DNA of 43,121 nucleotides from a bacterium (GTDB lineage: Bacteria; Patescibacteriota; Patescibacteriia; JACQRZ01), in contig JAUYIE010000005.1 of NCBI GenBank assembly GCA_030688365.1, forward strand, positions 69,764 through 112,884, in the 5' to 3' direction. Under the pieces are notes generated by a model. The model was given only the letters and a program-made list of their open reading frames with translations, did no database searches and had not been told where the DNA came from. This document shows positions 1 to 43,121 of the stretch, piece after piece. Position 1 is the first letter of the stretch. Each line of letters starts with the position of its first letter. Both the position numbers and the translations under genes were made by a program.

Positions 1-608
1 TGAAAATTTTCAGCTATTTTAACCGCTCCATCAACAATCCATTTTCCTCCAACCACCAATCCAATCATGCCCGCTATGATAAACAGAGTTGATTTGAAAT
101 ACCCCATTTTCTTGATTTCAATCTCATCCTTTTCCCCTGTAATCTTTGATATACCAAAAGTGTAGTATAGAAATATCAATAATAGTGACAGCAACACTAC
201 GCCATCAATCCTGCTTAATCCAGAAAAACTTCCACTATCAATCAAGTTATCGTTGACTAGGACTCCCAACAAAACCGCCGCTAGTAGACCGAGGGGAATT
301 TCTTTCCATACAGTATTTTTTTTCGTTGCTAGTGGATAGATGATCGCTGCAACACCCAATATCAATAAAATATTAGCAATGTTGCTCCCCAAAATATTAC
401 CAATAGCAAGTTGTGTATTACCTTGCGCACTTGCAAAGATGTTCACGATAAACTCCGGCGCCGACGTACCAAACGATACAACAGTAAGCCCGATGACAAT
501 GGTGGAAATTTTTAACTTCTTTGCCACTGACGAAGAACCGTCCACCAACAAGTCAGCCCCTTTGATGAGGATGTAAAACCCGATTATAAACAAAATATAT
601 GTGAGCAT
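1..608 (-). CDS. Calcium/sodium antiporter (CaCA/YrbG-like family), C-terminus truncated by window edge
   Basis: Reverse-strand translation from ATG at 608: MLTYILFIIGFYILIKGADLLVDGSSSVAKKLKISTIVIGLTVVSFGTSAPEFIVNIFASAQGNTQLAIGNILGSNIANI; alpha-repeat motif GLTVVSFGTSAPE and GNxxGSNIxN. Open at the left edge, so absent from the ORF track. Confidence 0.9.
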   Translation of the reverse strand, partial: MLTYILFIIGFYILIKGADLLVDGSSSVAKKLKISTIVIGLTVVSFGTSAPEFIVNIFASAQGNTQLAIGNILGSNIANILLILGVAAIIYPLATKKNTVWKEIPLGLLAAVLLGVLVNDNLIDSGSFSGLSRIDGVVLLSLLLIFLYYTFGISKITGEKDEIEIKKMGYFKSTLFIIAGMIGLVVGGKWIVDGAVKIAENF

Positions 609-717
609 ATCCTCTTTTGTTTTGATTACATGATCTTTGTGGGATCGTCGTTTATAATAGTATCATACATAGCCAAAATCTCAGTGGAAAACCACAACTT
701 TGACAAATAGGGAAGAC

Positions 718-1131
718 TTATTTTTCTTTCGTCACAGTTATATTCGGTTCTCTTCCATATTCCGGCTCCACAACATTACCAATAGGTGCACCCTTACACG
801 CCATGATACCGAGTAACGCAGTCTGTGCACTAGGACGATCATCGGGCATCGGAATACCAACAACAGGAATACCGAGAGCAAACAAAAGCGTGTTCGCTAC
901 AACAATACCACCTCGCAATGCAGAAAAAGCACCGGGACCACTATTTACGATGATTCCTTCCAGTGATTCCAATGTCACACCATTTTCTTTTAGTCCTTTT
1001 TCTACACCTACCAAAGGATCCATGTGACCGTTTCCTTCTGGTACGACAGAGACAACACTTTTTACTCCTGCCTCATCAGCAAGGGCAATCCACGCTTTAT
1101 CCTTATATGCCGTGTTTATAATCAAATACAT
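718..1131 (-). CDS. tsaB: TsaB-like tRNA threonylcarbamoyladenosine biosynthesis protein, shortened
   Basis: N-terminal ASKHA-like LIINTA..., GPGAFSALRGGIVVANTLLFALGIPVVGI (TsaB GPGSFTGLR-like motif); C-terminal tail EPEYGREPNITVTKEK; 137 aa. Confidence 0.75.
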   Translation of the reverse strand: MYLIINTAYKDKAWIALADEAGVKSVVSVVPEGNGHMDPLVGVEKGLKENGVTLESLEGIIVNSGPGAFSALRGGIVVANTLLFALGIPVVGIPMPDDRPSAQTALLGIMACKGAPIGNVVEPEYGREPNITVTKEK

Positions 1132-1132
1132 A

Positions 1133-1921
1133 TTATTTTTGTTTTGCTTTCCTTACCGCGTGCGGAAATGCAATAGTAGCTGTCACGATCCTACGCCATC
1201 GTCGTATTGGCTGATTGATAAGGCGAAATAACCATTCAAGCCCCAATGCGCGCATCCAGCGTGATGCACGTGGCACGACACCCGCCACATAATCAAGTGC
1301 TCCCCCGACACCAATTGCAATCTTTATAGAAGGAAGTTCTTTGAGATAGCGTGCAATCCAGATATCTTGTGTCGGTGCACCGTACGCGACCAATAGCACG
1401 TCAGGTGCCGATGTACGTATCTCATCCAGTATTGTTTCCATTTCTTCTTGCTTAGCAAACTCCGCAAAGTACGGTTCACTACTGCCCTGCTTTGACACGC
1501 CACCACGCATTCCCACAATTTTCAATTCTGGATATGCACGACGAAATGCCAGACCGGCCTTTTGCACGACTTCATCAGAACGCCCGCCGAGCAAATACAT
1601 TCGTTTGCCATATTGCGCACACAGTCTTGCAAGATCCCAACTAAAGTCCGTCCCAGTGATACGCTCTAGTTTCCCTTGCGCACCGTAAAGATATTTTGAA
1701 GCTTTCACAATACCCTCACCATCTGCGATAGCGATATCAGCATTGCCAAGCACAGTGGCAAACGTCGTATCGTGTTGCGCCGCCATAACGTATTCTGGAT
1801 TGACGGTCACGATATGATGAGACGAAGATGACGAAAACCAATCCACACACGTTTTGCGCAGTTGATCCAGTGAGATCTGGTGTACGTTGACCCCCAAAAT
1901 GTCTCGTGTTTGAAATGCCAT
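1133..1921 (-). CDS. WecG/TagA/CpsF family glycosyltransferase
   Basis: ILGVNVHQISLDQL..., TVNPEYVMAAQHD, ADGEGIVKASKYL, RITGTDF, LLGG, APTQDIWIARY..., GVGGALDYVAG. Start set at internal Met (MAFQTRD); the ORF track starts at 1939. Confidence 0.9.
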   Translation of the reverse strand: MAFQTRDILGVNVHQISLDQLRKTCVDWFSSSSSHHIVTVNPEYVMAAQHDTTFATVLGNADIAIADGEGIVKASKYLYGAQGKLERITGTDFSWDLARLCAQYGKRMYLLGGRSDEVVQKAGLAFRRAYPELKIVGMRGGVSKQGSSEPYFAEFAKQEEMETILDEIRTSAPDVLLVAYGAPTQDIWIARYLKELPSIKIAIGVGGALDYVAGVVPRASRWMRALGLEWLFRLINQPIRRWRRIVTATIAFPHAVRKAKQK

Positions 1922-1975
1922 ATATAAAGACCCTATCAAATTAAAATCGTCCTATCAAGAAAAATACCACTTCCC

Positions 1976-4528
1976 CTATTTTTTCTTAACCTCACCCATA
2001 AACCGTCGAATAAAAAGCTTTACGATTTCTGTGACAACAAAGTACCCGACGACCAAAGCCCCGACGACAACCATATTATGAGTATTCGGGGTAGTAAAAC
2101 CAAGCCAATCGTGTCCTATTGTGGTAAAGGGTAATATGATGGTGAGAAATACAGCGACACCTGAACTCCACACCAACACAGGCGCTGGAGCTCTAGCACG
2201 CCATATAGGATGCAATGTTCGTATAGAAAACAGTAATACGAGTTCGGTAAAGACCGATCCCATAAACCACATGGTGCGCAGTATCTCTTTCCCGTGTCCA
2301 ACAAAGTATCCAAAAAAGGCAAAGTCAAACACCGTACTTACCAACCCCAATATAAAAGCCACAACCAATATATCGCGCACGTGGTACCGTTGCGGTCGTC
2401 GTTGTGCCACTCCCCCATCTCTATCGGCTGCAATAGCAATCATCGGCCCATCAGTAAAAAGATTGAGAAGCAATATCTGCACCGTCAGCATCGGTAAATA
2501 CGGTAATGTCAACGTGGCAAATATCAGTGCATAGAAATTTCCGAGATTGGATGTCAATGTGGCGCGGATATACGTAATCGTGTTAGCAAAAATATGTCTT
2601 CCCTCTTGTATACCGTCAATAATCGGCCCAAAATCTTTGCTCGTCAAGATAATCGGTGCACTATCCTTTGCCATTTCTGATGCGTTATTGACCGCCAACC
2701 CGACATGAGCAAGACGTAATGCAGGCGCATCATTGAATCCATCACCCAAAAATCCAACAATGTGTCCTTGTTGTTTGAGATGTTCTATCACTTCAAGTTT
2801 TTGCAGTGGCATCATGCGCGCAAACGCGACAGGTTTCTCAAACACAAGAGCTTGCGCCCTTGCATTCATTGCAGAAAATTCATCCCCCGTAATCACGGAT
2901 GTACGATCTTTGATTAGTCCCACTTTTTCTGCCACATACCCCACCACATCTGGTGCATCACCACTGACAATCATTACTTTGATTCCCAAACGATGTGCTT
3001 GTGCCAATATGGCTTTGACATTTCGTTTCAACGAGTCTTCAAATGAGATCATGCCGACAAAATCAGACTCCGCAATCATGTGACTATGTGAAATATGTTC
3101 ACCCCGTGCGATAGCGACTGCCACCACACGTCTCCCTTTTTGACCTTCCTCTTTTAGCCAATTCTGTGCACCCTCACGCTCTTTTTCAGACAATAATAAA
3201 AAAAATATTTCAGGGACACCTTTGAGAATATGAAGTTTTTTGCCATGTTCAAGGATCGTCGTCTGCTCGGTCCGCGTGATGGGATCAAACGGCGAGGAGT
3301 ATTCAATCATGAGTCTCGTACAACTCTCTCGCTCTTTTTGTGTCATGTCTTTGACAAGCGCATGAGTAAACGTATCTTCTTTAAATCGTTGCGTATCGCT
3401 ATCCCATGCACTATATCGCGCCCACGACAGTACCTCTTTCTTATTCCCCCAGATTGATGCGACGGTCATCTTGTTTTCTGTCAACGTCCCTGTCTTGTCC
3501 GCACATAGTATATCCACGCCACCCAAATCTTCAATCACGGACAATCGTTTGATGATCACACCCTTTTTCGCTAAACGTATCGCCCCACGCGACATCGAAA
3601 ATGTCGTCACAAATGGCAAAGCTTCAGGTACTACACCAACAACCAATGCTATTCCAAACACCGCCAACTCCACCGCGTTTGTTTCGTGTTGGAATAAAAT
3701 CTTAAGAATGACTAAGAGAATGATCGTAATAGAAACAACTGCAAACAACATAGCACCAAGTCGTTGGATACCATGTTCAAACTCACTGGGCTCGTGCTTG
3801 TTATTTGTTTTGGAAAAAAGTGAACCCGCAACGGTTGCATCACCGATTGCCGTCACCAAAAGCGTCCCCTTTCCCGCAACAACTTTTGTTTGAGAAAAAC
3901 CGATATTGCTCGCTTTAAAATAATTCGTCGGCGCACGCTTTGGTGTTTGAGTATTTTTCGTAATAGACAACGACTCGCCTGAAAGTACAGACTCATCAAG
4001 CTCCAGATGTTGAGCGGAAAGCCACACACCGTCAGCAGGTAGTATATCGCCCGGCCCGATAATAAGGATATCCCCTACAGTTACTTGTTCACTGCCAACG
4101 ATTGATACCGCGCCGTCACGGAGTACTCGCGCATGACGCTGGATATACTTTCGTAAGTGACTTCGTGCTTTGAGTGCGCGCATTTCTTGAAAAAATCCCA
4201 ACGCGACATTGATACACACAAAGGCACCAATCATGCTTGCTTCTATAGTATCGCCGATGAGCGCGGACAATAGTGATGCAATGATCAACAGATATACAAA
4301 TGAAGATGTACATTGATTCCACAGGATATGATACCAACGCGACTCATCTTTGCTGACACGATTGGACCCGTATTGATTACATCGTTTTACTATATCCTCT
4401 GTCGCAAGGCCGTGCGGAGAAGTTTTGAAATACTCAAAAAGCACGGACGGATGACGTGTCGCGACATGTGCATATGATAATTGTTCTGGAAAAATTTCCC
4501 GTTTCACACAAAAAAATGGTATATTCAT
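1976..4528 (-). CDS. Cation-transporting P-type ATPase (MgtA/Ca2+-ATPase-like)
   Basis: Phosphorylation motif DKTGTLTENKMTV, VSGDAPDVVGYVAEKVGL, GDGFNDAPALRLAHVGLAV, TGES-like LSGESLSI; multiple TM segments, 850 aa. Confidence 0.92.
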   Translation of the reverse strand: MNIPFFCVKREIFPEQLSYAHVATRHPSVLFEYFKTSPHGLATEDIVKRCNQYGSNRVSKDESRWYHILWNQCTSSFVYLLIIASLLSALIGDTIEASMIGAFVCINVALGFFQEMRALKARSHLRKYIQRHARVLRDGAVSIVGSEQVTVGDILIIGPGDILPADGVWLSAQHLELDESVLSGESLSITKNTQTPKRAPTNYFKASNIGFSQTKVVAGKGTLLVTAIGDATVAGSLFSKTNNKHEPSEFEHGIQRLGAMLFAVVSITIILLVILKILFQHETNAVELAVFGIALVVGVVPEALPFVTTFSMSRGAIRLAKKGVIIKRLSVIEDLGGVDILCADKTGTLTENKMTVASIWGNKKEVLSWARYSAWDSDTQRFKEDTFTHALVKDMTQKERESCTRLMIEYSSPFDPITRTEQTTILEHGKKLHILKGVPEIFFLLLSEKEREGAQNWLKEEGQKGRRVVAVAIARGEHISHSHMIAESDFVGMISFEDSLKRNVKAILAQAHRLGIKVMIVSGDAPDVVGYVAEKVGLIKDRTSVITGDEFSAMNARAQALVFEKPVAFARMMPLQKLEVIEHLKQQGHIVGFLGDGFNDAPALRLAHVGLAVNNASEMAKDSAPIILTSKDFGPIIDGIQEGRHIFANTITYIRATLTSNLGNFYALIFATLTLPYLPMLTVQILLLNLFTDGPMIAIAADRDGGVAQRRPQRYHVRDILVVAFILGLVSTVFDFAFFGYFVGHGKEILRTMWFMGSVFTELVLLFSIRTLHPIWRARAPAPVLVWSSGVAVFLTIILPFTTIGHDWLGFTTPNTHNMVVVGALVVGYFVVTEIVKLFIRRFMGEVKKK

Positions 4529-4552
4529 TATTATACCGCAGATGATTCACTA

Positions 4553-4580
4553 TTGACATCTTTATTGGATGTTATATAGT
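4553..4580 (+). promoter_or_regulatory. Sigma70-type promoter of clpB
   Basis: TTGACA (4553-4558), 16 nt spacer, TATAGT (4575-4580), immediately followed by the CIRCE element. Confidence 0.75.
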
Positions 4581-4584
4581 GACA

Positions 4585-4611
4585 TTAGCAGTCACTCATA
4601 CAGAGTGCTAA
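4585..4611 (+). promoter_or_regulatory. CIRCE operator (HrcA binding site)
   Basis: TTAGCAGTC-N9-GAGTGCTAA; matches consensus TTAGCACTC-N9-GAGTGCTAA with one mismatch, between promoter and clpB start. Confidence 0.9.
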
Positions 4612-4632
4612 ATCAAAACTTCACTATCCTAT

Positions 4633-7260
4633 GTGCATATGATGAACAACAAATTCACAACACGAGCCCAGGAAACATTGCAAGCCGCGCAGATGTTATG
4701 CGCGGATAAAAATCATCAAGAACTTACTCCTACTCACCTTCTGTATGCATTGGTCAGTCACGCGGAAGGCGTTGTCACCAGTATTTTGCAAAAACTTGAA
4801 ATATCCGTGACAGATCTCAATGAAAAACTGGATGGAGAACTCCAACTACTTCCCCAGGCCCCATTAGAAATGGGAGGTCAGGTGTATGTATCTCAAGAAT
4901 TTGCACGAGTGATGAGTCAAGCGGATCGTGAGGCAAAAAATCTTGGTGATGAATATATCAGCACAGAGCATATTTTTCTTGCATTGATCCAAGTCCCATC
5001 TGTCGCACAATATATATTACGAACGATGAATGTAGAGTATGATTCAGTATTAAAGATACTTTCAGAAGTTCGCGGTAGTCACAAAATCACCGATCCTGAC
5101 CCAGAAAGTAAATATCAAGTATTTGAAAAATACACGATCAACCTCACTGATCTTGCACGCAAAGAAAAACTTGATCCTGTGATTGGAAGAGATGAGGAAA
5201 TCCGACGTGTGATACAGGTGCTTTCTCGGCGTACAAAAAATAATCCCGTCCTTATTGGTGAAGCAGGAGTAGGAAAAACTGCTATTGCCGAAGGTTTGGC
5301 ACAACGCATCGCATCAGGTGATGTGCCGGAATCACTAAAAGATAAAGAGCTCTTATCGTTGGATATCGGTGCGTTGGTGGCTGGTACGAAATTTCGCGGA
5401 GATTTTGAAGATCGACTCAAAGCAGTGTTAAAAGAAGTCAAAGCAGCCGCAGGTAAAGTCATTATGTTTGTGGATGAATTGCACACATTGGTCGGTGCCG
5501 GCGGTGCTGAAGGTGCTATTGACGCGTCAAATCTCCTCAAACCGGCGTTGGCTCGCGGAGAATTAAGTATGATTGGGGCTACCACCTTTAAGGAATATCG
5601 CAAACACGTTGAAAACGATGCGGCATTTGAACGCCGATTTCAACATGTATATGTATACGAACCAAGCGTGGATGACACGATTGCTATTTTGCGTGGCATC
5701 AAAGAAAAATACGAAGTCCATCATGGGGTACGTATTACCGATTCAGCAATCATTGCTGCAGCACAACTTTCACATCGATATATTTCTGATCGATTTTTAC
5801 CTGATAAAGCCATTGACCTGATTGACGAAGCCACATCTGCTATTCGCTTGCAGATAGATAGCCAGCCGATTGAACTTGATACGTTGAAACGTAAAGTCAT
5901 CAAACTTGAAATTGAAAAACAGGCATTACAACAAGAATCAGACACCCACTCAAAAAAGCGCCTCAAAGAATTGCAAAAAGAACTTGCGGAGATCAAAGAG
6001 GAATCCAATCATCTAGAGTTGGCATGGAAACACGAAAAAGAACTTATCACGAGTGTGCGTAATTTTCGTAAAGAAATAGAACAGCTCAAACAAGAAGCTG
6101 ATATTGCCGAGCGTCAAGTAAATCTTTCTAAGGTAGCCGAAATCCGTTATGGAAAAATTCCACAATTGCAACTAGAGATTGAAAAATCCGAAACAAAACT
6201 AAACTCACTGCAAAAAGATCACCGTTTTCTCCGAGAAGAAGTGACGGAGGAAGATATTGCCGGCATTGTCCAACGTTGGACTGGTATCCCTGCCGTACGT
6301 ATGCTCCAAAGCGAAGCGGAAAAACTCGCCCATGCAGAAAAATATATTGCACAACACGTTGTCGGACAACATACGGCAATCCAAGCGGTTTCAAACGCTC
6401 TGCGTCGCTCTCGTGCCGGCCTTTCAGAAGAAGGGCGTCCTATCGGATCGTTTATTTTCATCGGCCCTACCGGTGTGGGAAAAACAGAACTCGCTAAAAC
6501 GCTGGCAAATTTTATGTTCAACGACCCGACCGCATTGGTACGCATTGACATGAGTGAGTATGGTGAAAAACATTCTGTCGCTCGTCTTATTGGTTCACCT
6601 CCCGGCTATGTCGGGTATGATGAAGGTGGACAGCTCACTGAACAAATTCGCCGTAAACCATATAGTGTCATATTATTTGATGAAATCGAAAAAGCCAATC
6701 CAGAGGTATTTAATCTTTTACTACAAATACTTGATGAAGGACATATCACTGATGCCAAAGGACGAAAAGTCAACTTCAAAAACACCATTATCATCATGAC
6801 ATCAAATCTTGGTGGTGATCTAATCCGCTCCGTAGATATGGGCTTTGCTGAAAATGAGAAAGCAAAAGCACGAATTGACGTGAAAGATATGGAAACACGT
6901 ATCCACCAACTTCTTCAACAACAATTCAAGCCCGAATTTCTTAACCGTATTGATGAAGTTATCACCTTTCACCCTCTTGATGAAGAACACATCAATCATA
7001 TCGTGGAACTTCAACTTCGCAACGTCGTCACACGCCTTGCCAAACAAGATATCACTGTCAAATACTCCAAAAAACTCGTTGAGTTGCTTGCAATACGCGG
7101 TTTTGACCAATACTACGGCGCGCGCCCCCTCAAGCGCGTCATCCAACAAACCATCCTTGATCCCCTTGCTTTACGTATTGTAGACGGCGAAATCAAGGAA
7201 AATGCAAAAGTAAAATTGGACGCCAAAGATGAAAGTGTTGCCATCACCAGCGGATCGTAA
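4633..7260 (+). CDS. clpB: ATP-dependent chaperone ClpB (AAA+ disaggregase)
   Basis: Clp N-domain, two Walker A motifs ([28 protein letters not shown]), coiled-coil middle domain, C-terminal [18 protein letters not shown]. Actual start may be ATG 4639 or 4642. Confidence 0.95.
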
Positions 7261-7267
7261 AAAATTC

Positions 7268-7296
7268 TTGTTCCTTCTTTTCCACTGTGCTATACT
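7268..7296 (+). promoter_or_regulatory. Candidate promoter of the secreted repeat protein gene
   Basis: TTGTTC (7268-7273), 17 nt spacer, extended -10 TGC-TATACT (7291-7296); ATG at 7305 is 8 nt downstream. Confidence 0.55.
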
Positions 7297-7304
7297 GCTA
7301 CTAT

Positions 7305-8744
7305 ATGAAGCATCACGCTTTTTCATCAAAAAAACGTCAATTTAGTAACCGTATAACATCAGTTGCAGTCGTCGGTATGCTTATCCTCACTTTGCTGACA
7401 CCGTTTGACACCTATGCCGCTCTGACCTTTAACCCTAATAAAATCATCTCTGATGGTGAATTTTTTGATGTCAATTCCATGACATCTGACGAAATTCAAA
7501 ATTTTCTCGTAGAAAAAAAATCCGCGCTTGCTTCAAAGATATTTCCCGATGTAGACGGTCTAGTCAAACGAGCAGCCGACATCATCCAACGTGCAGCAAA
7601 AGAATATAATCTGAACCCAAAAGTATTGATCGTATTACTTCAAAAAGAACAAAGTTTAATTGAAAACCCTTCACCACGCCAATATAGTTATGATTGGGCG
7701 ACGGGCTATGGCGTATGCGATAGTTGTTCCCCTACTGATCCTCGTCTCCAGAAATTTAAAGGATTTGCAAACCAGATAGAAAATGCAGCATTTCAAAAAG
7801 TGTATTACACCACAAACCCTGAAAGATTCAATTTCAAACTGGGTTTTGCCGCAGACATAGACGGACAGTTGGTGATACCGGAGACAGTCGCTACCGCTGC
7901 ACTATACAATTACACACCACACCTTCATGGCAATGAAAACTTTTGGAAGCTGTGGACGCGATATTTTGGTAAATTTTATCCCGATGGTCTTGTAGTGCAA
8001 GAGGAAGGTGCCGGTGCGGTCTGGTTGTTGCAAGGTGGCAAAAAACGACTATTTGCCTCCGCAGGTGCACTTTTTTCACGATATAGCAAAAGCCAAATCA
8101 TTCAAATTAAAAAAGGTGACTTGGATACATACGAAACGGGTGATGTGATAAAATTTGCACAATACTCTCTTCTCCGTTCACCAAAAGGTGCTGTATTTTT
8201 GATTGTTGACGACAAACGGTATGGTATCACATCAGGAAAAGTCTTTAGAGAAATTGGATTCAATCCTGAAGAAGTCGTAGAAGCGACAGATGCAGAGTTG
8301 GCAGATATTCCTGTAGGCGGATTGATTACCCATACTAATGACAACCCTCGTGGACAACTATACCAGGATAAAAAGACTGGTGGCGTGTTCTTCGTCAAGC
8401 AAGGTATCAAACATCCGATCTGGGCGCGCGAGATACTGACGGTCAATTTTCCGTACACAAAATCTACACCAAAATCACCACAAGAGTTGGACGTACTCCC
8501 TACTGGCGCCCCGGTACTCTTTGACGATGGTACACTCATCACATCAGCCGAAAGTAGCGCAGTCTACATCATTTCAAATGGAGAGCGACGTCCGTTTGCT
8601 TCAAAAGAAGTATTTGAAACGCTTGGCTTCCAGTGGGACAGTATCGTCAACACCACCGATCGCGCACTGCATTTACATGCACAAGGTGATCCTATTGATA
8701 TAGGTATTGACTCATCTCCTGTAACGACTGCAACCCTTCCATAA
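7305..8744 (+). CDS. Secreted/cell-surface protein: lysozyme/glucosaminidase-like region followed by about four ~45 aa repeats
   Basis: N-terminal basic plus hydrophobic signal (ITSVAVVGMLILTLLTPFDTYA); helical region VLIVLLQKEQSLIENP...ATAALYNYTPH...NFWKLWTRYF; repeats beginning GAVWLLQGGKKRLFAS, GAVFLIVDDKRYGITS, GGVFFVKQGIKHPIWA, SAVYIISNGERRPFAS. Confidence 0.7.
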   Translation: MKHHAFSSKKRQFSNRITSVAVVGMLILTLLTPFDTYAALTFNPNKIISDGEFFDVNSMTSDEIQNFLVEKKSALASKIFPDVDGLVKRAADIIQRAAKEYNLNPKVLIVLLQKEQSLIENPSPRQYSYDWATGYGVCDSCSPTDPRLQKFKGFANQIENAAFQKVYYTTNPERFNFKLGFAADIDGQLVIPETVATAALYNYTPHLHGNENFWKLWTRYFGKFYPDGLVVQEEGAGAVWLLQGGKKRLFASAGALFSRYSKSQIIQIKKGDLDTYETGDVIKFAQYSLLRSPKGAVFLIVDDKRYGITSGKVFREIGFNPEEVVEATDAELADIPVGGLITHTNDNPRGQLYQDKKTGGVFFVKQGIKHPIWAREILTVNFPYTKSTPKSPQELDVLPTGAPVLFDDGTLITSAESSAVYIISNGERRPFASKEVFETLGFQWDSIVNTTDRALHLHAQGDPIDIGIDSSPVTTATLP

Positions 8745-8748
8745 CCAT

Positions 8749-9540
8749 ATGCCTCTTGTATACGCGGCGGTTCTTCCTCACACTCCACTTTTGGTACCTG
8801 CAATCGGCAAAGAAAAACGCGATGCATTTACCAATACATTATCGGCATACAGCAAAGTCCGCGAACACCTTGCATCTCATAAAATTGAGAATGTTATTAT
8901 TTTGGCACCGCATGCACAGGAAACAAAACCCTTTTTCCAAATACAACATAGCATCACGTATAAGGCATCCTTTGAAGAATTCGGAGATCTTGTCACAACC
9001 AAAAATTATAGAGTAAATCATGTCTTCATCGATTATCTCAAACATTATTTTGAGGGTACAAACATACCATGGGTATACCACACGGATGAACAAGCTGAAT
9101 ATGCCGCAACAGTGCCCCTCCTTTCGTTGGAAATAGATAGAAAGATACCCATAACCATAATCTACCCACCCACATCTTCTGATCTTTCTGCTTTGTATCG
9201 TACAGGCATCTCCTTGTATGATGCGATTGCCAGTCATCACGCCAACATCGCTATTATTGGATCTGCAGACCTTGCACACACACTTTCTAAAGATGCTCCG
9301 GGGGGATTTCAAAAAAATGCAAAAGCATTTGACCAACGTATTGTGAGTGCCTTTGAAAAAAAACAATTTGATGCTTTACTGACCACACCAGAGTGCACTG
9401 TTGACGAAGTTAAGACGTGTTCCATGCCTATTTTGGCTATGTTATCGGGCATATTAAAAAATCTTCCCTACGAGCATCATACGCTTTCATACGAAGCGCC
9501 GTTGGGTGTGGGTCATCTTGTTATGGAATTTACAATATAA
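8749..9540 (+). CDS. LigB/MEMO-like protein (AmmeMemoRadiSam system protein B / class III extradiol dioxygenase superfamily)
   Basis: AAVLPHTPLLVPAIG, ENVIILAPHAQE, ANIAIIGSADLAHTL, TCSMPILAMLSGIL, GVGHLVMEF. Confidence 0.7.
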   Translation: MPLVYAAVLPHTPLLVPAIGKEKRDAFTNTLSAYSKVREHLASHKIENVIILAPHAQETKPFFQIQHSITYKASFEEFGDLVTTKNYRVNHVFIDYLKHYFEGTNIPWVYHTDEQAEYAATVPLLSLEIDRKIPITIIYPPTSSDLSALYRTGISLYDAIASHHANIAIIGSADLAHTLSKDAPGGFQKNAKAFDQRIVSAFEKKQFDALLTTPECTVDEVKTCSMPILAMLSGILKNLPYEHHTLSYEAPLGVGHLVMEFTI

Positions 9541-9545
9541 CTGCC

Positions 9546-11432
9546 ATGTTACACCAAGTATCCGTCATACCATCACTTAGACTCCCCAGACAGCTGGGTT
9601 TTTTTGACTATACCTACGATGACTCAACAAACGAAAAAATTAAAAAAGGCCAATTTGTTACCATACCTTTTAAAAATCGAGAATGCACTGGCGTTGTCAT
9701 GAACATTGAAAAACTTCATACAAATAAAAAACAGGTACAACTTAAAAGCATTTCTACTATTCGTCATGATCTTACCCCACTCCTTGAATCAGAAATATCA
9801 TATATTCTCAATATTTCTAGACACTACTGTGTATCGCCTTCCACCATGTTGCATTTGATGTACCCTCTGACACTTATAAAATTAAGAAAACGGGCAAAAA
9901 TAGAAAAAAGTACCGATAGTATCAAAGCACGACATCAACTCCCATTAAAAGGAAAACTGCAATCTGTATCATTTCATTATCAGCACATGCACGAAGCGAG
10001 TGATTATTACAAAGTCCTCGTCCGTACTGCCATCAAAAAAAAGGAACAGCTTATTATCGTTACGCCCACCTTGCAACGAGCGAAATATTTATTTGAACAC
10101 TTATCTCAATATAAATCGTCAATAACATTGGCAGAAAATGAAGGTATACGGGAACAACGATCGGTACGTACGATGGCACAGCGCGGTGACAATTTGATTT
10201 TTATCGGAGCGCGTTATTTGTTGGGAATCCCCTACTCCACTTTAAAAACAATTATCATAGACCAAAGTGAGCATCAAAATCACAAGCTTCATTTAGGAAA
10301 CCCGCTTATTGATAATAATGTTTCCGCTGTTTTTAAAGCATCGGCGTATCACGCACGTATCATTTTCTCATCGTGCGCGCCACGGCTGGAAGAATTTTCT
10401 TTTATCCCCTGCACTCATCCAAAAAGACATACAGCGTTTGCGCCGATTGTAATAAATATGCATGATGAATTCCGTGGCGGTAACGTTGATTTTATCAGTC
10501 AACGACTGCAAGAAGAAATCAGTAGTACACTCTTTGAAAAAAAATCCGTTGTATTGTATCTCAACCACAAAGGAGGAGGAAAATCCGTCGTATGTAAAGA
10601 ATGTAAATATGTTTTTATCTGTCCATCCTGCCAACAATATCTGCGTTTTAGTCAAAAAAATACACAATTACACTGTTTGACGTGCAAACACACACAGATA
10701 GCTCCTGATCAATGCCCACATTGTCATGGTGTATCATTATTATTTCTCGGACTTGGTATTGAAAAAATTGCACAACGACTCTCACAACTTTTTTCCAAAA
10801 TACCCATCTTCACTTTGGACAGCGAGACCACAACCGCGCATCTCTCGCCCAAACAACCCTCAATAATTGTTGCAACATCTCGTATCCTCTATGATACAAC
10901 TGATTATATTTCTTCAGCTGGTCTTATTGCATGCATTGCAACAGACCCTATTGTATCCATGGAACAATTCCGCGCGGTTGAAGGGCAATGGCAAGAATAT
11001 GCACAGTTTTTTTCCATGCGCAACACAGAGGCGACCTGTCTGATACAAGTATTTAACACTGACGTACCATTTATCCAAACACTAAAACTTCTTGATTATC
11101 ATTCATTTGCAAATAATGAACTGGCCATGCGAAAAAAATACCACCTTCCTCCTTTCACTCGCCACATCTTATGTACCTTTAAAGGTCGTGAAACAGAAGA
11201 AAATACCCAAGTAAAATCACTATGTAACGCGTTACAAGAAACGATTGACTTTTCATCAAATTCTACTACAATAACTCTAATTCCAAAATCATCAACACGA
11301 CGATCTAGCCGCATTTTAATACAGATCACCGCACCGTATGATTCGTTATATGTTACTCCAGAAGTCATCCATGCAGTCTTAATGAAATTATCAGCGGATT
11401 GGATGATTAATCCTGATCCGCGTATACTATAA
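9546..11432 (+). CDS. priA: PriA-like primosomal protein N' with degenerate helicase motifs
   Basis: PriA N-terminal region; zinc-binding CKECKYVFICPSCQQYLRFSQKNTQLHCLTCKHTQIAPDQCPHCHG; GLGIEKIAQRLSQLF; PriA-like C-terminus (AMRKKYHLPPFTRHI). Start set at ATG 9546; the ORF track starts at 9417. Confidence 0.8.
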   Translation: MLHQVSVIPSLRLPRQLGFFDYTYDDSTNEKIKKGQFVTIPFKNRECTGVVMNIEKLHTNKKQVQLKSISTIRHDLTPLLESEISYILNISRHYCVSPSTMLHLMYPLTLIKLRKRAKIEKSTDSIKARHQLPLKGKLQSVSFHYQHMHEASDYYKVLVRTAIKKKEQLIIVTPTLQRAKYLFEHLSQYKSSITLAENEGIREQRSVRTMAQRGDNLIFIGARYLLGIPYSTLKTIIIDQSEHQNHKLHLGNPLIDNNVSAVFKASAYHARIIFSSCAPRLEEFSFIPCTHPKRHTAFAPIVINMHDEFRGGNVDFISQRLQEEISSTLFEKKSVVLYLNHKGGGKSVVCKECKYVFICPSCQQYLRFSQKNTQLHCLTCKHTQIAPDQCPHCHGVSLLFLGLGIEKIAQRLSQLFSKIPIFTLDSETTTAHLSPKQPSIIVATSRILYDTTDYISSAGLIACIATDPIVSMEQFRAVEGQWQEYAQFFSMRNTEATCLIQVFNTDVPFIQTLKLLDYHSFANNELAMRKKYHLPPFTRHILCTFKGRETEENTQVKSLCNALQETIDFSSNSTTITLIPKSSTRRSSRILIQITAPYDSLYVTPEVIHAVLMKLSADWMINPDPRIL

Positions 11433-11436
11433 TTAT

Positions 11437-11943
11437 ATGAAAAAACTCGCACTCGTACCTGCCAACGTGGCGGTATTACATGAAAAAACAAAAAAAATAC
11501 CGCTTGCAACAATCGTACAGGCGGATTTTCAAAAATTGATTGATGAGATGATCTATACGATGTATGAAGAAAACGGCATCGGTCTTGCGGCAACTCAAGT
11601 GGGAAAAGATATCGCGCTCGCTACATTAGTACCTGACCCCCATCGTTTTGATTTTTACAAAAATGGATCACGTGAAGCCATTGTTATCATAAATCCAACC
11701 ATAGCCAACACATCTATTCGCTCCAAGAGCGAAGACGAGGGTTGCTTATCAGTCCCCGGTTTTGTCGGTACGGTCAAACGACATAGTGCTGTCACCGTAC
11801 AGTTTACCGATCGCGATGGTACAACGCAAACAGTAAAAGCAAGAGGACTTCTTGCACATGTTTTTCAACATGAGATAGATCATCTCAACGGCACGTTGTT
11901 TCTAGATCGTGCGGAAAAATTATTCAAAATTGAACACGCCTAG
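11437..11943 (+). CDS. def: Peptide deformylase
   Basis: Motifs GIGLAATQVG, EGCLSVPG, QHEIDHLNGTLF. Confidence 0.95.
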   Translation: MKKLALVPANVAVLHEKTKKIPLATIVQADFQKLIDEMIYTMYEENGIGLAATQVGKDIALATLVPDPHRFDFYKNGSREAIVIINPTIANTSIRSKSEDEGCLSVPGFVGTVKRHSAVTVQFTDRDGTTQTVKARGLLAHVFQHEIDHLNGTLFLDRAEKLFKIEHA

Positions 11944-11947
11944 ATAT

Positions 11948-12880
11948 ATGCGCATTATTTTTTTTGGCACTCCAGCATACTCGGTCGGTTTTCTTCATAG
12001 TTTGATTTCCGCCGGCATGAAACCGATCACTGTTGTGTCCCAACCTGACCGTCCAATAGGTAGAGAAAAAGTAATTGTAGCGACACCTACAAAAGAACTT
12101 GCGCTGGCAAACCATATTCCCGTTTTACAACCCGAAGACGTCAACGATCCAACATTTATTTCAGCGTTAAAACAACTAACACCAGACTTGATCATCGTCG
12201 TCTCTTTTGGACAAATCATTTCTCAAGATGTCATCAATATACCTAAATACGGCTGTATCAATGTTCATCCATCATTATTACCGGCTCTACGGGGTGCCAC
12301 ACCGCTTCAGAGCGCTATTTTGCAGGGTTTATCCGAGACAGGTATCACTATCATGCTTATGGACGAGAAAATGGATCATGGCCCCCTGTTGGCCCAAAAA
12401 CACATTCCTATTTCCATGGATGAAACCTATATTTCGCTTACTGAAAAAACTATAGATCAAGGAAGATCATTGCTTGTGGATACGATTCAAGACTTTGTCG
12501 ATGGAAAAATCACACCCCAAACGCAGGACCACGAAAAAGCGACATTTACAAAAATGTTAAAAAAAGAGACTGGCAAAGTAACCGGTGAAAAATCAATCAC
12601 TGAAGTACGTCGTATGTTGCGCGCGTTGTATCCATGGCCAGGATTGTGGTGTGAATACAACGGCAAACGTATTAAGATACATTCTATTGGTGAAGACACC
12701 ATTACCGATCCACCACACCCTCCTGGCACCCTTTTTACTCTACCTGATTACCCACATTCGTTGTGGTACCAGTTATCAAACGGATCTATTGAACTTGTTA
12801 CCGTGCAACCTGAAGGAAAAAATAACATGTCCGGCGAAGAATTTGCCCGTGGTTATCTACGCCCAGAGTCTCAATTTTAA
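11948..12880 (+). CDS. fmt: Methionyl-tRNA formyltransferase
   Basis: MRIIFFGTPAYSVGFL, VVSQPDRPIGR, INVHPSLLPALRGATPLQSAILQG, MDEKMDHGPLL; directly after def. Confidence 0.95.
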   Translation: MRIIFFGTPAYSVGFLHSLISAGMKPITVVSQPDRPIGREKVIVATPTKELALANHIPVLQPEDVNDPTFISALKQLTPDLIIVVSFGQIISQDVINIPKYGCINVHPSLLPALRGATPLQSAILQGLSETGITIMLMDEKMDHGPLLAQKHIPISMDETYISLTEKTIDQGRSLLVDTIQDFVDGKITPQTQDHEKATFTKMLKKETGKVTGEKSITEVRRMLRALYPWPGLWCEYNGKRIKIHSIGEDTITDPPHPPGTLFTLPDYPHSLWYQLSNGSIELVTVQPEGKNNMSGEEFARGYLRPESQF

Positions 12881-13599
12881 ATCGTAGATTTTTTTGGCGC
12901 TTTCCAATAGACCGAACGTTGAAACTTCAGATTGCCGTCTAGTTTTTGAAATTCCTTATTGTGAAAATTATAAATTATTGGCTCTCCCCAATCAAAATCC
13001 AGATTCGGAATATCCTTTGAAGATATATTTTCAATGTATTTTATAATAGCTCGCATGGTGTTTCCATGACTGGCGATGATTATATTTTTTCTTTCTTTTA
13101 ACAATGGGGTTATCCTTTTTCTAAAAAAAGGAATGACGCGACCATACACGTCCTTGAGACTTTCACCCCCAGGTGGACGATCAGTATACCCGCGCCTCCA
13201 TGCCAACACCTTTTTCTTTCCAAATTTTTTACTGGCGACGTCCTTTCTCATACCCTGTAACTCGCCGTAATATCGCTCATTGAGTAAGCTTGTAGCGTTT
13301 ACCAATATCTCATCTCGTGCAATATTATCGGCAAAAAGGAATCGTTTTTTCTTCTTATCAGTAGGATGAAGAAAAATGGCACCCTTTTCCTGTTCCGCAA
13401 GGATAATATTCAGCGTATCTTGCGCGCGCTCCAAGTGAGATGTAAATCCCTGATGAATTGTTAGGTGTTTTAATTTTTTCGCACAGTCCATCGCTTCCTG
13501 CACTCCCTTTTGGCTTAACGTAACGTCAACCCAGCCGGTAAATCTATTTGAAAGATTCCAGCGAGATTGTCCGTGACGCACGAGAATAAGATATGACAT
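12877..13599 (-). CDS. gpmA: 2,3-bisphosphoglycerate-dependent phosphoglycerate mutase
   Basis: LVRHGQSRWNLSNRFTGWVDVTLSQKG, NERYYGELQGM, RGYTDRPPGGESLKDV, IIASHGNTMRAIIKYIE. Confidence 0.93.
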   Translation of the reverse strand: MSYLILVRHGQSRWNLSNRFTGWVDVTLSQKGVQEAMDCAKKLKHLTIHQGFTSHLERAQDTLNIILAEQEKGAIFLHPTDKKKKRFLFADNIARDEILVNATSLLNERYYGELQGMRKDVASKKFGKKKVLAWRRGYTDRPPGGESLKDVYGRVIPFFRKRITPLLKERKNIIIASHGNTMRAIIKYIENISSKDIPNLDFDWGEPIIYNFHNKEFQKLDGNLKFQRSVYWKAPKKSTI

Positions 13600-13610
13600 A
13601 ATAAAAATTA

Positions 13611-15962
13611 TTATACCATATCATCAAATACTCGTCCTACCATGATAAGATATGCGATACCCAAAGGATGATTAAGATATGGTGTAAAAAAATGCGTAAT
13701 CGCAAGTGCAATAAGTCCCAACCATATCCCCATACGCCATGCATACTGCATACCGTTTTTCTCAATGACGGTATTTTTTATCGCTTTCCATCCTCGATAC
13801 AATATATGAAGAAAAAACAGTGCATAGACAATAAGACCAACAAGACCAAGTTTTAACAAAATATCTAAATATCCCCACTCAAATGCGTATGTCGTATATG
13901 TACCACTTGGATCATTTTCAAGTACGCGTGGATCTTGAGAAATATATGTCAACGTTTTACCAAAACCATATCCGATGAGCGGATTGTGTAGCACTTCTTT
14001 GCTCATAACGGGCAATAGACTCCATCGCGAGCCTACCGCTGCTTCACTTTCAAATCTTTTTTTGACAGAATTGACCCCCACATCAGTTTGAGTTGCAAAA
14101 AAAGGAATTTTTATCACTCCAATGATGATCACAAGCGCAAATAGCCCCATGCAGACCCCTTTACCAATCAATACCGCATATCGTTTCCACGATATTCCTT
14201 TTGCCGCTAACACTGCCAATACGACACCACTGCACACTAACGCGACACCAAGACTACGAGACTGGCTAATAATAATTCCACTTACAATAAGTGATCCTAC
14301 CCATATCGCCCTGCCGGTATACCGTGGCATATAGGGAGACTTTCCTTCTCCACCCCATCGTACATACGCAAGTATACCAAGAAAAAATGGCAACAAATAT
14401 ATCTGACTTTGCAAAAACGTGCGATAGACGTTTTGACTGACAAGAGTGATTTCTCCCACACCCGTATCTCGGACCCAACGATACACTGCCGTCATCAAAT
14501 CTGACCCAATACCTGGATGCGACATCAAGTACACCAGTGATAATGTCTTTGTTATTTGCAAAGCGATAGCAACACATATCAACCGCGCCATTTGTTTATA
14601 ACCTCCTTTATCCGCAAACGTGTCATATAGCACCGGCGCAATGAAAAAATAATACCATGCGTTTGCATCTGCAAAGACTGATGAAACATCATTACGCGCC
14701 CAACCATATAATGTCCCTGCGATAATAATGACCCCCATAGCGACATACCACCAACGGAATACGGATTTTCTCATCGTCAAAAATCCTGCTGGAAAAAACG
14801 TCTTGGTTTGTATTGCAGAATATACATATTTTAAAAACCATGCGAGGCAAATCCCTATGAAAATGATAATACGCACATTGATCGTGTTGTCCCCGATTGA
14901 CCAGGCAAACAAACCGCCTTTTGAGCCAATGATGAGTTCTGCCAACACGACAAGACCTGCATACGGCAAATGATATAGCCCGAGAATTAATGTCAGTGTC
15001 CCCACGATCCAAAACATCATGCTATTTATGGTTGGCACTGACCATCCAACAAACGACAGCACTTCAACACCGGCAATCAGCAAACTTATCCACACCCAAA
15101 ATTGGAGATGTATTTTCCTATACTTGCGTACTGCCAATGACGGCTGATTTTTTAACCATACAAACACAAACCCTACCGGATACATGATAGCAAGCACAAG
15201 CCATGCAAAAAATCCTTTGTGTTTATACATATACGTCTTGCAACTCGCGCTATAATTCCGAAATCGCGAGAGACTAGGGTATTGTGCAAAACTTGATCCC
15301 CCTTCATGTATTATTTCCGCTGATGGCGTATACATAACACGATTATCACTTTCCTTAATACGTGCACAAAGATCCACTTCTTCAAACCAAACAAAGAATT
15401 TTTCATCAAAAAGACCCACCTTTTCCAGCACCGACGCGCGTATCATCATGCATGCACCCATGATTTGCGGGACTTCTTGTTCTTTTTCATAATCAAAATC
15501 ATGCCAAAAATAACGTTGTACGATTGCGAGCTTTGAAAAAACAAATAACAGCTGTGACCAAAATGTCGGCAATCTGCGTACTGACGGTTGTATACTGCCA
15601 TCGGGATTCAGGATCTTCGGCCCGACAACCCCTACATCAGGATGTGTATCCAAATACGCAATCAATGCATCCAGCGTTTCCGACTTGATTTGTGTATCGT
15701 CATTGAGCACCAAGATGTATTCTCCCTTTGCATGACGAATACCCTGGTTGTTGGCGGTACTAAAACCCTTGTTTTCTTCATTAGCGATAAGGTTGACCTG
15801 CGGAAACTCCTGGCGTACCATGTCAACACTGCCATCTGAAGAAGCGTTATCCACAACAATCACTTCAAGCGACTCTTTTGATGGATATGCAAAAAGAGAC
15901 GCGAGGCAATAACGCAAATGTTCCCGTACGTTCCAACTGGCAATCACAATGGAGAGTTTCAT
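13611..15962 (-). CDS. Fusion protein: N-terminal GT2 glycosyltransferase plus C-terminal O-antigen ligase/polymerase-like membrane domain
   Basis: N-terminus IVIASWNVREHLRYCLASL...VVDNASSDGS...LNDDTQ...EEVDLCARI (GT2); C-terminus multi-TM with RSLGVALV...GSRWSLLPVMSKEVLHNPLIGYGFGKT (Wzy/WaaL-like). Confidence 0.85.
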   Translation of the reverse strand: MKLSIVIASWNVREHLRYCLASLFAYPSKESLEVIVVDNASSDGSVDMVRQEFPQVNLIANEENKGFSTANNQGIRHAKGEYILVLNDDTQIKSETLDALIAYLDTHPDVGVVGPKILNPDGSIQPSVRRLPTFWSQLLFVFSKLAIVQRYFWHDFDYEKEQEVPQIMGACMMIRASVLEKVGLFDEKFFVWFEEVDLCARIKESDNRVMYTPSAEIIHEGGSSFAQYPSLSRFRNYSASCKTYMYKHKGFFAWLVLAIMYPVGFVFVWLKNQPSLAVRKYRKIHLQFWVWISLLIAGVEVLSFVGWSVPTINSMMFWIVGTLTLILGLYHLPYAGLVVLAELIIGSKGGLFAWSIGDNTINVRIIIFIGICLAWFLKYVYSAIQTKTFFPAGFLTMRKSVFRWWYVAMGVIIIAGTLYGWARNDVSSVFADANAWYYFFIAPVLYDTFADKGGYKQMARLICVAIALQITKTLSLVYLMSHPGIGSDLMTAVYRWVRDTGVGEITLVSQNVYRTFLQSQIYLLPFFLGILAYVRWGGEGKSPYMPRYTGRAIWVGSLIVSGIIISQSRSLGVALVCSGVVLAVLAAKGISWKRYAVLIGKGVCMGLFALVIIIGVIKIPFFATQTDVGVNSVKKRFESEAAVGSRWSLLPVMSKEVLHNPLIGYGFGKTLTYISQDPRVLENDPSGTYTTYAFEWGYLDILLKLGLVGLIVYALFFLHILYRGWKAIKNTVIEKNGMQYAWRMGIWLGLIALAITHFFTPYLNHPLGIAYLIMVGRVFDDMV

Positions 15963-16009
15963 ATACTGGCAATCCTACGGTATTTGAGCGGTTTTGTAAA
16001 TAAACAAAT

Positions 16010-16050
16010 AAGCTTACCGGAAGGATCTTAGTGTCCCGCGTGATAAGCTT
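16010..16050 (-). terminator. Candidate terminator downstream of the 70 aa ORF
   Basis: Inverted repeat AAGCTTA...TAAGCTT with partially complementary inner sequence, followed on the minus strand by ATTTGTTTATTT. Confidence 0.35.
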
Positions 16051-16059
16051 TAAAATTTT

Positions 16060-16272
16060 TTAAGTTAGACGGCCATGACGATCGAATGAATGCCTAACGA
16101 ATCTTTCTTTATTCTTTTTTTCACTGTTATCAGCATCTTCGCTGACAAAAGTAGTAGACTTGCTCAAATTTTTACTAATCCGTAGGTCATTTTGGGCAAT
16201 TATATCCCTTAACTCCTCATCGGTGAGCGGGCGATACTCATAAACTTTTTTAAAATTTGCTGTTTTTTTCAT
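16060..16272 (-). CDS. Small hypothetical protein (70 aa)
   Basis: ORF preceded on the minus strand by GGGAGGTAAGA-ATG (strong Shine-Dalgarno) and a candidate promoter; no recognised family. Confidence 0.6.
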   Translation of the reverse strand: MKKTANFKKVYEYRPLTDEELRDIIAQNDLRISKNLSKSTTFVSEDADNSEKKNKERFVRHSFDRHGRLT

Positions 16273-16304
16273 TCTTACCTCCCGGTAAAATAAAAATAAA
16301 TATC

Positions 16305-16333
16305 TTGACTATACTACCACGATAAAGTATTTT
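16305..16333 (+). promoter_or_regulatory. Candidate truB promoter
   Basis: TTGACT (16305-16310), 17 nt, TATTTT (16328-16333). Confidence 0.5.
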
Positions 16334-16338
16334 GTCAA
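16311..16338 (-). promoter_or_regulatory. Candidate promoter of the 70 aa ORF, overlapping the truB promoter
   Basis: Minus strand TTGACA (16333-16338), 16 nt, TAGTAT (16311-16316). Confidence 0.45.
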
Positions 16339-16362
16339 GTGGATAATAGACGAATAAAAAAT

Positions 16363-16998
16363 ATGAAAGAAAATGGCCTCTATCTCATAAATAAACCCGC
16401 TGGCTCCACATCTCACGATATGGTATCAAAAGCGCGTCGTATCACTGGTGAACGGCGCATCGGACATGCAGGCACGCTTGATCCTTTTGCTCAAGGATTG
16501 CTTATTATTCTTGTCGGACGAGAATGGACCAAGCGCCAGTCAGAATTTTTGCACATGGATAAAACGTATGAAGCGACACTCATTCTCGGTGCAACCAGTG
16601 ACACTGAAGATTGCACAGGGATTATCACACCACAAGAATGTAATCCCCTCTCTCTGCATGACATCCAAAACGTGTGTGCATCTTTTATGAAAACATACGA
16701 TCAAATGCCGTCCTCTTTTTCCGCAAAAAAAATTAACGGACAAAAAGCGTACGATCTCGCCCGTAAAGGAATCGTCCCAAATCTAAAAACACAATCTATT
16801 ACTATTCATTCACTTGAAATATTAGACTACACATGGCCAAACCTCACTGTCCGCGTTCATGTATCAAGCGGTACATACATACGCGCACTCGCACGTGATA
16901 TCGGTAATGAGCTTGGTTGTGGCGCATACGTAGAAAACCTCAAACGTACTTCCATAGGACCATACAAACTAGGGGATGCAATGCAAATAGATATATAA
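16363..16998 (+). CDS. truB: tRNA pseudouridine(55) synthase TruB
   Basis: GLYLINKPAGSTSHDMVSKAR, GHAGTLDPFAQGLLIILVG, KTYEATLILGATSDTED, SSGTYIRALARDIG. Start set at ATG 16363; the ORF-track start at 16339 is just downstream of the candidate -10. Confidence 0.95.
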   Translation: MKENGLYLINKPAGSTSHDMVSKARRITGERRIGHAGTLDPFAQGLLIILVGREWTKRQSEFLHMDKTYEATLILGATSDTEDCTGIITPQECNPLSLHDIQNVCASFMKTYDQMPSSFSAKKINGQKAYDLARKGIVPNLKTQSITIHSLEILDYTWPNLTVRVHVSSGTYIRALARDIGNELGCGAYVENLKRTSIGPYKLGDAMQIDI

Positions 16999-17010
16999 AA
17001 TCCCCCAACG

Positions 17011-17709
17011 TTATAACTTGTGTTTCTTTTGTATCACCTTCATCGCCGTCTCATACTTTTCAATCGCTTTGATGTGTATACCAAACTTTTTCCATGGTAT
17101 TTTATACATAATTTTTGGCATCCATGTACTGATTCCTGTTCCCGCTTTACGTTGCACTATTGTAGCAAGTACATCATCTACAAAATATCCTGTATGACCT
17201 TGCTCTAACATCGTCAACCATAAATCCCAATCCTGAAATTTTTTGATAGATTCATCAAACCCGGGAAACTGCTCTCGTCGAATCAATGCAGAGGTGTGTA
17301 TATATGGTTGACGGCGTAAAAAATCAGCATCAAATGGCCGTCCGGGAAACAACTTCACACCCCAATAGAATGAATAATATGCATACGAAGCGTCAGGATG
17401 AGTCTCCAGCGCGCTTACGAGAGTGGAAAAGGCGTGAGGCGCAAACTCTTGATCGTCATCCGCAAACATCAGATATGCACCCTTACTATGTCTAAAACCC
17501 AGATTACGTGCCACAGGCGCACCTTTATTTTCTTGTTTAAAATAATGAATCCTATCCCAATATGGCGCCAGGATGTTTTCTGTATCATCTGTACAACCGT
17601 CATTGACCACAATAACCTCAATCTCCTTATAATTTTGTGTAAAAATAGCGTCCAATGTTTTTGGAAGCTGATCGGCTCTATTGTACGTTGGAATAATAAC
17701 AGAAATCAT
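17011..17709 (-). CDS. GT2 family glycosyltransferase
   Basis: MISVIIPTYNRADQLPKTLDAIFTQNYKEIEVIVVNDGCTDDT, ARNLGFRHSKGAYLMFADDDQ. Confidence 0.92.
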   Translation of the reverse strand: MISVIIPTYNRADQLPKTLDAIFTQNYKEIEVIVVNDGCTDDTENILAPYWDRIHYFKQENKGAPVARNLGFRHSKGAYLMFADDDQEFAPHAFSTLVSALETHPDASYAYYSFYWGVKLFPGRPFDADFLRRQPYIHTSALIRREQFPGFDESIKKFQDWDLWLTMLEQGHTGYFVDDVLATIVQRKAGTGISTWMPKIMYKIPWKKFGIHIKAIEKYETAMKVIQKKHKL

Positions 17710-18833
17710 AGCTTCACTCTATCAATCACATTGATAAGATTACGCGCCTGGATGTTCCAAGAAAAATCACGTAACACTCTTTCTTTACCGTATCGTCCCA
17801 ATACATGTGCATACTCTGGATCATCAAACAATCGCACAATCGCCTGTGAAATAGACGATACTTCTCCTTGTCGCACAACAATACCACTCTGACCATCTAT
17901 CACCGCCTCCTCCACGCCCCCTGTTGCGGTTGCGATGACAGGTAGTGCAAATGCATTTGCTTCCAAATAAACAATACCAAACCCTTCCACATCTCCTGCG
18001 ATATCCACAGGAGTCATCACAAATACGTCGGCCTGACCATACCATGCCCGTACTTCCTGATCAGGAAGTGCCCCCATAAATCGTACAGAAGTTTCCAGTC
18101 CCAATTCTTTCACCAGTGAATGTAATGTTTGTTGATACGGTCCGTCTCCAACAATCACATAGTGCGTATCAGGGTATTTTTTTAAAACTTCGGGAAGTGC
18201 TTGGATGACATACTCATGTCCTTTGCGAGGAACGAGCCGGCACACAGTCAGCAATGTATGTCCTGTCTTATATTGTGTACTCTGTGACGATGTAGCCGTT
18301 GGAGTATTCACTGGGCAAGGGTAGACATATGAGATACGCGACGTAGATACATCCAATGACTCCAATGCGTTTGCCGTGTAATGACTATTGACGATAACAG
18401 CTGATGCTCGCGACAAAATAGATTTCATCAACCAACGTTTTCGTGTAGATTTCTGGTGCACGATATCCATACCATGACAAGAGACAACGTATGGCAATTT
18501 CATAAAAAATGAGAGGATCCATACCGCGGTTCCTACTGGTAAAATCTGACCGACGATGACAACATCAGGTTTTTGAGTCTTGATCACACGCAATAAATTT
18601 ATTATTAAAACCACCCACGCAGGTCTAAAAACACGCGACAAAAATGGCAAGCGGACGATTGGATATGAGGTAGACATTTCTTGTACTCCCGCCGGTAACG
18701 GTGGAGCCATCACAACAAAATCAGAAGATCCAATCGCATGTGCTAACTTCATCCAATAATATGAAACGCCACCCACGGATGGGAAAAAATCAAACGTTAT
18801 GAGGAGAGTTTTTTTCATAAGCAAGAGGTTCAT
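17706..18833 (-). CDS. GT4 family (GT-B fold) glycosyltransferase
   Basis: TLLTVCRLVPRKGHEYVIQALPEV, YVIVGDGPYQQTL, EGFGIVYLEANAFALPVIATATGGVEEAV. Likely start at MNLLLMKKT (18833) or MKKT (18818); the ORF track starts at 18947, inside the upstream flippase gene. Confidence 0.9.
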   Translation of the reverse strand: MNLLLMKKTLLITFDFFPSVGGVSYYWMKLAHAIGSSDFVVMAPPLPAGVQEMSTSYPIVRLPFLSRVFRPAWVVLIINLLRVIKTQKPDVVIVGQILPVGTAVWILSFFMKLPYVVSCHGMDIVHQKSTRKRWLMKSILSRASAVIVNSHYTANALESLDVSTSRISYVYPCPVNTPTATSSQSTQYKTGHTLLTVCRLVPRKGHEYVIQALPEVLKKYPDTHYVIVGDGPYQQTLHSLVKELGLETSVRFMGALPDQEVRAWYGQADVFVMTPVDIAGDVEGFGIVYLEANAFALPVIATATGGVEEAVIDGQSGIVVRQGEVSSISQAIVRLFDDPEYAHVLGRYGKERVLRDFSWNIQARNLINVIDRVKL

Positions 18834-20349
18834 CTTTCTGTAATATTGAATGCGTAACGTCTCGTATTTGACGCAATGTGATACCACGAAGTAATAATAG
18901 CAACAAACCATATACCATAGCACCAACCATGATACTTCCCAGTGCATGCATAATAGATACCACTTCCTGTTTATTTATAATGTGTGAAAGAACATACTGA
19001 TTGATTACACTCCCATATAACCGTTCAATACCAAGGATAACACCCGCCATGCCGGCCGATGCAATCAACATTTTTATAAACGAAGACAATAAAAATTTTA
19101 TACGACTTCTCCATAACTTCCATGTAAAAATTACGCTCACCACCAAAATAAAGGTATAGGTAAAAGCTGATGTCCACGCCGCTCCGACTTCCTGATAACG
19201 AGGAATCAATATCAGGTTTAACATTACATTTAAGACAGCGGCAACAGCCATTATAATACCATTTTGTTTCTGTCGATTGCTCGCTGCTTGTAATGATCCA
19301 AGGGGGAAAATAAGAAATGCACTTACTAATGCGATAGATAAGATTTGCAATACAGGTACTGATTGTACATATTCACTCCCCCCTATGATAGAAATAAAAT
19401 ACGGTGCTAAAACTGCCAATCCAACACCGATAGGAATCACCAACAACATCAAATAATAGGTTGCCATAGCATACGTGCGTCCCATCTGATGTTTATCGGT
19501 TTCAAACTGCGCACTCATTGGCGCATATACCGCTGCTGCCATTGCAGCCGGGATAAATTGAAGAGCTAATACGATTTTATTCGCGGCAGAATACCATCCC
19601 GCATGTGCATCGCCTGCCATGCGAGCAAGTAAATTGATATCAATGTTCGTATATATACGAGATGCAATAACACCGACTGCAAACGGCGCTGACCAGATCA
19701 AGATCTGTCGCATGATGACATGTTGATATGACAAACTAACATAAATGTTCGCCTTCTTTCGCAGTAGTATTACAGCATAGAAAAAATTAAATACACTTGA
19801 TAATACAATCGCGACAATCAATAAATATAGAGGCCCATGCAACAACGCTACTGTTGTACCCATCCCAACCATAATACCAGTAACAATCAATACGCTGCTA
19901 GATTCAAACTGTAGACGTTGAAGACCCCGAAATACTGCCCAACAAGGTGTGGCAAGCATATCAAACCAAGAAGCGATTCCAGCCAGTGCAACCAATAATA
20001 TAATATGAGATGAGTCGCCTATACCCCACAAGACTAGTAGTGTAGCACCATAGACTATCAGTCCGACAACCATGCGGAAAAGAAGCGCTTGCCCCAAAAG
20101 AATATTTGCTTTCTCCGGATGACGTGCAACTTCGCGAGTGAGCACTGATGAAATACCCAAATCAACTGCAACAGCAAACAATGCAGTAAACGCTAATGCG
20201 GCGCTATACTGCCCTTGTCCTGCCGGCCCGTACATGCGAGCAACAATGATAAAATACCCTAAGGTGAGGGCTTTTTGTATGATATACGCCATCGTCAGAT
20301 ATGACGTATTTTTTGTAAGTCGCTGATGTGCGGCCATATGAAGGATCAA
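18790..20349 (-). CDS. Polysaccharide biosynthesis flippase (Wzx/MATE-like, MOP superfamily)
   Basis: KNTSYLTMAYIIQKALTLGYFIIVARMYGPAGQGQYSAALAFTALFAVAVDLGISSVLTREVAR; about 12-14 hydrophobic segments. Confidence 0.88.
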   Translation of the reverse strand: MILHMAAHQRLTKNTSYLTMAYIIQKALTLGYFIIVARMYGPAGQGQYSAALAFTALFAVAVDLGISSVLTREVARHPEKANILLGQALLFRMVVGLIVYGATLLVLWGIGDSSHIILLVALAGIASWFDMLATPCWAVFRGLQRLQFESSSVLIVTGIMVGMGTTVALLHGPLYLLIVAIVLSSVFNFFYAVILLRKKANIYVSLSYQHVIMRQILIWSAPFAVGVIASRIYTNIDINLLARMAGDAHAGWYSAANKIVLALQFIPAAMAAAVYAPMSAQFETDKHQMGRTYAMATYYLMLLVIPIGVGLAVLAPYFISIIGGSEYVQSVPVLQILSIALVSAFLIFPLGSLQAASNRQKQNGIIMAVAAVLNVMLNLILIPRYQEVGAAWTSAFTYTFILVVSVIFTWKLWRSRIKFLLSSFIKMLIASAGMAGVILGIERLYGSVINQYVLSHIINKQEVVSIMHALGSIMVGAMVYGLLLLLLRGITLRQIRDVTHSILQKDEPLAYEKNSPHNV

Positions 20350-20378
20350 AGTACCCTCTGCCCACTGACAGAAAGGAA

Positions 20379-20402
20379 AAACCTCATAAACAATAAAGGT
20401 TT
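20379..20402 (-). terminator. Candidate terminator at the end of the ribosomal protein operon
   Basis: Inverted repeat AAACCT...AGGTTT (6 bp) overlapping the rpsI stop, with T-rich sequence following on the minus strand. Confidence 0.4.
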
Positions 20403-20865
20403 AACGCTTTGAAAATTGCGGTGCGCGACGTGCGCGAAGCAATCCCGGCTTTTTTCTCTCTTTCACACGCGGATCTCGAGTCAAAAATCCTTCAGATCGA
20501 AGTGTTTTTCTAAAATCAGGGTTATATTCCAAAAGTGCGCGTGAAATACCGTGTCGTACTGCTTGAGATTGCCCGTGAATACCGCCACCTTGAACTTTGA
20601 CTGCCACAGCCATGATTTCCTTTGTACTGGTTATATCCAACGGCGCGTTAACAAATGACTGCATTTCAAATGTGGGAAAATATATTGCAAGTTCCTTACC
20701 GTTTATACTGATGTCTCCATGGGATCCTCGCTGTAAACGGACACGCGCTACTGCTGATTTTCTACGACCGACAGCAGTATATACATCACCGGCCATCACA
20801 GAAACCGCCGAATCATTTTCTTCGGTGGCAACTTTTTTAACTGTTTTTTTCTTTGCCGTTGGCAT
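20401..20865 (-). CDS. rpsI: 30S ribosomal protein S9
   Basis: YTAVGRRKSAVARVRLQRG, GGGIHGQSQAVRHGISRALLEYNPDFRKTLRSEGFLTRDPRVKERKKPGLLRARRAPQFSKR. Confidence 0.96.
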   Translation of the reverse strand: MPTAKKKTVKKVATEENDSAVSVMAGDVYTAVGRRKSAVARVRLQRGSHGDISINGKELAIYFPTFEMQSFVNAPLDITSTKEIMAVAVKVQGGGIHGQSQAVRHGISRALLEYNPDFRKTLRSEGFLTRDPRVKERKKPGLLRARRAPQFSKR

Positions 20866-20874
20866 ATCGTAAAA

Positions 20875-21246
20875 TTATACTTCAAGTGTAAGACGTTTTA
20901 ACATTGAGTTCCGCAATTTAGTCCTTGGTAACATACGACTGATAGCCATTTGCAATACTTGCGTTGGATTACGTCGTACTACTGCTGCCATATTTTCCGT
21001 TTTCAAACCACCAGGATGCCATGAGTGATGATGATACAGTTTGTCATTCATCTTTTTCCCCGTCACTTTGATCTTTCCTGCGTTAATTATTTTTACAAAA
21101 TCTCCCTCGTCAAGATGCATCTCAAACGTAGGTTTGTGTTTACCACGAAGCAACACGGCGACGCGTGAAGCAAGACGACCGAGGACTTGTCCTTCAGCGT
21201 CAATCACGTGTATTTTTCGTATCGTATTTTTTCTTGAAGGAATCAT
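20875..21246 (-). CDS. rplM: 50S ribosomal protein L13
   Basis: [64 protein letters not shown]. Confidence 0.95.
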
Positions 21247-21248
21247 AT

Positions 21249-21599
21249 TTATACAAATTCAATGTGCGCCATTTGAGCACCGTCGCCCTCGCGCGCACCT
21301 GTTTTGGTAATACGCGTATACCCACCAGCACGTTCCTTATATCGTGGACCGAGCACCTCTAACAATTTTTTCACTGCATTTGGCATGGAGACATATCGCA
21401 TGAGTTGACGACGCGCAGCAAGATCATTGGGACGTGATTTTGTCACCAAACGTTCAACATATGATCGAATAACCTTTGCTTTTGCTTCTGTCGTCTTCAT
21501 TTTTTCGTGTAATATAAGTTGCGCTGCCATGGTTTTGAGCATTGCAGTACGGGGCGCCTTTTTGCGATCTAAAATTTTCGTCTTATTTCGGTGTCTCAT
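21249..21599 (-). CDS. rplQ: 50S ribosomal protein L17
   Basis: [78 protein letters not shown]. Confidence 0.96.
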
Positions 21600-21641
21600 A
21601 ATGTGGCGATATTAACATGCTTTACACAGGTTGTCCAGTCA

Positions 21642-22505
21642 TTACTCGTCTTCGTGCTTTTTTGGACGACCACGCTTTTTTTTGCCATCTTCATCATCTA
21701 CATCTGCCTCTTCTGTCTTCTCTTCCTGCTCAATAATCTCTGGATTTGGCATTTCAAAAGTAGATTGTAGCGCCTCAACACTTTCTTCCGGATCTTCAGG
21801 TAGATCAGTGCGTGCCACTCCTGGATTGAGAATCATCTTAAACTGGCTAATCAAAACTTTACAGCTTTGTTCCATTGCATCTTGTGCAGTTATACTACCA
21901 TCCGTTTCTATGGTCAATATGATACGATCAAAGTTCGTCATCTGACCCACACGAGCGTTTTCCACATGCAACGCAACGTTGCGTACGGGGGTAAACGTCG
22001 CATCAATCAAAATAGTCCCCACTTCAGGTTTTTCTCCTTCATGCATTTCAGTAGAAAAATATCCGTGTCCTTTGCGCACGGTAAGATCCATCTCAAGTTG
22101 CGCATTTTTATTTGTTAATGTGCAAATGTGAACATCAGGTGTAGAGACCTCCACTTCATGAGTCCCTTCAATGTCCGCACCAGTAACTGCTTTTTCACCT
22201 TTTGCATGCAAAGTGATTTTCACCGGTTCATCGGTGTGTACATTAAACTTCAAACGTTTCAAGTTGAGAATAATGTCAACAACATCTTCTTTGACGTATG
22301 GCAATGTTGAAAATTCGTGGTCGGCTCCTTTGATCTTCGCAGCGATGACAGCGCCACCAGACAATGAAGAAAGAAGGACACGACGTAGAGCGTTGCCAAT
22401 AGTAAGACCATAGCCGGAGTACAAGGGCTCTATCGCAACAATCATCTCATTGTCTTTACTGCCTGGCTTATAATCAACGCGTGTAGGCAATAAAATATGT
22501 TCCAT
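21642..22505 (-). CDS. rpoA: DNA-directed RNA polymerase subunit alpha lacking the canonical C-terminal domain
   Basis: RpoA NTD: VAIEPLYSGYGLTIGNALRRVLLSSLSGGAVIAAKIKGADHEFSTLPYVKEDVVDIILNLK, GTILIDATFTPVRNVALHVENARVGQMTNFDRIILTIETDGSI; ends in DDEDGKKKRGRPKKHEDE. Confidence 0.96.
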   Translation of the reverse strand: MEHILLPTRVDYKPGSKDNEMIVAIEPLYSGYGLTIGNALRRVLLSSLSGGAVIAAKIKGADHEFSTLPYVKEDVVDIILNLKRLKFNVHTDEPVKITLHAKGEKAVTGADIEGTHEVEVSTPDVHICTLTNKNAQLEMDLTVRKGHGYFSTEMHEGEKPEVGTILIDATFTPVRNVALHVENARVGQMTNFDRIILTIETDGSITAQDAMEQSCKVLISQFKMILNPGVARTDLPEDPEESVEALQSTFEMPNPEIIEQEEKTEEADVDDEDGKKKRGRPKKHEDE

Positions 22506-22525
22506 ACAAAAACGTTATAAGTAAA

Positions 22526-23161
22526 TTATCGTGAATAAAATTCAATAATTGATTTCATATCAAAAAGACCTTGTACCGTTTCTTCAGTCTTTGGAGCATC
22601 AACTACTTTTGCTGAATATGTTCCTGGCTCTGTCACCAACCAACTTGGTAGATTCTTTTCTGAAAGTTTAGGAAGCAGTTCCATGAAATAACTGTATTTC
22701 TCACTGCGCGGTTTGATGGTAATAACACTACCGGGCTTAACAAAGTAGGAAGGAATATTCACCTTTTTACCATCTACAAGGAAATACCCATGACCCACAA
22801 ATTGACGTGCCTGTGCATGGGAAGTAGCCCATCCGAGTCGGTAAATAACATTATCAAGACGCATTTCTAAAAACTGCACCATAATATCCGCTGTGTTACC
22901 CACTTTACTGTTGGCACGGGTGAAATAGTTGGCAAACTGTGTTTCAGAAACGCCATAAAACTGTTTTGCCTTTTGTTTTTCACGCAACTGGATACCATAG
23001 CCAGTAAGACGTGGCTTTGAATTTTTTGCACCTGCCTGGCCTGGAGGATAATTTCGACGAACTATTGCACACTTTGTAGTATAGCAACGATCCCCTTTTA
23101 TGAAGAGTTTCATGCCTGCTCGGCGACACATTCTACATTTTGCTCCAAGTACTTTTGCCAT
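22526..23161 (-). CDS. rpsD: 30S ribosomal protein S4 (zinc-finger type)
   Basis: MAKVLGAKCRMCRRAGMKLFIKGDRCYTTKCAIVRRNYPPGQ (four-Cys motif); S4 domain RLDNVIYRLGWATSHAQARQFVGHGYFLVDGKKVNIPSY. Confidence 0.96.
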   Translation of the reverse strand: MAKVLGAKCRMCRRAGMKLFIKGDRCYTTKCAIVRRNYPPGQAGAKNSKPRLTGYGIQLREKQKAKQFYGVSETQFANYFTRANSKVGNTADIMVQFLEMRLDNVIYRLGWATSHAQARQFVGHGYFLVDGKKVNIPSYFVKPGSVITIKPRSEKYSYFMELLPKLSEKNLPSWLVTEPGTYSAKVVDAPKTEETVQGLFDMKSIIEFYSR

Positions 23162-23167
23162 ATTATA

Positions 23168-23665
23168 TTATACCCTTCTTACTTTCTTAGGGCGACATCC
23201 GTTATGAGGAATCGGTGTCACATCTTTAATAGAAATAATATTCAAATCATTTGCATGCATTGCACGAATCGCTCCTTCACGCCCTGAACCGACCCCGCGA
23301 ACAAATACTTGCACATCAACCATACCATACGGCTTGAGACGTTCTGCCGCTGCTTTTACAATCACCGATGCAGCATAAGGAGTAGATTTTTTTGGACCTT
23401 TAAAACCACATGCACCAGCCGAGGATGTTGCGACCACATTTCCGTTTAAATCGCAAAACGTAACAATAGTGTTGTTGTAGGTTGCTTGTATATGCGCTTG
23501 ACCTGTTGCTACTTGATGCACCACCTTCTTTTTCTTACTCTTACGTTTTGTACTTGATACTTTATCAGATTTTTCTGATTTTACGGTTGTAGCAGAAACA
23601 TCCTCACTTTTTGATTCAGTGGGCATACCTGCCAGTATGGATTCTGTTGTTTCTTCGTCATTCAT
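23168..23665 (-). CDS. rpsK: 30S ribosomal protein S11 with long N-terminal extension
   Basis: GQAHIQATYNNTIVTFCDLNGNVVATSSAGACGFKG, IISIKDVTPIPHNGCRPKKVRRV; about 47 aa Ser/Lys/Glu-rich N-terminal extension. Confidence 0.95.
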   Translation of the reverse strand: MNDEETTESILAGMPTESKSEDVSATTVKSEKSDKVSSTKRKSKKKKVVHQVATGQAHIQATYNNTIVTFCDLNGNVVATSSAGACGFKGPKKSTPYAASVIVKAAAERLKPYGMVDVQVFVRGVGSGREGAIRAMHANDLNIISIKDVTPIPHNGCRPKKVRRV

Positions 23666-23678
23666 ACATCAATATAGA

Positions 23679-24071
23679 TTAGGTCTTTTGTGCTGACATT
23701 TTCTTTCCCGATGTAGCAGTCTTTCGTACATTTCCACGTACAGTGCGAGAATTTGTTTTTGACCGCTGTCCGCGCGCTGGCAGTCTTTTGGCATGTCGGC
23801 TTCCTCGAAAACTCCCAATTTCTTTTAGACGTTTGACATTACCTTGCACTTCGCGTCGTAAGTCGCCTTCAATTTTGTAATTTTTTTCAATATATTCACG
23901 AAGTTTGTTTGCAGTAGTTTCATCTAGATCCTTTACGCGAATGTTTGGATCAATCGTAAGTGTTGAAATAATAAAACGCGAAGCGGTAGCTCCGATACCA
24001 TAAATATACGGCAACGCATATTCTATTTTTTTATTTTGAGGAAGGATTGCTCCTGCAATACGAATTACCAC
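23679..24071 (-). CDS. rpsM: 30S ribosomal protein S13
   Basis: VIRIAGAILPQNKKIEYALPYIYGIGATASRFIIS, DLRREVQGNVKRLKEIGSFRGSRHAKRLPARGQRSKTNSRTVRG. Confidence 0.96.
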   Translation of the reverse strand: MVIRIAGAILPQNKKIEYALPYIYGIGATASRFIISTLTIDPNIRVKDLDETTANKLREYIEKNYKIEGDLRREVQGNVKRLKEIGSFRGSRHAKRLPARGQRSKTNSRTVRGNVRKTATSGKKMSAQKT

Positions 24072-24089
24072 AATGCTGACTATTAAAAA

Positions 24090-24203
24090 TTAGCCTTGAC
24101 GCTGTTTGTGTTTAGGATTTTCACAGATCACTCGCAAGCGACCTTCACGACGAATCCTTCTACACTTTAAACATATCGGTTTGACTGACGCTCTGACTTT
24201 CAT
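24090..24203 (-). CDS. rpmJ: 50S ribosomal protein L36
   Basis: Minus-strand translation [37 protein letters not shown]; too short for the ORF track; sits between infA and rpsM. Confidence 0.95.
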
Positions 24204-24205
24204 AA

Positions 24206-24436
24206 CTAATATCTATAAGTGACACGCCCCTTAGTTAAATCATAGGGGGTCATCTGAATCTTTACCTTATCCCCTGGGAGGAGACGGATACGGTTCATAC
24301 GCATCTTACCCGAGAGGTGCCCCATGATTTCATGGCCATTTTCCAATCGGATACGAAATGTTGCCGCAGGAAGCAGTTCAATGACCTCGCCGTCTATATC
24401 AAGAAAGTCCTTCCCTTCGTTGGCGCTTTCGCTCAT
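24206..24436 (-). CDS. infA: Translation initiation factor IF-1
   Basis: [62 protein letters not shown]. Confidence 0.96.
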
Positions 24437-24453
24437 AATTCGCGTAAAAATAA

Positions 24454-24483
24454 TAATAATCTCTGGTGCTTTAGAGATTATTA
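24454..24483 (-). promoter_or_regulatory. Perfect 11 bp inverted repeat in the infA operon leader (possible attenuator/terminator hairpin)
   Basis: TAATAATCTCT-GGTGCTTT-AGAGATTATTA (plus-strand orientation); on the minus strand followed by TTATTTTT and then infA ATG 17 nt downstream. Confidence 0.55.
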
Positions 24484-24498
24484 ACTAAAGCCTAACTA

Positions 24499-24527
24499 AT
24501 AATACCCAAAAACCCCCAAATTTGCAA
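24499..24527 (-). promoter_or_regulatory. Candidate promoter of the infA-rpoA-rpsI operon
   Basis: Minus strand TTGCAA (24522-24527), 17 nt, TATTAT (24499-24504). Confidence 0.6.
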
Positions 24528-24607
24528 GTGCGAATGGACTTTTAAGGGATTTTACGCGGTAGGGCTATGATATCATAAGGAGAAAAGGATGGCAAGAGGA
24601 CGAATCT

Positions 24608-26503
24608 CTACCCCACCGACGCACGTATCCTTCTGACTCCTGATCCACTTGATTCTTCTTTAGCGATCTTAAAAGTGCCGATTTCACCGGTATGCGTGAC
24701 ATGAGGCCCGCCACAAAACTCTTTGCTATATGCGTCTACAATCGTGTCCCCTACATAATAAACACTGACCTTCTCCGGATATTTTTCTTTGAAAAAATAT
24801 AAAGCGCCGGTTTTTTTCGCTTCTTCAATGGGTAATTCTACCTTTTGCATTGGCATATCTTTCTTGATCACATCATTGACCTCATCTTCCACTGTTCTTA
24901 TCTCTTCAGGAGTCAGCTTATGATCGCAATTAAAATCAAACCTGGTACGCTCTGGCGTGATATCCGACCCCATCTGATGCACAGAATCTCCCAACAGATG
25001 ACGAAGTGCTTGTTGCATGAGATGGGTGGCCGTATGAAGACGCGTTACGACTTTCAGTTCTTCTTCATTTCCCGCTTTCAGTTCTCCCGTATCCAAAAGT
25101 AATCCGTGTCCACCAAATTTTTTCTCCGCACCGGCGCGTGAGATCTCTTGATGTTTTTCAAACGCTTTACGAAATTCACCATACTCCACGTTTTGTCCTT
25201 TTTCCCGTGCTATCTCTTCGGTAAGTTCAAAAGGAAAGCCAAACGATTCGTATAGTCTAAATGCTATCTCTCCATCTAAAATAGGATTTTTATTCACTTC
25301 CTTTAATCCTTGCGCAAGAGTCGCAGTAAACTTTTTTTCTTCTTTATCTAGCTGTTCCAAAATCATTGCCTTTTTCCCCAAAAGATCCGGATACTGTTTC
25401 GTATACATTTCAATCACCACCTCCGCCACCTGCGGGGCAAATGGCAACATATAGGTAAACGGATAGATTCGTAAAAAACGTACCGCCCGACGGATGAGGC
25501 GTCGCAGGTAATATCCTTGTGCTTTATTTGACGGCTCCACACCAGCCGCAATCAACATAGTTGCCGCTTTGAGATGATCTGCCATGATCCGATATACACG
25601 GGGGATACTCTTGTAATCATTTAATCCCTCTTTTGCCTCTACAATCTGCTCAATACGTTTTATGATGGGCGCAAAACTGTCCGTCATAAAAATATCTGAC
25701 TGATTTTGTGATGCGGCAGTAATACGCTCAAGCCCTCCTCCAAAATCCACATTTTTTGAGGGGAGAGGTTTAAAACTTCCGTCTTCCTGTTTTTGATACT
25801 CCATGAATACATTGTTACCGATCTCAATGAACCGACCGCAATCGCAGTTTACATGACAAACCTTGCCAAACTTCGCCTCGTCATGTTGACCTATACCACC
25901 AAAATCATAAAACATTTCTGAATCAGGACCACCCGGCTCCCCTGCCGGCATATGCTCCGGCTTGCCAGACCGTGACCACCAATTTTTTTCTTCATCATAA
26001 TAAAAAATCCTCCCGTCTTGCATACCATCTTTTTCTGCATGTTCCACATCTTTTGCGTCTATCCCTACACTTTTAAATAATCCTTTCCATATCTCCACGG
26101 ATCGCTCATCGCGACCAATCTGCTCATTTCCCCCAAACACCGTAACATATATATTTTTGGGGTTGATACCGATTTTATTCACTAACAAATCAAACATCCA
26201 TGACAGTTGTTCATTTTTGTAATAATCACCAAACGACCAATTGCCCAACATTTCAAAAAAAGTCGTGTGGCGATTGTCTCCCACTTCTTCAATATCGGTA
26301 GACCTGAAACATTGCTGTGAATCAGCAACACGTGTCCCGCCCTCATGTTTTTCACCAAGTAAGTACGGCATCATTGGTTGCATGCCGGCAATGGTAAAAA
26401 GTACTGTGTAGTCATCAGGCAACAGTGATACAGACGGCACGATAGTGTGCCCTTTTTCTTTGAGATATTGCAAATATGTTTTTCGTACTTCGTTTGAATT
26501 CAT
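24608..26503 (-). CDS. alaS: Alanine--tRNA ligase, short form ending after the editing domain
   Basis: LFTIAGMQPMMPYLLGEKHEGGTRVADSQQCFRSTDIEEVGDNRHTTFFEMLGNWSFGDYYK, NVDFGGGLERITAASQ, TATHLMQQALRHLLG, EFCGGPHVTHTGEIGTFKI; 631 aa. Confidence 0.96.
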   Translation of the reverse strand: MNSNEVRKTYLQYLKEKGHTIVPSVSLLPDDYTVLFTIAGMQPMMPYLLGEKHEGGTRVADSQQCFRSTDIEEVGDNRHTTFFEMLGNWSFGDYYKNEQLSWMFDLLVNKIGINPKNIYVTVFGGNEQIGRDERSVEIWKGLFKSVGIDAKDVEHAEKDGMQDGRIFYYDEEKNWWSRSGKPEHMPAGEPGGPDSEMFYDFGGIGQHDEAKFGKVCHVNCDCGRFIEIGNNVFMEYQKQEDGSFKPLPSKNVDFGGGLERITAASQNQSDIFMTDSFAPIIKRIEQIVEAKEGLNDYKSIPRVYRIMADHLKAATMLIAAGVEPSNKAQGYYLRRLIRRAVRFLRIYPFTYMLPFAPQVAEVVIEMYTKQYPDLLGKKAMILEQLDKEEKKFTATLAQGLKEVNKNPILDGEIAFRLYESFGFPFELTEEIAREKGQNVEYGEFRKAFEKHQEISRAGAEKKFGGHGLLLDTGELKAGNEEELKVVTRLHTATHLMQQALRHLLGDSVHQMGSDITPERTRFDFNCDHKLTPEEIRTVEDEVNDVIKKDMPMQKVELPIEEAKKTGALYFFKEKYPEKVSVYYVGDTIVDAYSKEFCGGPHVTHTGEIGTFKIAKEESSGSGVRRIRASVG

Positions 26504-26512
26504 AGTATTTCG

Positions 26513-27610
26513 TTATATTATCAAACCACCACCTAAGACTTTTTGTCCTTTATACATCACGAGTGCTTGACCAGGAGCGATAGCGCGTCGTGGTTGTGTA
26601 AATAGTGCCTCGTACGTCGTCTCATCAATCTTATGGACCGTACATATCCCCAACTCCTCTCTATAACGCACCCGCGCGGTACATTTCAAAGGAAACGTCA
26701 GTTTCTCCTCTATCCAATGTACCCTAGCAAACTTTAGTGAACTCTTAAAGTGCTCTTTTTCTGTAGCCATCGGCACAACGTATACGATATTTTTCTTGAT
26801 GTCCTTATCAAGAACAACATAACTTTGGTCACCACCCCTAAAACCAATCCCATGACGCTGACCAATAGTATAATACCACGCGCCGTCGTGCTCCCCGACT
26901 TTTTTGCCATCTGGCGTCATGAGCACCCCTTTTTTAGGTTTAATCTTACTTTGCAAAAAATCCTGCATTGAAATCTTACCAATAAAACACACACCTTGGC
27001 TATCTTTTTTGTCAGCCGTCGGTATACCCCATTTTTTTGCCATCATACGCACGTGTGGCTTTTTATAATCACCAACAGGAAACAGACAGTGTGCTAATTG
27101 TTTTTGCGACAAACCCCACAAAAAGTAAGTCTGATCTTTGTTGGTATCTACCGCTTGTAACAGTTGTGCACCAACCGTGGAATCTCGCTTCACGCGCGCA
27201 TAATGTCCAGTCGCGATAAAATCTGCCCCCTCTTTGAGTGCGCGATCCAGAAAGGCACCAAATTTGATATAGGTATTGCACATAACATCAGGATTTGGGG
27301 TACGGCCTGCTTTGTATTCAGTTATCATATAATCTACCACGTCTTTGTGATACTCCTTACGAAAATCCCATTCACGAAAGGGTATATCAAGATGTGCCGC
27401 CACACTGATAGCGTCTCGACGATCTTTTTGCCACGAACATTCTATCGCTACGTTGTCAGACTGCCCAAGTTCGGTATCATATTGACGCATATATACACCA
27501 ACAACACGACATTTTTGTTTTAACAAAAGTGCCCCGGCCATAGCAGAATCCACTCCACCGGAAAGCGCGACATAGACTAATGATTTTTTATTGTCATTTT
27601 TACTTGCCAT
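26513..27610 (-). CDS. mnmA: tRNA-specific 2-thiouridylase MnmA
   Basis: VYVALSGGVDSAMAGALLLKQ, GRTPNPDVMCNTYIKFGAFLDRAL, ATGHYAR, KDQTYFLWGLSQ, DSQGVCFIG, YTIGQRHGIG. Confidence 0.96.
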   Translation of the reverse strand: MASKNDNKKSLVYVALSGGVDSAMAGALLLKQKCRVVGVYMRQYDTELGQSDNVAIECSWQKDRRDAISVAAHLDIPFREWDFRKEYHKDVVDYMITEYKAGRTPNPDVMCNTYIKFGAFLDRALKEGADFIATGHYARVKRDSTVGAQLLQAVDTNKDQTYFLWGLSQKQLAHCLFPVGDYKKPHVRMMAKKWGIPTADKKDSQGVCFIGKISMQDFLQSKIKPKKGVLMTPDGKKVGEHDGAWYYTIGQRHGIGFRGGDQSYVVLDKDIKKNIVYVVPMATEKEHFKSSLKFARVHWIEEKLTFPLKCTARVRYREELGICTVHKIDETTYEALFTQPRRAIAPGQALVMYKGQKVLGGGLII

Positions 27611-27672
27611 ATAAAAATCACTCTAACAAATATTCGTATAAAAAAATAGGTACACTGTCTCATAATTAGACA

Positions 27673-27690
27673 AAAGGCCTGGTGGCCTTT
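27673..27690 (-). terminator. Candidate Rho-independent terminator
   Basis: AAAGGCC-TGGT-GGCCTTT perfect 7 bp stem, tetraloop; located between the 57 aa membrane peptide gene and mnmA. Confidence 0.5.
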
Positions 27691-27736
27691 AGTGTTGCCT
27701 TTTAAGAAATGTACCTCTCTAAATTTTTTTGATCCC

Positions 27737-27910
27737 TTATTTTGTCGGGATCTGCGATACTCCATTTGGCGCGCTATGACCTGCACCATTATAAGTATTC
27801 TTTTTATCTAATTGGATCACCATTATGGCGATCAAAAAAGAAATAATTAATACAGGCAACGCAACACCCGATCGCGCCATCGCCATGTGTACCCCTAAAC
27901 TTTTTTGCAT
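27737..27910 (-). CDS. Small single-pass membrane protein (57 aa)
   Basis: GGAGGAAAAA-ATG on minus strand; MQKSLGVHMAMARSGVALPVLIISFLIAIMVIQLDKKNTYNGAGHSAPNGVSQIPTK with one TM helix. Confidence 0.6.
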   Translation of the reverse strand: MQKSLGVHMAMARSGVALPVLIISFLIAIMVIQLDKKNTYNGAGHSAPNGVSQIPTK

Positions 27911-28014
27911 TTTTTCCTCCAAATATATTACATATACAATCAACTCATACTACACTGTTATTCCCCATTTGTCAACTAGGGCGCTATCAGCTACCCTATA
28001 CCATATCAGTCATT

Positions 28015-28782
28015 ATGAAATTTAAACTATTTTTATTGGTTATATTGTTCATTGGAGGGCTGACTATTGCCGGCTATTTTTTGCCAAACCCCGTTAGATC
28101 ATTTTTTATATCTCCTATGCAGTCAATCACCCTAACAACTCCAGATGGTGTCATTTTGGCAGGGAATTACCTCGCTTCCCGCGAACCAAAAGGTGCAGTG
28201 CTACTTCTCCACATGATGCCTGCCACCAAAGAAAGCTGGGAACCACTCCAACAAGCACTAGAAAAAGTGCATATCTCAAGTCTTGCTATTGACCTACGTG
28301 GGCATAGACAAAGCACCAAAGGACCTGCTGATATAATACTAGACTACAACACATTTACCGATCGTGAACACCAACTCACTCGCAACGACGTCACGACCAG
28401 TATTGAATATCTCGTGAGCCAAGGGTTTACCAAAAATAAAATCGTTATCAGCGGGGCCAGTATAGGCGCAAATCTGGCAATACAAGAGCTTAGTCAAGAC
28501 CCTGAAATCAACAGTGCGATTCTGCTTTCCCCTGGACTGGATTATCACGGTATTGAAACAGAACAGTATGCGCGCAGTTTGGCAGATGTACAAGCGCTCT
28601 TTACCATTGCATCTCGGGATGATGGATATTCATTTGACTCCAGTCGCAGACTCTATGATGTTGCGACAATAAAAAAAGATATCGGCGAATACGACGATAT
28701 CGGACACGGCACGACAATGCTTGAAAATAAACCTGAATTGATTGATACGTTAGTCGCATGGATTGTAGAGAGGATGCAGTAA
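28015..28782 (+). CDS. Membrane-anchored alpha/beta hydrolase
   Basis: N-terminal hydrophobic anchor; GAVLLLHMMPATKESW, LAIDLRGHRQS, nucleophile elbow SGASIGANLA, DIGHGTTM. Confidence 0.85.
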   Translation: MKFKLFLLVILFIGGLTIAGYFLPNPVRSFFISPMQSITLTTPDGVILAGNYLASREPKGAVLLLHMMPATKESWEPLQQALEKVHISSLAIDLRGHRQSTKGPADIILDYNTFTDREHQLTRNDVTTSIEYLVSQGFTKNKIVISGASIGANLAIQELSQDPEINSAILLSPGLDYHGIETEQYARSLADVQALFTIASRDDGYSFDSSRRLYDVATIKKDIGEYDDIGHGTTMLENKPELIDTLVAWIVERMQ

Positions 28783-28790
28783 ATATCCCC

Positions 28791-30362
28791 CTACTCCAGA
28801 TCCTCCTTCTTTTCCCTCATAAAACTCCACCACTCTTCAGTGATTTCAATCAGCGCCTGTAACGGCAACTCAATCATGATGTCAAAAATAAACACAAATA
28901 CATTGACCCGCGATACATTGAACGATAACCACCTTCCCACTTGCACGATCGGCAACAAAAACGGATCAATAAACGCCACCCATAATGATGCTTTTGGTTT
29001 GAGAAGATACAATTCTGTCACGGAACGACGTAAAGTCACCCCGAAGAACGTAATCAGACAGAAGAAAAGGAAAAACACTACACCACTTGCGCCATTGAAA
29101 TGCAACGAATGCAATATCTTTGCAAGCAATGCAAACGATAGAAAAAATAATGCGAGATACAAAAGAGAAAAAATCACCCATAGAACAACTTTTTTCTTCT
29201 TTTCTCCGATCTTTTGGGGCACGAATATTTTTCGTGGTTCATCTTCATAAACGATTTCGTTGACTGCCTGCACTATACTGTCGGTGTTATCTTTATTGGG
29301 AAATTTTGCACTTAAAGTGATAACTGCAAGAAGTGCTGGCGGAAATAATACATTGATAAACAGTGGACCCCACATAATAAAACCAGCATGCAAAAGATCA
29401 TACGGCAATTCAATAATCAATCCCATTGTTATTTTCGTGATGAAGATGTAGACAAATGCGCGGATCGTACGGACATGCAATTTCCGCTTATATACATTGT
29501 AAAATCCATCACAAATACGACGTATCTCCTTTTCTAGCGCTTCTTTATCAGCAAAAATCGCTTCGCCATTACTTCGCAATACTGTGACAAGGACAACAAA
29601 CGGTATACGAAAACGACGATACGTTCCCATAAACTTTTTTTGCAATGGATGGCGAATATGAGTACGTATCTTTTTTCGCAGATCATAGCACTCCGCCGCC
29701 ATCTGATCCACTGGCATCGAGCCAGGTTTCGCCCAGTGCGGTGCCAATTTTTTAAGCAAAAAATATTCAAGTCGATGCACATCAGGTTTGAGCAAGATGC
29801 GATACACTGATATATACAGTTGTACACGTCGTGTTTTCTCATCAACTGTCGCACCCAATATGTTTGTCGTCGGATCCACCATCTGATTCATGGCATGCAC
29901 CAATGATTCCAACTCCTGCGTCGGTGCAAGCACTTCGTCAATCGCGCATGCCGCCATAAACAACACCCAATCTTGATCCTTGTCAGTAAGGATATGACGC
30001 ATACGCAACTGATCCAATACACCAAGATATTGATCCAGAACTTCCTTTATCTTATGTACGGTAGTGACCGGAATGGTCTGATTCCGAAAATATCGAGAAC
30101 GCACCAATTCCTTCACCAACCCCATCGCCATCTGTTCAGTTGGTTGTGTCAAAATGAACCGACGACCTAAGACGCGCCGTATCGCATGCTGACGTACCAA
30201 ATGTTCATCACGATATTCAACAATACCGCGTATTTTTTCATAATAAAAAGCAATGGCACTGACCGCATCATTGACGGTGACACTACCTTCTTCTGATGCT
30301 GTGATTTCTTCTTCTCGTACACGAGTAGAAAGAAACGAAGTAAATACGCTTGAAAATGCCAT
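28791..30362 (-). CDS. Conserved-looking multi-pass membrane protein of unknown function (523 aa)
   Basis: Long uninterrupted ORF, 2 nt from the downstream end of the nifS-like gene (same strand); several C-terminal TM segments; no recognised motif. Confidence 0.75.
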   Translation of the reverse strand: MAFSSVFTSFLSTRVREEEITASEEGSVTVNDAVSAIAFYYEKIRGIVEYRDEHLVRQHAIRRVLGRRFILTQPTEQMAMGLVKELVRSRYFRNQTIPVTTVHKIKEVLDQYLGVLDQLRMRHILTDKDQDWVLFMAACAIDEVLAPTQELESLVHAMNQMVDPTTNILGATVDEKTRRVQLYISVYRILLKPDVHRLEYFLLKKLAPHWAKPGSMPVDQMAAECYDLRKKIRTHIRHPLQKKFMGTYRRFRIPFVVLVTVLRSNGEAIFADKEALEKEIRRICDGFYNVYKRKLHVRTIRAFVYIFITKITMGLIIELPYDLLHAGFIMWGPLFINVLFPPALLAVITLSAKFPNKDNTDSIVQAVNEIVYEDEPRKIFVPQKIGEKKKKVVLWVIFSLLYLALFFLSFALLAKILHSLHFNGASGVVFFLFFCLITFFGVTLRRSVTELYLLKPKASLWVAFIDPFLLPIVQVGRWLSFNVSRVNVFVFIFDIMIELPLQALIEITEEWWSFMREKKEDLE

Positions 30363-30363
30363 G

Positions 30364-31521
30364 CTACAATTTTTTTAATACTTCTGTGATGTTCTCTATT
30401 GTGAAACGAATATCACTGCGCGTTGTATATCTGCCGAGTGAAAAACGCACACCACCTCGCACCCGATCTCCATCAAATCCGCACGCTTGTAACACATGTG
30501 AGGCCTTCCCAGCTTGCGCAGTGCATGCAGCACCGGTGGATACGTAAATTCCTCTACTATTCAAAAACAAAACGATTGCTTCACCGTCATATCCCAAAAA
30601 TGAAATATTCGCATTATTGGGCAATCGTTGTGATTGAGAACCATTGACAATGGCGCATGATACACGCGTGCATATCCCTTTTATCAACATGTCTCGTAAA
30701 ACAGTTAATCTCCGTGTCTCCTTCATAGCATGTTTTCGTGACACCTGCAATGCTTTCGCCATACCCATGATACCTGGAACATTTTCTGTGCCACCACGCA
30801 TACCAAACTCCTGATCGCCTCCCCACAACAAAGGCGCCATGACCGTTCCCGCGCGGACATACAATACGCCAACACCTTTTGGGCCATATACCTTGCTTGC
30901 ATTTAGGGTCATCAAATCAACATGAAGACGTGCAGTATCTATATCACAATACCCACCCACCTGACATGCATCAGAATGAAAATATGGGTACGAATGTCCA
31001 AAACGATTCCGTGCTGATCGAATTTCTTTTGCAATTTCACGAATAGGTTGGATTGCACCAATTTCATTGTTTGCATACATGACAGAAACTAACACTGTGC
31101 GCTTTGTGATTGCTTTTCGTATCGCTTGCACATCTACAATTCCATCCGAATCAACCGGCACAAAAGAAACCGATACTCCCCGCCTTTGTAACTCCTGTGC
31201 CGCTTGAAATATAGAGCTGTGTTCAATACGAGAAACAATCACATGTGGACGGGAAATCTTAGTTGCAGCGATTACAGAAAAAAGTGCCGTATTATTGCTT
31301 TCCGTTCCGCATGAAGTGAAAATGATCTCACGAGCTCGCGCGCTAAGTATCTTGGCAATATCCGCACGCGCAGTTTCGACTGCGGTATGTGCTGATTGTC
31401 CCATACTGTGTATTGCGGAAGGATTACCAAACTCTTGCGCAAAAAATGGTTCCATCACCTTTTTTACATCTGGATCAATCGGTGTTGCCGCTGCATAATC
31501 AAGATAAATATTTTTTTTCAT
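30364..31521 (-). CDS. Cysteine desulfurase (NifS/IscS family)
   Basis: IYLDYAAATPIDPDV, GNPSAIHSMGQSA, IIFTSCGTESNNTAL, HSDACQVGGY, NASKVYGPKGVGVLYVR, catalytic-loop STGAACTAQAGKASHVL. Confidence 0.95.
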   Translation of the reverse strand: MKKNIYLDYAAATPIDPDVKKVMEPFFAQEFGNPSAIHSMGQSAHTAVETARADIAKILSARAREIIFTSCGTESNNTALFSVIAATKISRPHVIVSRIEHSSIFQAAQELQRRGVSVSFVPVDSDGIVDVQAIRKAITKRTVLVSVMYANNEIGAIQPIREIAKEIRSARNRFGHSYPYFHSDACQVGGYCDIDTARLHVDLMTLNASKVYGPKGVGVLYVRAGTVMAPLLWGGDQEFGMRGGTENVPGIMGMAKALQVSRKHAMKETRRLTVLRDMLIKGICTRVSCAIVNGSQSQRLPNNANISFLGYDGEAIVLFLNSRGIYVSTGAACTAQAGKASHVLQACGFDGDRVRGGVRFSLGRYTTRSDIRFTIENITEVLKKL

Positions 31522-31536
31522 ACTCTAGGCCATTTT

Positions 31537-33171
31537 TTAAAAACGTTTTGTATGATGATGAGAAATCTGGTCAAGAGACATATCATCATCGTCTTCTTCA
31601 TCATTTGATGCGGGCGTTGGTATAACAACCGTCGGTGCAGGAGAAGTCGGTGGTATAAGAGGACGGGTAGGCGAAGTAATACCCTTTTCTTTTTCTTCTC
31701 GTACGATCGCAAAACAATCACGACAATACACTGGTCGAACGCCATCGGGTTGAAAATTGAGGTACACGGTTTTCGCACAGCGTGTACACGTCCCTGAATA
31801 CGGGCGTTCTGGAGTTGGACCCGTCGGTTCCTCAAACTTTTTTATTTTCTTCTCGGGTTCAAGAGCGCTTGCCTCTTCATTCAGTGTTTCCGCCCAGCGC
31901 ATAATCTTTTCTTCAACGATATCTTTTGGCGTTGCATATCGCTCACGACTCACGCTTATCACTTTTTCCATATTATGACTTTTTTCTTCTTCACCCCACG
32001 GTGGTAATCCTGCCGCTGAAAATGGCTCGGATGCGATACCGTCTATCATGAGTTTAAGAAAAAAATTATATTTTGGCAGACTGACAAAATCTTCTTCTAT
32101 AAAACGCGGAGCAAATTCTTTTGCTAGATATTCGGCATCTGTCGCACCAACGCGAAAAGAAACAATCGTTCCAACGTTCCCAAATACCCCCGCACATACT
32201 TTTTCATCCAACTGCTCTATATATTGATGTGCCATAATCAAATTGAGTCGATATTTTCGTGCCTCTGATAAAATACTCGCAAAACTTTCCGTCGCGAAAT
32301 TTTGAAATTCATCTACATATAAATAAAAATCTTTTCTATCATCTTCTTTTGGTACATCAACACGCTCCATTGCCGCCATTTGAATTTTGGTAACCAACAT
32401 TCCTCCCAACAAACGACTATTATCTTCTCCGATTCGCCCCTTGGAAAGATTTACAATAAAGATCTTCCCTGAATCCATGATCTCACGAATACTGATTGTC
32501 GATTTGACTTGCCCGATGATATTGCGAATCACCGCCGCAGACAAAAACTGTCCGACTTTATTTTGGATAGGCGCAATTGCCTCCTGTGCAAATTTTTCTG
32601 TATATTTTCCAAATTCATCTACCCAAAATGATTTTACAATAGGATCTTTGATGTGCTCAATGACTTTCTTGCGAAACGCCTTATTGGAAAGCATTTGATT
32701 CACTGCCAACATCGTACTATCTTTGTAATCCAAAAGCGCAAGGAGAGTATTATTCAAAATATATTCCATACGTGCACTCCACACATCCGGCCATATCTTT
32801 TTAAACACCCCCATCATTGCCGATGCTACCAAGTGTTTTTGATTTTCATTAACGGTCTCAAGGATGTTAAATGCAACAGGATATTCAAAATCAGCTGGAT
32901 TAAAATATACGACATCATTCACACGGCTTGATGGAATAAAATCAAGCAATTTTTCTGCGGTATCTCCATGCGGGTCTATGTATGCCAGTCCATGACCTTC
33001 ATATATATCATCCATCACCATATTCTCAAGCATGACTGACTTTCCCATACCGGTTTTTCCTATCAAATACATGTGTCGTCGTCGGTCATCCCGTTTAATA
33101 CCAAAACGTCGCCGTTGATTACGGTAATTTGTTTCGGCAAATACAGTGATGTCGGGACGTTCGTCGTACAT
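31537..33171 (-). CDS. TraG/VirD4-like (type IV secretion-type) AAA ATPase with C-terminal zinc ribbon-like motif
   Basis: Walker A YLIGKTGMGKSVMLENM, AYIDPHGDTAEKLL, Walker B FYLYVDEFQNFATESFASILSEARKYRLNLIMAHQYIEQL; CTRCAKTVYLNFQPDGVRPVYCRDC. Confidence 0.88.
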   Translation of the reverse strand: MYDERPDITVFAETNYRNQRRRFGIKRDDRRRHMYLIGKTGMGKSVMLENMVMDDIYEGHGLAYIDPHGDTAEKLLDFIPSSRVNDVVYFNPADFEYPVAFNILETVNENQKHLVASAMMGVFKKIWPDVWSARMEYILNNTLLALLDYKDSTMLAVNQMLSNKAFRKKVIEHIKDPIVKSFWVDEFGKYTEKFAQEAIAPIQNKVGQFLSAAVIRNIIGQVKSTISIREIMDSGKIFIVNLSKGRIGEDNSRLLGGMLVTKIQMAAMERVDVPKEDDRKDFYLYVDEFQNFATESFASILSEARKYRLNLIMAHQYIEQLDEKVCAGVFGNVGTIVSFRVGATDAEYLAKEFAPRFIEEDFVSLPKYNFFLKLMIDGIASEPFSAAGLPPWGEEEKSHNMEKVISVSRERYATPKDIVEEKIMRWAETLNEEASALEPEKKIKKFEEPTGPTPERPYSGTCTRCAKTVYLNFQPDGVRPVYCRDCFAIVREEKEKGITSPTRPLIPPTSPAPTVVIPTPASNDEEDDDDMSLDQISHHHTKRF

Positions 33172-33185
33172 ATGATTGGGAAAGA

Positions 33186-34628
33186 TTATGCAAAAGGAAG
33201 ATTATCAGGTACGTCGGTTTCTGCAAAGGTTTTTTGCCGTTCAGGCTCCAATAAAGGAGTATTTACGGTCGGCTTTACCCTCTTTGGTTGTTGTGAGTCT
33301 ACACTGTCAGGACGCATTGGTAGAAAAAATGGCGGTTCCGCAGTCTTGATCTCTGACCGCTGGATCAGTGGCACCTTCATATCCATCATAGGGAAATGCC
33401 AGAGAGTCGCAAGTTCTTCAGTATTTAAGATGTATGCAGTGCCTCCTGACATGGAACGATTGACAAAGGCCTTAAATGTCCAATTTTGATTTCGGATAGA
33501 TGCATGTTTACGCCAAAAATAATCATACAATCGCTTATTATATTTAAAGGGTTTAAAACTGTTAATCAACGGCGAGCCAAACTGTCTATACGCCCCCAGA
33601 ATACCAGTGGACGCTCGTCCTTTGTTAAACACTGTTTTAGGGGCAATGTATGCAATACGTAATTTTCCAAAATATGCCGGTTTGGATGCTTTTATTTGAA
33701 TTTGTTCTACTGCCGATCGTTCTCCTGGTGATAGGTGCTGCATTTGAGATGCTGCTTCAGTTTTTTCCGCTGATTTTACTGGCACCCCCGCGCCAACCGC
33801 GCCAGGTGTCAACTGTGTCAACAGTATATTTGCGAGATCTCTACCAGTTGCGCCAAACTTTGCAAAGTGACCTTTTTTCGCTTCCGGTTCCTTGGCGCCT
33901 ATCAACGTGCGCACCAACTGTGCTGTTGTTTCTACCCAGGTATCATCTGTCGCTTGTAATACTATCTGTATCCACACTTCCTCACCATCTTTGATGGTAC
34001 CCAAAAATTCAAATAACGAATTCAAAGGATCTTTAAAAGTCGCATCCAACGAATGTTCAAACGCCGTATATGTTTTGAGAGGATATTGGTGTGGCCGTGC
34101 CAATCCTACTTCCGTCCCCCACGTTTCGTATGTTTCATCCGGATATTGTTGAGGTACGTGAGTAGTATAATCCGCAACTTCTACTACTTCTGCGTCAGGA
34201 TATTGAGCATAGATCGACGCCTCAATCACATCACGAAAAGACACAGGTGCATGAATAAAATACTGGATAAAGCCTCCACGACTAACCAACTCAACAGAAA
34301 AACTCTCCCCCACCTTTCCATCCCAATACTTTTCTTTCAATGTTCGAGACCCCAGCGCAGTCCCAGTCAAATGTGCAAAAATATTTTCCACCGCCTTGGG
34401 TGTTTGTTCTGTATTGCGAGGAACACGGATAGCTAATAACATCTTTGGTATTCTCGCGCTATATGAGCTCTGTATCTCATGCATCCACATATACCATAGC
34501 CCTTTAAAAATCACATATATCCATATCAAAAAACCACCATGTATAAACACATACCATAGTGTCGAAAAAGGACTGGAAAACTGCGCAATAAAATCACTAA
34601 ATTGTGCCACGTCAAGAGTGAGCTCCAT
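33186..34628 (-). CDS. Membrane protein of unknown function adjacent to TraG/VirD4-like ATPase
   Basis: N-terminal TM region then large soluble part (IRVPRNTEQTPKAVENIFAHL..., PVSFRDVIEASIYAQYPDAEVVEVADYTTHVP); 14 nt upstream of the ATPase gene, same strand. Confidence 0.8.
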   Translation of the reverse strand: MELTLDVAQFSDFIAQFSSPFSTLWYVFIHGGFLIWIYVIFKGLWYMWMHEIQSSYSARIPKMLLAIRVPRNTEQTPKAVENIFAHLTGTALGSRTLKEKYWDGKVGESFSVELVSRGGFIQYFIHAPVSFRDVIEASIYAQYPDAEVVEVADYTTHVPQQYPDETYETWGTEVGLARPHQYPLKTYTAFEHSLDATFKDPLNSLFEFLGTIKDGEEVWIQIVLQATDDTWVETTAQLVRTLIGAKEPEAKKGHFAKFGATGRDLANILLTQLTPGAVGAGVPVKSAEKTEAASQMQHLSPGERSAVEQIQIKASKPAYFGKLRIAYIAPKTVFNKGRASTGILGAYRQFGSPLINSFKPFKYNKRLYDYFWRKHASIRNQNWTFKAFVNRSMSGGTAYILNTEELATLWHFPMMDMKVPLIQRSEIKTAEPPFFLPMRPDSVDSQQPKRVKPTVNTPLLEPERQKTFAETDVPDNLPFA

Positions 34629-34653
34629 ACAAGAAAGTATGGCACCAAATTAC

Positions 34654-34683
34654 AAAAAAAACAATGTAAAGAAAGTAGTTTAC
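34654..34683 (-). terminator. Candidate terminator downstream of secF
   Basis: On the minus strand GTAAA-N8-TTTAC followed by a run of eight T; begins in the secF stop codon. Confidence 0.35.
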
Positions 34684-35579
34684 GTGCGGTGTTTTATTCG
34701 TCGTGTGTAATTATGCCACACAACCAATAATGGTGAAGCGACAAAGATAGATGAATATGTACCTACCGCAACACCCAAAAGGAGCGCCAATGCAAAATAC
34801 TGCAACGTTTCTCCTCCGAATAAAATTATAGCCAATAATACCAAAATAACTGTCGCAGACATATTTAACGAACGCATGATTGTCTGATTCAGCGACATAC
34901 TCACTACATCCTCAAATTGCCCCCCACGTTTAAGAAGATTTTCACGAATACGATCAAAAACAACGATCGTGTCATTGACAGAATACCCCAATACCGTCAA
35001 AAATGCCGCGATAAAGGCCGCAGTGATCTCAATACCGGCAAACTGTCCCAGCACTGAAAAAATACCAATGACAAAAATGACATCATGAAGCAAGGCCACG
35101 ATAGCAATCACGCCATATTTCCAGGATGCAACCGTGTGCGACACCTTACGAAATACGTAACTGATATATGCCAAAATCAATACTAATGCTATACCGATGG
35201 CCCATGTGGATTTCGTACGCAATTCATTACCAATCACCGGCCCAATAGAATCAAAACTGTTTTCGGTGAGATCTCCTGATGCATGCAACGCATCAATGAT
35301 GGCCTGATGTATCGGTTGATCCACTTCTTTAAAACGCAAGATGACTCCTTTTTCACCTGAACCTTTCACATCAACATCACCAATGTTGAGGGGCTCTATC
35401 TGACTTCTGATTGTATCCAAAGATGGAACGTCTTGAGCGTATTCTACTTCAAGTATACTTCCACCGGTAAAATCAATACCAAAACGTAATCCCCATACGG
35501 AAATAGCAATCACTGCCAATACAAACATCACGGTAGAGAATGTGAGCCAGATGCGTCGAGTTTTGACAATATTTATCAT
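34680..35579 (-). CDS. secF: Protein translocase subunit SecF
   Basis: GLRFGIDFTGGSILEVEYAQ, FIAAFLTVLGYSVNDTIVVFDRIRENL, SMSLNQTIMRSLNMSATVILVLLAIILFGGETLQYFALALLLGVAVGTYSSIFVASPLLV. Start set at MINIVKTRR; the ORF track starts at 35630. Confidence 0.95.
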   Translation of the reverse strand: MINIVKTRRIWLTFSTVMFVLAVIAISVWGLRFGIDFTGGSILEVEYAQDVPSLDTIRSQIEPLNIGDVDVKGSGEKGVILRFKEVDQPIHQAIIDALHASGDLTENSFDSIGPVIGNELRTKSTWAIGIALVLILAYISYVFRKVSHTVASWKYGVIAIVALLHDVIFVIGIFSVLGQFAGIEITAAFIAAFLTVLGYSVNDTIVVFDRIRENLLKRGGQFEDVVSMSLNQTIMRSLNMSATVILVLLAIILFGGETLQYFALALLLGVAVGTYSSIFVASPLLVVWHNYTRRIKHRT

Positions 35580-35592
35580 AGAAATACAAAAA

Positions 35593-37752
35593 TTAGGTAA
35601 CGGGAATGTTCTTCTTAGAAGGCCCGCCAAACAACCATGTGTGCTTACCTATTTTCCATCCAGCGGTCAAACGTAGTAACTGACGTGATACAGTAATGGC
35701 AGAAAATAGACTAAGTACAATACCAACTGACAAGATCAATGCAAATCCTTTAATCAAACTGGTGGTGAATGCATACAAAACAATTGAAGTAATCAATGAT
35801 GAGACATTACTATCACGGATAGAAGTCCATGCACGTGTAAACCCATCACGAATTGCAGATTCTAAAGTCTTTCCGGCACGAAGCTCTTCTTTCATACGCT
35901 CAAAAATCAAAATATTTGCATCCACTGCTATACCGATAGAAAGAATAAAGCCAGCAATACCCGAAAGCGTCAACGTGACGCCAAATACCTTCAAAACTCC
36001 AAGAGTCAATGCGCTATAAATACACAAGGCAATAACAGCAAGTACTCCTGGAATGCGATAATATACAATCATAAATAACGCCACCAGTAACAATCCAATA
36101 CATCCTGCAAAAATACTTTTTTGGAGAGATTCAACCCCCAAACTAGCACCAATTGTTTTTTGACTGATTAATGACACTGGCACCGGCAATGCACCGGCAT
36201 TGAGACGTTGCGCCAGCAACTTTGCCTCTTTGTTGCTCATATTACCTTGAATCACTGCACTGCCTCCAATAATTTCGCCATTGACATTAGGAGCGTACAT
36301 ATCTTGATCGTCAATTATGCTGTCCCCATTTGAGTCAATGATTGATTTTCCATCTAAGAAAATACCCAGTGGTTTTCCAATATTGCGTTTAGTGATTTCT
36401 TGAAAGAGTTTTGTCCCTTCATCATTAAAATCAAGACCTACCTGTACCTGTCCGCTTTGTTGATCTGTCGTGACAAATGCTTTCTTCAAATGTTTTCCTG
36501 TCAGACCTGTTGAGAGAAAATATTCAGGTGGTGGCAATATATCTGCCGGTGTTTTTTTTGTAAAAAGTATTCGCGCGATATGATACTCACTGACAGGACG
36601 TTCCCCCGTCTTCAAAATTATATGAAAACCAAAATCTGTTTCTACGACGTCTGATATTTGATTATCTGAAAGTGCAAATGCTGCGGTTTCAAACGGTGGC
36701 ACCATCATACCCATTGAAAAATAACCAAGATTACCACCGCCAGGCGCTGAACCAATATCATCCGAATTTTTGGTTGCTATATCGGCAAAATTTTCCGGAG
36801 TCAACATTTTTTGTAATGTTTCCGCCAAGGTCTTTGCTTCATCCTTTGTACGATCTTTTGTACATCCAGTGGTATCTTTGTAACAAATCAAAATATGACT
36901 TGCCGACATCTCATGTTCGTCTGTATCACGCTTTTCAAGCAACTTCACAATCTGTTCACTATTTGGCGATTCATACAAGGTCGGTGAAATCGTACCAGGA
37001 TCAATGGCTTGTACAAACGGAAGCAATCCCGCATCTTGACTGTTATTATTAACCCATCCAATATCTCCTCCATTTTCTTTGGTAGCAGAATCTTCTGAAT
37101 ATTGTTTTACAATGGCGCTAAAGTCAGCATCTTTAACAAGAGACGCTTGAAGCGCTTCTTTTGCACGTTGGTTTGCAATATTATTATAACCCTCCATTTG
37201 AAGCTTTTGATCTTCTGTCAATTCCGTCGCACGATCGCTTCCTAACGCAGCAGGGTTTTGCTCTTTAAACTCCAACAATGTGCGTTCCCCGATTTGCGCA
37301 ATAGTCTTTGCAGGATCAGAAATACCGGCAAGTTCTACAATCACCCTATACATACCATTAGTTTTGGAAGTCTGGACGATGGGCTCTGATACACCAAAAA
37401 TATTGACCCGTCGTTCTACAACATCCCGAACACCTTCTAGCGCTGAACCACGGTCTCCGGACGCAATGTCTTTCATATCGGCCTCATACACCAAATGCGT
37501 CCCTCCTTGTAGATCAAGGCCAAGACGAAAATCACGCGGTGGCCATGATGACCAATCGATCGCCGGTAATGTCAGTGATATACCCTTTTCATGGAGACCA
37601 TTATTGATATAGTCACGATTTGAGTTGTACCACCCCATGCCATTATAAAGAGTGACAACAAGTGCCAACATTACCAATGCAAAAATGTTCCATCGAAGCT
37701 TTCCCCGCCCTCTCGGGCGAAACAGTCGTCCAATTCCCATAAAAACATTCAT
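35593..37752 (-). CDS. secD: Protein translocase subunit SecD with inserted parvulin-type PPIase region
   Basis: FRLGLDLQGGTHLVYEADM, RRVNIFGVSEPIVQ, IAGFILSIGIAVDANILIFERMKEELRAGKTLESAIRDGFTRAWTSIRDSNVSSLITSIVLY; insert SASHILICYKD...FADIATKNSDDIGSAPGGGNLGYFSMGMMVPPFETAAFALSDNQISDVVETDFGFHIILKTGERP. Confidence 0.95.
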   Translation of the reverse strand: MNVFMGIGRLFRPRGRGKLRWNIFALVMLALVVTLYNGMGWYNSNRDYINNGLHEKGISLTLPAIDWSSWPPRDFRLGLDLQGGTHLVYEADMKDIASGDRGSALEGVRDVVERRVNIFGVSEPIVQTSKTNGMYRVIVELAGISDPAKTIAQIGERTLLEFKEQNPAALGSDRATELTEDQKLQMEGYNNIANQRAKEALQASLVKDADFSAIVKQYSEDSATKENGGDIGWVNNNSQDAGLLPFVQAIDPGTISPTLYESPNSEQIVKLLEKRDTDEHEMSASHILICYKDTTGCTKDRTKDEAKTLAETLQKMLTPENFADIATKNSDDIGSAPGGGNLGYFSMGMMVPPFETAAFALSDNQISDVVETDFGFHIILKTGERPVSEYHIARILFTKKTPADILPPPEYFLSTGLTGKHLKKAFVTTDQQSGQVQVGLDFNDEGTKLFQEITKRNIGKPLGIFLDGKSIIDSNGDSIIDDQDMYAPNVNGEIIGGSAVIQGNMSNKEAKLLAQRLNAGALPVPVSLISQKTIGASLGVESLQKSIFAGCIGLLLVALFMIVYYRIPGVLAVIALCIYSALTLGVLKVFGVTLTLSGIAGFILSIGIAVDANILIFERMKEELRAGKTLESAIRDGFTRAWTSIRDSNVSSLITSIVLYAFTTSLIKGFALILSVGIVLSLFSAITVSRQLLRLTAGWKIGKHTWLFGGPSKKNIPVT

Positions 37753-37768
37753 TTATTCACAAGTACAC

Positions 37769-37796
37769 AAAAGTATAGCTGGATAACTATACTTTT
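37769..37796 (-). terminator. 10 bp perfect hairpin between the GT4 gene and secD (terminator and/or overlapping secD promoter)
   Basis: AAAAGTATAG-CTGGATAA-CTATACTTTT. Confidence 0.55.
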
Positions 37797-37800
37797 GCAA
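37772..37800 (-). promoter_or_regulatory. Candidate secD promoter overlapping the hairpin
   Basis: Minus strand TTGCAA (37795-37800), 17 nt, TATACT (37772-37777). Confidence 0.45.
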
Positions 37801-37833
37801 TAGGCACAAATAATAATGCCATCAAGACAGAAA

Positions 37834-38949
37834 TTACACTGCACTGTACGCCTGTACAGTTTCACCCACAAGGTGATCAAAATTGTAGTTCACCTTTACG
37901 TGAGCACGATTTTTCTTCGCTTCAAGAGTAGCGTGTGTCGGTGTTGCAAAAAAATGTTCAAGTTTGTGTGTAAGATCTTTTACATTTTTGTTGTGAAACG
38001 ATGCACCAACCCATGGTACCACCTCTTTATTTTCTGCAATGTCAGAAACTAAAACCGGAGCTCCATAACTCATAGCTTCAAGTAATGCAAGAGATAGTCC
38101 TTCTTGCTCTGATGATTGTATAAAAAGCGCGGTGTTGCTAAAGAGCTCAGCTAACGTATCACCTTGCTTTGCACCAAGAAATAAAATATCCTTATCGCCT
38201 TTTGCTTTCTCTTTCAACTCCTTCACATAGCCATCAGTAAATGAAGACTCGCCCACAATTACCAACGTGGGAAGTGTAACACCTAATCCCTTAAGTGCCT
38301 GATATGCGTCAATCAAATAATGAATACCTTTATGCCGTACCAGTCGAGATACTGATAATATATATCCTTTATGGGTCAAACCGTATCGCACGATCTTTTT
38401 TATAGGGCGACGATGTGGAATAGTAACACCGTTTGGAATATAGATAGCTTTACGTCCGTATCGTGATGCAACGTACCGTTGCAAAAGTTTTGAAACAACA
38501 ATTGTTTTGTGCGTCATCGTACATGCGACATATTCTCCAATACGAAATACTACACGTGAAATCGGTCCCCATTTTGCATGATAATAATCTTTACATTGAA
38601 ATGTTGCATACACTTTTGAACGCGGGGAAAAAATGCGAGGAATCCACGCAAAGATGGACGGCCCTATCCCGTGATAATGGATCACATCCGCTTTTTGAAA
38701 CAGCGAATGAATGGTGCTCAAAAAAACATGAATCACCATCTCAAAATATTTTGATCGAATGGTAGGAAGATACACAAGTGTGATGCCCTTATAGTCCTGA
38801 ACAAAATTTGCATTCAGCGTGTAATTTTTTCGACAATAAGCGACGACCTCGTGACCTTGAGCCACCAATCGTGTCGCCAATTCATCTACTGCGCGTTCTA
38901 CACCGCCGATATGAGCGGGTAATCCCTTTTGTCCAATCATCACAATTTT
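37834..38949 (-). CDS. GT4 family glycosyltransferase
   Basis: MKIVMIGQKGLPAHIGGVERAVDELATRLVAQGHEV, ILSVSRLVRHKGIHYLIDAY, EQEGLSLALLEAMSYGAPVLVSDIAENKEVV. Start set at internal Met; the ORF track starts at 38964. Confidence 0.92.
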   Translation of the reverse strand, partial: KIVMIGQKGLPAHIGGVERAVDELATRLVAQGHEVVAYCRKNYTLNANFVQDYKGITLVYLPTIRSKYFEMVIHVFLSTIHSLFQKADVIHYHGIGPSIFAWIPRIFSPRSKVYATFQCKDYYHAKWGPISRVVFRIGEYVACTMTHKTIVVSKLLQRYVASRYGRKAIYIPNGVTIPHRRPIKKIVRYGLTHKGYILSVSRLVRHKGIHYLIDAYQALKGLGVTLPTLVIVGESSFTDGYVKELKEKAKGDKDILFLGAKQGDTLAELFSNTALFIQSSEQEGLSLALLEAMSYGAPVLVSDIAENKEVVPWVGASFHNKNVKDLTHKLEHFFATPTHATLEAKKNRAHVKVNYNFDHLVGETVQAYSAV

Positions 38950-39007
38950 CATAAAATTTTCCAATAGCCCTATATTTATAATAAAAAATGGCTATTTAGT
39001 TGACGAT

Positions 39008-39036
39008 ATTATAGCACAAAATCAACTGTTCGTCAA
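39008..39036 (-). promoter_or_regulatory. Sigma70-type promoter of the GT4 gene at 37834-38949
   Basis: Minus strand TTGACG (39031-39036), 17 nt, TATAAT (39008-39013). Confidence 0.7.
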
Positions 39037-39062
39037 GGGTATTTTAGAGCTTTTCATTATAT

Positions 39063-40301
39063 TTACGGTTTTTTTTGAGATTTTATGGCCTTTTTATACA
39101 ATTCCATAAGTTTGTTGTAGTGATCCAAAGGAAAAAGGTTTTTTTGCACCCATGAACGGGATTTTTGACCCAATTGTTGAGACACGTGGGGATTGGATAA
39201 CAGTATTTGTGCCTTTTTGGCCATATCTGAATAGTCACCGGGGATAAAAAGGAGTCGATTATCAATCATATCCAATACTTCAGCAATCCCGCCGATCCGC
39301 GCGCCAAGCACTGCTTTGCCCATCGCCATCGCCTCTGTCATAGAGTATCCGAGTACTTCATACCATATAGAAGGCATCAGCACTAATGCGGATTGACGAA
39401 CAAGCTTTTTGAGAGCAATACCTTTTACAAATCCAAGAAAATCAACCCTGTCACTTATCCCCTCCTTTATACAAAGTTGCTTAAGGTACTCTTGTTGCGG
39501 ACCCACACCTGCGATCTTCAAACGATAATCGCGCAGTACCTTCATCGCGCGAATAGCTGTATCAAATCCTTTCTCTTCTGACAAACGTCCATAACACAAA
39601 AGATATGATCCTACTGTCGTCGCCGGAGCGATCATTGTCGTATCAAGCGGATAGTACATAGTGACAATCCGTGTTTTTGGCATACCATATTCTACTAATA
39701 GATCTTTCACTGCTTTAGATGGGGCAATCCAATAATTCACCCCCTTGTCATATATATGCATCCACTTATGAATATACATTTCTATAGCAGTCAGTACGCT
39801 CGCAAAAAATGATCGTTTTGTACAACGATTAAATACTTCCCTATAAAACATCCCTCCTTTGCATAATGTTTCAATCTTTCCACTGCAAAATAGCTTGTAA
39901 TTTGGACAAATCAATTTGTAGTCATTTACGGTTTGTACAACAGGAATATGATACTTTCTACATACGTCCAATATAGATGGCGATATTTGATGATAGATAT
40001 TTTGTATATGTACGATGTCGGGTTTGACCTCTCTGACCAAACTTTCAAACGTTCGTTTTGCTTCATGTGAGTAAATCATCCGCATCGCTACGTGTATTTT
40101 TTCCCTTAATCCTGTGGGATGTTCAAAGTCAATAAAAGACACAAAATATTTACTCCAGGGAGTACGCTCGTTGGATGGATGTTGCATAGCAAACGGGATC
40201 ACCTCATGACCGTGTTCTTTCAAAAGATCTATCAAATCAAACAAATATGTAGTTGATCCGTCTCTGCGATAAAAATGTTTGTGTGCGATTATTATTTTCA
40301 T
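39063..40301 (-). CDS. GT4 family glycosyltransferase
   Basis: FYRRDGSTTYLFDLIDLLKEHGHEVIPFAMQHP, LLCYGRLSEEKGFDTAIRAMKVL, GYSMTEAMAMGKAVLGARIGGIAEV. Confidence 0.93.
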   Translation of the reverse strand: MKIIIAHKHFYRRDGSTTYLFDLIDLLKEHGHEVIPFAMQHPSNERTPWSKYFVSFIDFEHPTGLREKIHVAMRMIYSHEAKRTFESLVREVKPDIVHIQNIYHQISPSILDVCRKYHIPVVQTVNDYKLICPNYKLFCSGKIETLCKGGMFYREVFNRCTKRSFFASVLTAIEMYIHKWMHIYDKGVNYWIAPSKAVKDLLVEYGMPKTRIVTMYYPLDTTMIAPATTVGSYLLCYGRLSEEKGFDTAIRAMKVLRDYRLKIAGVGPQQEYLKQLCIKEGISDRVDFLGFVKGIALKKLVRQSALVLMPSIWYEVLGYSMTEAMAMGKAVLGARIGGIAEVLDMIDNRLLFIPGDYSDMAKKAQILLSNPHVSQQLGQKSRSWVQKNLFPLDHYNKLMELYKKAIKSQKKP

Positions 40302-40302
40302 A

Positions 40303-41223
40303 CTATATCTTTTTCCATGATTGCCACTGCATCTCTGTGCTATATACGCGCATGGTTGATGTAGGATATATCAACAACTTCACTGCGAGTTTTGTCTTCA
40401 ATAAAAATCGTAAGCATGTATATCTCAATACTTGTGTGGAGTGCCATAATTTCCAAAATGACAATATACTATGCGCCTCCAAAATATTTGCGTACGTGTA
40501 TCGCCCGACGTCATGACCAAATGAACCGCTATGAATATGGGTAAGTACTGCAGACGACAGATACCACACCCTATACCCCTGATTCTGTATACGCAAACAT
40601 AAATCCACATCCTCAACATACATAAAATATGTCGGATTAAATAATTCAGTATTTTTTTTCAACGCGCGCCTTCGTATCATCATGCATCCACCGCTTACCC
40701 ACGATACCCCGTGACTATGTTTAAACATATACGCAGTCAAAATACCGGGCATCACTATTTTTCCAATAGGTAATACTCTATACACGAATATTTGCTGAAA
40801 CACCTCTCGCCAAAATGTTGGACGATAACCAAAACTGCCCTGCATAGAACCATCAACATTACGCATCTGCGCACCGACAATACCAATATCGTCACGTGTG
40901 TTTAAAAACGAGACCATTTTTTTTGCGCATAAGTTGTCAACAAACACATCAGGATTTACCAGCCATACGTACGCCCCTTTTGTACATTTATATATTTCAT
41001 TATTTGCCTTACCAAATCCTACATTTTTTTTAGACATGACAAACGTGAACTTTTTTTTATATTTTTTTAAAATATCTATCGTGTCATCTGTCGATGCGTT
41101 ATCTATCACAAACACCTCGTTGTGTATGTCTTTTAGAGATACAAAAAGAGTATCAAGGCATTGTTTTATATACCTACTGTTATTATGAGTAACAATGATG
41201 ACAGAAAGCAAAGGTTCTTTCAT
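40303..41223 (-). CDS. GT2 family glycosyltransferase
   Basis: LLSVIIVTHNNSRYIKQCLDTLF, FVIDNASTDDTIDIL, NVGFGKANN, GGCMMIRRRALKK, YVEDVDLCLRIQNQGY; start overlaps the stop of the upstream ligase gene (ATGA). Confidence 0.93.
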   Translation of the reverse strand: MKEPLLSVIIVTHNNSRYIKQCLDTLFVSLKDIHNEVFVIDNASTDDTIDILKKYKKKFTFVMSKKNVGFGKANNEIYKCTKGAYVWLVNPDVFVDNLCAKKMVSFLNTRDDIGIVGAQMRNVDGSMQGSFGYRPTFWREVFQQIFVYRVLPIGKIVMPGILTAYMFKHSHGVSWVSGGCMMIRRRALKKNTELFNPTYFMYVEDVDLCLRIQNQGYRVWYLSSAVLTHIHSGSFGHDVGRYTYANILEAHSILSFWKLWHSTQVLRYTCLRFLLKTKLAVKLLIYPTSTMRVYSTEMQWQSWKKI

Positions 41224-42554
41224 GAGCGTACACGAGAATATGCAACGAAAATCCCAATGACATACCAAAAAAGTATACCATAGATCAATCCAATGATCGT
41301 TACTTCAAACATTGAGTTGATCGCAACCGTGAGCAATACGCCAGACAATGTTGCCCACATGATGAGATTTTTTTTACGTCGTGAAAAATATCCATTACGA
41401 TACAAAAAACTTAGTTGATACAACAGATAACCAAAAAGTGCTAAACCTACAAGGCCAAATTCTGCAGTGTACTGCACAAAGATATTATTCGCCTCTCCAT
41501 CATAAAATCCTGTATGATCATCATACGCAACCTTCAGATTTCCCGCACCCTGTCCGATCAAAGGACTTTCCAAAAAGATCTGCCACGCTGTTTGTAATTC
41601 TAAAATACGAAACCGTGTACTCGCATCAGATAAGACGTGAGTGAATCGATTGGCCACCAACGATACACCAGTTGCAGGTGCGACTTGATCCGTCAAAAGA
41701 CCTTCAGCACTTCTTATGGCAACCAATATGGTTGTGCCAGGAAATATTTTTGTAGGTAAATACGTGATGCCTGCATACAATACTATGGCAGATAGTGTCA
41801 AAGCTATAATTCCGAGGAAATGTTTTCGTATTAGTAGAGTCATACATGCAATCGCGCATGCAATCGCAATGATTGCCGCCTTACTCGCTGCAAATAACAC
41901 GGCTACCACAAGAAAAATGTACACTACTGCCATAGTGATACGTTTCCAACGTTGAGTAGCAATGGCAAATAATCCCAACGTAACAGGTATGGTAAGTGCG
42001 ATCATTGCTACCACTGCTGACATCGCCCCCAAGGGCGTTACAAGAAACGCACGGTTCATATACAAAAGATCCCCGTAGGGAATACCAAGAATGATATAGA
42101 GAACAAAAACACCACCTACAATCGCAGGTATCACCAGTGCTGACAGTGCTGTGATGCACTGTCGCTTTGTTTTAAAAAAATTGATGACAAGAAAAAAAAT
42201 CGCATATTGATACAACAATACGCGTATCGCAATAATCCATTTATCAAGATTATTCACCCACAATACCGATAGAACATTGAGGATGAACAATGCAATCAAG
42301 GTATAGCCGATTGGTGTGATATTTATCTTTGCAAATTTCCTTGGCGAACTCAAAAGATACACAAGATACGCAATCGTCATCAGGGCGATGACTATCTCAC
42401 TCAATGTGATCTCATATTGAAAACCAAGTACAGGGATCATAATGCATTTACCAAAAATGAAAAGAACAGGCACCGCAAGAAGCGCGTACCACATCTTTGT
42501 TTCAAAAAAATGATTGAGAGAGAACGCTGTATTTTTTCGTTGCCGTCGTTTCAT
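41220..42554 (-). CDS. O-antigen ligase/polymerase-like membrane protein
   Basis: Multi-TM; RFRILELQTAWQIFLESPLIGQGAGNLKVAYDDHTGFYDGEANNIFVQYTAEFGLVGLALF (WaaL/Wzy C-terminal signature). Confidence 0.87.
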   Translation of the reverse strand: MKRRQRKNTAFSLNHFFETKMWYALLAVPVLFIFGKCIMIPVLGFQYEITLSEIVIALMTIAYLVYLLSSPRKFAKINITPIGYTLIALFILNVLSVLWVNNLDKWIIAIRVLLYQYAIFFLVINFFKTKRQCITALSALVIPAIVGGVFVLYIILGIPYGDLLYMNRAFLVTPLGAMSAVVAMIALTIPVTLGLFAIATQRWKRITMAVVYIFLVVAVLFAASKAAIIAIACAIACMTLLIRKHFLGIIALTLSAIVLYAGITYLPTKIFPGTTILVAIRSAEGLLTDQVAPATGVSLVANRFTHVLSDASTRFRILELQTAWQIFLESPLIGQGAGNLKVAYDDHTGFYDGEANNIFVQYTAEFGLVGLALFGYLLYQLSFLYRNGYFSRRKKNLIMWATLSGVLLTVAINSMFEVTIIGLIYGILFWYVIGIFVAYSRVRS

Positions 42555-42564
42555 ATTGCATATA

Positions 42565-42573
42565 ATTATACCA
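42565..42573 (-). promoter_or_regulatory. Extended -10 promoter element for the ligase-GT2-GT4 operon
   Basis: Minus strand TGG-TATAAT, 10 nt upstream of the ATG at 42554. Confidence 0.5.
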
Positions 42574-42579
42574 CAAATT

Positions 42580-42610
42580 AAAATAGATTCAGTTTTAGTG
42601 AATCTATTTT
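42580..42610. terminator. AT-rich 12 bp perfect hairpin, probable terminator
   Basis: AAAATAGATTCA-GTTTTAG-TGAATCTATTTT. Confidence 0.6.
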
Positions 42611-42621
42611 TAATATTATTG

Positions 42622-42644
42622 TGCTACGTCCTTTCTACGTAGCA
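42622..42644 (-). terminator. 8 bp hairpin immediately downstream of the 42652 gene stop
   Basis: TGCTACGT-CCTTTCT-ACGTAGCA, in tandem with the 42580-42610 hairpin. Confidence 0.4.
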
Positions 42645-42651
42645 TTAAATG

Positions 42652-43121
42652 TTATGAGTGCTTCCGGAACACTCCGTCCATGTATCCAATATCATTGGCG
42701 TGGAGTGCGGGACCTGCGGTCCCGTTGAACAAGAACGCACTGCCATCGACCTGGCTCGGATTTAGCCAGGCAACAATTTCAGCAGTGGTGGTATTGAATA
42801 CCACTATCTGTCCAAATCCGCTCCCTGTGGGTGCGGTCAAGGCAACCGAATGGTCGCTTCGCATAAAAACGCCTGTGGTCGGCGGACCATTTGAATAGGC
42901 GTAATACGCGACGACCAAATCTTTTGCGACCAGTGCCGCATGCAGATTATCAGGTCTGCCATAAAAAGGTGAATCCGAATACATCCACCATATATCACGA
43001 TTCATGTTCGTGATAGTGATGGTGCTTGTTTCCGCACCTTCCATTGCCGCCCTTACTGTCGGAGCCGGTGTTGCAGACGGCGTTGCTGAAGGCGTGGCAC
43101 TCGGAGTTGCAGACGGCGTTG
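42652..43121 (-). CDS. C-terminal part of a protein with a (T-P-S-A)n linker, unknown function; 5' end beyond the window
   Basis: Reading frame stays open to the window edge: ...TPSATPSATPSATPAPTVRAAMEGAETSTITITNMNRDIWWMYSDSPFYG...; the ORF-track Met at 43044 is internal. Confidence 0.75.
   Translation of the reverse strand, partial: TPSATPSATPSATPSATPAPTVRAAMEGAETSTITITNMNRDIWWMYSDSPFYGRPDNLHAALVAKDLVVAYYAYSNGPPTTGVFMRSDHSVALTAPTGSGFGQIVVFNTTTAEIVAWLNPSQVDGSAFLFNGTAGPALHANDIGYMDGVFRKHS
43067..43121. repeat. 12 bp imperfect tandem repeat encoding T-P-S-A units
   Basis: GGTGTTGCAGAC/GGCGTTGCTGAA/GGCGTGGCACTC/GGAGTTGCAGAC/GGCGTTG; continues to the window edge. Confidence 0.85.

Follow-up and report, generated by a model that had tools for sequence, protein, structure and literature searches.

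Can a folding enzyme be carried by the protein-export motor itself, and what would it do there? The question is raised by a secD gene in a stretch of 43,121 nucleotides (the window, meaning the whole stretch of DNA analysed), for which a preliminary description had proposed a parvulin built into the periplasmic P1 region of SecD and had named several checks, namely searches with Rotamase and SecD profiles, an AlphaFold model, a survey of SecD lengths and a search for stand-alone PrsA or PpiC in the same genome. To our knowledge, the folding helpers that contact SecDF or SecYEG elsewhere are separate proteins in every case. Profiles, 42 orthologues and an AlphaFold model all bore out the proposed architecture, which is regarded as firm.

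The secD gene and its domain layout

The protein encoded in the window reaches 367 bits against the NCBIfam equivalog model TIGR01129 (secD, cut-off 244), and its P1 region and six-helix RND-type membrane domain, together with the adjacent secF, give it the architecture of a SecD, for which stimulation of Sec export by the proton motive force is predicted from the family. The framework of the locus is as follows.

35593..37752, reverse strand: secD-parvulin fusion gene, 719 aa, open reading frame intact, recognised by TIGR01129 and Pfam domains
37255..37434, reverse strand: SecD_1st (Pfam PF21760), residues 107-166, the first part of the P1 region, with final strand RTLLEFKE
36181..36507, reverse strand: SecDF_P1_head (Pfam PF22599, E=2.1e-26), residues 416-524
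35668..36174, reverse strand: SecD_SecF_C (Pfam PF02355), residues 527-695, the C-terminal membrane domain
34680..35630, reverse strand: secF, adjoining secD downstream (Pfam PF02355, E=1.7e-55; TIGR00966 over its cut-off)

The listed TTG start of secF overlaps secD, and an ATG at about 35579 is the likelier start. Between SecD_1st and SecDF_P1_head, Pfam places the parvulin insert, in which Rotamase_3 matches two stretches, the better at residues 267-380 (E=4.4e-39); searched by itself, the insert matches Rotamase with E=1e-40. The profile search thus returned a parvulin and a SecD above its cut-off in one polypeptide, as the preliminary description had anticipated.

Directly downstream of secF lies a block at 31537-34628, which includes a TrwB/TraG-like coupling ATPase (31537-33171) that has a zinc finger and, beside it, a 480-aa protein (33186-34628) without a Pfam match; a 523-aa open reading frame at 28791-30362, which adjoins a class-V aminotransferase, likewise gave no Pfam match.

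Two parvulin folds in the insert

The insert comprises two parvulin folds, of which the second (D2) is canonical and the first (D1) diverged, and its elements are located as follows.

36925..37215, reverse strand: D1, degenerate parvulin core spanning helix 1 through strand 4 at residues 180-276 (Rotamase_3)
36595..36912, reverse strand: D2, complete canonical parvulin, residues 281-386 (Rotamase_3 and 2jzv matches)
36895..36897, reverse strand: His286 (ASHIL), first conserved parvulin histidine, invariant in 42/42 D2 copies
36862..36885, reverse strand: Cys290-Cys297, candidate disulfide in the loop between strand 1 and helix 1 of D2, with paired presence and absence
36622..36624, reverse strand: His377 (FGFH), second conserved parvulin histidine, invariant in 42/42 D2 copies
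36559..36591, reverse strand: extra strand 1, residues 388-398, with EYHIARILF at 389-397, predicted to complete D1 (AF2 strand and alignment to permuted SecDs)

D2, which the preliminary description had correctly placed at 36595-36909, matches Rotamase_3 completely, over profile positions 2-111 of 116 (102.8 bits, E=1.1e-29, cut-off 22.5). Its sequence match in the PDB was the PrsA-PPIase structure 2jzv (E=3.5e-16), and a Foldseek search with the whole AF2 model aligned 2jzv over D2 with a TM-score of 0.85 by target length (105 columns, 41% identity), so that a parvulin fold is predicted for this domain. The two histidines, whose presence had also been pointed out beforehand, correspond to His146 and His239 of S. 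aureus PrsA (PMC2678132). Phe374 and Gly375 are likewise invariant in all 42 copies, and Gly340, Leu342, Met350 and Phe354 are near-invariant. Both cysteines occur in 39 of the 42 copies and both are missing in the other three, which belong to one clade; they are predicted to form a disulfide in a loop whose equivalent contributes to substrate binding in PrsA (PMC2678132). VKOR, a possible partner for the pair, was detected in 6/9 family genomes, and none was found in the window's genome, where absences are provisional (see below).

Taken alone, D1 matches Rotamase_3 with 40.1 bits (E=3e-10, profile positions 36-114), which exceeds the cut-off, and its second active-site histidine is replaced (NSEQIV). 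It had been described as a degenerate half of a parvulin upstream of D2; degenerate it is, being diverged and lacking the second histidine, but it is not a half, as its core is complete from helix 1 through to strand 4. In the AF2 model, which was built from 24 sequences and has a whole-chain pTM of 0.50, residues 181-400 mostly reach a pLDDT of 91-98 (D1 mostly 91-97), and the insert fits two folds. Since orthologues retain both copies at 45-72% protein identity, the pair is not a product of chance.

Predicted role at the translocon exit

We assign a probability of roughly 0.7 to the reading that the insert is a prolyl isomerase or chaperone module built into the SecDF motor at the exit of the translocon, which would probably make it a folding helper coupled to the export gate rather than a separate protein. 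With the parvulins placed next to the P1 head, the emerging chain may be expected to be isomerised or held at the exit. The module is predicted to face outward beside the SecY exit, where P1 would capture the emerging chain and move with the proton-driven cycle, D2 would bind the chain and isomerise prolyl bonds, and D1 might act as a peptide-binding or spacing scaffold. Such a module would take over the job that free PrsA, PpiD or SurA performs elsewhere, and, in cells whose genomes are very small, the fusion would keep each motor supplied with a single foldase of its own. In E. coli, SurA binds periplasmic regions of SecDF-YidC close to the SecYEG exit (PMC9987972), while PpiD-YfgM binds SecYEG and PpiD promotes translocation (PMC9643414).

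Enzymatic activity of D2 is suggested by its sequence, although the histidine pair alone is no proof of it, because in human Pin1, according to work cited in PMC2678132, the conserved histidines are not essential for activity. The same dispensability would agree with a different role, in which the parvulin folds act without catalysis, as chaperone or capture modules that make the P1 head larger and retain the emerging chain; the loss of the second histidine and the fast drift of D1 fit this role, and the importance of the parvulin domains of PpiD has been questioned in work cited in PMC9643414. We nevertheless consider purely non-catalytic modules rather unlikely, as D2 and nearly all single permuted domains of the relatives retain both histidines, and only one copy decays in the double-insert proteins, which suggests that one active site is under selection. 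In a comparison with one genus-mate, for which synonymous sites were saturated, protein identity amounted to 0.88 in the N-terminal part of SecD, 0.79 in the P1 head and membrane part, 0.73 in D2 and 0.47 in D1; by these sequence identities, D2 appears to be held nearly as tightly as SecD itself, whereas D1 drifts.

Genome-wide checks were made as family searches, in which no parvulin outside SecD was found in the window's genome or in ten members of its family; the window's genome is 91% complete, which renders absences there provisional, and two of the relatives are 99-100% complete. The search for stand-alone PrsA or PpiC thus leaves SecD as the only parvulin detected in this 11-genome family, and accordingly no free parvulin does the foldase job there. 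SecD is not the sole exported isomerase of the window's genome, because a membrane-anchored FKBP is also encoded; no cyclophilin match was obtained in it. Free parvulins that combine a membrane anchor with a SurA-like N-terminal region occur in other families of the class, and the examined ones are permuted. A Pfam scan of SecD fusions gave no SurA_N match. PrsA, for its part, is a free secreted lipoprotein with N- and C-terminal flanking domains, and the domain described here lies inside SecD.

Probable circular permutation and nesting

The SecDs of the class, when compared, fall into two main types. Type A, to which the window's protein belongs, is about 670-760 aa long and carries an additional segment resembling strand 1 besides D1 and D2; type B, of about 540-660 aa, has a single parvulin whose strand 1 (xSHIL[IF]) comes after strand 4 (FG[YFW]H). 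Where a type-B insert has a strand-4 motif (29 cases), strand 1 comes after it in 28 and before it in none. A rotated profile, with strand 1 at the end, outscored the canonical profile in 25/29 type-B SecDs and 11/12 stand-alone parvulins of the class, against 0/7 canonical parvulins of other phyla and 0/9 canonical D2 copies of the single-chain SecDF group, and it outscored all 20 shuffled controls in both permuted sets. Owing to the variable linker, the rotated profile gains next to nothing over the core by itself, and the support for permutation therefore comes from the comparison of profiles, not from the absolute score.

In the AF2 model of one type-B SecD (L057), a helix at 147-171 is followed by further helices, a strand at 197-202, a helix at 208-217 and strands at 233-243 and 250-259, with a pLDDT of about 87-97 over most of the insert; by this predicted order of elements its parvulin is a circular permutant. 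Foldseek with the model of the permuted type returned SecDF/RND only, among the matches listed. The permutation is not confined to SecD, since stand-alone membrane-anchored parvulins of the SurA_N type in the same class (L155-L164) also have strand 1 after strand 4.

Permutants usually arise when a domain is duplicated in tandem and then truncated; as the two-domain form is such a tandem, the strand-1 motif after strand 4 could be the remnant of a truncated second parvulin, with SecD's own strand LLEFKE filling the place of strand 1 and no permutation at all. This is improbable: single-domain SecDs carry the motif and its histidine after strand 4 in the 28 inserts and before it in none, stand-alone parvulins show the identical order without any SecD strand, the L057 model runs from helix 1 to strand 4 and then to the final strand, and the rotated profile prevails in the permuted sets and in no canonical control. 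A circularly permuted topology is well supported.

As to the window's protein, strand pairing was read from the secondary structure of its AF2 model, in which two strands are unbroken: residues 265-289 link strand 4 of D1 to strand 1 of D2, and residues 375-398 (pLDDT 95-97 in the second half, 388-398) link strand 4 of D2 to EYHIARILF, the segment that aligns with strand 1 of the permuted single-domain SecDs. On the simplest reading of the model, an antiparallel ribbon runs through D1 and D2, and residues 388-398 are strand 1 of D1. The model and the relatives together suggest that D1 is circularly permuted and that D2 sits in a hairpin between strand 4 of D1 and its displaced strand 1; D2 would thus be nested inside D1, as D1 would be completed by a strand beyond D2. 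D2 has the canonical topology, with strand 1 first, and D1, judged from the model, would not. The "half" parvulin of the preliminary description is accordingly replaced by a domain that is probably complete but permuted. A parvulin-core tree had too few columns to resolve the order of events, and group identities were used instead, by which D1 is closest to the permuted single domains (0.31 between D1 and these, 0.24 between D1 and D2). It is possible, albeit tentative, that SecDF here holds a natural permuted parvulin with a canonical one nested in it, and that proton-driven movement of P1 directly presents the exported chain to the isomerase, giving an energy-coupled foldase.

Distribution of the fusion

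The fusion had been attributed to a single lineage; it is real, but it is no oddity of one lineage, being found in at least 126/144 sampled genomes of the window's class within the Patescibacteria (a hand count of SecDs matched continuously through parvulin and P1 head). A few further SecDs of the class, L049, L052, L151 and L152 among them, are fused with an altered layout. In a sample of 380 genomes across the phylum, fused SecDs occur in at least 31/34 members of the window's class and in at least 19 genomes beyond it. Outside the class, 11 long SecDs (810-1109 aa) combine a canonical D2 with a D1-like stretch, and ten of them are at least 1025 aa long with SecF included in the chain; two type-B SecDs were also read there. 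Single-chain SecD+SecF proteins with a parvulin insert (L135-L138, L140-L143, L148 and L149, 1025-1109 aa) belong to another part of the phylum, and a type-A SecD of Magasanikbacteria with a long additional stretch (L068, 1030 aa) may also be a single-chain SecDF. Named carriers are Uhrbacteria, Falkowbacteria, Magasanikbacteria, Buchananbacteria, Kerfeldbacteria, Moranbacteria and one Gracilibacteria bin, most of which we presume to belong to the GTDB class ABY1. Plain SecDs occur in Nomurabacteria, Amesbacteria, Gastranaerophilales and others, and in 12 genomes outside the phylum no parvulin insert was found in SecD, the P1 head being the sole match. A contig filed as a Lysobacteraceae MAG (L055) encodes a type-B SecD-parvulin of clearly patescibacterial kind and is probably mis-binned.

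The survey of SecD lengths showed about 230-260 residues at the insert site of the fused type versus about 13-70 in plain SecDs. An ordinary P1 subdomain misread as a parvulin is ruled out by this length, by the Rotamase match of the insert alone and by the match of the model to the PrsA-PPIase structure, even though the insert does lie within the P1 region. A chimeric assembly, or a fusion that arose recently and only once in a single metagenome bin, for which the fragmented assembly (30 contigs) might speak, is likewise ruled out by the genome survey, as the architecture recurs in relatives that come from dozens of families and from independent studies, with an intact frame and purifying selection.

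The module is dispensable, because cases of absence or decay occur: no SecD/SecF match was obtained in two genomes of the same class (G023 and G039, 98-99% complete), a relative (L051) has a plain SecD, and in two SecDs of 633 aa (L146 and L150) the insert is about as long as a parvulin but shows none of the hallmark motifs, and is apparently a parvulin that has decayed completely and persists as a spacer. G023 also gave no parvulin match, and G039 has kept a free permuted parvulin. In a SecD tree built without the insert, single- and double-insert types are interleaved with weak deep forks; the window's protein was left out of it, its strand motif falling outside the script's pattern.

Relation to known systems and significance

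The best whole-model matches of the window's SecD are SecD/SecDF structures (Thermus thermophilus SecDF, 3aqp and 5yhf; E. coli SecD), with which it shares all SecD domains and the adjacent secF, and known SecDs have a short linker at the site where about 230-250 residues of parvulin are inserted here. D2 shares its fold and histidine pair with S. aureus PrsA (2jzv, the 41% identity given above), but PrsA is a separate lipoprotein, whereas D2 is embedded in a subunit of the membrane motor and has the conserved cysteine pair. PpiD and SurA similarly bring parvulin domains near the SecYEG exit, although as separate proteins, while the link to SecD is covalent. The stand-alone parvulins L155-L164 share the permuted order of the single-domain inserts and differ in being unfused to SecD and in having a SurA-like N-terminal domain. 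A full-text search of open-licence papers found no description of a SecD-parvulin fusion or of a circularly permuted parvulin, and the fusion may already be listed without comment in family databases. Both families are known; what is new is their combination and the permutation.

These results bear on the hand-over of exported proteins from the Sec channel to folding helpers. A covalent SecD-foldase fixes position and stoichiometry, and structures or crosslinks could therefore locate the action of the parvulin on the emerging chain. Meanwhile, an apparently natural circular permutant of parvulin would be of use in studies of folding and evolution, and the fusion itself is a common trait of a large uncultured bacterial class with reduced genomes.
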